Below are positions 1-64,000 of a stretch of DNA of 64,000 bases, piece by piece. Position numbers and translations under genes: made by a program. Source of the DNA: Haloferax marisrubri (GTDB lineage Archaea > Halobacteriota > Halobacteria > Halobacteriales > Haloferacaceae); NCBI RefSeq assembly GCF_001469875.2, contig NZ_LOPW02000010.1, positions 319,942 through 383,941 on the forward strand. Reading direction: 5' to 3'. Below the pieces are notes generated by a model. It made no database searches and was not told where the DNA came from. It worked only from the letters and a program-made list of their open reading frames with translations. The stretch's first letter is position 1. Each line of letters starts with the position of its first letter.

Positions 1-390
1 GTACACGTCGGTCTCGCAGAGGAAGCGCTCGCCGCGAAACGACCGGTCGAACCACCGGCGGTCGTCCTTTCCGGCGGCGAAGCAACAGTAACCGTCTCGG
101 GCGACGGACATGGCGGACCAAACCAAGAGTTCGCGTTGAGTGCTGCACTCGAACTCGATGCGGCGGGCGTCGTCGTTGGAGCGGTTGATACGGATGGCAT
201 CGATGGCAATACCGACGCCGCTGGGGCACTCGTCGATGCCGAGCTACTTGACGACCAGGAGAGTGCACAGGCTGGGCTCGCACAAAACGACGTTTATCCA
301 CACCTCGATGCCACGGGGGCACTTCTTCGATCGGGGCCGACCGGGACAAATGTAAACGATCTTCGTGTGATGGTAATCACGTCGACGTGA
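1..390 (+). CDS. Glycerate 2-kinase, MOFRL family (C-terminal part, cut by window edge)
   Basis: Frame 1 is open from the first base and ends at a TGA, giving 129 residues of a protein whose start lies outside the window. Family hallmarks are visible in order: LSGGEATVTV, GDGHGGPNQEFAL, DTDGIDGNTDAAGA and TGTNVNDLR. These belong to the MOFRL/DUF4147 family of glycerate 2-kinases, which phosphorylate D-glycerate to 2-phosphoglycerate. TtuD of tartrate-degrading bacteria, named hydroxypyruvate reductase, is in the same family. The tartrate dehydrogenase-type gene and TRAP transporter nearby make a role in glycerate assimilation likely. A first ATG/TTG inside the frame (TTG at 136) is not the real start because homology extends to the window edge. 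Confidence 0.85.
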   Translation, partial: VHVGLAEEALAAKRPVEPPAVVLSGGEATVTVSGDGHGGPNQEFALSAALELDAAGVVVGAVDTDGIDGNTDAAGALVDAELLDDQESAQAGLAQNDVYPHLDATGALLRSGPTGTNVNDLRVMVITST

Positions 391-654
391 ACTACTTCGG
401 GGTCAAGCCCCGGGACTTCCCGTGGGTAGACCCGATATTCTGTGTTTCCCCTTCGTGAGCCGTGGTCCGCACGAGAATGTCTCAATCGTGACCCAGCAGC
501 GAGCCGGCCGGCATCTATCTACGCAACAACACGTACTATATAAGGTTCCATCTCACGGGACATAATTATCGATGATAGATTATGTGGCAAGAGATTACAA
601 CGGTATATTTGTAATGTATCGCACGAACATGGCTTCACCCGCACGGCAGTCGTC

Positions 655-1395
655 CTACTGGTATTTCATATTGAGCTCGACCTCGTTGACGACTCCCAGG
701 AGTTTGTCTGGCAGTTCTTCGCGGTAGAATTCGCCTTTGAACCGGTTCTGCGGACCAGAGATACCGATCGCACCTAACGGCTGTCCGTTCGGCTTGATAA
801 CTGGAACTGAGACGGACCGGAGACCCTCGATATACTCTTGATCGTTGAAACTGACGCCCTCGTCTCTGATCTCGCGGAGTTCGTCGTAGAGCTCGTCTTC
901 GTCCGTGATGGTGTTCTCGGTGACTTTTGGGAGCCCATGACGCTCGATAATGCGAGCGATTTGGTCGTCAGTCAGTTGAGCGAGAATCGCTTTTCCACCG
1001 GAGGTCGCGTGGATTGGCATTCGCTTTCCGAGCTGTGTGTTCGTCTGAACGGCGTGTTCTCCGGTTTCTCGATAGATGTACACGAGATAGCCGTGTTCTT
1101 CGATCATGAACTGAGCACGTTCGTCAGTCTCCGAGGCGAGTGCTTTGACTTTCGGTTCGATCTGAGCGAACGCCTCGTGTCGGTTGTTTACACCCATACC
1201 GATGTAAAGAAATCGGGAGCCAATGTAGTAGAGATCCCCCGTCTTCATCACGTACTCTCGTTCTTCGAGTGTCTTGAGATGCCGGTGAACCGTGCTCTTG
1301 GGCAGCTCTAACTCCGTCGCCAGTTCCGATACTCGAGCCCCGTTTCGGTCTCGTAGTTCCTCGATAATCCTGAACAGCTTGTGTGTCGTTTTCAT
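655..1395 (-). CDS. IclR family transcriptional regulator
   Basis: This 246-residue protein has the usual IclR length. Residues 1-65 form a winged helix with recognition helix LPKSTVHRHLKTLEE. Residues 75-246 form the effector-binding domain, including the conserved stretch GKRMPIHATSGGKAILA and the late SVPV/GAIGISGP segments. It is transcribed in the same direction as the TAXI receptor gene upstream and is convergent with the glycerate kinase. IclR proteins in such loci usually repress or activate the neighbouring uptake and catabolic genes, so it probably senses the substrate of the adjacent TRAP transporter. A near-perfect 17-bp palindrome lies 46 bp before its start and could be an autoregulatory site. 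The effector is unknown. Confidence 0.9.
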   Translation of the reverse strand: MKTTHKLFRIIEELRDRNGARVSELATELELPKSTVHRHLKTLEEREYVMKTGDLYYIGSRFLYIGMGVNNRHEAFAQIEPKVKALASETDERAQFMIEEHGYLVYIYRETGEHAVQTNTQLGKRMPIHATSGGKAILAQLTDDQIARIIERHGLPKVTENTITDEDELYDELREIRDEGVSFNDQEYIEGLRSVSVPVIKPNGQPLGAIGISGPQNRFKGEFYREELPDKLLGVVNEVELNMKYQ

Positions 1396-1440
1396 GGTTT
1401 GTGTTTCCGTTAGTCGTGATTCTCAGCGATGACACATAAA

Positions 1441-1457
1441 GTTTCACAATGTGGAAC
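1441..1457. promoter_or_regulatory. Candidate IclR operator palindrome
   Basis: The 17-bp sequence GTTTCACAATGTGGAAC is a palindrome apart from one mismatched pair and the central base. It lies 46 bp upstream of the IclR start codon, next to a TTTATG element that may be the TATA box. GTTCCA/TGGAAC half-sites are typical of IclR-family operators, so autoregulation is a reasonable inference. Confidence 0.45.
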
Positions 1458-1519
1458 AGAACACTCAGAGCCTCACTTCGGATTGGCGCGCGTGTCTCGG
1501 CGTACACACGTAGTGTTCG

Positions 1520-1536
1520 TGTGAGTCATACTCACA
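1520..1536. promoter_or_regulatory. Palindrome TGTGAG-N5-CTCACA
   Basis: Six-base perfect arms separated by TCATA lie in the same intergenic region as the IclR-type palindrome. It may be a second regulator site or a weak hairpin downstream of the TAXI gene. No function can be assigned. Confidence 0.3.
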
Positions 1537-1735
1537 CATATGCACTCAACAATCATTATGGTTGTTCGCGTGTCCATACATCCGTCTTCGAACGCAACGA
1601 AGTGAGACCCCATACTGGCCGCTAATCAGCATCGAGTGTGTGCCATGATACGGAACTTTATATACAAAGTTGCTGAATACGAAGTGCAATCGGTGACTAA
1701 TCATAAAAAACGAAACGTCCGTCAGTTTGGTTTCG

Positions 1736-2875
1736 TTACGCTTCGTCGCCGACGGTCCAGGAGTCGTCCCACACGTCTTGTTCCTTGTAGAACTCAGCAA
1801 CACCCGGGTGGACCGGATGTTCTGGAATGACTGCGGTGGCCATATCTGCCGGGTCAGAGTGGTCAGCGTACGTCTGGTCGGCCTCTCGGATCGTCTCGCC
1901 GTGTTCGTGACTAATCCGAGCCAGTTCGTGTGCGGCGTCTGCTGGCACTTCCGGGCCGAGCAGACACTGCAGGTCAAGATTCCAGCTGACGATCGAGTCG
2001 GTAACCTTCGTGACCTCCTGATTCCATCCGTACGGCTCGATTTCGGCTAAACGTGCGCCCCCGACCTCTTCGATGGCCTGTTTGAAGTCGTCGGCGACAT
2101 CGACGAGATAGACGTCGTTTCGAGCGTCGATCTGCTTTGCCCAGCCAGTCAGTTCGACGCGATTCGATCCGTACACCGCAACAGCGTCAACGCGTCCCTC
2201 TTCGATCGCACCGGGGATGTCGCTCGTGTTGACGTTGATGATGTCGACTTCCTCCCACATTCCGGCGACTCGCATCACCTCTTCGGTGAGTAGTCGCGTC
2301 CCAAAGCCCGGCTGAATCGGGTAGACGGTTTTCCCCGCGAAGTCTGCGGTCGATTCGATTCCAGAGCCTTCCACGGCAACCCAGAAGATATCGAGACCGT
2401 TGAACCGGAACGACTGATAGCCGATGTTGTCGACCGGTTCATCGTTGAATCGGTCCGTTTCGTTGACCGCTTTGTTGATCGTGTTGTTGTCCGTCGCGAT
2501 GGCAGGGATGTTGCCCTGGTCGTACTGGTACATGTTGGCGACGTTCCCCTGGGTCTGCTCGACGGTCATTCGGAGGGTGTCGCTGTGCTCGTTGAGTGCT
2601 CGAGCAAGTGCTTGCATCGAGTTGAACGCCGTACTCCCCTGTGAGGAGCCGCCCATTCGTAGTTGGTACGAGGTACCACCTGAGCCACCGTCCGAACCCG
2701 AATCATCGCTCGAGCCGCCGTCCGACCCTGAATCGCCGCCGGATCCACTGCCAGACCCACTGTCGGATTCGCTGTCGCCACCGAGACAGCCGGTGATTGC
2801 AACGGTCCCGGCACCCGCAGCGGCTGCTTTGAGAATACTCCGTCTAGTCCGTGCGCTGTGTGCTTGCTTAGACAT
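1736..2875 (-). CDS. TAXI-family TRAP transporter solute-binding lipoprotein
   Basis: The 379-residue protein starts MSKQAHSARTRRS and has a Tat signal (twin Arg) ending in the lipobox ITGC, so it should be a lipid-anchored receptor outside the membrane. A Ser/Gly/Asp-rich linker (about residues 35-75) leads into the binding domain, beginning YQLRMGGSSQGS, the hallmark start of TAXI receptors, followed by QTQGNVANMYQYDQG and the FGTRLLTEEV segment. The in-frame codons upstream of 2875 are not used: a TATA-like TTTATCAT lies 26 bp before this ATG. Its partner is the fused permease at 4754. Together they would take up an organic acid using the sodium gradient. The substrate cannot be read from sequence, but neighbours suggest a hydroxydicarboxylate. 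Confidence 0.9.
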   Translation of the reverse strand: MSKQAHSARTRRSILKAAAAGAGTVAITGCLGGDSESDSGSGSGSGGDSGSDGGSSDDSGSDGGSGGTSYQLRMGGSSQGSTAFNSMQALARALNEHSDTLRMTVEQTQGNVANMYQYDQGNIPAIATDNNTINKAVNETDRFNDEPVDNIGYQSFRFNGLDIFWVAVEGSGIESTADFAGKTVYPIQPGFGTRLLTEEVMRVAGMWEEVDIINVNTSDIPGAIEEGRVDAVAVYGSNRVELTGWAKQIDARNDVYLVDVADDFKQAIEEVGGARLAEIEPYGWNQEVTKVTDSIVSWNLDLQCLLGPEVPADAAHELARISHEHGETIREADQTYADHSDPADMATAVIPEHPVHPGVAEFYKEQDVWDDSWTVGDEA

Positions 2876-2900
2876 CCGCTCTTGACGTTCATGTACATCA

Positions 2901-2908
2901 ATGATAAA
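2901..2908 (-). promoter_or_regulatory. TATA-like element of the TAXI receptor gene
   Basis: TTTATCAT on the minus strand ends 26 bp before the ATG at 2875, the spacing expected for a leaderless haloarchaeal transcript. It supports that start over the longer open frame. Confidence 0.5.
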
Positions 2909-3015
2909 CCTTGTTGTTAATTCCAATATTTGATTGGTACTCAAATTATCCTCAGGGGGTCGGTCCTGTGGCAGTCGGCCTGAGAGCGAGATACCCCCTT
3001 GGTTGGTCGCCACCC

Positions 3016-3028
3016 AAATATTTTTATC
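3016..3028 (+). promoter_or_regulatory. TATA-like element of the dehydrogenase gene
   Basis: AAATATTTTTATC lies about 25 bp before the ATG at 3052, consistent with a leaderless transcript. It defines a divergent promoter region with the TAXI gene and argues against the upstream in-frame ATG at 2911. Confidence 0.5.
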
Positions 3029-3051
3029 AAGATAGAGCATCAATCGGACCG

Positions 3052-4113
3052 ATGTCGTATGACATAGCGGTGATTCCAGGCGACGGTATCGGAATCGAAG
3101 TGACAGAAGCGACCGAGCCACTTCTCATCGAACTTGCTGCGGCCCACGGCGTTGAGATTGAGACGACGTGGTTCGACTGGGGAAGCGAGCGGTATCTCGA
3201 AGAGGGTGCGCTCATGCCCGACGACGGTTTAGAGACGCTCAAAGAGTTTGACGCGATTCTGCTCGGTGCGGTGGGTCACCCAGACGTGCCGGACCACGTT
3301 ACACTCCGGAACCTTCGCCTCCCGATCACCAAGGGATTCAACCAGCACATCTGCAAGCGCCCCTCGTATCTCTTTGATGGGGTCGAAAGCCCGCTTCGTG
3401 GCTACGGGGGCGGTGATATCGATCTCGTTGTCTACCGGCAGAACACCGAAGGCGAGTACGCCGACGTCGGTGGACGCGAACACCAAGGATTCGGGAACGA
3501 AGTCGCAGTTCAGTCGGCGGTCTACACACGCGAGGGGACCGAAGCAATCGTCCGGGCCGCGTTCGAGGCCGCGACAGAGCGGAGTGGAAAACTAACCAAC
3601 ATCACGAAGTCGAACGCACAGGCTTACGGGATGGTGTTCTGGGACGAAATCGTCGAGGAGATTAGCGAGGAATACCCGGACATCACCGTCGAACGACTCC
3701 TCGTCGACGCCGGGAGTATGGACTTCGTTCGTCGTCCCAACGAGTTCGACGTCGTCGTCGCATCGAACCTGTTCGGCGATATCCTCACCGACATCGGTGG
3801 CATCATCTCCGGGAGTCTTGGGATGGCCCCGTCGACGAACATCAACCCGAGCGGGGAGTACCCGTCGATGTTCGAACCGGTCCACGGGAGCGCCTTCGAT
3901 ATCATGGGAGAGGGCATCGCGAACCCGGTCGGGATGCTGTTGTCGATGTCGTTGATGTTCGAGCATCTCGAAGAGGACGACCTCGCCGAGACGCTCTGGG
4001 ACGGCGTCGGTGCACAGCTAGCTGATTCGGACGCACCGCGGACCCCCGACATCGGTGGCACGGCAACGACGCTGGATGTTGTGGGCGACCTCGAAGAACG
4101 ACTTCTCGAGTAA
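3052..4113 (+). CDS. Tartrate/D-malate/isopropylmalate dehydrogenase family oxidoreductase
   Basis: The 353-residue protein begins MSYDIAVIPGDGIG and carries the NAD-dependent beta-decarboxylating dehydrogenase fold: IPGDGIG (residues 7-13), LRNLRLPITKGFNQ with the substrate-binding arginines, RQNTEGEY, LTNITKSNA with the catalytic lysine, VASNLFGDILTDIGG with the metal-binding aspartates, and FEPVHGSAFDI for nucleotide binding. Length and the FNQHICKRP and SNAQAYGMVFWDE segments resemble the tartrate dehydrogenase / D-malate dehydrogenase branch (TtuC, DmlA) more than LeuB. TtuC converts meso-tartrate to D-glycerate, which would feed the glycerate kinase at the left edge. UspA follows after 3 bp, so the two are probably co-transcribed. 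LeuB activity cannot be excluded. Confidence 0.85.
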   Translation: MSYDIAVIPGDGIGIEVTEATEPLLIELAAAHGVEIETTWFDWGSERYLEEGALMPDDGLETLKEFDAILLGAVGHPDVPDHVTLRNLRLPITKGFNQHICKRPSYLFDGVESPLRGYGGGDIDLVVYRQNTEGEYADVGGREHQGFGNEVAVQSAVYTREGTEAIVRAAFEAATERSGKLTNITKSNAQAYGMVFWDEIVEEISEEYPDITVERLLVDAGSMDFVRRPNEFDVVVASNLFGDILTDIGGIISGSLGMAPSTNINPSGEYPSMFEPVHGSAFDIMGEGIANPVGMLLSMSLMFEHLEEDDLAETLWDGVGAQLADSDAPRTPDIGGTATTLDVVGDLEERLLE

Positions 4114-4116
4114 CCC

Positions 4117-4539
4117 ATGTATCACGTGCTACTTGCGGTCGACGGGAATGAAGACCGGACGGCAGCCGCAGTCGACGCGGTTGCCGACCTCCCCGCTGCC
4201 GAGTCAGCCGTCACCGTCACGATCCTCAACGTGTTCGAGGAGTTCGATGCAATCGACGACAGCGGTGGACACGTGACGTCGGAGGAACTCTTCGAAAAGT
4301 ACGATCCGCCATCGAGCGTAACTGTCGCCCGCGAGAGACTGGACGAGCACGGAATTGACTGGACGTTCGAGGCGGCTCACGGCGACCCAGCGGCGACGGT
4401 CGTACAGACTGCAGCGGATTGTGACGCCGATGCGATTGCCATGGCGCCCGCCAGTCGCTCTCCGGTTGGGAAAGTGCTCTTCGGGAGCGTCACACAGGGC
4501 GTCCTGCTTGACGCCGAGTGTCCAGTCATCGTTGCCTAG
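4117..4539 (+). CDS. Universal stress protein (UspA) family
   Basis: The 140-residue single-domain protein begins MYHVLLAVDGNEDR, the usual UspA beta1-loop, and ends with VGKVLFGSVTQGVLLDAECPVIVA, the C-terminal nucleotide-binding motif and final strand of ATP-binding UspA proteins. It begins 3 bp after the dehydrogenase stop. UspA proteins often sit beside TRAP transporters, where they are thought to regulate the permease, for example TeaD beside TeaABC in Halomonas. That role is plausible here but not shown. Confidence 0.9.
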   Translation: MYHVLLAVDGNEDRTAAAVDAVADLPAAESAVTVTILNVFEEFDAIDDSGGHVTSEELFEKYDPPSSVTVARERLDEHGIDWTFEAAHGDPAATVVQTAADCDADAIAMAPASRSPVGKVLFGSVTQGVLLDAECPVIVA

Positions 4540-4720
4540 TTCCTGACCGCCCGACAGCCTGCTGCCCCACTCCCGTTTTCGTCAGCTGAGATTGCCTCCC
4601 AACGGCTTCAGTCACACTCCCCGGAAACCGAGAGCCGATGTACTCGGACGTCTCAGGTACGGATTCGTTTGTCTGCTGTCATGCAAGACGTCGCCATATG
4701 ACTGAGTCTACCATAACTAA

Positions 4721-4729
4721 TTTATATGT
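4721..4729 (+). promoter_or_regulatory. TATA-like element of the TRAP permease gene
   Basis: TTTATATGT lies 25-33 bp before the ATG at 4754, consistent with a leaderless transcript separate from the upstream dehydrogenase-UspA unit. Confidence 0.45.
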
Positions 4730-4753
4730 TTGAATCTACTGTGAGAGTGAACC

Positions 4754-6733
4754 ATGGTAGCAAGACGTATCCAGCGATTGAGATCAACAGACCTGGAAGA
4801 CGCGGTGGGTGGGACGTTAACGCTCGCTGCTCTCGCGTTGTGGGCACTCGTTATCTTCTATGCCTACACCGTGTCGATGCCGCGGGCACAGTACGGTGTC
4901 CTGTTCATTGCCGGTGCAATCGGGGTGTACATCCTCAACGAACTCGAAGATGTCATCGCTGATCGGGACTATCTCGACGCAGCCCTGTTACTCGGGTCGT
5001 TAGTGATCACCATTGCCATCACCGTCTACGTCAACCTGCACTTCAGGGAACTGTACATCGACCGTGTTGGCTACGCGTTTCCACACGAGTACGCCTTGGC
5101 AGCTGCATTCCTCGCAGCAATTGTCTACCTCTCGTGGCGTTCGTTCGGGCTGACGTTCCTTAGCATCCTTGTGGGTGCGCTCCTGTACGGCTACTTCGGT
5201 GATCTGATTCCCGGAATCCTCGGGCACAGCGGGTTGAGCTACAGTCGACTGCTCCTCTTGCTCGCACTCGACATCACCGGCTTCTACGGCTTCCTGACTC
5301 AGTTAGTCGCGGCGTGGATCGCGCTCTTCTTGCTTTATGCGGGGCTGCTGGAGAGCTATGGTGCGTTCGACCTCATCTTCCGTGGAGCCGTCCGAACGTC
5401 GAAGTACATCGACTCGGGCGTTGCACAGACCGCTGTCGTCGCAAGTGCGGTTATCGGCTCGATCAACGGTTCACAGACCGCAAACGCCGGTATGACCGGG
5501 TCGTTCACAATCCCGATGATGAAAGAAAACGGCATCAAGCCCTCGACAGCAGGGGGGATTGAGGCGGTCGCATCCACAACTGGGCAGGTTCTTCCACCAG
5601 TTATGGGTGCGGGAGCGTTCATCATGGCCTCGCTTCTCGGCATCAGCTACGTGACCGTCATCACCGCGGGGCTCATTCCGGCGATGATCATGATGGTGTG
5701 TATAATTCTCGCGGTTCACTACATCGCGAGCAATCAGCTCGACTCGATCGACGTCGACGCCGTCCTCGACGAGTTGGAAGACCGGACTCGTCGGGACACC
5801 CTCGTCGACACGGTCAAGTTCATCATCCCATTCGGCGTGTTGGTGTACACGCTCGGCGTCATTCAGCTAACTGTGATGACGTCCGCGCTGTACACCGCCG
5901 TCACGATGTTGATCACCGGCATCACATTCCCCGTCTTCCAGGCGGCGTACGAGTCGCGCTCGGTGACGGCCGCGACTCGAGAGACGCTCTCGGACACGGT
6001 GGCTGGCTTCCGGCGCGGTGCGATCATCACGGCACCCATCGCCATTATCCTCGCGGCGATCAACGGCGTCGTTGATATTCTCATGACTACGGGCGTCCCC
6101 GGAATCCTCACCCTCTCGATGATGGATATCTCGGGTGGCATCATGCTCGTCGCTGTTCTGATATCGATGGTGATCTGTATCCTCCTCGGGTTGGGGATGC
6201 CGACGACTGCCGCCTACACCGTTGTGGCACTCCTCGTGGCTCCGACGCTCGTCAGTCGCTTCCTCGTCCCCGATCTGGCTGCCCACTTCTTCGTCTTCTA
6301 CGGCGCGATTCTCTCGGGACTCACGCCACCGATTGCGACGTGTGCCGCGGTCGCCGCCGGTATCGCGAATGCCGACTTCGTCGAGACGTGCTACGAAGCC
6401 ATCAAAGTCGCCGCCCCACTGTTCGTCTTGCCGTTCTCGTTCATCTACCACCCTGTCATCGTCTCAGGGGTACTCAGCGGCGGTGCCGTCTTCACCGGGT
6501 TGCTCATCTTGCTGGGCGGCATCAGCATCATCCACGGAATCAACTACCGCTTTGGCTACGGCAAATGGGCGCAACTCGGCACTCGAGTGGCGTTCTTTGT
6601 GGTTGGTGTCCTCACGATGGTGTACCCCAACTCGACAGTTCAGTACGCGGGGGCTGGCGTGATTATCACGCTCTTCGTCGTCCAACAGCTCGCGACTCGT
6701 AACGTTGCTGTCGGCGACACCATCAACAACTAG
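4754..6733 (+). CDS. TRAP transporter, fused DctQM-type permease (TAXI partner)
   Basis: This 659-residue integral membrane protein is the fused small-plus-large TRAP permease typical of TAXI systems. Residues about 20-130 supply four segments equivalent to DctQ. The rest is the DctM-like transport domain with many hydrophobic helices. Recognisable family stretches include INGSQTANAGMTGSFTIP, TTGQVLPPVMGAGAF and GLGMPTTAAYTVVA, the last typical of the second half. It should work with the lipoprotein receptor at 1736-2875 to import an organic acid by sodium symport. The receptor is encoded on the opposite strand 1.9 kb away with dehydrogenase and UspA between them, so the system is split over two or three transcripts. 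Confidence 0.93.
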   Translation: MVARRIQRLRSTDLEDAVGGTLTLAALALWALVIFYAYTVSMPRAQYGVLFIAGAIGVYILNELEDVIADRDYLDAALLLGSLVITIAITVYVNLHFRELYIDRVGYAFPHEYALAAAFLAAIVYLSWRSFGLTFLSILVGALLYGYFGDLIPGILGHSGLSYSRLLLLLALDITGFYGFLTQLVAAWIALFLLYAGLLESYGAFDLIFRGAVRTSKYIDSGVAQTAVVASAVIGSINGSQTANAGMTGSFTIPMMKENGIKPSTAGGIEAVASTTGQVLPPVMGAGAFIMASLLGISYVTVITAGLIPAMIMMVCIILAVHYIASNQLDSIDVDAVLDELEDRTRRDTLVDTVKFIIPFGVLVYTLGVIQLTVMTSALYTAVTMLITGITFPVFQAAYESRSVTAATRETLSDTVAGFRRGAIITAPIAIILAAINGVVDILMTTGVPGILTLSMMDISGGIMLVAVLISMVICILLGLGMPTTAAYTVVALLVAPTLVSRFLVPDLAAHFFVFYGAILSGLTPPIATCAAVAAGIANADFVETCYEAIKVAAPLFVLPFSFIYHPVIVSGVLSGGAVFTGLLILLGGISIIHGINYRFGYGKWAQLGTRVAFFVVGVLTMVYPNSTVQYAGAGVIITLFVVQQLATRNVAVGDTINN

Positions 6734-7192
6734 GTCCATCGATGTACAACCGTCAATACAAGACACCGACCGGTAACCGGTAGCCGGGAGAAACACGTAC
6801 CACTCGTCGATTTCACTCCCGAGGACAGTTGTCGTCTCTTCCCCCACAGCACATACTGTGGGATGTCCTCTTACGTGGATGATACTTTTCGCTGACCACG
6901 TTTTCTTGGATGTATTTTCTGATATAGATCGGTAGAGAACCAATATAGTTGTGCCATTTCTATACATTTTTATATTGGCGTCCCCCCTTCTCGAAACTGT
7001 GCGCACAAAATATGAAACGGTAGATAGTCGCCACTATCTGTCCGAAAGCAGTTTAAATACCTAATAGTGGTATTATATGTTTTAGTTTGTCACGAAATTT
7101 GTATTAGCAAAAACTGATACTTCACTACACTATTGTTTATTTATTGCATTTCTCCTGCTTGTGTTGAGTATCACTATTCAGACAATATTGGC
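6734..7192. other. AT-rich intergenic region
   Basis: No gene is convincing in these 459 bp between two convergent genes. The left part holds an inverted repeat CCCACAG-N6-CTGTGGG at 6843-6862. The right part, from about 6890, is clearly richer in A and T than the flanking genes and contains only short frames. Confidence 0.6.
6843..6862. repeat. Inverted repeat with 7-bp perfect arms
   Basis: CCCACAG and CTGTGGG are separated by six bases (CACATA), 110 bp after the TRAP permease stop. It could form a stem-loop in the 3' untranslated region. It lacks a following T-run, so calling it a terminator would be speculative. Confidence 0.35.
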
Positions 7193-7837
7193 TCAGTCGC
7201 CACCCCGAAGCGCCTGCTCGATGGGCGTCTCGCCGCCCGTGAGGTGCATCGTCTCGCCGACCGTCCGGTCGATATCGAGACAGGCGACGACCGCCTGTGC
7301 CACGTCGGCCCGCGGAATCTCGGGCGTGTCGCCATCGAGACCCTCGACAGTCAGCGAGACGGCCCCGGTGCCCTCCGCGTCGGTGAGCCTCGTGGGGCGG
7401 AGAATCGTCGCGTCGAGCGACGACTGTTCGAGGTAGTCGTCCGCGCAGCGCTTGGCGACCAGATACGGTCGCAGCGGCTCGGGGCCGGCGAGCGGGTCGC
7501 CAGCGCCGATGGAGCTCACCATCACGAAGCGGTCGATTCCCGCCTCGACACAGGCGTCAATCACCCGTCGAGCGCCCCAGAGGTCGACCATGAGCGTCTT
7601 GTCCGCGCCGGTCGACCCGCCGGAGCCGGCGGTGAACACGACCGCGTCGGCCCCTTCGAGCGCCGCTTCGAAGTCGCCTTCGAGATCGCCCAGTCGCGGC
7701 TCGCCGCCGCGGTCGCGGACCGCCTCGAACTGCGATTCGTCGCGGACGACGCCGATGGGGTCGTGACCGGCGTCCGCGAGTCGCGGGAGGAGCTGCCGTC
7801 CGATACCACCATTCGCGCCGATGACTGCGACTTGCAT
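7193..7837 (-). CDS. NAD(P)H-binding atypical SDR family oxidoreductase
   Basis: The 214-residue protein begins MQVAVIGANGGIGRQLL, a glycine-rich nucleotide-binding loop of the NmrA/YwnB-like atypical SDRs. Further family features are the acidic second-strand region, VVFTAGSGG, RFVMVSSIGAG with a serine in place of the usual catalytic position, and ATILRPTRLTD. Such proteins act as NAD(P)-dependent reductases or redox sensors, and the substrate is unknown. It is divergently transcribed from the oxidoreductase at 8002 across 164 bp. A 382-residue open frame runs antisense through it but shows arginine-rich nonsense, so it is a shadow. Confidence 0.85.
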   Translation of the reverse strand: MQVAVIGANGGIGRQLLPRLADAGHDPIGVVRDESQFEAVRDRGGEPRLGDLEGDFEAALEGADAVVFTAGSGGSTGADKTLMVDLWGARRVIDACVEAGIDRFVMVSSIGAGDPLAGPEPLRPYLVAKRCADDYLEQSSLDATILRPTRLTDAEGTGAVSLTVEGLDGDTPEIPRADVAQAVVACLDIDRTVGETMHLTGGETPIEQALRGGD

Positions 7838-8001
7838 CGTTCGCCGTCGCGTAGTCGCCCCGGCCAGATAGGGGCTGGGTTCGGCGAAGGTGGTGTCCGT
7901 GACTCGTCGCGGCGGCGCACCGATGCCCGGCGTTTCCCGTCGAACCGGACGGTGCTGCTGGAAACAACACCGTCGTTACCGTCGCGGGTCGGTGTTCGGG
8001 T

Positions 8002-9015
8002 ATGCGCGATACGAACCGCGAGTGGATCTTCGCCGAGCGCCCCGAGGGAGAACCCGACATGGACAGTTTCGAACTCCGCGAGGGCGACCTCCCGGAGCCG
8101 CGACACGGAGAACTCCTCGTACGCGTGCGATACCTCTCCGTCGACCCGTACATGCGCGGGCGGATGCGAGACGCAGAGTCGTACGCAGAACCGTGGTCGG
8201 TCGGCGACCCACTACAGGGCGGCGTCGTCGGCGAAGTCGTCGAAAGCGAGAGCGAGGCGTACGACGCCGGCGACCTCGTGAGCGGTAACGGCACGTGGGC
8301 CGACTACACCGTCCTCGACGCCGATAACGTCGCGCCCGTCGACCCATCGGTCGCGGACCTCCCCGCCTACCTCGGCGTGCTCGGGATGCCCGGCCGGACG
8401 GCGTATTTCGGCCTGCTCGACGTGGGCGACCCCTCGCCCGGCGAGACGGTGGTCGTGTCCGGCGCGGCCGGTGCAGTCGGCTCCGTCGTCGGCCAGATTG
8501 CGAAGTTCAACGGCTGTCGCGTCGTCGGCTTCGCCGGCTCCGACGAGAAGGTGTCGTGGCTCACCGACGACCTCGGCTTCGACGCCGCAATCAACTACAA
8601 AGCAGTCGACGACTACCGCGCGGCGCTCGACGACGCCGCGCCCGACGGCGTCGACGTGTACTTCGACAACGTCGGCGGCCCCATCACCGACGCGGTGTTC
8701 ACGAAACTGAACCTCGACGCCCGCGTCGCCGTCTGCGGACAGATTGCCCACTACAACGACGAGGGCGTGCCGACTGGCCCGCGAAAGCTCCCGCAACTCA
8801 TCGCACCGCGGGCGAAAGTACAGGGACTGCTCGTCGGCGACTACGCGACCCGATTCGGCCAGGCCAGCGAGCAACTCGGCTCGTGGGTCGCATCGGGCGA
8901 CCTCGAACACCGCGAGACCGTCGTCGACGGCCTGGAGAACGCGCCCGACGCGTTCCTCGGCCTGTTCTCCGGCGACAACATCGGCAAGCAGGTCGTCGGC
9001 GTGTCCGAACCATAA
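8002..9015 (+). CDS. NADP-dependent medium-chain dehydrogenase/reductase (CurA/leukotriene B4 DH type)
   Basis: The 337-residue protein is a zinc-independent member of the MDR superfamily. The N-terminal GroES-like domain contains LLVRVRYLSVDPYMRGRM, typical of the leukotriene B4 dehydrogenase/prostaglandin reductase and CurA branch, and lacks zinc ligands. The Rossmann domain carries VVVSGAAGAVGSVVGQIAK and the later YFDNVGG. Members reduce alpha,beta-unsaturated ketones or aldehydes with NADPH and are often linked to detoxification. It is divergent from the SDR at 7193-7837, and both could respond to the same stress. The exact substrate cannot be assigned. Confidence 0.9.
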   Translation: MRDTNREWIFAERPEGEPDMDSFELREGDLPEPRHGELLVRVRYLSVDPYMRGRMRDAESYAEPWSVGDPLQGGVVGEVVESESEAYDAGDLVSGNGTWADYTVLDADNVAPVDPSVADLPAYLGVLGMPGRTAYFGLLDVGDPSPGETVVVSGAAGAVGSVVGQIAKFNGCRVVGFAGSDEKVSWLTDDLGFDAAINYKAVDDYRAALDDAAPDGVDVYFDNVGGPITDAVFTKLNLDARVAVCGQIAHYNDEGVPTGPRKLPQLIAPRAKVQGLLVGDYATRFGQASEQLGSWVASGDLEHRETVVDGLENAPDAFLGLFSGDNIGKQVVGVSEP

Positions 9016-9088
9016 CGCGCAGCTTCGCCGCCGACCGTCGGTGAGGTGACGGTCGCCCCCCAGAACGCGGACCGTCGTGTCATTCATT

Positions 9089-9104
9089 TTTAGCCCGGCC
9101 TAAA
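9089..9104. promoter_or_regulatory. Candidate DtxR-family site 1
   Basis: TTTAG-N6-CTAAA is a perfect inverted repeat upstream of the TATA-like CTATAT (9116-9121) of the binding-protein gene. It resembles a half-conserved version of the site at 9126-9139, and its position before the TATA box would suit an activator or a second repressor site. Confidence 0.4.
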
Positions 9105-9125
9105 TTTCGAAGCACCTATATCGGT

Positions 9126-9139
9126 TTAGGTGAGCCTAA
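9126..9139. promoter_or_regulatory. Candidate iron-dependent DtxR-family operator
   Basis: TTAGG-TGAG-CCTAA is a perfect inverted repeat between the TATA-like element and the ATG at 9145. TTAGG/CCTAA arms are typical of DtxR/IdeR operators, and haloarchaea use DtxR-family proteins for iron control. Placement over the transcription start would favour repression when iron is plentiful. Confidence 0.55.
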
Positions 9140-9144
9140 TTCGT

Positions 9145-10395
9145 ATGAGAGAGACCGACGAGAACACGGGGCCGACGCGGAGAGACTACCTGACGTACGG
9201 TGGCGCGCTCCTCGGTGGCGGGGTGCTCGCGGGATGCGCCGGGCAGTCGGGCGGCGACGCGACGACCACGGCGACTGAGACCGCCACGGCGACCGAAACC
9301 GAGACGGAAGCCACCGAGACGGCGACCGAAACTGAGACCGACGACTCCAGCTACACGGCCGAGTTATCGCCGGTCGGGACGGTCACGCTGGACGAACCGC
9401 CGACGAACGTGTTCACTCACTTCCCGTGGTTCCCGGACATGGCGAGCGCGCTCGGGCAGGGCGACACCGTGAACAACCTCTGGTGGGACGGCACCGTCGC
9501 GGGCCTGGAGTACTTCACCGCCGGCTTCGACGACTTCGAAATCGAGTGGGCCGACGCGGCGGGCGAGTACGGCTTCACGAAAGAGAAACTGTACGAACTC
9601 GACAGCGACCTCCACCTCGTCGACCCCGCGTGGGTGTCCACGCAGGACAACTGGAACCAAGCCGACATCGACGAGGTCGCGGACAACATCGGCCCGTGGT
9701 TCGGAAACTACTACAGCAATTTCAACTCCACGCCCCCGGAAGAGTGGGCCGACGGCTACGAGTACTACGACCTCTGGGACCTGTTCGAACGCGTCGGGTC
9801 GCTGTACGGCGAGCGCGAGCGCTACGAGGCGCTCCAGTCCGTCCGCGACGACCAGCTCACTACCATCGAAGACGGCCTGCCGCCGGAGTCCGAGCGCCCG
9901 ACCGCCGCGTACCTCTCGATTTCGACGGACCTGTCGAGCATCTACCTGCTCCGCCTGAACGCGCCCGGCTACTGGAACGCCCACACTCGGCCGCTCGGCG
10001 CGGTCGACGCCTTCGGCGACGAGGAATTCACGGGGCCGTTCCAGGAGGTCGACATGGAGGCGCTTCTCGAAGCCGACCCCGACGTGATTCTCGCGCTGTG
10101 GACGGTCACCGAGACGTTCGACTTCGACGGGCTGAAACAGAACCTCCAGGACGACCCGGTCGGCCGCGAACTGGCCGCCGTCCAGAACGACCGCGTCTAC
10201 CCGCAGGGGACCCGGTGGCAGGGGCCGCTGATGAACCTGTTCCAGACCGAGATGACGGCCAAACAGCTGTATCCCGACCAGTTCGGCGAGTGGCCGACCT
10301 ACGAGGACGGCGACGACTACCCCGACTTCGGGGCCGACGAACAGTTGTTCGACCACGGGCGAGTCGAGGAAATCGTCACGGGCGAGAATCTGTAG
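9145..10395 (+). CDS. Iron-siderophore-type ABC transporter substrate-binding lipoprotein
   Basis: The 416-residue protein begins MRETDENTGPTRRDYL with a twin-arginine signal and lipobox LAGC, followed by a long Thr/Glu-rich linker (about residues 35-65). The remainder is a FepB/BtuF-like binding domain: VGTVTLDEPPTNVFTH near its start, DLHLVDPAW, LLEADPDVILALW and NDRVYPQGTRW near its end. A GTG at 9130 is in frame but would place the operator palindrome inside the gene, so ATG 9145 is preferred; a CTATAT element lies 24 bp before it. No permease or ATPase gene is adjacent, so it must use a distant partner. The two DtxR-like palindromes upstream support an iron-related role. Confidence 0.85.
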   Translation: MRETDENTGPTRRDYLTYGGALLGGGVLAGCAGQSGGDATTTATETATATETETEATETATETETDDSSYTAELSPVGTVTLDEPPTNVFTHFPWFPDMASALGQGDTVNNLWWDGTVAGLEYFTAGFDDFEIEWADAAGEYGFTKEKLYELDSDLHLVDPAWVSTQDNWNQADIDEVADNIGPWFGNYYSNFNSTPPEEWADGYEYYDLWDLFERVGSLYGERERYEALQSVRDDQLTTIEDGLPPESERPTAAYLSISTDLSSIYLLRLNAPGYWNAHTRPLGAVDAFGDEEFTGPFQEVDMEALLEADPDVILALWTVTETFDFDGLKQNLQDDPVGRELAAVQNDRVYPQGTRWQGPLMNLFQTEMTAKQLYPDQFGEWPTYEDGDDYPDFGADEQLFDHGRVEEIVTGENL

Positions 10396-10442
10396 GCGCG
10401 TCGCCGGGGTGAGCGCGCAGCGTCACCTCCGACCCACACGAG

Positions 10443-11201
10443 TCACCTCGTCAGGTCGACCTGAATCGATTTCGCGGTGCTGATGACCTGCCCGGTGATG
10501 TCCTCTTCGAGATACCGACCGGTGAGTCGACTCGACGGTCCACAGACCCCGATGGCCGCCGCTGGCGCGCGCTCAGTCAGGGCGATGGACGTTCCCACCC
10601 CGATAACCCCCGCGGATTGTTCTTCTCTGCAAAACGAAATCCCGTTCTCGCGAATCGTTCGGAGTTCGCCGCGGAGCACGTTGCGGTCGGTAATCGTCTC
10701 AGCCGTCTGTGCATCGAGGCCGCGTTCGTCGAGGATGTCAGCGACGCGCTCGCGGCCGAGAGACGCGAGCATGGCCTTTCCGGGGGCCGTGACGTGGAGC
10801 GGGATGCGAGTTCCACACGCGTACTCGGGCGTCCAGTCGTTCGACCCGTGGGCCATGTAGACGCAGATACCGACGCCGTCTTCCTCCACGAACAGCGTCG
10901 AGACCTCTCCGGTGACCCGCGCCAAGTTGTCGACGTGCCGTCTCGCGGCGGTGAACACGCCGAGGTGCGACCGCACGTCCTCACCGAGCGCCAACAGCCC
11001 CATCGACGCGAGGTACTTCCGGTCTCGTTTCGTCACGTAGCCGAGTTCCGCGAGCGTGTTGAGGTGCGTGTGTACGACGCCCTTCGAGAGCCCGACGTCG
11101 GCCGCGAGTTCGGTGACGCCGAGCGCCTCGTCGGACGCGACCAGTCGCTCGAGGATGCGAAACGAGTTCATCGTCGCGTCGACCGTCGTTGTCCCCGTCA
11201 T
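10443..11201 (-). CDS. IclR family transcriptional regulator of the sugar operon
   Basis: The 252-residue protein starts MTGTTTVDATMNSFRILE. The winged helix spans residues 10-75 with recognition helix GLSKGVVHTHLNTLAELGY, and the IclR effector domain occupies the rest, including TRIPLHVTAPGKAMLASL. The open frame continues 25 codons upstream, but a TATATAG element on the minus strand lies about 28 bp before ATG 11201 and supports this start. It is divergent from the dehydrogenase-ABC-dehydratase operon and probably controls it in response to the sugar or an intermediate, as IclR-type regulators do in other haloarchaeal sugar pathways. Confidence 0.9.
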   Translation of the reverse strand: MTGTTTVDATMNSFRILERLVASDEALGVTELAADVGLSKGVVHTHLNTLAELGYVTKRDRKYLASMGLLALGEDVRSHLGVFTAARRHVDNLARVTGEVSTLFVEEDGVGICVYMAHGSNDWTPEYACGTRIPLHVTAPGKAMLASLGRERVADILDERGLDAQTAETITDRNVLRGELRTIRENGISFCREEQSAGVIGVGTSIALTERAPAAAIGVCGPSSRLTGRYLEEDITGQVISTAKSIQVDLTR

Positions 11202-11228
11202 CTCTATAGTGCGACGAGGTAGCACGGC

Positions 11229-11236
11229 TATATAGA
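11229..11236 (-). promoter_or_regulatory. TATA-like element of the second IclR gene
   Basis: CTATATAG lies about 28 bp before ATG 11201 on the minus strand, the spacing expected for leaderless transcription. Confidence 0.45.
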
Positions 11237-11470
11237 AATTGTTTTTCAGAGCAGAACGACGGCCCACACCACACACGCCCCCAGTACGTGCACAATTGTT
11301 AATTATTATAGCTTATACAACAAATGCCCGGCAATAGCTACCTCGTTTTGCTCTGCGAAACAATCTGAATCGTCCGATTTTCGGTAGTATGGCTCTCTAA
11401 ACGAGCGGTTTCGATTTCGGCCATGGGGTTTTATCAATCAGTTTTTGAACGGATTGTCACGGTCGAACCA

Positions 11471-12496
11471 ATGAAATCTGCCCAACTGACGGACACCCAC
11501 ACGGTAGCGATAACCGACACAGCGAAACCGCGCCCCGACGCGGACGAGGTGCTGGTCGAGATACACGCCTGTGGGGTCTGTACGACCGACCTGCACATGT
11601 ACCACGGCAACCTCGACGTCGACTTTCCGACGGTGCCCGGCCACGAGAGTGCGGGCGAAGTCGTCGCTGTCGGGTCGGACGTCGACGCCTACGAGGTGGG
11701 CGACCGGGTCGCCATCAACCCGTCCGTGCCGTGCCACGAGTGTCGCGCCTGCAAGGCCGGGCGGGAGAACCTCTGTCACGACCTCACTTCGCTCGGCGGG
11801 GCCGCGAAACACGTCATCGACGGCGCGTTCGCGGAGTACGCGGCCGTCCCCGTCGGCAACCTCGAACCGATTGGCGACCTCGACTACCGGACGGCCGCGT
11901 TCGCCGAACCCCTCGGCTGCGTCATCAACGGCGTCGACCAGGTCGACCTGACGAGCGGCGAGACGGTCGTCGTGGTCGGTGCGGGCTTCATCGGCCTGCT
12001 TCTCGTCCAGGCGCTCCGGGCGAGCGGCGCGGGGACCATCGTCGTCTCCGAACCGGTCGATACCCGCCGAGAGGTGGCGAAAGCGGTCGGTGCCGACCAC
12101 ACCATCGACCCGACCGTCACGGACCCGACGACGGTGATTCCGAACCTCGTCGGCGACGTAGACATCGCCGTCGAGGCCGTCGGCCTCCCCCAGACCATCG
12201 CGCAGGCGCACTCGCTCACGGGGCCGGGTGGCCGGACGCTCATCTTCGGCGTCCCCCCGAACGACGCGACGATCGAACTCTCGCCGTACGACCTGTTCTT
12301 CGAGGAACGCGAGGTCGTTTCGAGCTACTCGCTCACGCCGGACACGTTCGCGCGAGCGGTGCGACTGCTCCAGAACGGCCGCATCGACGTTGACACCCTC
12401 GTCACCGACGAGTTCGGGCTCACCGGCCTCGAAACCGCCTTCGACCAGATGGAGGACAACCGCGGGCTGAAGAAGATTATCTACCCGGCCCGGTGA
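11471..12496 (+). CDS. Zinc-dependent alcohol (sugar) dehydrogenase, MDR family
   Basis: The 341-residue protein starts MKSAQLTDTHTVAI. Catalytic zinc ligands are visible as CGVCTTDLHMYHG and GHESAGEV, and structural zinc ligands as the four cysteines of CHECRACKAGRENLC. The cofactor loop is VVVVGAGFIGLL. This is the threonine/sorbitol dehydrogenase branch of MDR enzymes. As first gene of an operon with a sugar ABC transporter and an aldonate dehydratase, it probably oxidises an aldose or polyol, perhaps galactose to galactonolactone, although haloarchaeal sugar dehydrogenases of other families do the same. A TTTTATC element lies 35 bp before the ATG. The in-frame ATG at 11423 is upstream of that TATA-like element and unlikely. 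Confidence 0.88.
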   Translation: MKSAQLTDTHTVAITDTAKPRPDADEVLVEIHACGVCTTDLHMYHGNLDVDFPTVPGHESAGEVVAVGSDVDAYEVGDRVAINPSVPCHECRACKAGRENLCHDLTSLGGAAKHVIDGAFAEYAAVPVGNLEPIGDLDYRTAAFAEPLGCVINGVDQVDLTSGETVVVVGAGFIGLLLVQALRASGAGTIVVSEPVDTRREVAKAVGADHTIDPTVTDPTTVIPNLVGDVDIAVEAVGLPQTIAQAHSLTGPGGRTLIFGVPPNDATIELSPYDLFFEEREVVSSYSLTPDTFARAVRLLQNGRIDVDTLVTDEFGLTGLETAFDQMEDNRGLKKIIYPAR

Positions 12497-12549
12497 CGCG
12501 GCACGACGCGACTGACCACTCAGACACATCACACACCACATCACTACCA

Positions 12550-13986
12550 ATGACGAACGACCACAACCGACGAAGTTTCATCAAGACGGCAGCAGCAGCG
12601 GGTCTCCTCGGCGGCCTCGCCGGCTGTACCCGCGGCGGCGAACAGGCACAGAACAGCGGCGGTTCGACTGACGGCGGGGAGAGCACCGACGGCGGCACCT
12701 CGACTGCGTCGTCGTCCGAACCCGTCATCCCGCTCAGCGAGTACGACGCCGACATCGACTGGGCGCAGTTCGAGGGCTCGCAGATCAACATCGGTGCCGT
12801 CCAGCACCCGTGGGTCTCGGCCATCAAGCCGGCGATACCCGTCTTCGAGGAACTCACCGGCATCGACGTCGTCTGGAACATCCTGCCCGAAAACCAGTTC
12901 CGGACGAAGCGCCAGACCGACGTGAGCACCGGCGCTGGCCAGTTCGACGTCTTCTTCATGGACCAGGTGGTCAACCAGTACCGAAACGAAGGCTGGCTCC
13001 AGCCGCTCGACCCCTACTTCGAGGACGAGAGCCTGTACGACGAAGCCTGGTACCAGCCCGACGACCTCTTCGAGGCGTCGCGGTGGCAGGCCCACGGCGG
13101 CGGCTTCAGCGACGAGTGGACCGGCCTGCCCATCACCGTCGAGGTCCAGACCCAGTTCTACCGGACGGACCTCTACGAGAAACACGACCTCGAAGTCGCA
13201 GAGACGCTCGAGGAGTTCCGACAGAACGCCCAGACGATTCACGAAAACGAGTCGGAGGCCGTCGGCACCGTCGGCCGCGGGCAGAAGGGCTACGGGATGA
13301 ACATCTTCATCCTGAACATGCTCCTCCGCGAGATGGGGACGTCTCTCTGGACGGAGTTCCCGACCGACTCCGGCCTCGACTCGTCGGGCGTCATCGACGC
13401 GGCGACGTGGTACACGAACCTCCTGCGGGACTACGGCCCCGACGGCGCGTCCACGCAGTCGTGGTCCGACGTGCTCTCGACGATGCAGGAGGGCCGCGCG
13501 GGCCACATCGTCGCCGACGCGAACCTGTTTTGGCCCGGCCTGACCGGCTCGGAGTCGTCGGTTTCCGACACCGTCGGCATCGCGAAGGTTCCCAAGCCGG
13601 CCGACGGCGAGTTCGCACCCAACGCGTACAACTGGCAGATTTCGACGTCGAAGAACGCGGCGAACTCGAAGCAGGCGTTCCTGTTCATGCTCTGGGCGAC
13701 CTCGGAGCCGACCAACACGTGGATGCACCTCCACAGCGACGCCGCCTTCTCCGTCCGCCAGTCGGTCTGGGAGAACGACGAGTTCCGCTCGCAGGTCGGC
13801 GAGGAGTTCGCGCAGGTGACGCTCGAATCGCTCCAGTCGGCGTCGCCGGACCCGTTCGACCGGAAGTACCCCGAGTGGGGACAGCGCTACTCCGAGGAAC
13901 TCCAGCGCGCCCTCGCGGGCCAGAAGTCCCCCGAGGCCGCGATGACGACGGCCGCCGAGGTCGCAGAGGAGATCTACAGCGAGTGA
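12550..13986 (+). CDS. Sugar ABC transporter substrate-binding lipoprotein (family 1)
   Basis: The 478-residue protein starts MTNDHNRRSFIKTAAAAG, a Tat signal, with lipobox LAGC and a Gly/Ser/Asp-rich linker (about residues 25-60). The binding domain is the large family 1 type: INIGAVQHPWVSAIKPAIP near the start, FEELTGIDVVW, GQFDVFFMDQV, then hinge and C-terminal segments. CUT1 transporters with such receptors import oligosaccharides or monosaccharides. The permease gene follows after 4 bp. The upstream in-frame ATG at 12493 would add 19 residues before the Tat signal and is not supported. Confidence 0.9.
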   Translation: MTNDHNRRSFIKTAAAAGLLGGLAGCTRGGEQAQNSGGSTDGGESTDGGTSTASSSEPVIPLSEYDADIDWAQFEGSQINIGAVQHPWVSAIKPAIPVFEELTGIDVVWNILPENQFRTKRQTDVSTGAGQFDVFFMDQVVNQYRNEGWLQPLDPYFEDESLYDEAWYQPDDLFEASRWQAHGGGFSDEWTGLPITVEVQTQFYRTDLYEKHDLEVAETLEEFRQNAQTIHENESEAVGTVGRGQKGYGMNIFILNMLLREMGTSLWTEFPTDSGLDSSGVIDAATWYTNLLRDYGPDGASTQSWSDVLSTMQEGRAGHIVADANLFWPGLTGSESSVSDTVGIAKVPKPADGEFAPNAYNWQISTSKNAANSKQAFLFMLWATSEPTNTWMHLHSDAAFSVRQSVWENDEFRSQVGEEFAQVTLESLQSASPDPFDRKYPEWGQRYSEELQRALAGQKSPEAAMTTAAEVAEEIYSE

Positions 13987-13990
13987 CGCC

Positions 13991-14926
13991 ATGAGCACGC
14001 AAACACAGACCGAAACGACGACGAGCGAGACGGGGGTCGCCAGGCTGCGGGCGCTGTGGAACGACTACCTCCCGTACTGGTTCATCGCGCCGATGGTGCT
14101 GGTGATGGTGCTTATCACCTTCTTCCCCGGCGCGTACGACCTCTACCTCAGCGTCATCGAGGAGCCCACGTTCGACGTCTTCGCGGCCGAGTTCGTCGGC
14201 CTAAACAACTACGCGACGGCGTTCGGTCGCGGCGGCGCGATGCACTCGTTTATCATCACGGTGACCGTCGTCGTCAGCGCGCTCGCCCTCGAAACCGTCC
14301 TCGGGTTCGGCCTCGCCGCGCTCGTCGCCGGCGTGGAGTCCGAGCGACTGCAGTCGTTCTACCGAGTGCTGTTTATCATCCCGATGGCCGTCGCGCCCGT
14401 CTCCCTCGCGACCATCGGCCGCATCATGCTGAACAGCGAAATCGGAGTCATCCCCTACCTCATCGAGGCGACGACGCCCTTCGCGGCCCCGGCGTTCCTC
14501 TCTGAGATTCCGCTGTTGACGGTGGTGCTTCTCGACACGTGGAACTGGACGCCGTTCATGTTCATCATCTTCTACGCCGGCCTCTCGTCGGTGCCCGACA
14601 CGCTCATCGAGGCGTCACGCGTCGACGGCGCGCCGCTGTGGCGTCGCTACCTCCACGTCGTCATCCCGTACATGAAGCCCGTGGTGTTCGTCGCCACGCT
14701 CATCCGACTCATCGACCTCTTTCGGACGTTCGGCGTCGTCTACGGCCTGACGCAGGGCGGCCCGGGAACGGCCACCCAACTCGTGAGCATCAACATCTAC
14801 GAACAGATGTTCATCAACAACTCGCCGGGCGTGGCGGCCGCGATTGCGGTCGTCTATCTCGTCTTCGTCGTCGCCATCGCGAACATCGTCATCGCCAAGG
14901 TCGGCTTCGAGGGGGTGTGGGACTGA
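13991..14926 (+). CDS. Sugar ABC transporter permease 1 (MalF/UgpA type)
   Basis: The 311-residue protein has about six membrane segments and an N-terminal cytoplasmic tail of about 30 residues. The coupling motif for the ATPase is visible as EASRVDGAPLWRRYLHVVIP (EAA-x3-G loop), near residues 210-230. It starts 4 bp after the binding-protein stop and shares one base with the next gene (TGATG), so translation is coupled. It pairs with permease 2 to form the membrane channel of a CUT1 importer. Confidence 0.92.
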   Translation: MSTQTQTETTTSETGVARLRALWNDYLPYWFIAPMVLVMVLITFFPGAYDLYLSVIEEPTFDVFAAEFVGLNNYATAFGRGGAMHSFIITVTVVVSALALETVLGFGLAALVAGVESERLQSFYRVLFIIPMAVAPVSLATIGRIMLNSEIGVIPYLIEATTPFAAPAFLSEIPLLTVVLLDTWNWTPFMFIIFYAGLSSVPDTLIEASRVDGAPLWRRYLHVVIPYMKPVVFVATLIRLIDLFRTFGVVYGLTQGGPGTATQLVSINIYEQMFINNSPGVAAAIAVVYLVFVVAIANIVIAKVGFEGVWD

Positions 14927-15828
14927 TGGCGTCCCAGAACCCGTCGCAGTCTACGTCCCAGTCGTCCGGTCCCGCGACCGGCGACCAGCGCCTCGACAAA
15001 GACACCCGCGAGACGCTCGTGAGTGTCGCCCGCCACGGACTCCTGTTGGCGTGGTCGTTCGTCGTGCTGTTCCCCCTGTACTGGTTGGCGTCGATGTCGC
15101 TGAAGCCGCCGGGGCAAGCCAACGCGCTGCCGCCGGACTGGCTCTTCCTGCCGACGGTGTACAACTACATCCGGCTCGCACAGGACGGCGCGTTCCTCGC
15201 GGCGTTCGCCAACAGCGTCGTCATGGTGTCGGCGTCGGTCGTGCTCGTGTTGCTCATCGGCGTGCCCGCGGCGTACGTGCTCTCGCGGTACGCCATCCCG
15301 ATGGAGCGGGACGTGCTCGTGTGGATTCTCTCCTCGCGGATGCTCCCGCCTATCGCCGTCGTCATCCCGTTTTTCGTCATCTTCCGGTCGCTCAACCTCT
15401 TCGACACCCGAATCGGGATGGTGTTCATGTACGTCAGCATCAACCTCTCGCTCGTCGTCTGGGTGATGAAGGCGTTCTTCGACGGCATCCCCGAGACGCT
15501 CGAAGAGGCCGCCCGCGTCGACGGCGCGACCCGGTTCCAAGGCTTCCGCAAGGTCGTCCTCCCGGCGGCGAAACCGGGCATCTTCTCGGTCGCGATTATC
15601 AGTTTCATCTTCGCGTGGATCGAGCTCCTGTTCGGACTCGTCCTGACGAACTTCGAGGCGGTCCCGGTGACGCTGTTCGTCTACTCCTTTATCGGCTCGC
15701 GCTCCATCGAGTGGGGGATGCTCGCCGCGGCCTCGATGGCGATGATTCTCCCGGTCGTCGTCTTCCTCATCGCGGTGAACAAGTACCTCGCCGCCGGGCT
15801 GAGCTTCGGCGTGGTGATCAAAGAATGA
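14926..15828 (+). CDS. Sugar ABC transporter permease 2 (MalG/UgpE type)
   Basis: The 300-residue protein starts MASQNPSQSTSQSS at the ATG that overlaps the previous stop by one base. The frame is open further upstream, but that part lies inside permease 1. A short hydrophilic Ser/Gln-rich N-terminus precedes about six membrane segments, and the EAA loop reads EEAARVDGATRFQGFRK near residues 188-204. It is the second channel subunit. A 133-bp gap separates it from the ATPase gene. Confidence 0.92.
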   Translation: MASQNPSQSTSQSSGPATGDQRLDKDTRETLVSVARHGLLLAWSFVVLFPLYWLASMSLKPPGQANALPPDWLFLPTVYNYIRLAQDGAFLAAFANSVVMVSASVVLVLLIGVPAAYVLSRYAIPMERDVLVWILSSRMLPPIAVVIPFFVIFRSLNLFDTRIGMVFMYVSINLSLVVWVMKAFFDGIPETLEEAARVDGATRFQGFRKVVLPAAKPGIFSVAIISFIFAWIELLFGLVLTNFEAVPVTLFVYSFIGSRSIEWGMLAAASMAMILPVVVFLIAVNKYLAAGLSFGVVIKE

Positions 15829-15961
15829 GACTGACGGACCCAGCACACGGCCGACGACCGTCGGCACGGCGGCGCGCATCGCTCGCAAACGACACCAACA
15901 CTCACACCCACACCCGCGCGGCGGGGGCAACCAGCCGCACCACGACCACGGAGACACACTC

Positions 15962-17131
15962 ATGGCCAGCATCACGCTAGACGACGTAACGAAGGAGTTC
16001 GGCGACGGTGGCGACGCGGTCGTCGCCGTCGACGACGTATCGCTCGACATCGAAGACGGCGAGTTCGTCGTCTTCGTCGGCCCGTCCGGGAGCGGGAAGT
16101 CCACGCTCATGCGGATGGTCGCCGGCCTCGAAACGCAGACCGACGGCGACGTGTACATCGGCGACGAGATCGTCAATCAGCTCGGCCCGCGGGCGCGTGA
16201 CATCGCGATGGTGTTCCAGAACTACGCGCTGTACCCGAACATGACCGTCGAGGAGAACATGTCGTTCGGCCTCAAGATGTCGACCGACCTCTCGGCCGAC
16301 GAAATCGAAGCGACGGTGACCGAGACGGCCGAGATGATGGGTATCGAGTCGCTGTTGGACAACACGCCCGGCGAACTTTCCGGTGGCCAACAGCAGCGCG
16401 TCGCCCTCGGCCGTGCCATCGTCCGCGACCCGAACGTGTTCTTGATGGACGAGCCGCTGTCGAACCTCGACGCGAAGCTCCGGACGACCATGCGCACCGA
16501 AATCAACCGCCTGCAGAGCGACCTCGGCGTGACGACGCTGTACGTCACCCACGACCAGACCGAGGCGATGACGATGGGCGACCGGCTGGTCGTCCTCAAC
16601 TACGGCGAACTCCAGCAGGTCGGCACGCCGCTGGAGTGTTTCTACCGCCCGGCAAACCGGTTCGTCGCCGGGTTCATCGGGTCGCCGTCGATGAACTTCT
16701 TCGAGGGCCAGGTCACGGACGGCACGCTCGTCGCCGACGGCTTCGAGTACGCCCTCACAGAACGCATGCAGGGGAACGTCGGCGACCGGACCGCGGTGAC
16801 CCTCGGCGCGCGCCCGGAGGACTACACGCTCTCCGAAGCGCCCACGGACAACGGCTTCGAGGTCGTCGTCGACGTCGTCGAACCGATGGGCAGCGTCTCG
16901 TACGTGTACGTCCGGTCGGTCGCGGCGTCTCACGACGAGACGTTCGTCGTCGAAATCGACGGGCAACAACCCATCAGCGAAGGCGAGCGACTGTACGCGC
17001 ACGCTCCGGCGACTGACGTCCACCTGTTCGACACCCAAACCGGCGAGACGATTCACCAGCGAGAACTCACCGACGACGCAGAGCACGCGCTCTCGCAGCC
17101 GCTCGAAAACGCGAGCGCGGGGGCTGACTGA
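15962..17131 (+). CDS. Sugar ABC transporter ATP-binding protein (UgpC/MsmK type)
   Basis: The 389-residue ATPase shows the Walker A loop GPSGSGKST (about residue 40), the Q-loop at VFQNYALYPN, signature LSGGQQQRVALGRA, Walker B VFLMDEPLSNLDAKLR and the H-loop YVTHDQTEAM. The C-terminal third (from about residue 240) is the TOBE/OB regulatory domain of CUT1 ATPases, ending in a short acidic tail. It energises the importer formed with the two permeases upstream. Such ATPases can also serve several transporters in the same cell. Confidence 0.95.
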   Translation: MASITLDDVTKEFGDGGDAVVAVDDVSLDIEDGEFVVFVGPSGSGKSTLMRMVAGLETQTDGDVYIGDEIVNQLGPRARDIAMVFQNYALYPNMTVEENMSFGLKMSTDLSADEIEATVTETAEMMGIESLLDNTPGELSGGQQQRVALGRAIVRDPNVFLMDEPLSNLDAKLRTTMRTEINRLQSDLGVTTLYVTHDQTEAMTMGDRLVVLNYGELQQVGTPLECFYRPANRFVAGFIGSPSMNFFEGQVTDGTLVADGFEYALTERMQGNVGDRTAVTLGARPEDYTLSEAPTDNGFEVVVDVVEPMGSVSYVYVRSVAASHDETFVVEIDGQQPISEGERLYAHAPATDVHLFDTQTGETIHQRELTDDAEHALSQPLENASAGAD

Positions 17132-17246
17132 ACGGGCTCGCGCCGACTCCGACCGACTCAGCTCACGGCCCCCGCTGTCGTCCCCCGCTGTTGCCGACTG
17201 GACGCTCCCCCCTCCCATTGAAGTATCTTCTCCGGATTGTGCGACC

Positions 17247-18398
17247 ATGCACATCACGGATTACGAACTGTTCGCGGTGCCCCCGCGGTGGCTGCTGCTC
17301 AAACTGGAGACGAGCGACGGCCTCGTCGGCTGGGGCGAGCCCATCGTGCAGGGTCGCCTCCGGACGGTCCGGTCCGCGGTCGAAGAACTCGTGGAGGTGT
17401 ACCTGCTGGGCGAAGACCCGCTTCGCACGGAGTACCACTGGCGGAAACTGTACCAAAGCGGGTACTATCGCGGTGGCCCGGTTCTCATGAGCGCGCTGTC
17501 CGGCATCGACCACGCACTCTGGGATATCAAAGGCAAGCACTACGACGCACCGGTGTACGAACTCCTCGGCGGCCACGTCCGCGACCGGATGCCCGTCCAC
17601 CAGTGGGTCGGCGGCGAGACGCCGGAAGAAGTCGCCAAAGAGGCGATTCAGCGGCGCGACCAGGGGTACACGGCGCTCAAGATGAACGCGACCAACGAGT
17701 TCGGCCCGTTGGAGCCGCCGGCCGCCGTCGAGACCGCCCGCAAGCGGGTCGCCGCCGTTCGGGAGGCGCTTGGCGACGACCTCCACCTCGGCGTCGATTT
17801 CCACGGGCGCGTCTCGAAATCCATGGCGTCGCGGTTGGTCGAGGCGCTCGAACCCTACGGTCTGATGTTCATCGACCAACCCGTCCGCCCCGAACACTCC
17901 GAGGCGCTCGCCGCGCTCGCCGAGGGGACGACTACCCCGCTCGCGACCGGCGAGCGATTCTACTCGCGCTACGATTTCAAGCCGCTGTTGACCGACGGGT
18001 CGGTGTCGGTCCTCCAGCCGGACGTCACCCACGTCGGCGGCATCACCGAACTCCGGAAGGTGATGACGATGGCCGAGGCGTTCGACGTGTCGGTCGTCCC
18101 CCATTGTCCGTTGAGCCCGGTCGCCTTCGCCGCGAACCTCCAGGCCGGCTTCGCCTCCCACAGCGCGGTCATGCAGGAACAGGACCTCGGCCTCCACGAC
18201 CCGGACGAGAGCGTCGGCCTCGCGTATCTCGACGACCCCCAGCAGTTCGACTTCGACGACGGCTTCGTCAAGCGACCGACCGGCCCGGGACTGGGTATCG
18301 ACGTGGACGAGGCGTACGTCCGCGAGCGCTCGCGCGGCGACGTCAACTGGTACAACCCCGTGTGGCACCACGACGACGGCCGACTCGCCGAGTGGTGA
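17247..18398 (+). CDS. dgoD: Galactonate dehydratase-like enolase-superfamily enzyme (DgoD type)
   Basis: The 383-residue protein resembles E. coli DgoD along its whole length: VPPRWLLLKLET, GWGEPIVQGRLRTV, YRGGPVLMSALSGIDHALWDIKG, VDFHGRVSKSM, ATGERFYSR, QPDVTHVGGITE, VPHCPLSPVA and a final WHHDDGRLAEW. It should dehydrate D-galactonate (or a related aldonate such as gluconate) to the 2-keto-3-deoxy acid in the cytoplasm. Metal ligand Asp of VDFHG, catalytic His of the same motif, Glu of TGER and His of PHCPL are present. The second metal ligand, normally the first Glu of FIEEP, is Asp here (FIDQP, residue 210). A 115-bp gap with a TTGAAGTATCTTC element precedes it, so it may also have its own promoter. 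No kinase or aldolase of the pathway lies in the window. Confidence 0.85.
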   Translation: MHITDYELFAVPPRWLLLKLETSDGLVGWGEPIVQGRLRTVRSAVEELVEVYLLGEDPLRTEYHWRKLYQSGYYRGGPVLMSALSGIDHALWDIKGKHYDAPVYELLGGHVRDRMPVHQWVGGETPEEVAKEAIQRRDQGYTALKMNATNEFGPLEPPAAVETARKRVAAVREALGDDLHLGVDFHGRVSKSMASRLVEALEPYGLMFIDQPVRPEHSEALAALAEGTTTPLATGERFYSRYDFKPLLTDGSVSVLQPDVTHVGGITELRKVMTMAEAFDVSVVPHCPLSPVAFAANLQAGFASHSAVMQEQDLGLHDPDESVGLAYLDDPQQFDFDDGFVKRPTGPGLGIDVDEAYVRERSRGDVNWYNPVWHHDDGRLAEW

Positions 18399-18614
18399 AC
18401 TGGCGTGTCGACTGACTGTCCGTGGACCTGACCGTCTACATTCGTATCGAAACCTACTGAGACACGGCTATAGGGACAGCAATCGTCTAGAAACACTTTT
18501 GAGAATATGGTTAGCTAGGCAACATGAGTGATATGTTTCAACAATCCGAACCGCACGTGGACAGGACGATGCTTGGCCGCCGAACGCCTGTTGGTGAACT
18601 TCGTACTTGGCGCG

Positions 18615-18761
18615 ATGAGTGAGCCGTCATCGTTCGTCGAGCAGACGAAAGTCCACCTGCACAAAGCCCTCGAAACGAACGACCCCGACGAGAAAGACTT
18701 CCACCTTCGGACTGCGCTGCAACTCTGTGCGTGTGACGGCGTGACCGACCAGTCGGACTAG
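18615..18761 (+). CDS. Small conserved protein of unknown function, with a short coupled upstream frame
   Basis: The 48-residue acidic protein starts MSEPSSFVEQTKVHLHKAL and has the pattern HLhkAL...FHLRTALQLC. A similar pattern, HLAQAL...HLHAALESC, occurs in the 62-residue product at 51097-51285, so the two look like members of one small family, here without the C-terminal zinc ribbon. A 32-codon frame (18524-18622) ends 8 bp inside this gene through the sequence GATGAGTGA and may be a translated leader. No function is known to me. Both are isolated in AT-richer sequence after the sugar operon. Confidence 0.5.
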   Translation: MSEPSSFVEQTKVHLHKALETNDPDEKDFHLRTALQLCACDGVTDQSD

Positions 18762-19517
18762 CACCGTCGATTGACGCCGTTCTCTCCTCTCGAGGAGTAC
18801 AATCTCCGAGCGATGGACCTCCTGATAGCGACGCCCAGTTCGTGTTCGCGGCCGACCAGTATGGAGACGATAATATAATCGTCTGCATACAATCTCCGGG
18901 GAAGCGTCACCCCGGCGCACTCACCTGGATCGACAGTTCGATTAGAATATGTGTGTTCTGTGTGGTTATTTGAATATAATTTGTTGTTCGACATATTTTC
19001 GATCGAGAGTCGTCGACGTCTTCTCTCCGCGTAATGAATAAATGTTCTACAACTTACGGTGAAAAAGCCAACTATTGAATTAATTCCGCATTTTATTATT
19101 TTACTGTGGTTGATTGTGTTGAACTCACTACCGCCAAGATAATTTACTCAATTATTGAGAATATATTGCGTCTTGAGTAGTCGACACCACAGTCTGGATT
19201 CGACCGGGAGACTCACCGCACGCCGAGTTGGCGTGCGGCCGTCGCCGACAGATACACGCCGTTCGCGCCGACCGAGATGAGCGCCGCGAGATCCACTTTA
19301 CGAGGAAGGAGTCGGAGATACTGCTACAGAGCATGTTTGCAATCTGACTGTCCGACTTAATTTTGTGTTATCCATTGACATTATCGGTCGATATTCCGGT
19401 ATCAAGGCGGGCGATAGTATCTCTGATAAGTGTATCCTACAAACCTGTACTTAAAAACCAGATCCAAGTGACAATAAGTCAATAACTAACTGGCGTATGG
19501 ATGACTGACAAGGCACC
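18762..19517. other. AT-rich intergenic region containing a gene fragment
   Basis: Apart from the fragment at 19189-19298, nothing codes convincingly in these 756 bp. Base composition is far lower in G and C than the sugar operon before it, with long A/T tracts between about 18930 and 19190 and between 19330 and 19500. The region probably carries the promoter of the glycosyltransferase operon starting at 19518. Confidence 0.6.
19189..19298 (-). pseudogene. 3'-end fragment of the gene at 26345-27124
   Basis: The minus strand from 19298 to 19213 encodes DLAALISVGANGVYLSATAA and then RQLGVR-stop, almost the same as the last residues of the 259-residue protein at 26345-27124 (DLAAL...VSVGANGVYLSATA, then ARRLGVR). 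The copy lacks 24 bp, eight codons, between two GAG triplets. DNA similarity runs about 25 bp past the stop (shared AGTCTGG) and ends abruptly on the gene side near 19292. This is a partial duplicate in the same orientation as the intact gene, and the two copies bracket the glycosyltransferase operon. Confidence 0.8.
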
Positions 19518-20720
19518 ATGACTGCCAACTCGTTTCGACAACGAACGCACGGCAGGAGACAACACGGTGTGTCAGTCGTTGTCCCCACTTACAACGAACG
19601 AGACAATATCAGCCATCTACTGGGCAGGTGTCTCAAAACAGCTTCAGACTCGCAGTTAGCGCTGGAGATACTTGTCGTCGATGACGATTCAGAAGACTAC
19701 ACGTGGCTCTATCCGACTCGCCTCTTTGGGAATGATCGGCGTGTCCGCGTTATTCGTCGCCAGACCGCTGATAGGGGACTCGCACAATCTGTTGTCGACG
19801 GATTCGACAACGCACACCACGACTACATCGCCGTTATCGACGGTGACTGCCAACACCCTCCAGAAAAGCTTACTGAACTCGTCGATGCGCTCGAAGCGGG
19901 TGCTGATATCTCGATTGGGAGTCGTCACGTACGCGGCGGTCACATCGAGAACTGGCCGCTCTGGCGAAAACTCGTCAGTAAAGGCGCAACGATGTGTACC
20001 GCCGTTGCACTCCCTGAAACGCGTGGCATCTCCGACCCGTTATCAGGGTTCTTCGCTGTTCGCCAGGACGTTATCCGTGACCTCGAGTTGGACCCACAGG
20101 GATACAAGATTCTGCTTGAAGTGCTTGCAAAGGGCAACTACGACGCCGACCGCGTCGCGGAAGTTCCCTACGTGTTCTCCGAGCGCGAACGAGGAGACAG
20201 CAAGCTGACAGCGCGCGAGTATCAGAACTTTCTCGAGCACCTCGGTCAACTCAGTCTGGTTTCACGCGGGGTTTCAGACCGCATCGATCCGAAACGGGCG
20301 GTACGCTGTGCCGAGTTCGGGCTGGTTGGTGCAACTGGTTCGCTCGTCAATATGCTCGTGTTTGCAGTGTGTACTGCTGTCCTTAGTGCCCACTTTCTCG
20401 TTGCGGGGACAGTCGCGTTTATGACGGCTGTTCACTGGAACTTCGCTCTCAACTATATCCTGACGTACGACCGCCCAGCTGGCAGCACGGTTCGCCAGTA
20501 CCTCGGCTTTCATTCCGTCTCTCTCGCTGGATTTCTCGTCTACACAGCCACACTCGCTGCGTTCGTGGTAGTGAACACACCTGCGTTGCTCGCAAACCTG
20601 TTCGCCATTCTCGCAGGAGCGGGAATCAACTTCCTCGGGAGCGACACGCGGGTGTTTCGATCACCCAGCGATACAGAACAGCGTCCGAACAACAGTCACA
20701 CGGCTGAGGTTGTGGAGTGA
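19518..20720 (+). CDS. GT2 polyprenyl-phosphate glycosyltransferase fused to a GtrA domain
   Basis: The 400-residue protein joins a DPM1-like GT2 domain (residues about 17-245: VSVVVPTYNERDNI, LVVDDDSED, AVIDGDCQHPPEKL with the metal-binding aspartates, ISIGSRHVRGG) to a C-terminal GtrA-like domain (about 270-385) with four hydrophobic segments and the starting pattern RCAEFGLVGATGSLVNM. Such fusions are thought to make a polyprenyl-phosphate sugar on the inner face and help move it across the membrane. It is the first gene of a four-gene operon (spacing 6 bp, then overlapping starts), so its product may feed the GT-C domain of the third gene. Confidence 0.9.
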   Translation: MTANSFRQRTHGRRQHGVSVVVPTYNERDNISHLLGRCLKTASDSQLALEILVVDDDSEDYTWLYPTRLFGNDRRVRVIRRQTADRGLAQSVVDGFDNAHHDYIAVIDGDCQHPPEKLTELVDALEAGADISIGSRHVRGGHIENWPLWRKLVSKGATMCTAVALPETRGISDPLSGFFAVRQDVIRDLELDPQGYKILLEVLAKGNYDADRVAEVPYVFSERERGDSKLTAREYQNFLEHLGQLSLVSRGVSDRIDPKRAVRCAEFGLVGATGSLVNMLVFAVCTAVLSAHFLVAGTVAFMTAVHWNFALNYILTYDRPAGSTVRQYLGFHSVSLAGFLVYTATLAAFVVVNTPALLANLFAILAGAGINFLGSDTRVFRSPSDTEQRPNNSHTAEVVE

Positions 20721-20726
20721 GCAGCG

Positions 20727-21656
20727 ATGCAGGACAAACAGATTCTCGTTACTGGTGCAGCAGGGTTCATCGGTTCGCACGTCGCGGCGCATCTCGCTGC
20801 CGAAAACGACGTGGTTGCAATCGACGACGGCTCGTTTGGCATCCTCGCAAATGTTCCGGATCGTGTGACGTTCTACGAGCGGAGTACGCTCGAGGATGAC
20901 CTGCCAACTGACGTCGATATCGTGTTCCATTTTGCTGATCTCTCAGCATACACCGTCCACGAACAGGATCGAAGACGCGGTGTGTCGGTCGCCGTCGAAG
21001 GATTCGTCAATGTCGTTGAACAGGCACTCGAAGACGGCTGTTCGACCGTCGTGTATCCCTCAACTGGGTCGTTGTACGTACAGCAGGAACAGCCAGTCAC
21101 AGAAACGAGTTCGGTTCATCCGACGACGGCGCTTCAAGCAGCATCGCTCGCTCGTGAGCATTATGGGAGATACTTTGCCGACCATTACGGGCTGAACATC
21201 GCTGGGGTTCGGCTCTTTTCTGTCTATACCGAAGCCCCCCGAAGCGAGACCGGTCGGATCACATATCCGAATATAATCACGCAGTTAGTGGACGCGATTG
21301 CGCATGGATATCCACCAATTCTCTACGGAGACGGCTCCGAACAGCGGGATTTCATCCACATCGACGATGTCGTTCGCGGGCTCGTCGGAATCGCAGCGAG
21401 CCAGCTAACTGGCATCTACAACATCGGCTCTGGACGAGCTGTCTCGCTCAACGAGTTGGTTTCAATGATTGCGACTGAACTGCAGGTGACGGCTGAACCG
21501 CAGTACATCGCCCACACCACCCCACTCGCAGCACGGAACCACACCGGCATCGCTGACTGTACGAAGCTGTCCGAGGAACTTGCGTGGGAACCACAGGTCT
21601 CGCTCGAAGCGAGTCTCAAGCGTGCCTGTGGTGTCGACGGGGTGATCGATGCATGA
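20727..21656 (+). CDS. NAD-dependent epimerase/dehydratase-like protein lacking the catalytic YxxxK pair
   Basis: The 309-residue extended-SDR protein begins MQDKQILVTGAAGFIGSHVA, with an intact nucleotide-binding loop. It aligns by eye with the epimerase at 55628-56545 through IDDGSFGILANVPDRV, EGFVNVVEQALEDGCSTVVY, REHYGRYFADHYGLN, and GDGSEQRDFIHIDDVVRG. At the active site the paralogue reads YEASK, but here the same five positions read LQAAS (Leu136, Ser140). Loss of both Tyr and Lys should abolish normal epimerase or dehydratase chemistry. It may be a regulatory or structural partner, or use another mechanism. Its stop overlaps the start of the next gene (ATGA), so it is translated with the glycosyltransferases. 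Confidence 0.85.
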   Translation: MQDKQILVTGAAGFIGSHVAAHLAAENDVVAIDDGSFGILANVPDRVTFYERSTLEDDLPTDVDIVFHFADLSAYTVHEQDRRRGVSVAVEGFVNVVEQALEDGCSTVVYPSTGSLYVQQEQPVTETSSVHPTTALQAASLAREHYGRYFADHYGLNIAGVRLFSVYTEAPRSETGRITYPNIITQLVDAIAHGYPPILYGDGSEQRDFIHIDDVVRGLVGIAASQLTGIYNIGSGRAVSLNELVSMIATELQVTAEPQYIAHTTPLAARNHTGIADCTKLSEELAWEPQVSLEASLKRACGVDGVIDA

Positions 21657-24600
21657 GACTGATCTGGGCTATCCTCAACCTGCTGGGCGTTCTCTTCAGT
21701 CTGGCGTGGCTGTGGGTGAATCTGTATCTCCACTACCCGCTCGTGAAAGCGCTTGTCTCCCGTGTCCTCAATGGGGTCGTCATTCCCGCGACGTCGGCCG
21801 AGACGCAACCAGAGCGTGTACTCCAGCCTGACGGCAAAGTGACTGACGGTGGGAGTGACGTCGCTCGCGAGGAACCGCTTGAGTTCGACGTACTCCTGCC
21901 AGCCTACGCAGAAAGTAGCGTCATTGAGAACTCGATTCGATCTGTTCGAGCGGCAGACTACCCACAGTCCCGTATCAACCTCGTCATCCTCACGGAACCA
22001 GACGACGACGAAACACGAGCGACGCTCACTACGCTTGCACAGCAGTACGAGTTCACCGAACTCTGTGTACCGGAACGCTATCCGGGTGACCAGAACAAGC
22101 CGCGAGCACTCAATTACGGCTTTGAGAAAACAGACAGCGACGTCGTCGCAGTCATCGACGCAGAGAACGTATTCCACCCCGACATCTTCACGGACGCGAG
22201 TGCGCGTTTCCGTGATGCCGACGTGGATTTCCTGCAGGGACGCCTCGATATGGTGAACGAGGACGATGGGTGGCTCAATACGTTCTTCCGTGCGGAATAC
22301 GGCTACTGGTATCGAGTCATTTTCCCACGTTTTTTCGGAGCGAACTACCCGATTCCGATGGGAGGCACAACCTGTCTGTTCCGCCGGTCAGTACTGGCGC
22401 AGATTAGTGACGCTCGTCGTGAGCGCTACGACGACCCATGGAGTGACACGGACTACGCGTGGGCGACGGAACACGACCTTGTTGGCGCACGGCCGTGGGA
22501 CCCAGAGAACGTCACCGAAGACTTCGAATTGGGGTTGTTCCTCTGGCAGAACGGCTTTACCCCCGGGTATCTCTCCGATCCGGTGACGGACGAAGAGTCA
22601 CCGCTGACGCTGAGTTCGTGGATGGGCCAACGGACGCGGTGGCAAAAAGGAAAGATCTACACGCTGTTACATTACCTGCGCTACCCGCCCGACACAGCCC
22701 GTGAGCGAGTCCATCTGTACACGCAGTCGGCGATTCCACACCTGGGCGTCGTCAACATCCTCGCTCTGTTCACGATCCTCCTCGCGGCGAACTTAGGTGG
22801 CTATACGTGGCACTCCCTGCCGACATCCCTGCTTTTGGTCGGACTGGGCTTTCTCGGGCTGACGATGGTGGAATACGGCATCGGCTATTGGGTGACGTCG
22901 AAGCATCCCCGTCGAACCCGATTCAGACGAGCGATGGTCGTTATCGCCACGATCCCATTTTACTGGGTACTCCATTGGCTCGCAGACATCCGCGCGTTCG
23001 CTCGGACGTACCGAGGTGAATTCCATTGGGTGAAGACGGCGCACGCTGGACGCAACACGACCGCGGCCGCGGCCGACACGAGCGAAGTGACCGACCAGCG
23101 ATCGCAGCATCGTTGGACACTCTCTCGTCGGACCAACATTGCTGCGCTTGGCGTGGTTGTGGGGGTCGCACTTGCAGTACGACTCTACAATATCACCGCA
23201 TGGAGTCTGTTCAACGACGAACTCTACTCCATCGGTCGTGCGAGCGCCCCGATCGCGGAGCTCTTGTTCGTGACTCACGACACGCACCCGCCGCTCCACT
23301 ATCTTCTCTTGCATTATTGGATGGACTTCTTCGGCCAGTCACAACTCAGCGTTCGGTCGCTGTCGGTGGTGTTTTCGGTCGCAACTGTCGTTGCAGTCTA
23401 CCTCCTCGGGGTTGAGCTGTACAACGACCGAACAGGGCTCGCCGCAGCGCTCGTGACGGCGCTGTCCGTCTACCACGTCCACTACGCACAGAATGCGCGG
23501 ATGTATACGCTCGTCGCGTTTCTGACCGCGGTCTCGTGGTACGGGTTTGTGGTCATGAAATCCAGCCCACACCGGGGGAGTCTCATCTACGGTCCGGCAA
23601 CTGCGCTCCTCATTTACACCCATCTCTGGGCAGTCTTCGTGATTCTCGCACAGAACATCTACGTGCTCTTTTCGAATGACCGGACCGGTCTCGACTTGCG
23701 GCGCTGGGGTCGCGCACAGTTCCTGATCGGCTTGTGTACCATCCCCGTCGTGGCATTCTATCTCTCAGCGATTGTCTCATCCGACGGGGCACAGGCGCTG
23801 ATTGCGTGGCTGCAGCCACCCTCGCTCTACAACATCGTTGAGTTGGTGCGGCAGTTCGCTGGTGTTGCCCGACAGTATCCACTCGTCGACGGGACTGGAC
23901 TGTCGGTTCCCGTCGCCATCGTCACGGTCTTCATCTACGCCTTGCTCGTCTTTACTGCAGTCGTCCGATACGATTCCGTCGACGGATTCGAACTGACGGA
24001 CCTCGATAGCGCCGGGCAGTTGGCGCTCTTGGTGCTCGTTCCGATCGTCGTGCCGTTCATCCTCTCGTACGTATTCGTCCCGATGTTCTTCTACCGGTAC
24101 GCTGCCCCGGCAAGCATTGGACTGTTCATCCTCGTCGGGAAAGGGATCGATAACATCGAGACGAATACGGCCGCGGCCCTCGTCGTCGCGGTGCTCGTCG
24201 TTGCCTCGGGTGTGATGCTTAGCGACCACTACAACAACACGACTGTCGAGAACATCGATGGAGCGATGGCCTGCCTCGACTCGGAGACGACAACTGGTGA
24301 CCTTGTCATCGTCCAGACGTTTTGGGGAGCCGATGTCGAGCAGACCCCGCTCAGCTACTACGATGTCTTCAGCACGGTCAACTCGCTCTCACTACCGCCG
24401 CCTGACCGCCTGACTGCACAGGACGTAACCGAGATGGAAGCGGCGGTTGCGGAGCACGATACCGTGTGGGTAGTCATGTTCGCTGCGGGCGATGTCGGCG
24501 ACCAACTCACCGCGTGGACCACAGACAGCCGTGTCCTCCAGTCGCTCAATCAGACTCACACACAACTGACGCTCATGGACGGCACGACGGTCAACGTCTA

Positions 24601-24817
24601 TCGATACGAGTCCGCGGACCGAGCGGCAACTGGTGGTCAGGATTCGCGTGCGGTCAGCCACGCCTGCGCGGAGTCACAGACTGACGACGCAGACGCCGCA
24701 TCGTCGCCGGCGTCGACTGCAAGCGAGCCAGCTCAGGCCGTGTCCCTGACCGAACGCCAGAACACGGAGCGTCGGCCGCTCGGACTAGTCGCCCCGATCG
24801 CGGGTGGTGACCACTAA
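21653..24817 (+). CDS. Giant membrane glycosyltransferase: processive-type GT2 fused to a GT39/ArnT-like GT-C domain
   Basis: The 1054-residue protein starts MRLIWAILNLLGVLF at the ATG overlapping the epimerase stop. After one or two N-terminal helices, a cellulose-synthase-like GT2 domain (about residues 75-350) shows FDVLLPAYAESSVIE, AVIDAENVFHPD, VTEDFELG and the QxxRW-type motif QRTRWQKG. Further helices follow. From about residue 515 a second, GT-C domain begins: LFNDELYSIGRAS (an Asp-Glu pair after the first helix) and THPPLHYLLLHYW, as in GT39/ArnT mannosyl- or arabinosyltransferases, with roughly ten helices and a soluble Ser/Ala-rich tail. One chain could therefore add sugars from nucleotide donors inside and from lipid-phosphate donors outside. 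I know of no common protein with this pairing. Confidence 0.85.
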   Translation: MRLIWAILNLLGVLFSLAWLWVNLYLHYPLVKALVSRVLNGVVIPATSAETQPERVLQPDGKVTDGGSDVAREEPLEFDVLLPAYAESSVIENSIRSVRAADYPQSRINLVILTEPDDDETRATLTTLAQQYEFTELCVPERYPGDQNKPRALNYGFEKTDSDVVAVIDAENVFHPDIFTDASARFRDADVDFLQGRLDMVNEDDGWLNTFFRAEYGYWYRVIFPRFFGANYPIPMGGTTCLFRRSVLAQISDARRERYDDPWSDTDYAWATEHDLVGARPWDPENVTEDFELGLFLWQNGFTPGYLSDPVTDEESPLTLSSWMGQRTRWQKGKIYTLLHYLRYPPDTARERVHLYTQSAIPHLGVVNILALFTILLAANLGGYTWHSLPTSLLLVGLGFLGLTMVEYGIGYWVTSKHPRRTRFRRAMVVIATIPFYWVLHWLADIRAFARTYRGEFHWVKTAHAGRNTTAAAADTSEVTDQRSQHRWTLSRRTNIAALGVVVGVALAVRLYNITAWSLFNDELYSIGRASAPIAELLFVTHDTHPPLHYLLLHYWMDFFGQSQLSVRSLSVVFSVATVVAVYLLGVELYNDRTGLAAALVTALSVYHVHYAQNARMYTLVAFLTAVSWYGFVVMKSSPHRGSLIYGPATALLIYTHLWAVFVILAQNIYVLFSNDRTGLDLRRWGRAQFLIGLCTIPVVAFYLSAIVSSDGAQALIAWLQPPSLYNIVELVRQFAGVARQYPLVDGTGLSVPVAIVTVFIYALLVFTAVVRYDSVDGFELTDLDSAGQLALLVLVPIVVPFILSYVFVPMFFYRYAAPASIGLFILVGKGIDNIETNTAAALVVAVLVVASGVMLSDHYNNTTVENIDGAMACLDSETTTGDLVIVQTFWGADVEQTPLSYYDVFSTVNSLSLPPPDRLTAQDVTEMEAAVAEHDTVWVVMFAAGDVGDQLTAWTTDSRVLQSLNQTHTQLTLMDGTTVNVYRYESADRAATGGQDSRAVSHACAESQTDDADAASSPASTASEPAQAVSLTERQNTERRPLGLVAPIAGGDH

Positions 24818-26145
24818 TGGGCGTTGCTGACCGGGTCATACAGCGTGTCTCTACGGACTACGTGGTTCGGCCCCCCACCGCTGTGACCGACCTCGTGTTT
24901 TTCGCGACGGTTACCGCGCTGTTGACGTTCCCCCTTCTGGCCGTTCCAGACCGGATTCATCTGACTGCCCCGGCGACGTATTCGTTCTTTCACGACGGTG
25001 CGTGGACGATCCAGCATCCAGCGAAAGGTGGAGAATACATCGACCACCTCGGTGCAATGGCGGCCATCGAGGGGGGTATCGACCGACTGCTCGCCGGCAA
25101 CGGCCAGATCATCATCCTCTCGGACTACACGATTCCGCCGACGTACATCATCGCAGGGATGGTCACGACGCTGGTCTTCCCCATCTCGACGATACTCTTT
25201 CACAATCTGTATTTTGTCGTCTCGATGTTCCTCGCTGGCGTGTTCACGTATCTCTTCGTCCGGGCGGTGCTCGACGACCGAGAGGTCGCCCTGCTCGCTG
25301 GTGTCCTCTACATGTCGTCGTTCTACCTGTTCAACGCCTACGTAATGGGCCACACGAACCAATGGCAGGTGCAGTGGATTCCGCTGATTCTGTTTAGCGT
25401 CGAACGGATGCGCGTACACGCAGCGACCGACTTCGTCGGGAAGAGCGTCGTGTTGCTGAGTCTCGCCTTCGTGATTCAGGTCCTCTCATCGATGCAATAC
25501 GCCGTGTATCTGAGTTTCGTCCTTCCGCTGTACGTGCTTCTGCGGCTATTGTACGGGGAGACTGGGTTCCGGTCGGCGCTGTTCTGGAAAGGCTTTGGCG
25601 CGTCGACGCTCCTCGCCGCAATCGTGACCTCGCCGTATCTCTACGCGCGATTTCGGCTTATCCAAGCGGGGACGACTAGCCAGACCACACTCCAAGCAGA
25701 CAACTACGTGTGGTATCAGGTCCAGAACGTTATCGGCGAGTTCTTCGCTGCGGACGCACCGCTTCAGTTCACCTTCCGACTCCTGTTGATCGTTGGCGGT
25801 GTGGTCACGCTGTATACCGTCTCTCGGCGGCGGTTCCGGCAGTTAGCACCGTTTGCCTTCCTGTTCGGCATCTGTGTCCTCATCGCCTGGGGGCCGTTTT
25901 CGCCGTGGGCACCGTACTCGCTGTTCCACACCTACTGGCCACTTGTCGGGTACTTCCGCGTACCGTATCGGATCCTTCCGTTCGCACTACTTGGGTCCAG
26001 TACCCTCGCCGCATCGGTCCTGTTGCATCTTTCGGAGAGCGAGACGGACTGGATGAGCCTCCGCGGCGCGGTTCTAATCGTGATCACCGCAATCCAAATC
26101 GCACTTGTCCATTCCACGCTGATGTTCTACGAATATTTGGGCTGA
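24817..26145 (+). CDS. Polytopic membrane protein, YfhO/GT-C-like
   Basis: The 442-residue protein overlaps the previous stop by one base (TAATG) and closes the operon. It has about 11 or 12 hydrophobic segments with a large first extracellular loop containing FFHDGAWTIQHPAKGG and DHLGAMAAIEGG, followed by VMGHTNQWQVQWIPL. This layout, a first long loop with acidic residues and a GHxNQ-like motif, resembles YfhO-type and other GT-C membrane glycosyltransferases. No C-terminal soluble domain is present. By context it adds or polymerises sugars outside the membrane, but this is inference. Confidence 0.7.
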   Translation: MGVADRVIQRVSTDYVVRPPTAVTDLVFFATVTALLTFPLLAVPDRIHLTAPATYSFFHDGAWTIQHPAKGGEYIDHLGAMAAIEGGIDRLLAGNGQIIILSDYTIPPTYIIAGMVTTLVFPISTILFHNLYFVVSMFLAGVFTYLFVRAVLDDREVALLAGVLYMSSFYLFNAYVMGHTNQWQVQWIPLILFSVERMRVHAATDFVGKSVVLLSLAFVIQVLSSMQYAVYLSFVLPLYVLLRLLYGETGFRSALFWKGFGASTLLAAIVTSPYLYARFRLIQAGTTSQTTLQADNYVWYQVQNVIGEFFAADAPLQFTFRLLLIVGGVVTLYTVSRRRFRQLAPFAFLFGICVLIAWGPFSPWAPYSLFHTYWPLVGYFRVPYRILPFALLGSSTLAASVLLHLSESETDWMSLRGAVLIVITAIQIALVHSTLMFYEYLG

Positions 26146-26344
26146 CGTTCGCGTTCGGTTGCTGGGCGGGTCGCACTTCCTCTCGAGGGGAGATATCACG
26201 CGGAGGGGCTTGGGGGTTGCAGCCGAGACTCGGACACCGACTCAGTCGGCGCTTCGTCTTTCTGCGCGGGACTCACGGACTCGAAGCAGATTGAGACGGC
26301 ATACCGCGTCGATATTCACTCTCGCGGAGTCTGGCAGTTCGGGG

Positions 26345-27124
26345 TCACCGCACGCCGAGTCGGCGCGCGGCCGTCGCCGACAGATACACACCGTTCGCGC
26401 CGACCGAGACGGGTTCGTCGGTCACCCGCGAGACGAGCGCCGCAAGGTCGCGCCGGAATGCCTCGTTTCGCTGTTCGAGCAGCGGCGTCGTCGCCTTCCC
26501 GTCGAGTTCCGTCCCGCGACTGTCGACGTAGATTTCGACAAAATCGACCTGTATCGACAGCGGTGCGTCGTCGAGGTACGTGGGAAGCGAAAGCGCCTCC
26601 AGTTGGGCTTTCGGGCCGACTGGCGCACCGGCCGCGGTGAGTACGCGACCCAGTACCGCGGCGTCGCGTCGCGGGACGAGTTCGGTCGCGCGTCGCTCGT
26701 CGTCGGTGTGAATCGTCCGGTGGCCCGCGCCGAGTGTCGTGAGCGCGTCGACGACGGCGTCGCGGGTTGCCTCGTCGACGACGAACGACGGCCGGTAGTT
26801 CTCGAGGGCGATGCTCCCCGTTGCGAACACCGCGGCGACGAGGCGGTTGAGCGCGCGGGCCGCTGGCTGGCGGAGTGTGTCGGGGACCCAGCCGTTATCG
26901 ATGGCCGTGTTCAGACCACGGACCACGTCCGGGACGCTTCCGTCCATCCACTCGCGAACGCGACTCCGCGGGAGGTCGAGCGCGGTGCCGACCGCGGTCG
27001 ACCCCTTATCGGGGTTGGCTGCGACGTAGTCCATCGTCTCGCGATACTGCAGGACGTACTCCCACGGGTCATCGACCGGCGTCGCATACGTCCGCGCGAC
27101 TACTGGCTCCGTCGCAAGCGGCAT
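26345..27124 (-). CDS. HTH protein with a LAGLIDADG-like C-terminal region (uncharacterised)
   Basis: The 259-residue protein starts MPLATEPVVARTYATP. An N-terminal segment (about 25-85) looks like a helix-turn-helix, with ALDLPRSRVREWMDG as a probable recognition helix. From about residue 95 the sequence FATGSIALENYRPSFVV, then VVDALTTLGAG, GPKAQLEALSLPTYL and VDFVEIYVDSRGTEL follows the order of elements seen in LAGLIDADG-fold homing-endonuclease-like domains, although acidic catalytic residues cannot be assigned with confidence. It may be a DNA-binding regulator using that fold. Its last codons are duplicated at 19189-19298, 7 kb away. It is convergent with the glycosyltransferase operon. 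Confidence 0.65.
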   Translation of the reverse strand: MPLATEPVVARTYATPVDDPWEYVLQYRETMDYVAANPDKGSTAVGTALDLPRSRVREWMDGSVPDVVRGLNTAIDNGWVPDTLRQPAARALNRLVAAVFATGSIALENYRPSFVVDEATRDAVVDALTTLGAGHRTIHTDDERRATELVPRRDAAVLGRVLTAAGAPVGPKAQLEALSLPTYLDDAPLSIQVDFVEIYVDSRGTELDGKATTPLLEQRNEAFRRDLAALVSRVTDEPVSVGANGVYLSATAARRLGVR

Positions 27125-27401
27125 GACGCTTAGAACGTGTTATCCAAATATAACTATCGCGGTTCAAGACATTCAGGATGTAAACCACGACGACTGTTGT
27201 TCGAGGGCGTGGTTGCAATCGATTGACAACATGTTCGGATACTCCGTGCTATGTGACAGTCACTCAATCTATATTTATTAGCATGCCCAACATATGTTTG
27301 GTTGTAAGCCCGCAGGGGTCGCGTACACGCAGCAGGTGATTCATCTGTTCGCTGCTTTGCGACACGCGTCGACGACACGTCGACAGCCGTCTGTTCGGGC
27401 C

Positions 27402-27406
27402 AGGAG
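27402..27406 (+). promoter_or_regulatory. Shine-Dalgarno-like site of the pilin gene
   Basis: The GGAG in AGGAGATACACA lies about 8 bases before ATG 27414. It supports a leadered transcript for the pilin and decides against the longer in-frame ORF from 27294. Confidence 0.5.
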
Positions 27407-27413
27407 ATACACA

Positions 27414-27851
27414 ATGCAACTTACACACCTCTTCAAAGACGACTCCGCTGTTTCGCCGGTTATCGGCGTGATTCTGATGGTCGCAATTACCGTCATCCTC
27501 GCGGCCGTCATCGGGACGTTCGTCCTCGGTCTCGGTGACCAAGTCGGCGATACTGCGCCGCAAGCGAGTTTCAGTTTCGACTACGATGATACAACGCCAC
27601 AGCTCGTCATCACCCACGAAAGCGGTGAGGCCATCGACCCAGCTCGCCTGACGATTATTGGTGGCGGCCTTGACGATGTGTGGCCAGATGCCGATACTGG
27701 GTCTGACGACAACGTCGACGCGGGTGACTCCACGACGTTCGGTAGTGGCGATAGCCTCTCGGTCTCCTCGGGCGACACCATCCGTATCGTCTGGACCTCT
27801 GAATCCGGATCCAACTCTGCGACCCTGCAGACCTGGACGTACAACGGCTAA
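27414..27851 (+). CDS. Type IV pilin (PilA-like, DUF1628 H-domain)
   Basis: The 145-residue protein starts MQLTHLFKDDSAVSPVIGVI. It carries the haloarchaeal class III prepilin signature: charged residues, a cleavage region before SAVSPVIGVILMVAITVI, then a 20-residue hydrophobic segment that forms the pilus core. The mature part is acidic and Ser/Thr-rich with GGGLDDVWPDADTG and ends TLQTWTYNG. PibD-type peptidase would process it, and the protein would assemble into adhesion pili. No N-x-S/T sequon is visible in the mature part, so if it is glycosylated it is not by the usual N-linked code. In H. volcanii a pilA gene also neighbours the agl5-agl15 cluster (recalled). Confidence 0.92.
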   Translation: MQLTHLFKDDSAVSPVIGVILMVAITVILAAVIGTFVLGLGDQVGDTAPQASFSFDYDDTTPQLVITHESGEAIDPARLTIIGGGLDDVWPDADTGSDDNVDAGDSTTFGSGDSLSVSSGDTIRIVWTSESGSNSATLQTWTYNG

Positions 27852-27964
27852 ACAACCTTTCAGATTTTTCGCGAGCGCATCAGACTCAGAGAGAACTCAC
27901 CGTGTCGTAGCGCGTAGTCCCAGTCACTAGTCTCGTAGACACCGCACAACCAAACAGGCGAGCG

Positions 27965-28120
27965 TCACCGATTCAGCCGAACGACGTCATCACACTCGGG
28001 ACAGTCCGCAAACACCCCAGTCTCGTCGTCTTCCGTCTCGAACTCGATTAACACGTGGTACTCGTGGAGTTCCGTCTCGCAGTCCGGACAACGGCCAATC
28101 GTCGTTGACTCGTCGATCAT
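27965..28120 (-). CDS. Small zinc-ribbon protein
   Basis: The 51-residue protein starts MIDESTTIGRCPDCETEL and has two CPxC knuckles, CPDC at residues 11-14 and CPEC near residue 43, separated by a beta-rich stretch HEYHVLIEFETEDDETG. Single-domain zinc ribbons of this size are widespread in haloarchaea with unknown function, perhaps in protein or nucleic acid binding. The frame is open upstream for 33 codons, but the upstream part has no resemblance to the family. It stands alone between the pilin and the YdjM-type gene. Confidence 0.75.
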   Translation of the reverse strand: MIDESTTIGRCPDCETELHEYHVLIEFETEDDETGVFADCPECDDVVRLNR

Positions 28121-28505
28121 AGAGGGGATGGCAGGGAGCGTGTGCTCGCACGTGTGCTCCCAGGCGCGACTACGGCAAACACAACCATATCCATTGGGGT
28201 TGCGCCACTCCGTGTTCACACGGAGGCGACGCCAACTGCACTACAGTCGTCGACGACACACGCCAGACCAACTCTCAGCGGAGATCGCGGAGACCAATCC
28301 GGTTGTGACCGTCCCCGAGTCAGTAACCCACCGGCCGATGTGGGTGCCCACTCGGGTACGCAGTCGTCGTTCGATGTTGGGTGCCGAGCTGACAACTCGT
28401 CCCACCCCAACAATCATGTATGTTAGCATGGCACAAAACAGTTGGTATTCTAACTACTTTCGTCAGCTTGTGAAACACCCATATGTACGTTACACCACCA
28501 GAGTG
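28121..28505. other. Intergenic region, no gene seen
   Basis: These 385 bp between two minus-strand genes contain only shadow frames of low quality. The start of the zinc-ribbon gene and the end of the YdjM-type gene mark its borders. I see no repeat or RNA gene. Confidence 0.5.
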
Positions 28506-29081
28506 TCACGTCGCCGCTCGACGCTGCCGTCGTCGATAGACGCTCACGAGCCAGATGGCCACGGCACCGGCGAAGAGCAGATACTGAAACTGCAGTTGCG
28601 GGCTGTCGAAGCCGGCGTTGAGAATCCGAACCCACGGGGCGACATTGTCGCCGGGGTACTGAAGGCCGGGCACGACGGGCCACAACAGAAAGCCGAGTTC
28701 GCGCCACTCCTGCCGAAAGACGAGGAGGTACGAGTCGCCGACGATGTGCGACCCGATGGCGACCGCGAGAACGCGCGCTTCGGTGCCGTAGCCCTTGTGT
28801 GTGAGATACCGGCCGCCGAGGAAGACGACCGGGGTGAGTATCAGGAGTGAGTGCGCGAGCGACCGGCCGTTCGGGAGCACGCCCGCGTAGGCCAGCGGCT
28901 TGTCGATGAGATCCGGGAGTTGCGTCCCGACCGCGAGGAGGGCGAGGGTCAAGCCGTGGGGGTAGCGAAATTCCCAGTCACGCACGCGAGCGAGAGCCAC
29001 GACGGCGAGATAGCCGAGCGCGAGGTGACCGAGTGGATACACACATCGACACAGGTTCGTCCCCCGCATAAACTCATTCAT
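28506..29081 (-). CDS. YdjM/LexA-binding-type membrane-bound metal-dependent hydrolase
   Basis: The 191-residue protein starts MNEFMRGTNLCRCVYP (a second ATG lies four codons later, at 29069). It is largely hydrophobic with about five helices. The metal-ligand pattern of the YdjM family is visible in order: YPLGHLALGYL, GTQLPDLIDKPLA, RSLAHSLLIL and GSHIVGDSYLL, with conserved His, Asp, His, His, Asp. Family members are membrane-embedded hydrolases of unknown substrate, probably lipids. The open frame continues upstream to 29201, but a TATATAT element at about 29095-29105 lies 15-25 bp before the chosen ATG. It is divergent from the Agl6-like gene. Confidence 0.82.
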   Translation of the reverse strand: MNEFMRGTNLCRCVYPLGHLALGYLAVVALARVRDWEFRYPHGLTLALLAVGTQLPDLIDKPLAYAGVLPNGRSLAHSLLILTPVVFLGGRYLTHKGYGTEARVLAVAIGSHIVGDSYLLVFRQEWRELGFLLWPVVPGLQYPGDNVAPWVRILNAGFDSPQLQFQYLLFAGAVAIWLVSVYRRRQRRAAT

Positions 29082-29252
29082 CGAAATTGTTTTCGCATAT
29101 ATATTATCAATATTATATTCTGTCTTGGAAGAGTGCTCAGACGATAAACTCTTTACTGACGTGTCCGACTCTACCAGATAGAAACCGTTCGTGGGGTCCA
29201 CCGGCTACTGCAATCCAGTCTCGACGGTGCTCACAACAGGTGGTCAATCTCT

Positions 29253-30497
29253 ATGGGAACGTCAAGCGCACACAACGACGCTCAGCGTACGAAACAGCTG
29301 AGCAACGGCAAGAGCGGTACGTCAGCATCGGACGTCAGACTAAGCGGTGAGGAGTTGCTGCTGTCCGCAGACAGCGACATCACGCCCACGCTTTCGGTCG
29401 TGATGCCCACCCTCAACGAAGAAGGTGGCATCGCCCAGTGTATCGAGTGGGTCAAAGCCGCCCTCGAGGACATGCAGATCTACGGCGAGGTCGTCGTCGC
29501 CGACAGTTCGGACGACCGCACGCCCGAGATTGCGGCAGAGAACGGTGCCGTCGTCATCGAACCCGACGGCAAGGGCTACGGCTACGCCTACCTGTACGCC
29601 TTCGAGCGCGTCCGCGGCCAGTACATCGCCATGGGCGACGCCGACTGCACCTACGACTTCAAGGAGCTTCCCAAGTTGTTGAACATGGTTCGCTCCGGTG
29701 ATGCAGATATGGCCATGGGCTCGCGGCTTGAAGGTGAGATCTTGCCGGGGTCGATGCCGCCCCTGCACGAACACGTCGGGAATCCGTTGTTGACGAAATT
29801 CCTGAACGTCTTCTACGGCGCTGGCGTGAGTGACGCGCACTCGGGAATGCGCGTGTTCACGCGTGATGCCTGGGAGACCATGGAGTGTTCGTCGACGGGC
29901 ATGGAGTTCGCCAGCGAGATGATTATGGAGGCCGGCGCGAAGGATTTGGAGATCGAGGAGAAGCCGATTACCTATCATCCCCGTGAGGGTGAGGCGAACC
30001 TCGAGAGCTTCCCCGATGGCTGGCGACACGTTCGGTTTATGCTCGTGAATGCGCCCGGCTACCTGTTCTCCGCGCCTGGGTTTGGGCTGTCCATGGTTGG
30101 TGTGCTGGCGCTTCTGTTAGCGTGGACCGGCGTCGAGATCGGTGGTGCCCAGTTCGGCATTCACACCGGGATTGGTGGCGGCTTGTTGACGCTGGCCGGC
30201 TTCCAGTTGATGCTGTTCGGAGCCTTCTCGACGGTGTCTTCGGATCCGGTTCGTGGTGCGTCGGATCCGTTCACGACCTGGTTCACGGAGCATATCTCGC
30301 TTGAAAGAGGGGCGACGATTGGTTCGCTCGTGTTCCTCACCGGACTCGCCTACGGTGGCTTCCTGGCCTTTACGTGGGTGACGAGCGGGTTTAGTGCGCT
30401 CCCGATTGCCGTTGCCGACGTCGTGGCCACCGTGGCTGTGGTCATTGGCCTCCAGATGGTGTTCGGGTCGTTCCTGTTGGGGTCGCTCGCCGAGTAA
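29253..30497 (+). CDS. Agl6-like GT2 dolichol-phosphate hexosyltransferase
   Basis: The 414-residue protein has a GT2 domain (about residues 45-265): LSVVMPTLNEEGGIAQCI, VVADSSDDRTPEIA, KGYGYAYLYAFERV, MGDADCTYDF with the DxD-type metal site, and MAMGSRLEG. It is followed by four hydrophobic segments (about 280-410) ending in FGSFLLGSLAE. The layout and the order beside a pilin gene match Agl6 of the H. volcanii low-salt N-glycosylation pathway, which acts at an early step of loading sugar on dolichol phosphate (recalled). The N-terminal 40 residues are hydrophilic and Ser/Thr-rich, so an internal start is possible, although no later Met precedes the GT2 core. Confidence 0.85.
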   Translation: MGTSSAHNDAQRTKQLSNGKSGTSASDVRLSGEELLLSADSDITPTLSVVMPTLNEEGGIAQCIEWVKAALEDMQIYGEVVVADSSDDRTPEIAAENGAVVIEPDGKGYGYAYLYAFERVRGQYIAMGDADCTYDFKELPKLLNMVRSGDADMAMGSRLEGEILPGSMPPLHEHVGNPLLTKFLNVFYGAGVSDAHSGMRVFTRDAWETMECSSTGMEFASEMIMEAGAKDLEIEEKPITYHPREGEANLESFPDGWRHVRFMLVNAPGYLFSAPGFGLSMVGVLALLLAWTGVEIGGAQFGIHTGIGGGLLTLAGFQLMLFGAFSTVSSDPVRGASDPFTTWFTEHISLERGATIGSLVFLTGLAYGGFLAFTWVTSGFSALPIAVADVVATVAVVIGLQMVFGSFLLGSLAE

Positions 30498-30502
30498 TTA
30501 AA

Positions 30503-30508
30503 TTTTTT
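30503..30508 (+). terminator. T-run after the Agl6-like gene
   Basis: A run of six T lies 6 bp after the stop codon. Poly-T tracts act as intrinsic terminators in archaea. It also marks the start of the low-GC island. Confidence 0.35.
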
Positions 30509-30585
30509 GATGAATCCCAGGTGACTACTTGTTCCATTTGTAGCGTCAACGTAATTATTTTACAGCTATACTGAGATACTCGCCT

Positions 30586-31524
30586 ATGAAGTCTGCTTTG
30601 GAAACCTTGTACGGCAGCTATATGTTCCCGATGCTGTGGGCTGAAAAGCATATTGACATAGGAACAAATGTATTTGATAAGGAATGGGACCTACTCATTA
30701 TTCTTGATGCGTGCCGTGTAGATGCGCTAAAAGAAGTTTCGCCTGAATTTAATTTTCTTGATGATATTAATTCTATTTGGTCCGTTGGATCTACATCAAA
30801 AGAGTGGTACGCTAATACCTTTCAGGGCAACCGTCCAGAGATTGGAGAGACTGCTCTAGTTAGTGGAAACGGGTGGGTTGAACCACTCTTCGAGGGACAG
30901 CCAAACTGGTCATACTGGACGATGACTCGCCATTCGATTTGGCATAACAGTTCAGTAATCAATAATGCATTAGATCGACCTCTACCTTCGAAGGAAGACT
31001 TTGGCGAGTATGTCACAGTATATGAGGATCGAGGCGGCGACTGCGGAACAGTTGCCTTACCAGATGATGTGACAAATGCCGCAATAAAGACGGGGAGAGA
31101 AACGAATACTGAACGGATGGTTGTTCATTATATGCAACCACACGCGCCGTACCTGCATGAGAGAGATGGAAACAAATTACCGAAGATGCATAATTCCCCG
31201 TTTGAGTCGCTTAGAAACGGTTCTACGTCGCGTGAAGAGGTATGGGAGGCATATCTTAATAACCTAAGACTAGTATTGCATTCAGTAGAGAATCTGCTTG
31301 CGAATATTGACGCTGATGAAGTGGTGATTTCCTCGGACCATGGCGAGTTATTTGGGGAGTGTGGACTGTATTCCCATATTGCTGCATGTCCTCACCCTGC
31401 ATTGAAACGGGTCCCATGGGTGACCACGTCAGCTGAAGACACCCACCAAATGGAACCCGAACTATCAACCGAAGACATTAATGTTGATACTAAGACCAGA
31501 CTTCGAGACTTGGGATATCTGTAG
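30586..31524 (+). CDS. AlkP-superfamily (sulfatase-like) enzyme
   Basis: The 312-residue protein has LLIILDACRVDALKEV near residue 40 (first metal-binding Asp of AlkP-fold enzymes), HYMQPHAPYL in the middle and VVISSDHGELFGECGLYSHI (metal-binding Asp-His) in the last third. It ends TRLRDLGYL. The nucleophile region reads GSTSKEWYANTF, with Ser/Thr rather than the sulfatase Cys-x-Pro-Ser-Arg, so it is more likely a phosphatase or phospho-group transferase than a formylglycine sulfatase. It lacks a signal peptide. It is the first gene of the low-GC island and is convergent with the GT4 gene at 31528. Confidence 0.8.
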   Translation: MKSALETLYGSYMFPMLWAEKHIDIGTNVFDKEWDLLIILDACRVDALKEVSPEFNFLDDINSIWSVGSTSKEWYANTFQGNRPEIGETALVSGNGWVEPLFEGQPNWSYWTMTRHSIWHNSSVINNALDRPLPSKEDFGEYVTVYEDRGGDCGTVALPDDVTNAAIKTGRETNTERMVVHYMQPHAPYLHERDGNKLPKMHNSPFESLRNGSTSREEVWEAYLNNLRLVLHSVENLLANIDADEVVISSDHGELFGECGLYSHIAACPHPALKRVPWVTTSAEDTHQMEPELSTEDINVDTKTRLRDLGYL

Positions 31525-31527
31525 ATG

Positions 31528-32604
31528 TCACGCAGATATGCAAGATATTATTTCATTATACGCATCAAAAAATGCATTACACTGTGACTCTTTTGAATAA
31601 CAATTAGCTATTGTTCGTGACTGGTTAGAGAACGTGGTGCGCTCATTTACTTCTAGCTCAAAATATCTATTTACTTCCTCTACAATTTTAGCACCTATTG
31701 GTTGAACAACAAAGTCTGAATTCACTTGCTTTACTGCTTCTTTTGCCCCTGTTGTTTCGGTCACAATTGCTGGAAGACCAGCAGCCATTGCTTCAGTAAC
31801 GGATACAGCAAATGGGTCGATCCGAGCTGGATGGACGTATAATGATGCTTCGTTTAGTTCATCGACTAGGTCATCAACATATCCTTTGACTTTAACGCCA
31901 GGAACTTGTTCATAGGATGACGGGTGCTTTTGACCAACAATAGACAGCTCCGCAGACGGGTGTATCTCCCGTACTTTCGGCCAATTGTTGACGAGAATGT
32001 CAACACCTTTGTGATCGCGTCCGAAGCCTACGAAAGTTGCTTTTTTAGCTTCCAACTGAGGTCTCGTTTTTGAGAGTTCACTAGTTAAATTTTCATCAAT
32101 ATGTGGTGCTACATGAGATACGGGCATATTTGGATACTTAATCCGAAGGTAGTCTGACACAAGTTGAGAGACCGCAATCATTCCGTCACAATAATTTGCA
32201 AGAAATGATTCCAAGTTACATTCGATTCTTCTATATGTGCTCATAATTTTTTTCTTGAGCCCGCCTGGAGACAAGTGTAGATCTCCTCCATACAATTTAT
32301 GATGACTTGCTAGAAGGATAATGGGTGAATTTGGGAACTTCACCTTTAAGTGCGGTATGGCATATAGGATTTCACTATATTCTAAGATTATTGGCCTATT
32401 ATGTATGTCTGGCAGATTGAGTGAACTAAGTGTTTTCCCAACTATCGTTGCATGACTCCCGGGAATATAGCCAGGAGGAGAAACTCCAACGAACTCAGCA
32501 TCTATTGCTCTTCCAAAATCACGGTGTGCATAATGGTTGCAGACATCCTCTTGACCATAGTCCGGATATAGAAATACTGGCGGTTGGGGTTTCGAGTCAG
32601 TCAC
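31528..32604 (-). CDS. Glycosyltransferase family 4-like protein
   Basis: The 358-residue soluble protein has a two-domain GT-B layout. The acceptor half includes PIILEYSEILYAIPHLKVK and LLASHHKLYGGDLH. The donor half shows ATFVGFGRDHKGVDILV, AELSIVGQKHP, YVHPARIDPFAVSVTEA and AAGLPAIVTETTGAKE, which carries the EX7E-type glutamates of GT4 enzymes. It should transfer a sugar from a nucleotide donor to the lipid-linked glycan in the cytoplasm. It is transcribed toward the AlkP gene at 30586 and separated from the GT-C gene upstream by 120 bp. Confidence 0.82.
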   Translation of the reverse strand: MTDSKPQPPVFLYPDYGQEDVCNHYAHRDFGRAIDAEFVGVSPPGYIPGSHATIVGKTLSSLNLPDIHNRPIILEYSEILYAIPHLKVKFPNSPIILLASHHKLYGGDLHLSPGGLKKKIMSTYRRIECNLESFLANYCDGMIAVSQLVSDYLRIKYPNMPVSHVAPHIDENLTSELSKTRPQLEAKKATFVGFGRDHKGVDILVNNWPKVREIHPSAELSIVGQKHPSSYEQVPGVKVKGYVDDLVDELNEASLYVHPARIDPFAVSVTEAMAAGLPAIVTETTGAKEAVKQVNSDFVVQPIGAKIVEEVNRYFELEVNERTTFSNQSRTIANCYSKESQCNAFFDAYNEIISCISA

Positions 32605-32724
32605 AGATTGTGATTCAAGCAGTAAACATATATCTTTTATTTTCTTTAATCGCCCCCTCCATAGAATAATATTTTCATCATTCTACTCTGAACACGGTTA
32701 TGGCGTAAGTCGCATTTTGTGTTT

Positions 32725-34551
32725 CTAGAGAGGGCAAGTCACAATTGATGAATATTTGTTATCATAAATGACGGACTGGTCTGGTGTGATATTAATACCA
32801 AATTGAGAGTGACTTTGATAATACATGTAATATCCCTTGCAGTCAACTGTGTTACTACTGTTCAGTAACGTAATTGAGTGAAGGCTTGGGTCTGCGGAGG
32901 TTTCCAGACTATTTTGTTTTTCCATCCACCTCCAAGTGTACGTGTCTGCAGTAATCGATCTAGGTTGAACATATTCAAGTGCAAACTCAGCTGTCTGGAC
33001 CTGAGACGTAGACAGATGTGATGTTGGCAATCCGGGACGCTCTTCCGTTGGTGCAGTTCCGGGCGAATGAGACACAGTTACAGCAGAGAAATACACGAAA
33101 CTAGGGAGTAGCAATACGAGAAGAAGGACCAATACTTTGTTTCTAAACCTACCAAGTGAAATATTCCCTAGTGTGAACCCTACGATCGGGGCTGCAACTA
33201 TGACAATGTAGGGGACTAATCTAATTGCACGCGTATTAAACGCTGCAACTAAAACACTTCCCAACCCGGCTACAATTATACTAGAAGCAAGATAATACGA
33301 GTACGAAATTTGTTTGTCCTCATTGAGATAGTTATAGACTAGATACAGACCCATACTGGTGAAAATGGCACCGAGAAATAGCAACCCCATCGAGGTGTGC
33401 AAGAATGGTGTCAGAAAGAGATTTGCACTTTCTGAACTTGACGGTGTTGTGGCACTCTCTGGTGTAGCTATCTGCAGTATTCGCCAAACCTGAAGTCTCA
33501 AATAATCTATTTGGTACCAAAGATAAAAATTCAGCACCAGGATTGCGGATAATAGAACCTTTGAATGACGAACCTTGAGGGGTCGATCATTCAAAATCGA
33601 AGTTTCAATCCTCGACCCAATGATAAATATCAATAAGAACACAGTAAGAATAACTGCGGGGATATTGTGCGTTAGTGATAAGCAAATAGCCCCAATAATT
33701 CCAATTAGTTTTTTTGATTGACCTTCACTAAATGCGGCCCATAAACAAAGTGGGAAAAATAGCAGGGTTAAACTTTGTGCATACAAGATCACAGACCAGC
33801 GTATATGAAATGGAGCAATTGCCAAATATAGTGCTGAGAATAGGCCAATCCTCATTGATTCTCTACCAACCGACCGAAATATTTTTCTAGATACTATTGC
33901 CATGAGTATAATCCCAACTATACAACCAAAGCCAACTCCAATGAAATATGACGGCCGAGGTGGTAAGTTAGATATAATTTGAGTGACGCCTGCAGATATG
34001 TGACTGATCGGGTAATAATGGTAATAATCAATAGATTCGGGAATGATGTGGCCGAACTCACCGATATACTTTGCATATTCGTAATGCCGTCGAACATCAC
34101 GACCAATGACCTCTGAAGAGTAGTAGTAGGAACTACGTAGTGCAGTCGCGAATAGTACAATCATTCCGATGTCATACCATTTAGGAGACAAAACGAGCTT
34201 GGCACCTAAAAGACTGACAGCTACAACAACAGTTGCATAGTAGATCGAAGGGACACCTACTGCAGTTGAACGACCTATAATGGTAACACACAGAATTGAT
34301 GATGCCAAGAGGATCAGTAGTGGCTTGTTTAATTTATCATGTGGGTGAGTTGAATATCTACTATTTTGAAGAGATAGGGCGAGAAATGAACCCAAGAATA
34401 ATGTTGAACATAAGTATATCAGTACAGGTTTGCCACTCTGGAGAGAGAGTAAGAGTGCACAACCAAACCCAATAATTGAGAGGTAGCTAATGGAGAAACC
34501 TTGAGTCGATTCTCGTATACTCTCATCCATTAGTATACGAAGTGGCATCAT
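32725..34551 (-). CDS. Large polytopic membrane protein, probable GT-C glycosyltransferase or glycan polymerase
   Basis: The 608-residue protein has about 13 hydrophobic segments and a C-terminal region outside the membrane. The loop after early helices reads EVIGRDVRRHYEYAKYIG and PESIDYYHYYPISHISAG, with acidic residues placed as in GT39/GT66-like enzymes. A soluble C-terminal part (from about 500) contains FALEYVQPRSITADTYTW. No clear family name can be given. It could be a Wzy-like polymerase or a transferase using lipid-phosphate sugars. It lies between the GT4 and flippase genes in the same direction, with 113 bp after the flippase. Confidence 0.65.
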   Translation of the reverse strand: MMPLRILMDESIRESTQGFSISYLSIIGFGCALLLSLQSGKPVLIYLCSTLFLGSFLALSLQNSRYSTHPHDKLNKPLLILLASSILCVTIIGRSTAVGVPSIYYATVVVAVSLLGAKLVLSPKWYDIGMIVLFATALRSSYYYSSEVIGRDVRRHYEYAKYIGEFGHIIPESIDYYHYYPISHISAGVTQIISNLPPRPSYFIGVGFGCIVGIILMAIVSRKIFRSVGRESMRIGLFSALYLAIAPFHIRWSVILYAQSLTLLFFPLCLWAAFSEGQSKKLIGIIGAICLSLTHNIPAVILTVFLLIFIIGSRIETSILNDRPLKVRHSKVLLSAILVLNFYLWYQIDYLRLQVWRILQIATPESATTPSSSESANLFLTPFLHTSMGLLFLGAIFTSMGLYLVYNYLNEDKQISYSYYLASSIIVAGLGSVLVAAFNTRAIRLVPYIVIVAAPIVGFTLGNISLGRFRNKVLVLLLVLLLPSFVYFSAVTVSHSPGTAPTEERPGLPTSHLSTSQVQTAEFALEYVQPRSITADTYTWRWMEKQNSLETSADPSLHSITLLNSSNTVDCKGYYMYYQSHSQFGINITPDQSVIYDNKYSSIVTCPL

Positions 34552-34664
34552 TGAACTTAATAATATCTCTATTATTGTATTACATTCGGACCAACCGGTT
34601 GTGAAAGTAATATAATTCAGTTATTTAAACCGACATGGTGGTCTTGGTTCTGAGACTCTAGGTG

Positions 34665-36128
34665 TTAGATATTTTTAATAATGTTTGAAATCTCAGAGGG
34701 TCTTACAGCACCAGATATGATGGTCATGCCTATGAAAATCAAAGCACCAACCAAAGGCGTGATTAGCAAAGAGAGAATGTCAGATGCGATGTAGTTTGGA
34801 ATGACAAAAATCATCGGAGCTGAAACACCACAAGTCAGGAGGATCCGACCAAGTCTTAGATCAGAGAGCGGATTGAATCCTAGATAACGAGCTGCAACTG
34901 AGTGAAAAGCAAGCATAGATCCATAGCCAATGCTAGTAGCGATTGCTGCGCCATTCATTCCAAACTTTGGGATTAATAGTATATTGAGAACAACGTTAAT
35001 TATGGCTGCCGCGGCGGTTGCTATCAAAATTAGTCTTAATTCACCTTTTCCTTGCCCAATTGCAAATATCGGTCTAGCAACCGCAAACCCAATAGTACCC
35101 GGAAGAAGCAACATTAGTGGTGAGACACTCTCACTAAATGACGGTCCATAGTATAATGTAATAAATTCATGGGACAATGAGGCTAACCCAATAGCCAAAA
35201 GTAATGATAATAGTAGTGTATAGCGAGTCACTCGGCCAGCAATTGAATTTATTTTGTCAACTTTTCCATCGTTCCAAAGTTGGGATGTAGCGTGTAAGAA
35301 CACAGTTTGAATTGAAACAGGAGCGAACCAGAGAAATTCAGCAACAACTAGTGCCGCTTTGTAGTAACCAGTTGAGGAACTTCCAGACAGGGACTGTAAT
35401 AGTAGTATGTCAACATGGTATAATGACTCTGTGAGCAGAGCAAAAGCTACACTCTGGAAACTAAATGACAATAGCTTTTCACGGGATATGTCCTCAGAAA
35501 GCTTGGAAAATATGGACAGTGGGTCGACAAACTTTTGGACAAAATAAAAGCCGATTAGGCAGATTATTGACAACGAGATGATTCGGCCCAATAGTACACC
35601 ATTAACCCCAAACCCAGACGACACAAGGAGATATGCAAAGATACCAAATACCAATTGGGATATTACTCGTAAGGGTTCAGATTTCGATTCTCGTCCAAAG
35701 CCCATCAGAGTGCTGCGAAAGATAGAAAAAAGCTGTCTCCCGATCAGAATGCCAGCCCCGAAGATGAAGTACGAAGTGAACTCATCACCAAAAACTCTTG
35801 AAGGAATTCCTATCGTGGTTCCAATTAGGATAACAATCACTCCGGTGATTGTGAGACCCATACCAAATCTAAAATAAAAACCAAAAATCTCGTTTCTCCA
35901 TCTAGTAGAGTCTGGTCGTTCAGCAATGAATTTTCTAAGCCCATCAAACAGACCTCCATCAAGAATAATATTTATCAATCCTAGTGATGAGACAATTACT
36001 GCATACTCACCGTACTGAGAGCTCCCTAAAATTCTGACTAATATTGGAGTGACAATCATCGTGACTATTATTGCGCCGATCCGTGCACTCACAATAGACA
36101 AAAATCCTCGAACAATTCGCGAAGACAT
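34665..36128 (-). CDS. Wzx-type flippase (polysaccharide biosynthesis protein, MOP superfamily)
   Basis: The 487-residue protein has about 14 hydrophobic segments and starts MSSRIVRGFLSIVSARIGAI. Typical Wzx/RfbX segments are visible: SSQYGEYAVIVSSLGLINII near residue 35, FFLHATSQLWNDG-like loop in the middle, and a second half with AVARPIFAIGQGKGELR and IPKFGMNGAAIATSIGYG. Members flip lipid-linked oligosaccharides across the membrane. Agl15 of H. volcanii does this job for the low-salt glycan. It is divergent from the GT2 at 36248 with 119 bp between. It would export the glycan built by the surrounding transferases. Confidence 0.88.
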   Translation of the reverse strand: MSSRIVRGFLSIVSARIGAIIVTMIVTPILVRILGSSQYGEYAVIVSSLGLINIILDGGLFDGLRKFIAERPDSTRWRNEIFGFYFRFGMGLTITGVIVILIGTTIGIPSRVFGDEFTSYFIFGAGILIGRQLFSIFRSTLMGFGRESKSEPLRVISQLVFGIFAYLLVSSGFGVNGVLLGRIISLSIICLIGFYFVQKFVDPLSIFSKLSEDISREKLLSFSFQSVAFALLTESLYHVDILLLQSLSGSSSTGYYKAALVVAEFLWFAPVSIQTVFLHATSQLWNDGKVDKINSIAGRVTRYTLLLSLLLAIGLASLSHEFITLYYGPSFSESVSPLMLLLPGTIGFAVARPIFAIGQGKGELRLILIATAAAAIINVVLNILLIPKFGMNGAAIATSIGYGSMLAFHSVAARYLGFNPLSDLRLGRILLTCGVSAPMIFVIPNYIASDILSLLITPLVGALIFIGMTIISGAVRPSEISNIIKNI

Positions 36129-36247
36129 ACAGTACGATGATGTCAGGGAGTCATGTCATATAAATAGGACGGATATTGAAAGCACTACATCTACGAAACT
36201 GATTAGTAGAAATAACATTAAGAGTATTCGTCGATGATTCAGTAATC

Positions 36248-37186
36248 ATGGCAGATTCTAATACCGAACGTATCTCGATAATTATCGCAACAAAAGACCG
36301 GGAAACGGATCTGAAACGGTGTATCGATTCCATCAGTAATCAAACAACATCTCCGGGGGAAGTGATTATAGTTGACGACGGTAACATTGAGTCAGAATTA
36401 ATCGATTCGTTTAACCGAGAGCTGCCAAACGAAACAAATCTTATAGTCACAGACTCAGAGGGTCCACCCGGTCTTTCAGTTGCTCGCAACACAGGTATTC
36501 GAGCAGCAAGTGGAGAAATTGTCCTCACGTTGGATGACGATGCAGAGATCGGAACAGATTATCTCCAGAGAGTTCAGAGTTGGTTTCGTGAAGTTGAAGA
36601 CCCAAATTTCGTCGGGGTAGCTGGGTTTGATGACCGGTTGAGAGAAGTCTCAGAAAAAGAGAGAATAATCAGAAAGCTACTCTTGCTTGAAGAGGGTGGC
36701 TGGAAAATCAATAAAGTTGGAATACAATCACGCTCCGTTGGGATTGACAGGCCAACAAAAGCAGATTGGATGCCAGGATACAACTTTGCGTATCGACGAG
36801 ACGTGATTATTGACCACCTCTTTCCACAATATAACGGAGGACGTGAAGCACTAGAAGACATAGCAGTCGGATGGGAACTATCAAAAGAAGGAAAATATTG
36901 CATAATTGATCCAGATCTCCCGGTACGTCATTATGATCCCCCGAAACAAGATTCTGGATATGAAATTGGAGTCAAACATGGGCAAAACCGAGTGAGGTAT
37001 TTCAAGAAATATGGGACTACTCGACATTGGCCACTATTCTTATGGGCAATGGTTGGTGTCCTTTTATTAGAAGTTCTGGCACCATTATTTACAAATAGAC
37101 TGTACTTTCATTGGACAAAGGCGGTAGGGATACTCGTCGGAGTTGGTAAGAAGATCCCAAAGAAAGTTGAAGAACCAATCCGCTAG
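36248..37186 (+). CDS. Glycosyltransferase family 2
   Basis: The 312-residue protein begins with ERISIIIATKDRETDLKR, followed by EVIIVDDGN, LSVARNTGIRAASGEIV and LTLDDDAEIGTDYL, giving a GT2 domain over about residues 5-220 with the DDD metal site. Near the C-terminus one hydrophobic segment (FLWAMVGVLLLEVLAPLF) would tether it to the membrane. It probably adds one sugar to the lipid-linked glycan inside the cell. It is convergent with the AlkP gene at 37200-38663. Confidence 0.87.
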   Translation: MADSNTERISIIIATKDRETDLKRCIDSISNQTTSPGEVIIVDDGNIESELIDSFNRELPNETNLIVTDSEGPPGLSVARNTGIRAASGEIVLTLDDDAEIGTDYLQRVQSWFREVEDPNFVGVAGFDDRLREVSEKERIIRKLLLLEEGGWKINKVGIQSRSVGIDRPTKADWMPGYNFAYRRDVIIDHLFPQYNGGREALEDIAVGWELSKEGKYCIIDPDLPVRHYDPPKQDSGYEIGVKHGQNRVRYFKKYGTTRHWPLFLWAMVGVLLLEVLAPLFTNRLYFHWTKAVGILVGVGKKIPKKVEEPIR

Positions 37187-37199
37187 CCTGAGATAATTT

Positions 37200-38663
37200 T
37201 CATTGTAGGTATCCCAAGTCCTCTAATCTTTGTTTTGTGTCCTCTCTCATCTCTTGATTATCATCTCCGGGATTCCTGACAAGAGGTCCCTGCTTAGATT
37301 TAATCTTATTTCTGAGTTCAGAGATAACATCGGAATTATCTTTGGAAACATCAACACTTTCGCCATTTGGTTTGGTTAGGTCAAATAATGACTCTGTCCC
37401 GTCGGACCCTTCAAGATATTTCCACGATTCTGTGCGTATACATCGAAGGGCACGATCATATTGGGATAGATCATTATCCGTTGACACCGTATACTCTGAT
37501 AGTGCTTCTTGGGAGGGTTGCGGTTCAAGGTATTCTGCAATAACATAGTCCCGAGAATAACTTGTTTCATCTGGGAATAACAAGCTGTTTGACGATGTAT
37601 GGTCAGGAGTCGATTCGATATCAACCTCAAGAAGTTCTAAGATGGTGGGAAATATGTCACGGAGTTCAACCAACCCATCAAAGCTCATATTTTGAGGAAA
37701 GTAATCGGGGTGTCGACATATGAGCGGGACATTGATTAGAGAATCATATAAACAGAATTGGTGATCCATGAAGCCATAATCACCGATGTTTTCTCCATGA
37801 TCTCCAGTAATAATAATAACAGAGTCCTCGTATTCGCCGACCGATCGCAAATGATCAAAGAGTTCTCCGAGACGTTCGTCAAGATAAGCTAGCTCGGCCT
37901 TGTACAGAGATTCAAGAGTTTTAAACTCAGAATCTTGCATTTCAACATCTCCGGACAGATATCGCCAGGGGTCTTGATTCACCTCTTCGGAACCTGATTC
38001 TACACCGAACCTGTGTTTGAATTTACTGGGAGGATCATAGGGAAGATGTGGCTCAACATAATTCACAAATAAGAAAAATGGAGACGAAAAATCGTCACTA
38101 TCAAGGTAATTTGCTAACCGCTCATTCGTACGTTTCGCACCGGAATCATTTTGATGGTAAAAATTCAGATATAATGCATAGAAAAAATTCAAAATGGAAT
38201 TCTTTGGATCTTCCTTTACCTTCTCTACTAGAAGCTTTAATCGTTCCCGATTGGAGTCTGCTTTTTCAATAGATGAGAGATCGATACTGTCGTTTGAGAC
38301 TTCCCAACGAACGAGGAACTCATCAAATCCAGTATCAAACCCGAATTCAGGGCTCACCCAAGTGTTGTTTGAATAGGCGATTGTTTGATACCCTTTCTTA
38401 CGTGCATACTCGGCGAGAACTGTTCCATCTGGAGAGAAGTTTTTATTCCCCGCATGTGAATTATGATCGGATGTATATTCTCCCGTAAACATAGATGCAT
38501 GTGAGGGTAAAGTCCATGGGCCAGTAGTTAAACATTTGTCGAATTTTGAACCTTCACGGGCGATTTTTTTGATATTCGGCAAATGCCCATCTGACAACAT
38601 TTTTGAAACAGTTGATGCACGGGCAGTATCCATGACGAGAAGGATGATGTTTGGCTGTGACAT
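37200..38663 (-). CDS. AlkP-superfamily sulfatase-like enzyme
   Basis: The 487-residue protein starts MSQPNIILLVMDTARAS; the 75 codons before it belong to the IS630 region and are not part of the gene. The AlkP fold is clear: ILLVMDTAR (first metal Asp), TTGPWTLPSHASMFTG (nucleophile region, Thr in the place of the sulfatase Cys), PSKFKHRFG loop and IIITGDHGENIGDYG. It ends QRLEDLGYLQ. Thr instead of Cys-x-Pro-Ser-Arg argues for phosphoryl or phospho-alcohol transfer rather than sulfate hydrolysis. It is divergent from the GtrA remnant and IS element. Confidence 0.85.
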   Translation of the reverse strand: MSQPNIILLVMDTARASTVSKMLSDGHLPNIKKIAREGSKFDKCLTTGPWTLPSHASMFTGEYTSDHNSHAGNKNFSPDGTVLAEYARKKGYQTIAYSNNTWVSPEFGFDTGFDEFLVRWEVSNDSIDLSSIEKADSNRERLKLLVEKVKEDPKNSILNFFYALYLNFYHQNDSGAKRTNERLANYLDSDDFSSPFFLFVNYVEPHLPYDPPSKFKHRFGVESGSEEVNQDPWRYLSGDVEMQDSEFKTLESLYKAELAYLDERLGELFDHLRSVGEYEDSVIIITGDHGENIGDYGFMDHQFCLYDSLINVPLICRHPDYFPQNMSFDGLVELRDIFPTILELLEVDIESTPDHTSSNSLLFPDETSYSRDYVIAEYLEPQPSQEALSEYTVSTDNDLSQYDRALRCIRTESWKYLEGSDGTESLFDLTKPNGESVDVSKDNSDVISELRNKIKSKQGPLVRNPGDDNQEMREDTKQRLEDLGYLQ

Positions 38664-38702
38664 TGATAATTTGCAAGTCTCCAAATCACATAACGATTGG
38701 CC

Positions 38703-38757
38703 ATGACGAAGAACGGTATCAGACGGTTCGTAGGTGTCATCAAAATGTTCAAGATGG
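38703..38757 (+). pseudogene. Possible N-terminal remnant of a GtrA gene interrupted by IS630
   Basis: ATG 38703 opens MTKNGIRRFVGV and runs straight into the left IS end at 38758. IRRFVGV resembles the start of GtrA proteins (compare ISRFVSVG at 49631-50086). A C-terminal GtrA-like piece is found beyond the element. The middle part is missing, so the assignment is weak. Confidence 0.3.
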
Positions 38758-38781
38758 CACTGTCTATAGTAACCGTTAGAA
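38758..38781 (+). repeat. Left terminal inverted repeat of IS630 element
   Basis: Matches the right end (39792-39815) at 17 of 24 positions in inverted orientation. Confidence 0.65.
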
Positions 38782-38798
38782 TTTTTGCACAGAGACTG

Positions 38799-39797
38799 TT
38801 GCAAGAGATAGTGAAGCATCTCGACGAGATCACCGTCGAGGAATTGCACGACGCCCTCGACAACGTGGACGGAAAGAAGCCGACACAACGGCTCTAGCAG
38901 CTATCGCGTACAAGAACGGTGTCACGCAGACCGAGCTAGCCTAGTGGTACAACGTTCAGCGCTGGACGATCTACAGCTGGCTCAAGCGACTCGTCGGTGT
39001 CGAGTCGCTTGAGCCAGCCGTTTCTGATGATAAACGAACTGGAAGGAAGCGAAAACTTTCAGAAACACAGCAAAAAGGATTTCAAGAGACCGTCCACGAA
39101 CCTCCTGAAGAAGTCGGGCTCGACGCGCCGGCGCTTGCCCAAGACTTTCTCGAGGAAACATACGACGTCGAGTATTCAATCCTGAGTTGTCGGCGGTTGC
39201 TGAAAGAAGCGGGATTGAGCTATCAGAAACCACGCCGGAAAGCCGCCGAAGCTGATGAAACCGAGCAAGAAGCGTTCTACGAAGAACTCAAAAAAGCGGC
39301 GGGAGATGGACGCCACCGTAGTCTGTATTGACCAATCCAAGAAATCCGTGCAAGTCGAGCCGCGTGCCGCGCGGAAACCACGCGGCACGCGGCCCTCGGT
39401 CAAACTCTCTGGTCAACGCGACTGGACGTGTCTGCTGGGCGCGATCACCGAGGACGGTGATCGCTTCTTCTCACGATTCGAAGAGTACGTCACCGCTGAA
39501 CACGCAAAACATTTCATTTTAGCACTATGTAACGAATTTGAAGATGACTTGCTCGTGGTGCTGGACGGAGCGCCGTATTTCCAGGCGTCGGCCGTCACGG
39601 ACCTGGCGGCCCGTGACGACCTCGCATTCGTGACGCTACCTTCGTATTCACCGGAGTTGAATCCGGTCGAAGAATGCTGGAGACCGCTGCAAAAGGCTGT
39701 TAGCAACCGCTTCTTTGACTCGCTCGATGAGCTAACAACAGCGATCGACATCGCTCTCGACAAACTCTCTGTTCCTAAAGTGAGTAATTACTTCTAG
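38799..39797 (+). pseudogene. IS630-family transposase, inactivated by two frameshifts and a stop
   Basis: Joined over three frames, the product has the N-terminal HTH part (LLQEIVKHLDEITVEELHD, DNVDGKKPTQRL), a second piece (AAIAYKNGVTQTELA, then an in-frame TAG, then TIYSWLKRLVGVE and LLKEAGLSYQKPRRKA), and a catalytic domain with the DDE residues in CIDQSKK, VVLDGAPYFQA and LNPVEECW. The first frameshift is near 38895, the stop is at the end of ELA about 50 bp later, and the second frameshift is near 39300. It cannot make an active enzyme. A 180-residue frame from 39255 could still express the catalytic half alone. Confidence 0.85.
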
Positions 39798-39815
39798 TGT
39801 CCACTATCGATAGTG
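39792..39815 (-). repeat. Right terminal inverted repeat of IS630 element
   Basis: Inverted match of 38758-38781 (17 of 24). Its outermost 14 bases, CACTATCGATAGTG, are themselves palindromic. Confidence 0.65.
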
Positions 39816-39857
39816 CCCTCCGAGGAAAGAGAGGTGAACCCACAGCGTTCATTTCAC

Positions 39858-40069
39858 GCTGCTTGAAGTCTCATATTGTGCAAGCCGTTAGAATAACTGT
39901 TGTGCATATGGATTTAAATATCCTGACAAGTATTTTAATGTCGATTCCCCTCTCAAGATTTAATATTCAAGCAACTAACGTAATTGCCATTGCCGGCGGT
40001 ATGGTGATAAATCATTTATCAGAAACACTTTTGACTTGGAAAGTGGACATCAATATCAATAAGGGATAG
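39858..40069 (+). pseudogene. GtrA-family membrane protein, C-terminal fragment
   Basis: The frame ends IAIAGGMVINHLSETLLTWK followed by VDININKG. It closely follows the C-terminus of the intact GtrA at 49631-50086 (GVGMSINYIAESLFTWQVDSK, split here for length: GVGMSINYIAESLF then TWQVDSK). Two hydrophobic segments precede it. The N-terminal half is absent and the IS630 element lies just upstream, so this is a gene truncated by or together with the insertion. It stops 5 bp before the GT87 gene. Confidence 0.65.
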
Positions 40070-40074
40070 AATAG

Positions 40075-41334
40075 ATGGGTAGTAAGTACAAAGAATTTAT
40101 TGATTACATTAGTCAAGATTCCGAGGACAAGTTCGGAAAATGGATCTTTGAACGCATTCCACTAATATTCGGGATTTGCTTAGGGGTTTTGTCATTCTTG
40201 TTTCTTCTATTCTTTAGTGAAGGTGGTGACGGCCATGCTGCGCGAGCTTACTGGCTTGCAGCAAATGGTTTCATTGAAGATGGGCGGATATACGGGTACT
40301 TCCCTGGGTATATGTATTCGCCGATCACACTTGTGATATTTTTGCCATATGCCTTTGTATCGTTTTTAATTGCGTTCGGGATTCAGGCGACTACTGCCAT
40401 ATTAGCAGCAATAGGTTTGGGTTGGATCACAATCGAATTTATTAGTGATCACGGCCGAAACCTGTCTTCCACCGATAAATCGGTAATATTTGTGTTTTTC
40501 CTTGCATCAAGCCTGAGTATCCCCGCATACATGCAAGCACAGATAAATACGCATTTAGCATTAATAATTGCAGTCGGTTTCGTAGCAATAGAGCGCGATA
40601 AGCAAGTGAAAGGGGGGGTGGCCCTTGCGACTGCAGCACTATTCAAAGCAATTCCAGCACTATTAGGAGTTTGGCAACTCCATCGTAGAAAGTATAAATC
40701 GGTCGTTGTCTCGATCTTGGTTGGTGTCGGTGGTCTAGCATTCGGCGCAGTTATATTTGGAATCGAGTCAACTGAAAAGTACATCTTCGAGATATTGCTA
40801 GTTCGGCGGAATAGCGACGCTCTTGTTGGAGGTATTTCACCAGAAAGTGCAATATTGACTATCAAACAACCAATTGGTGTGTTGCTTCCCTGGGTAGATA
40901 ATACCGTTCTCACGATCCTTGCAATCTTACTGGTAGTACCAATCGTCACCTATGTATTTCATGTGGACTCGATTGAATCAACAATTCAGACTCGAGTACT
41001 TGGGATGCTTACGATAACAATTGCAATGCTGGTAGTTACGCCGAGTTATTTCTATTACATGATTTACGCGACTTTTCCTCTGGTTAGTGCACTATTCTTA
41101 GTTGAAAAGATAGTCACAAGAATTTGCCTGGCGATTGGAACCTGCCTTACTGTGAGCATCTTCACAGCAGATGACTTTGCAGTAGTTATTGAACTACTTC
41201 CTCTCCCCGCACTAGTTTCTAATCCCATAATTGAAACAATTTACACAGTTATGTCAATATCAACACTCCCACTACTTGGTGTTATTTTAATTCAATTCGG
41301 AGCAGTCCACTACTGTCATACCACACACCGATGA
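40075..41334 (+). CDS. GT87-family (DUF2029) membrane glycosyltransferase
   Basis: The 419-residue protein has about 11 hydrophobic segments after a cytoplasmic N-terminus of 28 residues. The first outer loop carries EGGDGHAARAYWLAANGF, with acidic residues typical of GT-C enzymes, followed by YGYFPGYMYSPITLVI. The segment ALFKAIPALLGVWQLHRRK matches the K-x2-P pattern of GT87 mannosyltransferases such as PimE. It would use a lipid-phosphate sugar to extend the glycan outside the membrane. It follows the GtrA remnant directly, which in intact form would have supplied the donor-flipping function. Confidence 0.8.
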   Translation: MGSKYKEFIDYISQDSEDKFGKWIFERIPLIFGICLGVLSFLFLLFFSEGGDGHAARAYWLAANGFIEDGRIYGYFPGYMYSPITLVIFLPYAFVSFLIAFGIQATTAILAAIGLGWITIEFISDHGRNLSSTDKSVIFVFFLASSLSIPAYMQAQINTHLALIIAVGFVAIERDKQVKGGVALATAALFKAIPALLGVWQLHRRKYKSVVVSILVGVGGLAFGAVIFGIESTEKYIFEILLVRRNSDALVGGISPESAILTIKQPIGVLLPWVDNTVLTILAILLVVPIVTYVFHVDSIESTIQTRVLGMLTITIAMLVVTPSYFYYMIYATFPLVSALFLVEKIVTRICLAIGTCLTVSIFTADDFAVVIELLPLPALVSNPIIETIYTVMSISTLPLLGVILIQFGAVHYCHTTHR

Positions 41335-41424
41335 GCCAATTTCATTATTCAAATTCTAACCCCCTGTCGAATCATTCGATGGTAAACAATATTACAGTAC
41401 CTGCACAATACATAACACCCACAG

Positions 41425-43023
41425 ATGAGTGATCTCAATAAGGTTATTTTGATTGGCTTAGATGGGGTTGGTCAGGAAGAGGTTTCCAAAATTCTACGTA
41501 GTGGATCTCTAGAAAACCTAAATAGCCTTGATGAAATGTGTGGTTTACTCAGTACCCAACCCCCGTGGACCCCCTGTGCCTGGCCCTCTCTTCTAAGCGG
41601 CCGAAACCCAGGCAAACACGGTGTCTTCGACTTCTTCACTCGCGACGGTTACAATAAACGGCTCATCGAACGCTCAGACGTAGACTCTCCATATCTCTTC
41701 GAAGCGGCCGACGCACACGGACTTACTTCGCTCGCGGTCAACTATCCCGTCACGCATCCCGTCTCCGAACTTGAACACGGTGCTGTCGTCCCTGGTTATC
41801 TCGCACAGGAGGACACCGAATTCCACCCGAAGGGGCTCCGCGAGGAATATGAAGCCGAGTATGGCGACTACGTCATCTATCCCGAGTACGGCACGGACGA
41901 CGACGCTGTACGAGAGTACGTCGATGTCGCTCGTTGCCGCCGCGATATGGCAGAGTTCCTCGATAGCAAGTACGACTGGGACCTGATGGCCGTCCAGTTC
42001 CAGGTTACAGATTCAATCTTTCACGACCTCGACGACCGAGACGAGATTCGACAGGTCCTCGAGAAAGTCGACGAGTTCGTCGGGGATATTATCGATCTCG
42101 GTGGTGAAGATTCGACGGTCATCATCGCCTCGGACCATGGGATGGGCGATTACGACTGGACGTTCTACATCAACTCCTGGCTCGCCAAACACGGCTACTG
42201 CGAAGTGACCGAAGGCGAATCACAGTACTTCCGCCAGCAGAAAGACGAACTCAAAGGAAAGAGTGACGAGAAAGACGAGGCAAGCCCACTCGCGACAACA
42301 GTAAAGACGATGGCGTCCTCGCTGTCAAAAGTTGGCCTCTCACCGCAGCGAATCCATAGCGGTCTCTCCACGATTGGTGCAGCCGGCTACGTCGAACGAC
42401 TTCTTCCCACCGAAGCGCTCGTCGCCGCGCAGAACCAGGTCGTTGACCACGAGAACTCGCAGGCGTTCCAACTTTACTTCAACAGTCTCGGTGTTCATCT
42501 TAACGTCCAGGGTCGCGACCCGAGTGGCGTCATCCCAGAACAGGAGTACGACGCAGTTCGTTCAGAACTTATTGCAGAGCTGAAGGAGGTTCGTGACCCG
42601 GATGGAGAGTTGGTCTTTGACGACGTGGAACCCCGTGAAGAGGTATACGAGGGGCAACATCTCGACGACGCACCCGATATCGTCCTGACGCCCAGAGACT
42701 ACCGATACGACGTGAGTGGATCGATTCTGGATACGTTCCGTCGATATCCACATAAGAATCATAAGCCGGAGGGGATTCTGTTGTCGAATCGCTCGCTGAA
42801 CACCGACGATGGGGCGAAAATATACGATATCGCGCCGACGGTTGCTGCCGCACTTGGAATACCAATCGACTCGCAGACGGATGGGCGGAACCTCCTCGAA
42901 ACCGACGACGAACTTGAACGCGAGGACTGGGATATCCTCGCCGATGGCTACGTTGGTACAGGGGCAGACACCGATACACAGAGCGTCGAAGACCGCCTTG
43001 CTGACCTCGGCTACATGGAGTAA
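41425..43023 (+). CDS. AlkP-superfamily protein, type I phosphodiesterase/nucleotide pyrophosphatase-like (mosaic gene)
   Basis: The 532-residue protein starts MSDLNKVILIGLDGVGQEEV. Metal and nucleophile segments are visible: ILIGLDGVG, PPWTPCAWPSLLSGRNPG, VIIASDHGMGDYDW and YPHKNHKPEGILL. The family acts on phosphodiesters, and haloarchaeal members are common in glycan clusters. It ends DRLADLGYME. The first 45 or so codons are AT-rich like the island upstream, while from about 41560 codons are strongly GC-rich, so the gene looks like a recombinant with a join inside the conserved nucleophile region. It is convergent with the GT4 gene at 43045. Confidence 0.85.
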   Translation: MSDLNKVILIGLDGVGQEEVSKILRSGSLENLNSLDEMCGLLSTQPPWTPCAWPSLLSGRNPGKHGVFDFFTRDGYNKRLIERSDVDSPYLFEAADAHGLTSLAVNYPVTHPVSELEHGAVVPGYLAQEDTEFHPKGLREEYEAEYGDYVIYPEYGTDDDAVREYVDVARCRRDMAEFLDSKYDWDLMAVQFQVTDSIFHDLDDRDEIRQVLEKVDEFVGDIIDLGGEDSTVIIASDHGMGDYDWTFYINSWLAKHGYCEVTEGESQYFRQQKDELKGKSDEKDEASPLATTVKTMASSLSKVGLSPQRIHSGLSTIGAAGYVERLLPTEALVAAQNQVVDHENSQAFQLYFNSLGVHLNVQGRDPSGVIPEQEYDAVRSELIAELKEVRDPDGELVFDDVEPREEVYEGQHLDDAPDIVLTPRDYRYDVSGSILDTFRRYPHKNHKPEGILLSNRSLNTDDGAKIYDIAPTVAAALGIPIDSQTDGRNLLETDDELEREDWDILADGYVGTGADTDTQSVEDRLADLGYME

Positions 43024-43044
43024 CGAACAGGGTCGCTGAGACGG

Positions 43045-44178
43045 CTATTCAGTAATTCGTTCGTAGATTTCGTTCGTCTGTTCTGCAACACCGTCCCACG
43101 AGTACTCGGCAGTAACGAGATCGTAGGCGTTCGCTGCCCAGCGCTCAGTTTCCTCGCGATTGTCCAGCCCATAGCGAAGGGCATCGGCTAGTTGGTCTGG
43201 GGACTTCGGTGGAACAAGATAACCAGTCTCCTTGTGGTCAACGAACTCCGCGATTCCTTCGACTTCGCTCGTGATGACCGGGGCTTCAGCAGCCCACGCT
43301 TCGAGAAGCGTCAATGGGTGGCCCTCCCACACAGACGGGAGTACGAAAAGTCTGGCACGGCGATAATGGCATGGAATCGCCTCGTTAGAGACTCGGCCCT
43401 CGAACCGAACCCGGTCGTTAAGACCAAGGCGACTTGATTGTGCTTGGAGTTCGTCACTTTTCGGTCCGGTGCCGACAATTACGAGGTCGGTATCGGGGTA
43501 CTCGTTTGCGACCTTGCTGAATGCCTTGATGAGGTCACTCACTCGCTTCTTCGGTGCAAGTCGTCCAAGGAAAAGAATCTCGTCGCGGTCCTCAACCTCC
43601 ACGTCGAATCGGTCGATATCGACGCCATTTGGAACACACGAAAATTGGGAGTGATGTCCTTCGAGAAGATCGAGATGTTCTGTATTGACCGAGATGACGT
43701 GGTCGTAGTCGAACCCGAGAATAAACTGCTTCTCAAGTCGGCGTTTCACACTTGCGAGTGCCGATTCGTCATGACCGACACCGGAGGTGAGTGCAGTCCC
43801 ATGCACGGTAAACACGGTCGCAGCGTTCGAGAGGAGCCCTGCTGTTCGCGTTGGGACTGCGGGAAGGAACGTATGTCCGTGGACAATGTCAAAATCTTCT
43901 GTCAGTAGATGCGGAACTGGCGTGAAGAGCGACGCAACTCGACCGAGAGGGTTCCAGTACTTCGTCGTTGGCTTCAGTCGGTGAAGACGTACTTTTCCTC
44001 CTGCAAACGTTTCAGGAGCCGTGTGACTCTCGCCGTCTTGATTGAGAGCCCGCGTGTAGATATCTATCTCGTGGCCGTGCTGTTCGGCAAGTGCAACCGC
44101 GAGTTCTTTCACGTGAACCGGGCCACCGCCAGTCCGTGGCCACCAATCGTCTTGGACCATCGCGATGCGAAGCGACAC
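43045..44178 (-). CDS. Glycosyltransferase family 4
   Basis: The 377-residue GT-B enzyme begins with a GTG start, MSLRIAMVQDDWWPRTGGG as translated, which overlaps the stop of the upstream AlkP gene by one base (TAGTG on the minus strand). The acceptor half has HVKELAVALAEQHGHEIDIY and HGHTFLPAVPTRTAG. The donor half has EILFLGRLAPKKRVSDLIKA, DLVIVGTGPKSDEL and VLPSVWEGHPLTLLEAWA with the EX7E-type region (EAPVITSEVEGIAEFV). It should add a sugar to the lipid-linked glycan and is translationally coupled to the AlkP enzyme. Confidence 0.9.
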   Translation of the reverse strand: MSLRIAMVQDDWWPRTGGGPVHVKELAVALAEQHGHEIDIYTRALNQDGESHTAPETFAGGKVRLHRLKPTTKYWNPLGRVASLFTPVPHLLTEDFDIVHGHTFLPAVPTRTAGLLSNAATVFTVHGTALTSGVGHDESALASVKRRLEKQFILGFDYDHVISVNTEHLDLLEGHHSQFSCVPNGVDIDRFDVEVEDRDEILFLGRLAPKKRVSDLIKAFSKVANEYPDTDLVIVGTGPKSDELQAQSSRLGLNDRVRFEGRVSNEAIPCHYRRARLFVLPSVWEGHPLTLLEAWAAEAPVITSEVEGIAEFVDHKETGYLVPPKSPDQLADALRYGLDNREETERWAANAYDLVTAEYSWDGVAEQTNEIYERITE

Positions 44179-45434
44179 TATTTGTACCCCAACGCTTCCA
44201 GTCGCCGCTCGATCTCCTCGTCGACGTCCTCATCGTCACCCACCGACTCACCATTCTCAACAGCGACCCGGGCCTCAACGTGCTCACGGAGTTCCAATTG
44301 AAGCTCCGAGCCACTCGAGTCAGTGAACTCGATTTCGCCAGACTCTCGGTCCCGTTCACAGAGACACACGTCCTCAGCCGTTCGAACCGCGTACCGCCGA
44401 AGGTGACTGTCCTCTTTCTCGCCGCGTGCCTGGGAGAACACGCGCCGGTCTGCATCCGCAACAGGGTCAACAAGCGAGAACTCCGACTCGCCACCGAACG
44501 CAGATTCGATCGTCGACACGATATCTAGCGTGCTTACAGGCGTTTCCACAACCCCACTGTCATCGTTCGGTGGCCGAACGATCAGCGGCACGTGCGTAAT
44601 CTCGTCATGGAGGTATCGCGGATGTTCGTAGTAGCCGTGTTCACCGAAGGCGTCGCCGTGGTCGGCAGTAAAGACCACCAACGAGTTCTCCAACAGCCCA
44701 CGCTCACGAAGTGCAGCGAGGAACTCGCCGATTCGTTTGTCGTTGTAGCGAATCTCAGCGTCGTACAGGTCGATCAATAACTGCCGCTCGTCGTCGGTAA
44801 TCGAATCGGGGTCTTTGATGGCCCGCTGATACAGCGACTGAGCGTTCCGCCCGGAGACCGTCTCGTCGGTGTAGAGCGTCGCGTATTCACCCGGCGGCTC
44901 ATACGGGCCGTGGGTGTCCATGTAGTGGTTCCAGAGGAAGAACGGCTCGTCATCGTCGAGCGAGTCCAACCACTCTAACGAGCGTTCGTTGATCTCTTCG
45001 GCGCGGGCATAGTGGCGATTTCGAAGCTTGTCGAGCGCCCGCTGTGCCAGCGCGATGACCTTGTGCTTCCCGAAGTGGAGGTCGTCGTCGAATGTGTCGA
45101 ATCCTTGGTCGAAGGCGTAGGCACGAGAGACGAACGGATTCGAGTGGAAGCCAGCCGTCGCGAAGCCCTCCTCAGAGAGCGTTTTGGCGACGGTATCGGT
45201 TGCGAGTCGGTACTTCGCGTCAATAGCGGTATCCGGATACTCGCCAGTTAACAATGCTGGAACCGCCTCACGCGTGTGTGAACTCGCGCTGTAGGCATTC
45301 GTAAAGTGAAGCGAGTCGGACGCAAGGTCATCCAACACCGGGGAAGTCTCTCGATGGTAGCCGTGACACGAGAGATGGTCGGCCCGAAGGGCGTCGGCTG
45401 ACAGGAGGATGATATTGTCCCAGTCAGTAGTCAT
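44178..45434 (-). CDS. AlkP-superfamily sulfatase-like enzyme
   Basis: The 418-residue protein shows NIILLSADALRADHLSCHGY near residue 8 (first metal Asp), SASSHTREAVPALLTGEYPD as the nucleophile region, LWNHYMDTHGPYEPP, and VVFTADHGDAFGEHGYYEHP with the metal-binding Asp-His pair. It ends RRLEALGYK. The nucleophile stretch has Ser/Thr and no Cys-x-Pro-Ser-Arg, so formylglycine sulfatase activity is not supported. The gene shares its stop with the GTG of the downstream GT4. It is divergent from the GT4 at 45531. Confidence 0.87.
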   Translation of the reverse strand: MTTDWDNIILLSADALRADHLSCHGYHRETSPVLDDLASDSLHFTNAYSASSHTREAVPALLTGEYPDTAIDAKYRLATDTVAKTLSEEGFATAGFHSNPFVSRAYAFDQGFDTFDDDLHFGKHKVIALAQRALDKLRNRHYARAEEINERSLEWLDSLDDDEPFFLWNHYMDTHGPYEPPGEYATLYTDETVSGRNAQSLYQRAIKDPDSITDDERQLLIDLYDAEIRYNDKRIGEFLAALRERGLLENSLVVFTADHGDAFGEHGYYEHPRYLHDEITHVPLIVRPPNDDSGVVETPVSTLDIVSTIESAFGGESEFSLVDPVADADRRVFSQARGEKEDSHLRRYAVRTAEDVCLCERDRESGEIEFTDSSGSELQLELREHVEARVAVENGESVGDDEDVDEEIERRLEALGYK

Positions 45435-45530
45435 CTACTGCGTAGATGTTGAACCAGCGTTATATTACTAGCGCTATATTCAACTTCGTCCTGAGTGCCC
45501 CAACCGAAAGGGCATTTACCCGGGGTGAAG

Positions 45531-46691
45531 ATGACACGAATAATGGATGTGGCGTTTGTCAGTAATGTGATATTTCCGTTCGTGACTGGTGGCGCAGAAA
45601 AGCGTATTCACGAAATCGCCACCCGACTCTCACAGCGAGGCCACGACGTAACCATCTACGGCCGCCACTTCTGGGACGGCCCGAAAGAAACCACCCACGA
45701 GGGCGTTACCCTCCGTGCAGTCGCCCCCGAGACAGAACTCTACACCGACGACCGCCGCTCGATCACCGAAGCGCTCGACTTCGCCGCCCGTCTCACCTAC
45801 CCACTCGCCAAACGACTCCACAAGGAAAACCACGACCTCGTCGTCGCCTCCGTCTTTCCGTACTTCCCTGTCCTCTCCTCGAAGCTCGCCGCCCTCGGGA
45901 CCGACGTGCCCGTCGTCACGACCTGGCACGAGGTGTGGGGCGACTACTGGGACGACTATCTCGGCGTACTCGCCCCGTTCGGCAAGTTCACCGAACATCT
46001 CACCGTCCGCGTACCACAATATCCAATCGCCGTCTCTGGTATTACCGCCGACCGCCTCGCCGATATTGGCCGGGACAGAGACACGATCGAGGTCGTCCCG
46101 AACGGCATCGACGTCGATCAGATTCGAACCGCGCCACTCCCCGATGACGGCGACTCGTTCGACGTGCTGTTTGCTGGCCGACTCATCGCCGACAAAAACG
46201 TCTCCATCCTCCTCGATGCCTTCGACCGCGTGGCCGACGAGTACGACGACGTGACGCTGGGTGTCGTCGGCGACGGCCCAGAGGCCGACCGTCTCGAACA
46301 ACAGGCGAGTGAGTTGGACCACGCCGACCGCGTGAGCATGCTGGGCTTCCTCGACGAGTACGAGGACGTGTTGGGACAGATGCGCGCCGCGGACGTATTC
46401 GCCTCACCCAGTACGAGAGAAGGATTCGGCATCACCTACGCCGAAGCGATGGCTGCCGACTGTACCGTCATCGGCGTTCAACACCCCGAGTCTGCAGCGA
46501 GTGAGGTCATCGGCGATGCGGGCTATCTCGCTGAGCCGACTGTCGACTCAGTCGCAGACTCATTAGCCCGAGCACTTGCTGGAGATAGACCACCTACTGA
46601 ACCTAAGAAACGTGCTGAAGAATATGATTGGGACAGCGTTGCCGATCAGGCGGAGAAGGTGTACAAGCGTGCTGTTGGCGGTCGGCAGTAA
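45531..46691 (+). CDS. Glycosyltransferase family 4
   Basis: The 386-residue protein starts MTRIMDVAFVSNVIFPFVTG; an SD-like GGTGA lies a few bases before ATG 45531, and the start at 45495 would precede it. Motifs include GGAEKRIHEIATRLSQRGH in the acceptor domain, VVPNGIDVDQI, DVLFAGRLIADKNVSILL, GVVGDGPEADRLEQ and ASPSTREGFGITYAEAMA with the EX7E region. It should add a sugar on the cytoplasmic side. Codon use becomes less GC-rich in the last 60 codons (from about 46500), near the low-GC intergenic region that follows. Confidence 0.9.
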   Translation: MTRIMDVAFVSNVIFPFVTGGAEKRIHEIATRLSQRGHDVTIYGRHFWDGPKETTHEGVTLRAVAPETELYTDDRRSITEALDFAARLTYPLAKRLHKENHDLVVASVFPYFPVLSSKLAALGTDVPVVTTWHEVWGDYWDDYLGVLAPFGKFTEHLTVRVPQYPIAVSGITADRLADIGRDRDTIEVVPNGIDVDQIRTAPLPDDGDSFDVLFAGRLIADKNVSILLDAFDRVADEYDDVTLGVVGDGPEADRLEQQASELDHADRVSMLGFLDEYEDVLGQMRAADVFASPSTREGFGITYAEAMAADCTVIGVQHPESAASEVIGDAGYLAEPTVDSVADSLARALAGDRPPTEPKKRAEEYDWDSVADQAEKVYKRAVGGRQ

Positions 46692-47441
46692 CCAACTTGA
46701 GAAGTAAACATCAACCCAACACAATTCGTGTTATGCCGATCAAAATCGGCGAGTCGTCTGTGGATACACTCGAAACAATACCCTCCCGACACTTTCCACT
46801 CGTTCATCTCGCTGGTGCAATCGTCTTGATATCTCTGGCCCTTTCTGTTTCGGTGCTGTGTAGCACTTGCTTGGAATAGCCGAGAGACATCTACCGGAAG
46901 CATCAATCACTAGTCTGTTTTATTACGCTCTTGCATGGACTGCCTTGGAAAGACTCAAAGATTTATAAAATGGGTGATTTCACATTGGAATCTACATCAT
47001 GTATCCCCAGAAGTACTCATGCTGCTGCTCCCGGCTTGCAGACGTGCGAAAAGTCTTTTCTGAGGTACACGTGAATTCAATCATCTCGTGGCACCCACTA
47101 CTTGCTCTAGTTGCTTTTGTGCCTACTCTGGAGTAATACAGTCTTATTGGATTCCACCCCCGTTGACAGGTTTTCTGAAGTCAAAGGGTTCTAACATGAC
47201 CGGTGTGACCCACAGCTGTACTTGATACAAAGAAATCGACACACGAAAACTAGGGTATAGTACGATACCGAGGTGGTGCTGAACGGACTACCTTTTCGGC
47301 AGATAAGCACGAACAATTACGCTTCTGTGAGGCATGAAGTGAGAGACGGTAATCGACACGAGCTGAGGCGAGGTCTGAAAATACTCAATTGTGCCAATGA
47401 TGACGGATCAGCAACCACTTCTTGGACTTCAACGGAATGCC
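46692..47441. other. Intergenic region of lower GC, possibly decayed
   Basis: No gene is convincing in these 750 bp. A 48-codon frame at 46733-46879 encodes one hydrophobic segment (HLAGAIVLISLALSVSV), and a 44-codon frame starts at 46999 or nearby. Neither resembles anything known to me. The sequence may be the remains of genes lost at the edge of the cluster. Confidence 0.45.
46733..46879 (+). CDS. Possible small single-span membrane protein
   Basis: The frame encodes 48 residues: MPIKIGESSVDTLETIP, then one hydrophobic stretch ending CSTCLE. No SD site or TATA box stands out and no partner gene is adjacent. It is listed as a weak candidate only. Confidence 0.2.
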   Translation: MPIKIGESSVDTLETIPSRHFPLVHLAGAIVLISLALSVSVLCSTCLE

Positions 47442-49634
47442 CTAAGATGTGAGTCGGATTATCAGATACGTCTCTCCTGAGTTCACTCGATCAAGCACTT
47501 CGTACTCTCTCTCCAATCCCTGTTCTTCTGGTTTGTGAATCACCGCATATCTAATATCTGAATCCTTATTCATCTCGCTAACCGAAGCGTGGTCTATAGG
47601 GTTTGTAGCATAAAATGCGAGTGAGAACTTGACACCCTCACCGATCAGTTGGTCGCTCAATGAGACTAACTCTCCATTAGGGACATTCTGATCTATTGAT
47701 TCACCAACGCTTTGGTCACTACCTCCCCAACCAGGGGTAGGTCCCATGAGTACCAATAAAACGCACACAACACATAGTACTGGTACAACATGTGAGACGA
47801 CATGGAAGTCGTCACGCGATAATCTGTTCTTCGCGACTTCGCCAAACCGTCTATACCCAGCTAACAGTATTACAACTGCTGCCATCGCCATATAGAACAG
47901 AACACCTTCCGAAAAACCATGAACTGGTAGAATATCTGTTCCTTGCGCACTCGTTGGCAATGTAGACCTGAACGACAGTACACTTGCAAGCAAAAGTCCA
48001 ATTAATGTTGTTCCAAGTGCAATTAGATCTCCTTCGATGATGTAGTTGAACAACCACCCTACAAAGAGAGCAGCAGGAACGTACGCAGGCAAGATATACC
48101 ATCCGTGGTTCCCTGTGAGAGAGTAAAACCCGATGACAACCCCTGTCCACCACAAGAGGAAGATCTGGTCTTTCAATTCAGAGTAGCGCTTCTGGACGAT
48201 GGTGACCAAGGGTAACCCGACTGTTGCGGGTAAAAGAAAGTATCCCCATGGATCGAAGAACGTTGGGAAATAATTGAGGTATGGAAATCGCATGAAATCA
48301 AATATCGTGCCAGACTGCGCACTAAATGAGGACCCAGTAGCCCGCTGAAGGACTTGTGAAATAAATATCTCATAGATGAACTCATCCCCGAATTGTAACC
48401 ACATATATGCTGGCCACGGTATGATGATACACAAAAACCCTACAACAGACTTCAACATTTTTTTGCTGGTGAAGTCCCGCGGACTCGTAGCTACAAGTGG
48501 AAGAACAACGAATACGAACGGGGCGGCACCAAAGCCTTTCGAGAGAACCGCTAATGCTGCAGCGAGACAAACAACAGGGATGAGACGTTGGTTGTCGCGA
48601 CGAGAAACAAGCCAAGTGAGTACGACAAAACAAGTTCCAAAGAAGACTAGTGGTATATCTGTTGCAGCTGCTCTTCCTGCATTATTACCGACATAAACAT
48701 ATGGTGTTGAAAGGAAGATCGCGGCCCCAGTAAGCCCTACTATTCGAGACTTCATCTCTCTCCCAACAAAGTATACAACGACAGCAGTAAGTATCGTTAA
48801 TAAGGCAGACGGCAAGCGTGCCGCAAACACACCGATCCCGAATATCTCCATCGAAATCGCTTGGAACCAAATCGATAATGGTGTTTTTTCAAGGAAGGGA
48901 TGAATAGCGGTTGGACCTAATCCACCCTCTATATGTGGTACCAGCCAATTGCCGTTCTGGGCCATATGCTGCGCCGCATTTGCATATATCCCTTCGTCCC
49001 AATTTCTCAGAGCGCGTTTGTCCAAATTTCTCAAATAAAAGAAAGAACCAATGAAGAAGATGCTCACCGCGAAGACAACATCGTAGGATGTTCGGAAGAA
49101 CCAGTTAATTACCTCGTCAACAACAGCATTTAATTGCTGTACAATTGGTTTGAATTCATCAGACAAGGCCGAACGCAGATGGCTATACCGGTTATACGTA
49201 GCGTTGCTAGGTGTGTCTTGATGCCGTAGCTGGTTCTTCGCCACGGAAGAGGTTTCTGTTGTGACGTTCTTGTCTGAACCCCTGCCGTTTTTTGCGGTTC
49301 CTACCTGTGTATGGACATCGGTTGATGTCTTCTCAAAATCACTTCCGTCTGTTTTGTTAGCCACCCCTGTCTCTGGAATGTTGCTTTGAATGAGATTCTC
49401 AATATTGGCGTAGAAATCGTCAACCTGAGCTATCTTTTCTTGCCCAAGTGAGCCGTCTGGGCTAAACTGTGCCTGCTCAAAAATTGTGATGATCTGTGAG
49501 ATTTCCTCGTGGGGAATCTCCGCTAGATCTCCCACCCGTTTAAGATACTCCCGCGATGTTTCCGATGTCTCTTTCGGTACGCCCGTAATCTCTTCCACCC
49601 GGCGAATACTTACGTTTGTCATTGAATCCCTCAT
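47442..49634 (-). CDS. GT39/ArnT-like membrane glycosyltransferase with a long cytoplasmic N-terminus
   Basis: The 730-residue protein starts at ATG 49634, whose ATGA overlaps the stop of the upstream GtrA gene. Residues 1-170 are hydrophilic (EEITGVPKETSETSREYLKR, then a Thr/Ser-rich linker) and precede the first helix, an unusual extension for the family. The GT-C core follows: LRNWDEGIYANAAQHM with the catalytic Asp-Glu pair after helix 1, HPFLEKTPLSIWFQAI, then about ten helices and a C-terminal soluble part. It should transfer a sugar from a polyprenyl-phosphate donor to the glycan outside. The GT2 and GtrA genes upstream would make and flip that donor. Confidence 0.87.
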   Translation of the reverse strand: MRDSMTNVSIRRVEEITGVPKETSETSREYLKRVGDLAEIPHEEISQIITIFEQAQFSPDGSLGQEKIAQVDDFYANIENLIQSNIPETGVANKTDGSDFEKTSTDVHTQVGTAKNGRGSDKNVTTETSSVAKNQLRHQDTPSNATYNRYSHLRSALSDEFKPIVQQLNAVVDEVINWFFRTSYDVVFAVSIFFIGSFFYLRNLDKRALRNWDEGIYANAAQHMAQNGNWLVPHIEGGLGPTAIHPFLEKTPLSIWFQAISMEIFGIGVFAARLPSALLTILTAVVVYFVGREMKSRIVGLTGAAIFLSTPYVYVGNNAGRAAATDIPLVFFGTCFVVLTWLVSRRDNQRLIPVVCLAAALAVLSKGFGAAPFVFVVLPLVATSPRDFTSKKMLKSVVGFLCIIIPWPAYMWLQFGDEFIYEIFISQVLQRATGSSFSAQSGTIFDFMRFPYLNYFPTFFDPWGYFLLPATVGLPLVTIVQKRYSELKDQIFLLWWTGVVIGFYSLTGNHGWYILPAYVPAALFVGWLFNYIIEGDLIALGTTLIGLLLASVLSFRSTLPTSAQGTDILPVHGFSEGVLFYMAMAAVVILLAGYRRFGEVAKNRLSRDDFHVVSHVVPVLCVVCVLLVLMGPTPGWGGSDQSVGESIDQNVPNGELVSLSDQLIGEGVKFSLAFYATNPIDHASVSEMNKDSDIRYAVIHKPEEQGLEREYEVLDRVNSGETYLIIRLTS

Positions 49635-50086
49635 TTTGAATCTACTTGCCAAGTGAACAGACTCTCTGCTATATAATTAATTGACATACCAACACCAATT
49701 CCTGTGAGGTTTGCGACGGTTGGCCAGAGTTCAACCCCGGCGACAGGAATTGAGAATTCAACAACCGACGTCAACAGGTACAGTACTGAAAACGCAACTG
49801 AAAGCCCGACTACTCGAACAGCATGTGATTTTATCCATCGGCGTACGACCAAAACTAGTCTGGAACCTCCTACATTAGCGAACGTCCATTGATCATTGAC
49901 GACGAACATCGTCGAAATTGAAGTTTCAGCGCCAACCGCTTTCGCTACTAATGGGTTAATCCCTAAAAACCCAGTTAGGATAGCAACGATAATTGTCTCA
50001 ATCGTTGCACCAACGATGCCGACGGAGACGAATCTGCTAATCCGTGTGTGGTCAATAAGGATATCCAACTTGGATTCAATCGCCAT
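49631..50086 (-). CDS. GtrA family membrane protein
   Basis: The 151-residue protein has four hydrophobic segments and the GtrA pattern ISRFVSVGIVGATIETI at the N-terminus, FVVNDQWTF after helix 2 and NYIAESLFTWQVDSK at the end. GtrA proteins are thought to help move polyprenyl-phosphate sugars across the membrane. It overlaps the GT2 gene by 11 bp and the GT39 gene by 4 bp, so all three are translated as a unit. A truncated relative lies at 39858-40069, and a fused version is in the gene at 19518. Confidence 0.9.
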   Translation of the reverse strand: MAIESKLDILIDHTRISRFVSVGIVGATIETIIVAILTGFLGINPLVAKAVGAETSISTMFVVNDQWTFANVGGSRLVLVVRRWIKSHAVRVVGLSVAFSVLYLLTSVVEFSIPVAGVELWPTVANLTGIGVGMSINYIAESLFTWQVDSK

Positions 50087-50888
50087 CCTCTTCCTCGAGC
50101 TTCATGAGTTTCGACCGTTCCGTTTTCTTCACATTACGGAATCGTGGACTGGTGTCGATTGCGTCAGTACGTCGCTTGACGTCGATAAGAGCAGTCGCTA
50201 GCTCAACCGATGTCGAAAATGGGCTAACTGTCGAATCTGGATGGTCTTCCCAGTCAACTGGAACCTCAGCGATTTCGTATCCGAGTGACCCTGCGACAGA
50301 GACAAACTCTAGGTCCCATGCAAATCCTGGTTCGTAGCAATGGTGTCCAACAGCTTCCCACGCTTCACTTTTTACGGCTTTTGCACCACACTGGTAATCT
50401 CGACACTGGGTGGGGAGCATTTTTCGAGCTGCGAATGCGAATGCGTCTCCTAGCAATCGGCGAACTACTGTTTGGTGTGCGACGATGTGCGAAGAGGGGT
50501 GGCGGCGGGACGCGATGCTGACATCGGTGGTCCCTTTCCTTATTTGATAGATAATATCGTCGAGAGACGACGCGGGAACCGACCCGTCTGCATCAGCAAA
50601 CGCTAAGATGTCCGTATTGAGCGCATCGAACCCTTCCATGATCGCACTTCCCTTGCCGCGACGATTATTCGATGTGTTAACCTCTGCGACATCGTTGAGT
50701 CTATCTACGTGTGATTTTCGTGGCGCATCAATTTCAACCCGAATGGCATCTGGTGAGAGAGCCTGGCGAATATCTTTGATGTATCGCTCTAAGGTCAAAA
50801 TGTCCGGATCATATGCGGGAATGACAATCCCGACAGATCGTTCAGATGTCACAGCCAGACTCACCTCTGTATTTCCACACCCTAACAT
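50076..50888 (-). CDS. GT2 polyprenyl-phosphate sugar synthase-like protein
   Basis: The 270-residue protein has one GT2 domain: SVGIVIPAYDPDILTLERY, NRRGKGSAIMEGFDALNT, LAFADADGSVPASS with the DxD-type site, and CRDYQCGAKAVKSEAW, typical of DPM1/AglD-like enzymes that load a sugar on a polyprenyl phosphate. It lacks its own membrane helices. It overlaps GtrA by 11 bp. A more distal ATG after residue 1 is absent, so the start at 50888 is kept, although the first 15 residues are not conserved-looking. Confidence 0.87.
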   Translation of the reverse strand: MLGCGNTEVSLAVTSERSVGIVIPAYDPDILTLERYIKDIRQALSPDAIRVEIDAPRKSHVDRLNDVAEVNTSNNRRGKGSAIMEGFDALNTDILAFADADGSVPASSLDDIIYQIRKGTTDVSIASRRHPSSHIVAHQTVVRRLLGDAFAFAARKMLPTQCRDYQCGAKAVKSEAWEAVGHHCYEPGFAWDLEFVSVAGSLGYEIAEVPVDWEDHPDSTVSPFSTSVELATALIDVKRRTDAIDTSPRFRNVKKTERSKLMKLEEEDGD

Positions 50889-51096
50889 CAGACATAGGAT
50901 GTCTGCCAGTTCTATGAACAGGCGACTAAAGTCTACCGGATAGTGTGAATTGTTGATATGTATTCATTTTATTGTTTAATGTATTATATATCGGTGCCAC
51001 ATAGTGTAATTATTAACTAATCTTGCCTTTGGCCCGGGAAAATTCCTTGTGTAGTGATCAACGCCTCGCTTCTGTTATTGCCCTATATCTACTCCC

Positions 51097-51285
51097 TTAC
51101 CGACAGTCGTGAATCTGAATCCGTTCTGGCAGACCCACCGCACCACACGCGGGACACGCCACGAGCGTCGTCGGCAACTCCTGACAAGACTCTAACGCGG
51201 CGTGCAGATGCGCCTGCACCTCTGGCTCAGTCGTTCGCGTCAGCGCTTGGGCGAGGTGCATCTCCAATTCTTCGTGGGCACTCAT
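51097..51285 (-). CDS. Small protein with C-terminal zinc ribbon, family shared with 18615-18761
   Basis: The 62-residue protein starts MSAHEELEMHLAQALTR and ends with CPACGAVGLPERIQIHDCR, which offers a Cys-x2-Cys...His-x-Cys zinc site. The N-terminal half resembles the 48-residue product at 18615-18761 (HLxxAL, then HLxxAL). Its ATG overlaps the stop of the gene upstream (ATGA at 51282-51285), so the two are translated together. The longer frame that starts at 51387 lies inside the upstream gene. Function is unknown. Confidence 0.65.
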   Translation of the reverse strand: MSAHEELEMHLAQALTRTTEPEVQAHLHAALESCQELPTTLVACPACGAVGLPERIQIHDCR

Positions 51286-51590
51286 GCGCGTGGGTTCTCC
51301 TTCCGCTCGGTATCTACTCGAAGCCCGAGGTGTGCAAGCTGGCCCATCGAAGCCCACCCACGCTTCTGGGAGACGAACGCCTTCCACTCGCGAAGTGGCC
51401 GGCCATCGAGTGGTTGGTAGTGATCGAGTGTACGGCCATCAAAGACGACGACGGCGTCGGCCGGACGGAAGTAGTGATGTGTGAATCCCTCGGCGTCGAT
51501 CCCAAGCGTAAACGAGCGTGCGAGGGCGTTGGTGAGTTGTTCGGCTAGCGATACGGTACGCTCTTGTGTCGCGGAGTTCGTAGCTGACAT
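51282..51590 (-). CDS. Uncharacterised small protein
   Basis: The 102-residue protein starts MSATNSATQERTVSLAEQL and continues LGIDAEGFTHHYFRPADAVV, VFDGRTLDHYQPLDGR and FVSQKRGWASMGQ. I do not recognise a family. It is soluble and moderately acidic, with an alpha/beta pattern. It is coupled to the small zinc-ribbon gene downstream by an ATGA overlap. The pair opens the regulator-rich region that runs to the origin. Confidence 0.6.
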   Translation of the reverse strand: MSATNSATQERTVSLAEQLTNALARSFTLGIDAEGFTHHYFRPADAVVVFDGRTLDHYQPLDGRPLREWKAFVSQKRGWASMGQLAHLGLRVDTERKENPRA

Positions 51591-51780
51591 TGGCTTTCTT
51601 GCTCCAATCGAGAAGCCACCCGGTCACGTGTTCCAGCACGTGGCCTTTCTGCGAAAGGCGAACCCGGTACTTCTCAGTTACAACTCTATTCTTGAGCAAC
51701 TTAATACTATGCATTATGCCAAGACAAAATAAACATTGATAACGCCATGGTTTATACTATATCACGGTCTAACTGCGACT
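51591..51780. other. Region with a possible truncated winged-helix frame (minus strand)
   Basis: Between the divergent genes, the minus strand from 51714 reads MHSIKLLKNRVVTEKYRV and then LSQKGHVLEHVTGWLLDWSK, which looks like the C-terminal wing and tail of a regulator. The frame then runs into the gene at 51282-51590 in another phase. It may be a gene remnant or a coincidence. Confidence 0.3.
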
Positions 51781-52017
51781 ATGAGCGCCTCAAACCTTAC
51801 TGGGACTGACAAAGCGATTCTCGACGTGCTCAAGCGAGGACGCGATGGCGATCATCCGTGGGGCATTGCGACGAAAGGCTATCTCGTCGATGAGACCGGG
51901 TACTCACGAAACAGTGTGTATAATCGCCTCGAAGTACTCGAGGCTCGCGGCTACGTGAAACTGGTCCACGAACCAACTCGGCTCTTCGAATTCGTGAGTG
52001 ATCCGCGAGAAGACTAA
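51781..52017 (+). CDS. Small winged-helix DNA-binding protein
   Basis: The 78-residue protein starts MSASNLTGTDKAILDVLKRG and has one winged helix: GYLVDETGYSRNSVYNRLEV as turn and recognition helix, then ARGYVKLVHEPTRLFEFV as the wing. It resembles the PhiH1-repressor-type small regulators of haloarchaeal viruses and plasmids. An in-frame ATG 15 codons upstream is less likely because the extra residues are hydrophobic and not part of the family. It is convergent with the next small regulator. Confidence 0.8.
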   Translation: MSASNLTGTDKAILDVLKRGRDGDHPWGIATKGYLVDETGYSRNSVYNRLEVLEARGYVKLVHEPTRLFEFVSDPRED

Positions 52018-52033
52018 GCGCAGCGTTCAGATA

Positions 52034-52282
52034 CTACAGTTCGGATGCGTCGACATCTCCGGATAGATAGCCACGTCCGATTTCGCTAATCTCGTATTTT
52101 CCTCTCTCAACCCGGTTCACAAGTCCCCTTTCTGCGAACTCTGACAACCGATTATTCACGTGTGTTCGAGTGAATCCAGCATTGAACGCGATTATGCTCG
52201 GTGAGAGTACAAGACCAGAATCACCCAGTATCTCAAGAATCTGGTCGTCAGTCGGCTTCATCCATTCCCCCCGTTTGCGCAT
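52034..52282 (-). CDS. PhiH1-repressor-like winged-helix protein
   Basis: The 82-residue protein starts MRKRGEWMKPTDDQILEIL, a form common in PhiH1-like repressors of haloarchaea (M-x5-WM-x-P-x-DD-x-ILE). The recognition helix is AGFTRTHVNNRLSEFAERG, with a wing VERGKYEISEIGRGYLSG. Such genes occur in proviruses and integrative elements. Here it faces another small regulator with only 16 bp between the stops. The internal Met at residue 8 is an alternative start. Confidence 0.85.
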   Translation of the reverse strand: MRKRGEWMKPTDDQILEILGDSGLVLSPSIIAFNAGFTRTHVNNRLSEFAERGLVNRVERGKYEISEIGRGYLSGDVDASEL

Positions 52283-52551
52283 ACCGGAGCAATCAATACT
52301 ATCGTGTTAACCGAACCGATGTATAACACAATATACACTATCAGGTGTTATTTGTTTACTTATTAGTAAACAGATTGAAGTAGGTCGATTGCATGGAGTG
52401 ATCTAACGACTCACCGGATTACTGGTCCTCTCAGAAAGGACCCGTGTTGTAGCACGGACCCGGTGCGGTCTAACCCCAACCGCATGTCTCCGAACACACC
52501 ACCCACGCAAAAAGGTCTCGTCGCACAGCCACGCCGCACGGAGGGCCACAA

Positions 52552-53199
52552 ATGACCAAGCCCTCCATCGAAGACCTCGCCGCCCGAATCGACGAACTCG
52601 AAGACCGCGTCGACGAACTCGAGGCCGACACCGAACAACTCGAAGCGACTGTCGATGCCCAAGCAGAGACAATCGCGTCCCAACGCGACCAACTCGCTGA
52701 CTACGAAACCCGCACCCAAGAACTCGAAGCCGAACTCGACGCCGCAACGGACCACCGCAAGCATCTCCAACAGCGACTCTACGCTGTGGAATCCGAAGAC
52801 ACCCCCAACGACGAACCCAACACAAGTCTCTCGCCACTCCAACAACTCATCCGACTTCCCTCGAAGGCACTCTCGAAGCTCACCGCCAACCAGGAACGCG
52901 CTCGCTTCATCGCCAAGGACATCACAGAGTACGCCACGAACGTCCCTGCGGGCTTCGCACTCGACTCGAGTACCATTCGCACCGTCCTCCACGCAAAGGA
53001 AGGCCGCACCCCCCACACCCAGACCGTCAGTCGCGTGATGGACTTTCTCGACGACCTCGGGAAAGAAGGTGTGAAGATTGTGAAACGTCGCGGGACCAAA
53101 CGCGTCATCTTCTCCGAACACGTTGTCTCGGAACTCGCGGAGACAGCACCGTCGTCGGGGAGAAGTAGCATCACGGAAGTTGTGATGGGGTGGCGATAG
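52552..53199 (+). CDS. Coiled-coil protein with C-terminal winged-helix-like domain
   Basis: The 215-residue protein starts MTKPSIEDLAARIDELEDRV after an SD-like GGAGGG (52540-52545). Residues 5-80 are a heptad-rich coiled coil with many ELE/DELE repeats. Residues about 95-195 contain ALSKLTANQERARFIAKDI, FALDSSTIRTVLHAKEG and VSRVMDFLDDLGKEGVKIVK, which look like a winged helix with a wing ending VIFSEHV. Proteins of this shape are frequent on haloarchaeal plasmids and integrated elements. A DNA-binding, dimeric role is likely, but the target is unknown. Confidence 0.7.
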   Translation: MTKPSIEDLAARIDELEDRVDELEADTEQLEATVDAQAETIASQRDQLADYETRTQELEAELDAATDHRKHLQQRLYAVESEDTPNDEPNTSLSPLQQLIRLPSKALSKLTANQERARFIAKDITEYATNVPAGFALDSSTIRTVLHAKEGRTPHTQTVSRVMDFLDDLGKEGVKIVKRRGTKRVIFSEHVVSELAETAPSSGRSSITEVVMGWR

Positions 53200-53445
53200 C
53201 GAGCGTGTGATCACCAGTCGATAACCGACTCCACGCCGCCGCGCGGTCGACACCCACCGCGGGTACAGCCCCCCAAGCTAGCAGCAGCACCCGAGAAACC
53301 CCTCCTGTGGACAAAGGTAGTGTGACCGAATACAACGATTTGGAGGCTTCGAGTCAACCGAGACAGATCACAACGGGTGTGATGAAAATCGGTTGGCCAT
53401 CCTGCCGTAATAGCCAACTACGAGCCGCGAGTGGATTCGCTCACG

Positions 53446-53907
53446 ATGTCGGTCGAATCGTACGGTCCCACTCGTCCAGACCCGCTGACTCGATTCATGG
53501 CCGCCTGCCAGGGTGCTGGGATTGCCGCCATCGCATCTCCAACGGTCGGGAGCGCGTCGATCCTCGTCGTGAGTGCCGTCACCCACTGGACGCCGAGTGA
53601 GCTACTGGGGGGGAATGCGCAAGCCCTGTTGTTGCTGTTCGTGTGTGCAATTGCGGTCGGCTTCATCGCGGGGTCGTACTGGCCGGTGGTTGATGGCCTC
53701 CCACAGAAACGCGAACACGAACTGTACTGGGTTCGAAAGCGGTTTACGATGTGTCTCTTTGCCGGCCTCGGGTGTTACGGCGTGTTTTCGCTCATGTTCG
53801 TCGTGACGGTCACAGATCTCCTGCAGAATATGGTCGGCCTTGGCGCGGCGATTCTCGTGTGTACCTATCTGTATGCGTACTCCGCGGACCGACGCGAGGC
53901 GAGGTGA
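53446..53907 (+). CDS. Four-helix membrane protein of unknown function
   Basis: The 153-residue protein starts MSVESYGPTRPDPLTRFMAA (a GTG five codons upstream, 53431, is possible). Four hydrophobic segments lie at about 20-45, 58-78, 97-120 and 122-142, with a hydrophilic loop DGLPQKREHELYWVRKRFT between the second and third. The C-terminus is short and charged (YSADRREAR). I do not recognise a family. It is alone between small regulator genes. Confidence 0.65.
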   Translation: MSVESYGPTRPDPLTRFMAACQGAGIAAIASPTVGSASILVVSAVTHWTPSELLGGNAQALLLLFVCAIAVGFIAGSYWPVVDGLPQKREHELYWVRKRFTMCLFAGLGCYGVFSLMFVVTVTDLLQNMVGLGAAILVCTYLYAYSADRREAR

Positions 53908-54001
53908 GCCGTCGAAGCCACGGGCCAAGACACCACATCTGGACTCCCTTCTGCCCGTCTGAATCGCTCACTGTGACCAGAGAACTGACCGAAACGTCTC
54001 T

Positions 54002-54436
54002 ATGTCACACTCGACTATATTCGAGTACATCATGCCGGTCCCCCTCAAACATCACGACGCTGAACTCAGTCTTCGGCCAGGGACCACGGAATCGGATCTC
54101 GTGGCGTACCTGTACCAAAATTCTGAGTGGGGATACTCCCCCCAGGAGCTCAAGGAAGCACTTGACATCCCTCGAGGGACCGCTACGACCACACTCAAGC
54201 GTCTCTACGACGACGACTACATCGGAAAAACGGATGACGGCTACTACTACGCGCTGAGCGAACGAGACGGCATCCGGCGGTACGTCTCCAGTCTCAACCA
54301 AGTCGATCGACTGTTCGGTCACCACCGTGATGCGGACGCCACTCCCGAAGAACCCGACAGACAAATCGGAGGCGGTCGCACCGACGAGGAACTCGATGCA
54401 GAACTCGCAGAGCTGGAAGCCGAAGTAGATGAGTAA
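54002..54436 (+). CDS. MarR-like winged-helix protein, possible antitoxin
   Basis: The 144-residue protein (alternative start ATG 54032, MPVPLKHHDAEL) has a winged helix over about residues 25-90: TESDLVAYLYQNSEWGYS, LDIPRGTATTTLKRLYDD and a wing YIGKTDDGYYYAL. A long acidic C-terminal tail, rich in Glu and Asp, ends ELDAELAELEAEVDE. This architecture, HTH plus acidic tail, recurs in haloarchaeal antitoxin genes that overlap a toxin. It overlaps the next gene by 8 bp through ATGAGTAA. Confidence 0.75.
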   Translation: MSHSTIFEYIMPVPLKHHDAELSLRPGTTESDLVAYLYQNSEWGYSPQELKEALDIPRGTATTTLKRLYDDDYIGKTDDGYYYALSERDGIRRYVSSLNQVDRLFGHHRDADATPEEPDRQIGGGRTDEELDAELAELEAEVDE

Positions 54437-54662
54437 CGTCGAACTCTGCATCACAATTCCAAGCCGTCCCCGCGAGCAGTTCGATCTTGAGAGAGAACGA
54501 AACTTGATGATCGTGCCGACCGATTTCGGACTCGTACTAATGAAAATCGGGTTGCCGCCAGTCACGGAGTTCCAGGGGCGTGTAGAAAAACGTGCCAACG
54601 AACGCGAATGCTCGATGGACGAGATTAACCAACTCGTACACGACGCCCGAACTGACAACTGA
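54429..54662 (+). CDS. Small protein coupled to the MarR-like gene (possible toxin partner)
   Basis: The 77-residue protein starts MSNVELCITIPSRPREQFDL and continues ERNLMIVPTDFGLVLMKIG and VEKRANERECSMDEINQLVHDA. I do not recognise a family and it is too short for PIN or MazF. The overlapping start with the HTH gene, and the neighbouring VapBC and TumE-like pairs, make a toxin-antitoxin or regulator-effector pair plausible. It could also be a short DNA-binding subunit. Confidence 0.55.
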   Translation: MSNVELCITIPSRPREQFDLERERNLMIVPTDFGLVLMKIGLPPVTEFQGRVEKRANERECSMDEINQLVHDARTDN

Positions 54663-54786
54663 AGGCCGTCCTCGGTACGAACGTTCTGGAAGACTCGGCA
54701 CGCAGACCGCCAGCGATTGCGCGTGAGCGAGTGCTTCGAATTCGAAGGCGCGCCGAACGGAGTGCTCTGACCAAAACGAATACGTC

Positions 54787-54809
54787 TATTCCCACTCTAT
54801 GTGGGAATA
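54787..54809. promoter_or_regulatory. Palindromic operator of the vapBC-like operon
   Basis: TATTCCCAC-TCTAT-GTGGGAATA has perfect 9-bp arms and reaches the A of the antitoxin ATG. AbrB/VapB antitoxins, alone or with toxin, bind palindromes at their own promoter, so autorepression is likely. Because the transcript is likely leaderless or nearly so, the site would cover the transcription start. Confidence 0.6.
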
Positions 54810-55093
54810 TGACCAAGGTAGACTCAAAAGGGCGAGTCGTCCTCCCAAAGGATGTACGAGAGCGTCTCGGTATTGCGCCCGGCACAGAAGTAGACATCCA
54901 CGAAGAAGACGGGAAAGCAGTTGTTGAACCGAGAGACGACCCCGACGAAATTCTCGCCCGCATGGAGCAACTCATTGCGGAAACGTCTTCGAAGCGAGAA
55001 GAGACGACGCCGCGTATCGAAGGGGCCGACCCAATTGCCCAGAAGCACAGAGATGCGGTTCGAAAGGGAGCGGAGAAACACTGCGATGAGTGA
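54809..55093 (+). CDS. AbrB/VapB-type antitoxin
   Basis: The 94-residue protein starts MTKVDSKGRVVLPKDVRER, the SpoVT/AbrB DNA-binding fold (swapped-hairpin type) over residues 1-45 with GIAPGTEVDIHEEDGKAVV. The C-terminal half is acidic and helical (DDPDEILARMEQLIAETSSK) and should wrap the toxin. The longer frame from 54731 would start upstream of the palindrome and is rejected. The toxin gene starts 8 bp before this stop (ATGAGTGA). Confidence 0.88.
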   Translation: MTKVDSKGRVVLPKDVRERLGIAPGTEVDIHEEDGKAVVEPRDDPDEILARMEQLIAETSSKREETTPRIEGADPIAQKHRDAVRKGAEKHCDE

Positions 55094-55553
55094 CGCTGGT
55101 GGACCCTATCTATTTGATGTCGGTGTAATTGCCCTCGCACATACCGATGCCCCGGTTCGTGATGCTGCGCTCTCGTATGTCCGAGACGCCATCGTTGGCG
55201 ACATCGATGCTGTTGTTCCATATCCTGCGGTATTCGGAGCACACACCGTCTTGACAACGTACTACGGGCGCTCAAACGCAGACGCATCTCAGCTCCTACA
55301 GAATTTCATGGATGCACAACGAATCCATTGGTACGACGAGATGCCCGAAGACGTAGTTCGGGGTGGGCTCTCTCAGGCGAGTGATGCAAACGTTGGTGGA
55401 TGGGACGGCTACTATGCTCAGGTAGCGATTGACCAAGGAGTGAATACTGTGTTGACGATTGATGATGACTTCGAACGATTTGATGCGTTCGATACTGAGG
55501 TCGTTCTCTCACCCGACGAATTTACCGAACTGAACCGGTTTCTTGGAAACTGA
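55086..55553 (+). CDS. PIN-domain ribonuclease toxin (VapC-like)
   Basis: The 155-residue protein starts MSDAGGPYLFDVGVIALAHT. The PIN acidic residues are placed as expected: Asp of LFDVGVIAL at the N-terminus, a second acidic residue in the middle, and Asp residues of LTIDDDFERFDAF near the C-terminus, with WDGYYAQVAIDQGVN in the helix before. VapC enzymes cut tRNA or rRNA when the antitoxin is degraded. The start overlaps the antitoxin by 8 bp; the longer upstream frame is in the antitoxin's shadow. The module lies 1 kb before the epimerase gene. Confidence 0.87.
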   Translation: MSDAGGPYLFDVGVIALAHTDAPVRDAALSYVRDAIVGDIDAVVPYPAVFGAHTVLTTYYGRSNADASQLLQNFMDAQRIHWYDEMPEDVVRGGLSQASDANVGGWDGYYAQVAIDQGVNTVLTIDDDFERFDAFDTEVVLSPDEFTELNRFLGN

Positions 55554-55627
55554 CTCCCAGAATAAACCGTCTCTGATCACCTCGAAAATCAAACGCAAAC
55601 CCTCCAGCCGAACCACGAACTCCTTCG

Positions 55628-56545
55628 TCAGTCGAGATACGGCTGACAAACCCGCTCGACACCCGCTTCGAACGACATCTGGGGCTCCCACCCGGTCGCC
55701 TCGTGAATCTTCGAGTAGTCTGCTTTCGTGTCGTGGACGTACACCTCGAAGGGGTTCTCGACGTACACAGGCTCCACATCCGTCCCAAGCACGTCGTTGA
55801 TCATGTCGACCATCTCGTTGAACGAGTAACTCTCGGCAGTCCCGAGGTTGTAGATGCCCTGGAGTCGTTCCTCTGCGGCGAGTTCGATCCCCCGAACGAT
55901 ATCATCCACGTGGGTGAAGTCACGCGTCTGCGACCCATCACCGAACAGCTCCGGCGACTCACCATTGGCGATTTTGTCGGTGAACTGCGCGACCGTATTC
56001 GCGAACTCGCCTTTGTGTTCTTCTGCGCCACCGAAGCCCTGGTACACCGAGAAAAAGCGCATGCCAGCCAGTTGCATGTCGTAGTGGTGGTGGAAGTACT
56101 CCGCGTAGCGCTCACGGCCTAACTTCGACGCTTCGTAGCCCGTCCGCGACTCCACGGGCATGTCTTCCGGCGAGGGTTCCGTCCGCGAGCCATAGATCGA
56201 CGAGGTCGTTGCGTACACAACCGTGTCGCACCCGTCTTTCCGGGCCTGTTCGACCGTGTTGACGAAGCCTTCGATGTTCACACGAGCGCCCTTCGTCGGG
56301 TTTTCCTCGTGCATCTTGTACGACGACAGCGCCGCGAGATGGAACACCACGTCGACGCCCTCGGTCGGGAGGTCGTCGTCGAGGACCGTCATGTCGTGGA
56401 ACTCCACGGCATCATCCAGATTCTCGGGCGTCCCGAGATAGAGGTCGTCGATTGCAATGACGTCGTTGTCTTCCGCAAGATGATTTGCGAGATTCGAACC
56501 GATAAAACCGGCCCCGCCAGTAACGAGGACTCGTTTGCCGTCCAT
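55628..56545 (-). CDS. NAD-dependent nucleotide-sugar epimerase/dehydratase (GalE-like)
   Basis: The 305-residue extended SDR begins MDGKRVLVTGGAGFIGSNLA with the glycine-rich loop, has IDDLYLGTPENLDDAV, the catalytic Ser region YATTSSIYGS and the pair YEASK (Tyr and Lys present), then REDYxxEYF-type segments and RDFTHVDDIVRG. It should interconvert UDP-sugars, most likely UDP-glucose and UDP-galactose or a related pair, to supply glycan synthesis. It is a paralogue of the product at 20727-21656, which lost YxxxK. It is isolated from other glycan genes by the VapBC module. Confidence 0.9.
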   Translation of the reverse strand: MDGKRVLVTGGAGFIGSNLANHLAEDNDVIAIDDLYLGTPENLDDAVEFHDMTVLDDDLPTEGVDVVFHLAALSSYKMHEENPTKGARVNIEGFVNTVEQARKDGCDTVVYATTSSIYGSRTEPSPEDMPVESRTGYEASKLGRERYAEYFHHHYDMQLAGMRFFSVYQGFGGAEEHKGEFANTVAQFTDKIANGESPELFGDGSQTRDFTHVDDIVRGIELAAEERLQGIYNLGTAESYSFNEMVDMINDVLGTDVEPVYVENPFEVYVHDTKADYSKIHEATGWEPQMSFEAGVERVCQPYLD

Positions 56546-56691
56546 ACGTGGTTGCTTTCGTCAAGTGACAAGAACCTATCGCGTGCGTGTCCATCCACCA
56601 GATGAGAGACGACCGCGGTTCGCCTGCGGGAACCAACCGAACCTAGTTAGCCATCCAACACATTTTCAGTTCCCTCGACTAACTCGATTCC

Positions 56692-57228
56692 ATGCAACAG
56701 TACACCCGCCGGAACGCCCTCCGTGCGTGCGGCATTGCCGCCCTCAGTTCACTCGCTGGGTGTTCGGCCCTCCCACCGGACGATCAGGACACAGAGCAAC
56801 CGACGTACGAGCGACTTGACGTGACGCCAGTCTACGTCGCCGATGGAGTCGACCCCTCAATCCCTGCAGAAATCGAGACGGTGAGCGCACCCCATAACGC
56901 CGACCTACTCGTCCTCCCCGATGACACAAACATTGATGCCACACAGGCGGTTGAGTGGCTGACCGACGACCGTGTGCTTGCACTCCTCGGCGAAAAGGCT
57001 GAAACAACGTGGCTGTCGTGGGTTCGAAGCGACGCGTTCAGAGACGTGTTCGACACGCAGGGATACTCCGAGAGCGAACCAAGCCCAACGCTCGTCGTCG
57101 GTGCAAAAGTCGGCCTCAATACCACAACGTCTCGGTACTCGTGGGGCGATGCACCAGCAAATCGCGACGTACTCCGGGCGCTCGATGAATCGCTCGTTGC
57201 GATTGAAAACCGGACGCCGACAGACTGA
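56692..57228 (+). CDS. Tat-exported lipoprotein of unknown function
   Basis: The 178-residue protein starts MQQYTRRNALRACGIAALSS, a twin-arginine signal with lipobox LAGC. The mature part contains YERLDVTPVYVADGVDPSIP, LVLPDDTNIDATQAVEWLTD and a repeated alternation of hydrophobic strands, with a C-terminal helix. No family is recognised. It is divergent from the epimerase across 146 bp, so the two could share regulation. Confidence 0.75.
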   Translation: MQQYTRRNALRACGIAALSSLAGCSALPPDDQDTEQPTYERLDVTPVYVADGVDPSIPAEIETVSAPHNADLLVLPDDTNIDATQAVEWLTDDRVLALLGEKAETTWLSWVRSDAFRDVFDTQGYSESEPSPTLVVGAKVGLNTTTSRYSWGDAPANRDVLRALDESLVAIENRTPTD

Positions 57229-57334
57229 GTGGGTGCTGACCGAGATCGACATGCAGCACGACGCGCAAAACAATGGATAACTCAGATATATGTGCACCCA
57301 CAAAGTAATATTGGCGGGCCACATAGCACCGGTC

Positions 57335-57877
57335 ATGACCGACGAGACGCCGACGCCCCCGGACGCGAACCTCACCGAGGAGTGGGAACGCGCCGTTACA
57401 CAGCGGACTGTGAAAGACCGTGTGTACGAGGCGGCCACGACGCTCACCACACCAACGACTGTCGCGGATATCGCGGCTCGCGCTGATTGCACGAAAGAGG
57501 GTGCTCGCCCCCACCTAGAGTGGTTCGTCGATCTCGGCGTCCTCGAGAAGGTCGCTGACAACCCTGCATTGTTCGTTCGGAACGAGGCGTACTTCGAGTT
57601 TCGTCGGGTCACCGAACTGATTCGCGAGTTCGAGACGTCCGCGGCGGTCGCTGAGGCGATTGACGAGTATCGAACCCGCGAGCGCGAACTCGCAGCGCAC
57701 TTCGACGAACCGTCACCGGACGCGGTCGCGTACGCTGGGATTGCTGCTCGCGACGACGACGCGGCAGAGCGCCTGCGTGAGTGGCGAACGGTCACCCGTC
57801 GGCTCCGAGAACTTCGAGAGGCGAAACTCCGACTCGACACCGATGGTGGTCACAGCGCTGCATCGCCGTTCCCCTAG
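57335..57877 (+). CDS. Winged-helix regulator, possible antitoxin of a TumE-like pair
   Basis: The 180-residue protein starts MTDETPTPPDANLTEEWERA; the frame is open 15 codons further upstream, but the better start is at the family-like MTDE. Residues about 20-105 form a winged helix: TVADIAARADCTKEGARPHL and a wing VLEKVADNPALFVRNEAYF. The C-terminal half is helical and charged (EAIDEYRTRERELAAHF). It ends 2 bp before the next gene, which has a toxin-like pattern. The pair structure and HTH antitoxin layout suggest a toxin-antitoxin system. Confidence 0.75.
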   Translation: MTDETPTPPDANLTEEWERAVTQRTVKDRVYEAATTLTTPTTVADIAARADCTKEGARPHLEWFVDLGVLEKVADNPALFVRNEAYFEFRRVTELIREFETSAAVAEAIDEYRTRERELAAHFDEPSPDAVAYAGIAARDDDAAERLREWRTVTRRLRELREAKLRLDTDGGHSAASPFP

Positions 57878-57879
57878 CG

Positions 57880-58368
57880 ATGGGTCGGCGTGATGACCTC
57901 AACGAAGAACGAATGCGGCTGCTTGGCTCTCGTCTCGCAGCGCTTTCGATGGTTGAGTCGGTCCACTATTTCCCCCTCGAAAAACCAGACCGTGTTGTTG
58001 CATCGTTCGAGGAGACGTACTATCCAGACGTGGTTGACGCTGCGGCGCTTGAGCTTCGACTCCGGTTGAATGGCGAGTTCAATCTATCATATCGCGAACG
58101 GTGGGCCGGTGACCGCTGGGTCTGTCGATGGGACCGTCATCCGAATACACACAACACGGACGACCACTTCCACGTCCCACCACGTCCCAGCGAAACGACC
58201 GCACTTGACGCGGAATACCCTGCCGACATGAACGACGTACTCCGACTCGTCTTCGAGACGATCGAAGCGCGAGTTAACGAGGTATGGGCGGAGACGACAG
58301 CACCGGTATACCCCACAGAATATGAATTTGAACGACAGTACGAGCTGCCGTACCTCACAAACCCGTGA
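57880..58368 (+). CDS. TumE/DUF6516-like protein, possible toxin
   Basis: The 162-residue protein starts MGRRDDLNEERMRLLGSRLA. The central stretch VHYFPLEKPDRVVASFEETY, LELRLRLNGEFNLSYRERWA and VCRWDRHPNTHNTDDHFHVP is close to the DUF6516/TumE pattern (RWDxxPHHx..PxHxH). TumE proteins are the toxins of the TumAB-type pairs. No signal or membrane segment is present. A gap of 2 bp after the winged-helix gene indicates one transcript. Toxicity is inferred from the family pattern only. Confidence 0.6.
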   Translation: MGRRDDLNEERMRLLGSRLAALSMVESVHYFPLEKPDRVVASFEETYYPDVVDAAALELRLRLNGEFNLSYRERWAGDRWVCRWDRHPNTHNTDDHFHVPPRPSETTALDAEYPADMNDVLRLVFETIEARVNEVWAETTAPVYPTEYEFERQYELPYLTNP

Positions 58369-58597
58369 GCAACAATTTCGACGTACCAACGTACTCCAGA
58401 ACGACAACTCAGATTTGACTGAAGAGACGTGGTCAGTCCACTATTCAAATTACCTTACGGGCGATGTGATACGTGTGGTGTGACCATACAGCGAACCCCT
58501 TCTTCACCGTGGGGTTGAGTCTGTCACCAGGGTAGTCTGTCATGACACGGATGGCTGGTCACAACAGATATATTCGTGAAACGATTGATCTGGGGAA
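58369..58597. other. Intergenic region, no gene seen
   Basis: Only short low-quality frames occur in these 229 bp between the TumE-like gene and the small frame at 58598. No RNA gene or repeat stands out. Confidence 0.4.
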
Positions 58598-58771
58598 GTG
58601 CTCTCGAATAAAGACCGAGTTGAGTTGCACCAACAGTACCTCGACGGAGAACTGGACGAAGGCGTTGCAAAGGTTCTCATCGGCGATCTACTCGAGGATA
58701 TTGAGCGTGAGCGCGAGGCAGTCGAGAAGGCAGAGGCGCTCGGTACCGATGGCGTCTTCCAGAACAAGTAG
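58598..58771 (+). CDS. Small acidic protein, 57 residues, GTG start
   Basis: The frame from GTG 58598 reads VLSNKDRVELHQQYLDGELD with LIGDLLEDIERERDAVEKAE, ending DGVFQNK. It is strongly helical and acidic, with the look of a real small protein or the C-terminal part of a larger one. It is below the usual length cut-off and no similar annotated function is known to me. The overlap-free position between TA-like pairs and orc would suit an antitoxin remnant. Confidence 0.4.
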   Translation: MLSNKDRVELHQQYLDGELDEGVAKVLIGDLLEDIEREREAVEKAEALGTDGVFQNK

Positions 58772-58841
58772 CCGAAGACGGTACTCACCGAGCTGGCAAT
58801 AACAGAAGGAGAACACTCGGAATATACCGGGGGAGTCGTTT

Positions 58842-58994
58842 CTACTCGCGATCGACGCTATTGAGCGCGCTGTTCAGTTCAAAGAGTTCTCGGACGACGT
58901 TGCTATCTGTGACCCGGTACCGGCGCGGGGACGTGTCCGGGACTTCTTCGACGAGTTCAACCTCAATCAAGAGGTCGGTGAGATTTCCACTCAC
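58842..58994 (-). CDS. 50-residue winged-helix-like protein coupled to orc
   Basis: A GTG at 58994 overlaps the orc stop (GTGA) and opens SGNLTDLLIEVELVEEVPDT and SPRRYRVTDSNVVRELFELN to a TAG at 58842. The pattern GNLTDLL...VEEVPDTSPxRYRV looks like the C-terminal wing of a haloarchaeal MarR/ArsR-type regulator. It could be a truncated regulator gene or a small downstream partner of Orc. It lies below the size of most gene calls. Confidence 0.45.
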   Translation of the reverse strand: MSGNLTDLLIEVELVEEVPDTSPRRYRVTDSNVVRELFELNSALNSVDRE

Positions 58995-60349
58995 CGCGAC
59001 GAGTTCGCAAGTGATCGCTTGGCTGCCGACCGGAGTTTCGAGGAGTCGAGTCCGGCAAACGGAGTGTCCTCCTCTAAGGTGTCAAGGACTGCTTCAACAG
59101 GCTCGGAGAACGCGAACCGCAGGTAGACGCCGCGTTTGAACCCGCCACTCGTTCGAGTACTCTCGAGGACACCATACGTCCCCGCCTTGTTGAGGTGGCT
59201 GTTGACAGTCTCTTGGGTGTAGATATCTCGCGAGGAGTGATTACAAAGTACTTGATAAATGCTGTATACGACTGGACTTGGCGCAACACCACCATTGACA
59301 TCGGCGACAATCGCTGCAGCGTACAGAGACAGCTTCTTTTGGACGGTCATCCCGTCGACAATCTCGAGGACGCGGTTCTTCAACACAGAGTCGTTAGCAC
59401 GGTGGACGTGCTCGGCGGTGACGACCGAATCACCGTTTTGATTCGCAAGCTCACCTGCGTCTCGAAGCAGGTCGATTGAACGACGTGCGTCACCCTCGTT
59501 CTTCGCACCGTAGGCAGCAACGAGTTCGATCACGCCTTCATCGAGTGCGTTTTCTTTGAACGCGTCACGTCGCCGATTGAGGATTTCGATGAGTTCGTCC
59601 GCGTCGTAGTCGGAGAAATGGATTCCGTTCGGATTGTACGAACTGTCCGTTCGGCTGTCGACGTTTTCGCGGAACTTCGGATGATTCGTGATGACGACCG
59701 TCGAGATAAGGGTCTCAACGTGCTGTTCGGCCATGACACGACTCAGGCTATACAGGAGTCGAGAGTACGCCGGTTCTGGCTCGGTAGAACGTCCGGTGAG
59801 TGCGTCGATTTCATCGAGAATGAACACGAGCGAATCGAAGTGTTCGTCGACGATTTCGTAGAGGCGCACATATTTCGCATCCGTCGATACACCCTTGCGC
59901 GGTATTTCCCACGCGACGCCCGCTTTCGTTGCGGTCTGGTGGCCAAGTTTCCAGACAGCGCGGTCAAGGGTGTGTGACTCCATCGTTTTGAAATTCACCG
60001 AGACGAAGTCGAAGTTGATACTGTTCTGCCTCGCTCTGTCTTTGACCTTCTCCGCGACAGCCTTTACTGTCAGGCTCTTTCCGGTCCCACTTGGCCCATA
60101 CAGAAGTAGGTCCGGTGGACGCTCACCATCGAGGGTGTCGCGGAACGCACGGGCCTCGGCCGCTAACTGTTCGTCACGGCCGTAGATGCGGTCGTGGTCG
60201 ACGATGGTATTCGGGTCGACCAACTGCTTGTTCCGAAAGACCGTCGTGCTCTCGCCGTCAAGAATATCGTCGACAATCGACGTCTCGGAGTCTTGACCGT
60301 GGTCCCCATCACCCCCGCCCTCGGTCGTATCGCCGCCGTCCGTTTTCAT
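58991..60349 (-). CDS. orc: Orc1/Cdc6 replication initiator
   Basis: The 452-residue protein is a AAA+ origin-binding ATPase. Walker A reads LLLYGPSGTGKSLTVKAV (about residue 85), Walker B LVFILDEIDALTG, sensor 1 TVVITNHPKF, and sensor 2 falls in the GDARRSIDLLRDAG segment near residue 290. The C-terminal winged helix (about 340-430) includes LSLYAAAIVADVNGG and YGVLESTRTSGGFKRGVYLR, which would contact origin boxes. The first 40 residues are acidic and Gly-rich. Repeats typical of origin recognition boxes lie directly upstream, so this initiator very likely acts at its own adjacent origin. Archaea use several such proteins, and this copy seems specific to this site. Confidence 0.93.
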   Translation of the reverse strand: MKTDGGDTTEGGGDGDHGQDSETSIVDDILDGESTTVFRNKQLVDPNTIVDHDRIYGRDEQLAAEARAFRDTLDGERPPDLLLYGPSGTGKSLTVKAVAEKVKDRARQNSINFDFVSVNFKTMESHTLDRAVWKLGHQTATKAGVAWEIPRKGVSTDAKYVRLYEIVDEHFDSLVFILDEIDALTGRSTEPEPAYSRLLYSLSRVMAEQHVETLISTVVITNHPKFRENVDSRTDSSYNPNGIHFSDYDADELIEILNRRRDAFKENALDEGVIELVAAYGAKNEGDARRSIDLLRDAGELANQNGDSVVTAEHVHRANDSVLKNRVLEIVDGMTVQKKLSLYAAAIVADVNGGVAPSPVVYSIYQVLCNHSSRDIYTQETVNSHLNKAGTYGVLESTRTSGGFKRGVYLRFAFSEPVEAVLDTLEEDTPFAGLDSSKLRSAAKRSLANSSR

Positions 60350-60476
60350 TCGTTACTAGATATCTAGACTAGGGCGTAATAACCCTTTTCGAAATGAACG
60401 GGGTGTGTTCGAAATGAATACACCGGTGTCGAAATGAATTCTGCAGAAGCTGGGAACTGGTGGGTTAGAACGCCAC

Positions 60477-60501
60477 CCCCACACCGTGTTCGAGATGAAA
60501 T
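60477..60501 (+). repeat. ORB-like repeat, direct copy
   Basis: Contains CCCCACACCGTG and a one-base variant of the core (TCGAGATGAAAT). It is one of the two copies with the longest G-string, together with 61093. Confidence 0.6.
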
Positions 60502-60573
60502 GTACAGCGGGTCTGCGCTGACACAGCTGATATCGGCATGGTGAGGACTCAAACAGCGATTACTGAGCGACAG

Positions 60574-60595
60574 CACACCACAATCGAAATGAAAT
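60574..60595 (+). repeat. ORB-like repeat, direct copy
   Basis: CACACCACAATCGAAATGAA is followed by AT, giving the full core with a short G-string. Confidence 0.6.
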
Positions 60596-60663
60596 GGGCT
60601 GGCAGTAGGTGAATCAGTTGAAACAGGCGTTGAACCCCTCCTATTCCGGGAGTTGGACGGAAA

Positions 60664-60684
60664 ATTCATTTCGATTACGGTGTG
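60664..60684 (-). repeat. ORB-like repeat, inverted copy
   Basis: ATTCATTTCGATTACGGTGT G continues, an inverted copy of the core with G-string on its right, facing the copy at 60574. Confidence 0.6.
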
Positions 60685-60718
60685 TGAGGGTGCCAACAAT
60701 TGGTCTCGGATTGAGGAG

Positions 60719-60742
60719 ATTTCATTTCGATCACGGTGTGGG
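60719..60742 (-). repeat. ORB-like repeat, inverted copy
   Basis: ATTTCATTTCGATCACGGTG followed by TGGG gives the complete core and G-string on the minus strand. Confidence 0.65.
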
Positions 60743-61092
60743 TCCCCCTCACTGTGTCTCCTTCTCATGGATGACCATTGACCCCGCGACGTGCTGAAGA
60801 ACACTTGCAAAACGGTGTGTGGGTCGCATATAAAGAAACAGAACACTCGGAACACATTGGAGGGTGGTCTTTTTTATGCACCGTCAGGGGCTACAGTTAC
60901 GGGCGTTCTTGCATGGCCGGCGATGTGGTCCTCGTTGGTCCGAGTTGTGTGATGTCGTTTTGCGACTGCGGGCGTCACAACGCCGTCGCTCGCCTGTTTG
61001 TCACTCGGTACGAGGTGTGGGTTACCACGCTTGAATACGGTATCCTCGTGACCACAATCGAGGTACCGAGTCCACGACCGACTAGATCGTCA

Positions 61093-61117
61093 CCCCACAC
61101 CGTCGTCGAAATGAAAT
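61093..61117 (+). repeat. ORB-like repeat, direct copy
   Basis: CCCCACACCGTCGTCGAAAT followed by GAAAT matches the consensus with a one-base different junction. Confidence 0.65.
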
Positions 61118-61183
61118 CTGTCGAGAAGCGTCGACCACTCAATACCGGCTCAGACACCCATCAAACCGAGTTTCAAGCCGTGA

Positions 61184-61204
61184 ATTCAAATCGAACACGG
61201 TGTG
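61184..61204 (-). repeat. ORB-like repeat, degenerate inverted copy
   Basis: ATTCAAATCGAACACGGTGT keeps the G-string but has two changes in the core. Confidence 0.45.
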
Positions 61205-61489
61205 CGAAGAGACCGACCGTCGTGGGATTCCGCCTTCGTGATTGACTCGGAAAGTTAGAGGTGGAACTATTATTGCTCAAACTATTATAGTTTGATTCCT
61301 AACTTCGGAGTACATATTCGACTGCTCCGGCACCGTTGTTGTTCTCAAGAGTGAAACCTCCCAGTAACGCGACGACCTGCCCGAAGAGCCGGGTAACGAG
61401 AGTCGGCCGTACTGTCAGCACGAGGAGGCACCTGGACGACGAATCGGAAATTAACACATATATTCGACAGCCGTATATTCAAACTCCAT

Positions 61490-61807
61490 ATGCAATTCTG
61501 CTCCGAATGCGGCTCGATAATGCACACGGCGGGCGACACGTGGGTGTGTCGGTCCTGCGAGCACGAAGAACCGCGGGACGCGAACGCGGAAGCAGCCATG
61601 TCGATTCAGGACGGACAGCGAGACGACGGCGCACCCGCCGTGGCCGACGCGACCCACGGAGCCGGCGAGACGATGCAAGAGCCCTGCCCGGCGGACGACT
61701 GCGACAGCGACCGGGCACACTACGAGATGATGCCGAAGCCCGGCGGGTCATACGAGGTTCGGCTGTTCACGTGCGTCGAGTGCGGCCACAAGTGGCGCGA
61801 TTCCTGA
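61490..61807 (+). CDS. Transcription factor S (TFS/TFIIS-like) variant lacking the catalytic Asp-Glu
   Basis: The 105-residue protein has an N-terminal zinc ribbon (FCSECGSIMHTAGDTWVCRS, two CxxC pairs) and a C-terminal TFIIS-like ribbon ending FTCVECGHKWRDS, joined by an acidic linker. Normal archaeal TFS has the tip sequence R-x-x-D-E between the second ribbon cysteine pairs, which enters the RNA polymerase active site to trigger transcript cleavage. Here the corresponding tip reads KPGGSYEVRL, with Gly-Ser in place of Asp-Glu, and the first cysteine pair is CPADDC rather than CxxC. The protein may therefore bind polymerase without cleavage stimulation, like inhibitory paralogues known from Sulfolobus. 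It is beside the origin, not in a transcription operon. Confidence 0.85.
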   Translation: MQFCSECGSIMHTAGDTWVCRSCEHEEPRDANAEAAMSIQDGQRDDGAPAVADATHGAGETMQEPCPADDCDSDRAHYEMMPKPGGSYEVRLFTCVECGHKWRDS

Positions 61808-62066
61808 CTTCTCGGCACCCCCCTCGCTACTGAAGTATTGAGTCAGCACCAGCACCACGAGACGCAACTGCCCTGCGATGCTGCATGCCGCCGTGGTCTA
61901 CAGGCGGAGCAGGCCGAGTGCCTCGGAGCTTGACCCCGAGGCGGTTCACCACACGCGAGTTCTAGCACCGGCTTTCAACAGGCCTCGTTTATCTCATATC
62001 TCACGCTGTTTTCACAATTATCATACCGAACGTCTATATCACTCGAACGCCCAGTTACGAGTGACC

Positions 62067-62438
62067 ATGTCAATCGACCGAGAAACGTTCGAGAACGCCT
62101 CCGAGGACGAGTTGGAGGGGCTCTCTACTCCTGATCAAGTTCTCGGGTTTCTCGCTGCGCACGAAGACCGCGCGTTCAAAGCACGCGAAATTGCCTCCCA
62201 AACCGAACTCGACGAAGGGGCCGTCAGTACAGCTCTCTCTCGGCTGAAGGAGCGTGGCCTGGTCGAACACAAGGCGACGTACTGGGCGGTGACTACTGAC
62301 GACGCTCGTCTCCAAGGTTACAGCGGATACGAGCGGGCGACTGCGCTGTTCAACGACCAACTCGGTGAGGAAGACAAGGAGGCGTGGCATGAACACGCAC
62401 CGAATGAGCCGCATCCGAGTGTCGAGGACGAGCGGTGA
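62067..62438 (+). CDS. MarR-like winged-helix protein, antitoxin-type partner of a PemK-like toxin
   Basis: The 123-residue protein starts MSIDRETFENASEDELEGLS; the 63 codons upstream in frame are not family-like. The winged helix spans about 20-85, with AFKAREIASQTELDEGAVST and the recognition helix before ALSRLKERGLVEHK. The tail is acidic (NDQLGEEDKEAWHEH). Its stop overlaps a GTG (GTGA at 62435) that starts a PemK/MazF-like frame, an arrangement typical of haloarchaeal toxin-antitoxin genes. Confidence 0.8.
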   Translation: MSIDRETFENASEDELEGLSTPDQVLGFLAAHEDRAFKAREIASQTELDEGAVSTALSRLKERGLVEHKATYWAVTTDDARLQGYSGYERATALFNDQLGEEDKEAWHEHAPNEPHPSVEDER

Positions 62439-62545
62439 CAGACGACGAGTCGAAACCGCTCTTCGAGCGCGGCGACGTCGTCTATGGTGACGACCCGTTC
62501 AAAGACGCGGGAGATTCGCGCCCGTGGTTGGTTCTCTCGGTTAGT
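62435..62545 (+). pseudogene. PemK/MazF-like toxin gene, truncated
   Basis: From GTG 62435 the frame reads VTDDESKPLFERGDVVYGDD and then PFKDAGDSRPWLVLSV, matching the start of PemK-type toxins (RGDVVYGxDPFK...RPWLVLS). At codon 36 it runs into sequence of an IS200/605-like remnant and soon stops at 62599. The catalytic remainder is not found nearby. The toxin is therefore dead while its antitoxin-like partner is kept. Confidence 0.75.
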
Positions 62546-62690
62546 TCAACAGTTGTCAGATTCCCTCCCGGCCTGAAGGCCGGGATTCCCTCCTCGTAGG
62601 AAGATGGGTGGGTCGATGCGCAACACACCCCGCGCTTCCGGAGAAAAGTCACAGAGATGCAAGGAGGAAGCCCACGGCTTCAGTCGTGAG
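62543..62690 (+). mobile_element. IS200/IS605-type remnant or PATE/MITE-like element
   Basis: The segment begins just after the toxin fragment and contains a perfect stem-loop CCCGGCC-TGAA-GGCCGGG (62567-62584) and a second one GAAGCC-CAC-GGCTTC (62667-62681) followed by AGTCGTG. GAAGCCC...GGCTTCAGTCGTG is the typical right-end hairpin of haloarchaeal IS200/605 and IS1341-type elements. No tnpA or tnpB frame remains in the 150 bp, so it is a small non-autonomous or deleted element. Confidence 0.6.
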
Positions 62691-62729
62691 CCGATGACCA
62701 GCGTGACCTGTTCTTGACCCTGCTCACCC

Positions 62730-62900
62730 TTACCGCATTGACAACCCGGCACCCAGCCCCGCCCCGATTGCGACACCGATTGCGATTCCCAATGCAAGAT
62801 TGTCCAGCACTAAGCCGAGTGCGACGCCGAATCCGGTCCCGATCGCAATCCAGGTACCCACCGTCGCCGAATCCATCTCGCCGTCGTCGTCCGAACTCAT
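62730..62900 (-). CDS. Small glycine-zipper membrane protein
   Basis: The 56-residue protein starts MSSDDDGEMDSATVGTWIAI and then has repeated small residues, GTGFGVALGLVLDNLALGIA and GVAIGAGLGAGLSMR. This is a glycine-zipper pattern with two hydrophobic segments. Short proteins of this sort are common in haloarchaea and may form membrane assemblies, but no function is established. The open frame continues upstream to 62981; the acidic start MSSDDD is preferred. Confidence 0.7.
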   Translation of the reverse strand: MSSDDDGEMDSATVGTWIAIGTGFGVALGLVLDNLALGIAIGVAIGAGLGAGLSMR

Positions 62901-63074
62901 AGGTGACCAATCGCAGCGCGGCGAGAAAGTCGTTCGTGACTGACACGCGCCGACAACGCTCTCGACCGACCACGCGACCAAAGGTCAAGAGCCACACCAC
63001 GACTCGAACCGCCCGTGGGAATCGGAGACGTCGAACGGTGAGCACACCGATTCGAGTCACCCTAAGCAGGACGC

Positions 63075-63497
63075 TCACTCCTCGAGGAAGCCGAGCTGAT
63101 CGGCGATCTCCCGTGGGTCGTAGTACAGCCGCTCTTCTTGGATTTTGCCGTCGGCGATGACGAACGCGGACATGCCCTTGTGCTCGAACGTGCGTCCGGT
63201 CGGGGGGAGGCCGTTGAAGACGCCGTCGTGCGTCCCCGTTGCCGTCCACTCGGTCATGACCATCTCGGCGTCTTCGAGGAGGGCCACGGGCGTGATTGTG
63301 AAATCCGGGAATGCGGTCCGGAGTTCGCGGACGTACGCTTCGAGCGCCGCCGGGCCGTGGACTTCACCGCCGGGAGCGCTCGGCTCGTAGGCGACGAACG
63401 ACTCGGAGACGGCGTCCGTGTTCGAGTCTTCGCCGTTCCAGAGCGCGAGGTAGGCGTTCATGGGCTGTTCGTGTCTGGTCGAGACGATTGGGGTCAT
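63075..63497 (-). CDS. SnoaL-like ester cyclase family protein
   Basis: The 140-residue protein has the SnoaL/NTF2-like fold: AYLALWNGEDSNTDAVSESF, VHGPAALEAYVRELRTAFPD, FTITPVALLEDAEMVMTEWT, TGTHDGVFNGLPPTGRTFEH and FVIADGKIQEERLYYDP. The pattern PDF-x-(2)-TP and W-x-A-x-GTHDG is typical of the SnoaL polyketide-cyclase-like family, which in archaea is usually of unknown role. The ATG at 63497 fits the family length. It lies alone. Confidence 0.85.
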   Translation of the reverse strand: MTPIVSTRHEQPMNAYLALWNGEDSNTDAVSESFVAYEPSAPGGEVHGPAALEAYVRELRTAFPDFTITPVALLEDAEMVMTEWTATGTHDGVFNGLPPTGRTFEHKGMSAFVIADGKIQEERLYYDPREIADQLGFLEE

Positions 63498-64000
63498 CGG
63501 TCAAAGCACCCTGGCTAGAGGGAGGCGTCAAATAAACATATAGTTGTCAGATAGCTCTCGCGGAGCGAGAACCAGGTCCGTACCAGATACCGGCGGCAAC
63601 TCGTGGTCGTGGCCAACGCAATCAGCGCGACATTTCAGAAATCGAGACATTCATCCGAGCGATCACCTCGTCTCATCGGTTCTCGATACGTCCGCGCGCT
63701 CCGAGACTGCTCGTCGGCAACGCGCCTCGTGCGGGTCAGCGATAGGACATCGAGGTCGTGTTGGGGCCCAGACTGAACCCGTTCTGCAACAACACCTGCG
63801 CAACCACTAGGGCGTCCCACAGGTTTAGGTGTGGGAAGTCTGTCAACAACCGGTTGTGTCGGGATACCAACGGCGAATGACGGCGTACCCACGACGAACA
63901 TAGCGTCCGCGGTATCACGACGAGGGAGTTGTCGAGCACGGAACCAACAGCGATGACACTAGAGCGATATATGGGACACAAACTCACGCAGACTACGATT
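63498..64000. other. Right-edge region, no recognised gene
   Basis: The last 503 bp hold several open frames on both strands without family motifs. The sequence AGTTGTCAGAT near 63543 also occurs near 62550, at the start of the IS200/605-like remnant. I cannot assign a function, and a gene could continue past the window edge. Confidence 0.4.

Follow-up and report, generated by a model that had tools for sequence, protein, structure and literature searches.

Organization of the locus

We analysed a 64-kb window of the Haloferax marisrubri genome (G000:C10), and all positions given below are window coordinates. A glycosyltransferase cassette lies there between an intact gene and a copy of that gene's own 3′ end, as a preliminary description had claimed, and the arrangement is borne out both by the repeat and by empty sites in related species. 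The features of the locus are as follows.

18835-19212, no strand: left flank, non-coding, homologous to the DNA immediately 3′ of the intact gene in species with an empty site (blastn to L023, L024, L025 and L026, 71-78% identity)
19213-19293, minus: stub that adjoins the left flank directly, an old gene 3′ end of 65 bp plus 16 bp separated by an internal 24-bp deletion
19294-26344, plus: inserted cassette, 7,051 bp, G+C 42-63%, absent from 14 other Haloferax species, with empty sites in three
19518-20720, plus: family 2 glycosyltransferase with a GtrA/DPMS membrane domain, 400 aa (Pfam PF00535, PF04138)
20727-21656, plus: NAD-dependent sugar epimerase/dehydratase, 309 aa (Pfam PF01370)
21653-24817, plus: family 2 glycosyltransferase fused to a PMT_2-type mannosyltransferase-like membrane domain, 1054 aa (Pfam PF13641, PF13231)
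24817-26145, plus: probable membrane protein of unknown family, 442 aa, a probable glycan enzyme (no Pfam or NCBIfam hit; a 51% relative only in a distant genus)
26345-27124, minus: intact gene of the pilin-linked family phrog_14115, predicted HTH-like N-terminus and two-domain LAGLIDADG fold lacking catalytic acids (structure model, alignment, pilin adjacency)
27414-27851, plus: pilA2-type type IV pilin, divergent from the gene at 26345-27124 (Pfam PF07790)
29253-30497, plus: agl6-type glycosyltransferase, hallmark of the alternative glycosylation cluster (Pfam PF00535; assigned from its place beside pilA2, following PMC5867893)

The last 65 bp of the gene at 26345-27124 recur at 19213-19277 (62 of 65 identical, 95%, E 2e-24 by blastn within the window), and the copies at 19213-19277 and 26345-26409 share one orientation, forming a direct repeat. 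Past a 24-bp deletion that is flanked by CGAGA repeats (26410-26433 are missing from the stub), 16 more base pairs align, with 19278-19293 matching 26434-26449 at 13 of 16 positions, and the stub at 19213-19293 therefore corresponds to the last 105 bp, or 35 codons, of the gene. The repeat, its orientation and the 24-bp deletion had thus been described correctly; the bounds of 19189-19298 first given for it were slightly wide, as 19189-19212 is ordinary left flank shared with empty-site species. Continuation of the repeat past the stop codon is borderline: similarity between 26285-26344 and the left flank is weak (p about 0.016 in an anchored test), and because p ranges from 0.0005 to 0.38 with the flank and length chosen, we do not rely on it. 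Positions 19216-19238 of the stub form a perfect hairpin with a 9-bp stem (CCGCACGCC/GGCGTGCGG), one pair of which is broken in the intact gene.

All four cassette genes are on the plus strand with spacings of +6, -4 and -1 bp, which is consistent with the single operon that had been proposed for the genes between the copies. No integrase or transposase was found in the cassette, and direct and inverted comparisons of the cassette ends for terminal repeats gave nothing better than shuffled sequence. A transposon with a target-site duplication was ruled out, because the repeat represents 105 bp and there is no transposase inside the cassette. No match to a defence system was found. In locus L143, where the 442-aa protein has a relative, the family 2 glycosyltransferase and PMT-like parts that are fused in the 1054-aa protein (21653-24817) occupy separate frames close by.

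The cassette is absent from related species

In three congeners, namely G007, G008 (Hfx. gibbonsii ATCC 33959) and G002 (Hfx. prahovense DSM 18310), the counterpart of window positions 18835-19277 continues straight into a single intact gene, followed by pilA2 and agl6, and relative to these genomes the window has about 7,051 extra bases. The empty site thus holds one copy of the repeat core, and the window gene is intact after the insertion. These are the uninterrupted genes expected where the cassette is missing, and since all three lack the fragment, it is not a feature shared by all relatives.

The 442-aa gene and both cassette end regions are missing from the genomes of all 14 other Haloferax species, each represented by one genome, and among about 390 genomes of the order only two others match the 442-aa protein over more than a short stretch. 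Together with the three empty sites, the absence from those 14 species indicates that the cassette is an acquisition in the H. marisrubri lineage, to the extent that a single genome from each species can show this. Carriage of the cassette on plasmids was rejected, as the 442-aa protein matched none, and travel of the cassette with the gene elsewhere was likewise ruled out, as the relatives in G458 and G434 sit in other regions that lack the gene. In a further Haloferax genome (G001), the intact gene is absent and 52 bp similar to its 5′ end (L107:7647-7698, 75%, E 1.8e-5) lie beside pilA2, which suggests that the gene was lost there.

The gene marks the border of a hypervariable surface-glycan island

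An agl6-type glycosyltransferase gene adjoins pilA2 in the window, among variable glycan genes, which places the locus in the agl6/pilA2 island. The alternative glycosylation cluster, for which agl6 and pilA2 serve as markers, is described as highly variable between strains and low in G+C, and homing-driven transfer of such islands has been proposed (PMC5867893); in Hfx. gibbonsii LR2-5, pilA2 is reported within a 195-kb variable region, LVR2 (PMC7921747). The window shares with the alternative (low-salt) glycosylation cluster and LVR2 the same locus, an agl6-type gene, pilA2, variable glycan genes, low G+C and an Orc1/Cdc6-like gene on the far side. In contrast, the 3′-stub arrangement and the chimerism of the border gene are not described in the passages of those two reports that we draw on.

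Coding synteny to the left of the stub is conserved, with about 93-97% DNA identity, whereas divergence is greater to its right, in the gene, pilA2 and agl6; the gene at 26345-27124 therefore marks the border of the island. The pilA2 alleles are scrambled among species: that of the window is closest to G002 (87%), and those of G007 and G008 are 93% identical to each other and each about 74% identical to the window allele. As these alleles are out of step with their neighbours, the pilin itself seems to have been exchanged. From translations read by eye, an Orc1/Cdc6-like gene lies on the far side of the island (58991-60349) and a short DDE-transposase-like frame lies inside it (39255-39797).

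The border gene belongs to a pilin-linked family with a degenerate LAGLIDADG fold

The 259-aa product of the gene at 26345-27124 had no Pfam or NCBIfam match, and a profile search of PDB sequences was empty, but it matches phrog_14115 at 4.5e-85. Homologues occur in 74 of the 170 genomes of the family and on haloarchaeal plasmids. Of 45 short loci, about 40 encode a type IV pilin N-terminus close to the gene, and so do all 26 non-Haloferax loci that were checked; the two sets overlap.

An AlphaFold2 model (m9dd537f61ff6), built from four sequences and with a mean pLDDT of only 67 (75-90 in the core), predicts HTH-like N-terminal helices followed by a two-domain LAGLIDADG fold. The model resembles the TliVMA intein endonuclease (VIA Z 14.1 over 160 residues, rmsd 3.2) and WhiA (VIA Z 12.4). 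The catalytic acids of LAGLIDADG enzymes, at motif position 8, are missing in all 25 aligned homologues, where residue 102 is T, G, C, A or F and residue 203 is an invariant R. The bacterial regulator WhiA similarly combines a degenerate LAGLIDADG domain lacking catalytic acids with an HTH; in WhiA, however, the HTH is C-terminal to the LAGLIDADG domain, whereas here the HTH-like helices precede it, and the present family is haloarchaeal and pilin-linked, with a regulatory role that is predicted. From the fold and the pilin linkage, we infer that the product is probably a DNA-binding, WhiA-like regulator of the adjacent pilin. The role in recombination suggested for this protein at the outset found no support, because a homing-endonuclease-like fold stripped of its catalytic acids in 25 of 25 homologues, together with the linkage to pilins, makes such a role unlikely; the product is probably not a recombinase. 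The gene was also considered as the free-standing LAGLIDADG_2 gene of PMC5867893, and this was rejected, since the PF03161 matches are other genes and none is in this genome.

Outside Haloferax, none of 41 copies of the gene had a duplicate of its 3′ end in the 20-kb region searched for each, the few DNA matches of 25-38 bp being at chance level. Three of the 41 have 5′ remnants nearby, and one genome has two full copies. In genus g14, truncated 5′ copies of the gene lie near the intact copy (L153, L163, L186), beside pilins where this was checked; these appear to be decayed pilin-gene modules, with a polarity opposite to that of the Haloferax stubs. Three scans of viral contigs returned no relatives of the window gene, and the contigs had no exact match to part of the repeat core.

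A displaced gene end is found in Haloferax sp. Q22

Haloferax sp. Q22 (G004, L026) has, in order, the same left flank, a decaying 3′ stub, two minus-strand pilin genes and an intact gene. A different cargo behind a stub of the same 3′ end is what the preliminary description had proposed looking for as a sign of other cassettes at this site. The Q22 stub is 79% identical to the window gene over 231 bp, and 95% over the first 105. Both stubs are decaying, through the 24-bp deletion in the window and through small insertions and deletions in Q22, and they are unequal in length (105 bp and about 231 bp, respectively), with different breakpoints.

Nucleotides 1-185 of the intact Q22 gene are 89% identical to the consensus of the other four species and the remainder is 65% identical, with a log-likelihood gain of 21.4 for a single breakpoint. 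Identity at fourfold-degenerate sites drops from 67-82% to 43-48%, a step not seen in the other species, and the corresponding split in amino acid identity, 93 versus 62%, is absent from more distant family members too. The gene is thus a chimera, with a native start and a foreign body and end, and the native gene end is the displaced stub. Q22 shows the displacement of a gene 3′ end together with cargo at this same locus. Within the Q22 insert, the pilin gene at L026:12559-13047 has an in-frame stop just past the conserved N-terminal region.

Proposed displacement of the 3′ end by imprecise recombination

Our preferred reading, to which we assign a probability of roughly 0.58, is that the window carries the scar of a 3′-end displacement at the border gene of a hypervariable surface-glycan island, made by imprecise recombination and with no dedicated insertion system. 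Incoming DNA would have carried the glycosyltransferase operon beside its own copy of the 3′ end of the pilin-linked gene, or of the whole gene. Homologous recombination on the gene or pilA2 side would have joined one end of this DNA to the resident gene or to sequence upstream of it, and the other end would have been attached non-homologously somewhere in the final ~105 bp of that gene. The resident gene would thereby stay intact but acquire a new 3′ end followed by the cassette, and its former 3′ end would persist beside the old flank as a functionless stub. We infer that the window arose as Q22 did, with a donor and a crossover that are postulated here.

Displacement is favoured because the empty sites in G007, G008 and G002 are intact, because the Q22 gene is chimeric with its native end preserved as a stub, and because both stubs are decaying at the border of a known hypervariable island with scrambled pilA2 alleles. 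Partial gene copies near intact ones in other haloarchaea, the 5′ remnant in G001 and the lack of an integrase or transposase point the same way. In both the window and Q22, the old end lies as an orphan stub next to its old flank. Against displacement, no crossover could be located inside the window gene, whose 3′ end is 95.2% identical to G007 as compared to 91.1% for the rest; the end is therefore no more divergent from relatives than the remainder of the gene, and a foreign origin of that end lacks a signal. A chimeric gene with a homologous crossover is seen in Q22, with no such signal in the window. No donor genome was found, and there are only two cases, each from one genome per species. 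The weak similarity of 26285-26344 to the left flank could also be a sign that the duplicated segment continues past the stop codon, in keeping with an older tandem duplication.

The main rival, which we consider unlikely, is such a duplication: two ancestral tandem modules, each a copy of the gene with pilins, of which the left gene copy was reduced to a 3′ stub and the DNA between, still pilins in Q22, was later replaced in the window by the glycosyltransferase operon. The pilins between stub and gene in Q22 fit this history, as do the pilin-gene modules with a truncated copy nearby in other genera, the genome with two full copies and the possible extension of the repeat past the stop codon. 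However, three related species have a single copy with the flank of the stub on its 3′ side and pilA2 on its 5′ side, so that secondary fusions would be needed, and a simple tandem pair does not predict the Q22 chimera, in which a native 5′ end is retained and the missing native 3′ end is the stub. In another rival history, the cassette itself is ancestral and was removed from relatives by recombination between the two copies. A 65-bp direct repeat of 95% identity could support precise deletion, but the cassette and both its ends are present in only 1 of 15 species, and the restricted distribution of the 442-aa protein in the order adds to this; several parallel losses would be required, and we hold this history to be highly improbable.

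Site-specific integration at the 3′ end of the gene, by analogy with integrative elements at tRNA ends, would make the 105 bp an attachment core and would call for an integrase that has since been lost or that acted in trans. The geometry agrees: both copies start at the stop codon, a single copy occupies the empty site and the insertion leaves the gene whole. Integrative elements that target tRNA genes and carry terminal 3′ repeats are reported in Haloferax (PMC7921747). This process is nonetheless quite unlikely, given a cassette without an integrase, stubs of different lengths in the two species, no 3′-end duplicate near any of 41 copies outside Haloferax, and viral contigs without an exact match to part of the core. 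The gene-end attachment site for glycan cassettes originally envisaged as a new archaeal mechanism is thus not supported, and the chimeric Q22 gene points to recombinational displacement rather than to an attachment site. Homing, in which an endonuclease cut the gene, repair copied in a cassette with a resistant 3′ end and the nuclease gene has since gone, would account for the architecture and for the Q22 chimera, both of which match the signature of WHO elements at FBA1 (PMC7282813). G007 and G008 each have a LAGLIDADG_2 endonuclease gene 17-25 kb away from the site, Q22 has such a gene on other contigs, and island transfer by homing is the proposal of PMC5867893 mentioned above. Yet the H. 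marisrubri genome, cassette included, has no LAGLIDADG_2 (PF03161) match, the product of the border gene lacks both catalytic acids in all 25 homologues, and the stub breakpoints in the window and Q22 share no common position, which leaves homing very unlikely. An insertion at a gene end, with other cargo at that end in a relative, thus stands, and the attachment-site mechanism does not. The locus is best seen as a probable recombination scar within a region already known to vary, for which Q22 provides a well-resolved sister case, and it brings with it a gene family that is unnamed and linked to pilins.

Relation to known systems

Displacement as proposed here resembles that of Rhs/T6SS effector-immunity modules by homology-facilitated illegitimate recombination (PMC5361080), where a module is anchored by homology on one side and the old gene end is left as a downstream orphan. 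In the present case the gene is an archaeal, pilin-linked gene of DNA-binding type, the cargo is a glycan operon or pilins rather than toxin-immunity pairs, and the homologous crossover is located only in Q22. Yeast WHO elements at FBA1 (PMC7282813) also place cargo between an intact gene and a copy of its 3′ end, their old ends decay, and the end of the intact gene is swapped for that of another allele, as in Q22. They differ in that here the insert has no active endonuclease, the stub length is not fixed and the target gene itself encodes a LAGLIDADG-like fold.

These comparisons suggest that gene-end displacement, known from bacterial toxin loci and yeast homing elements, works in archaea too. 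The locus offers a view, at the level of sequence, of new glycan and pilin cargo entering the surface region that varies most in this model archaeal genus, one thought to affect virus sensitivity and mating. Its border gene also brings to light a widespread family, so far unnamed, that is linked to pilins, has a catalytically dead homing-endonuclease fold and lends itself to direct genetic tests. A broader possibility, which we regard as quite doubtful, is a recurrent haloarchaeal gene-end exchange at pilin-linked HTH/LAGLIDADG-like genes, in which incoming pilin or glycan cassettes would take the place of the 3′ end of the border gene time and again and displace older ends outward, generating surface variation; the product of the gene or an island endonuclease might promote the exchange.

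The family also reaches the pleolipovirus SNJ2, whose gp9 is a homologue of the gene at 26345. Beside gp9 in SNJ2 (L113), gp10 and a neighbouring frame, on the minus strand at 3679-4200 and 4197-4658, both match the archaeal pilin N-terminal domain PF07790 (E 4e-16 and 2e-16), and gp9 and these two frames form a predicted pilin module on a pleolipovirus.
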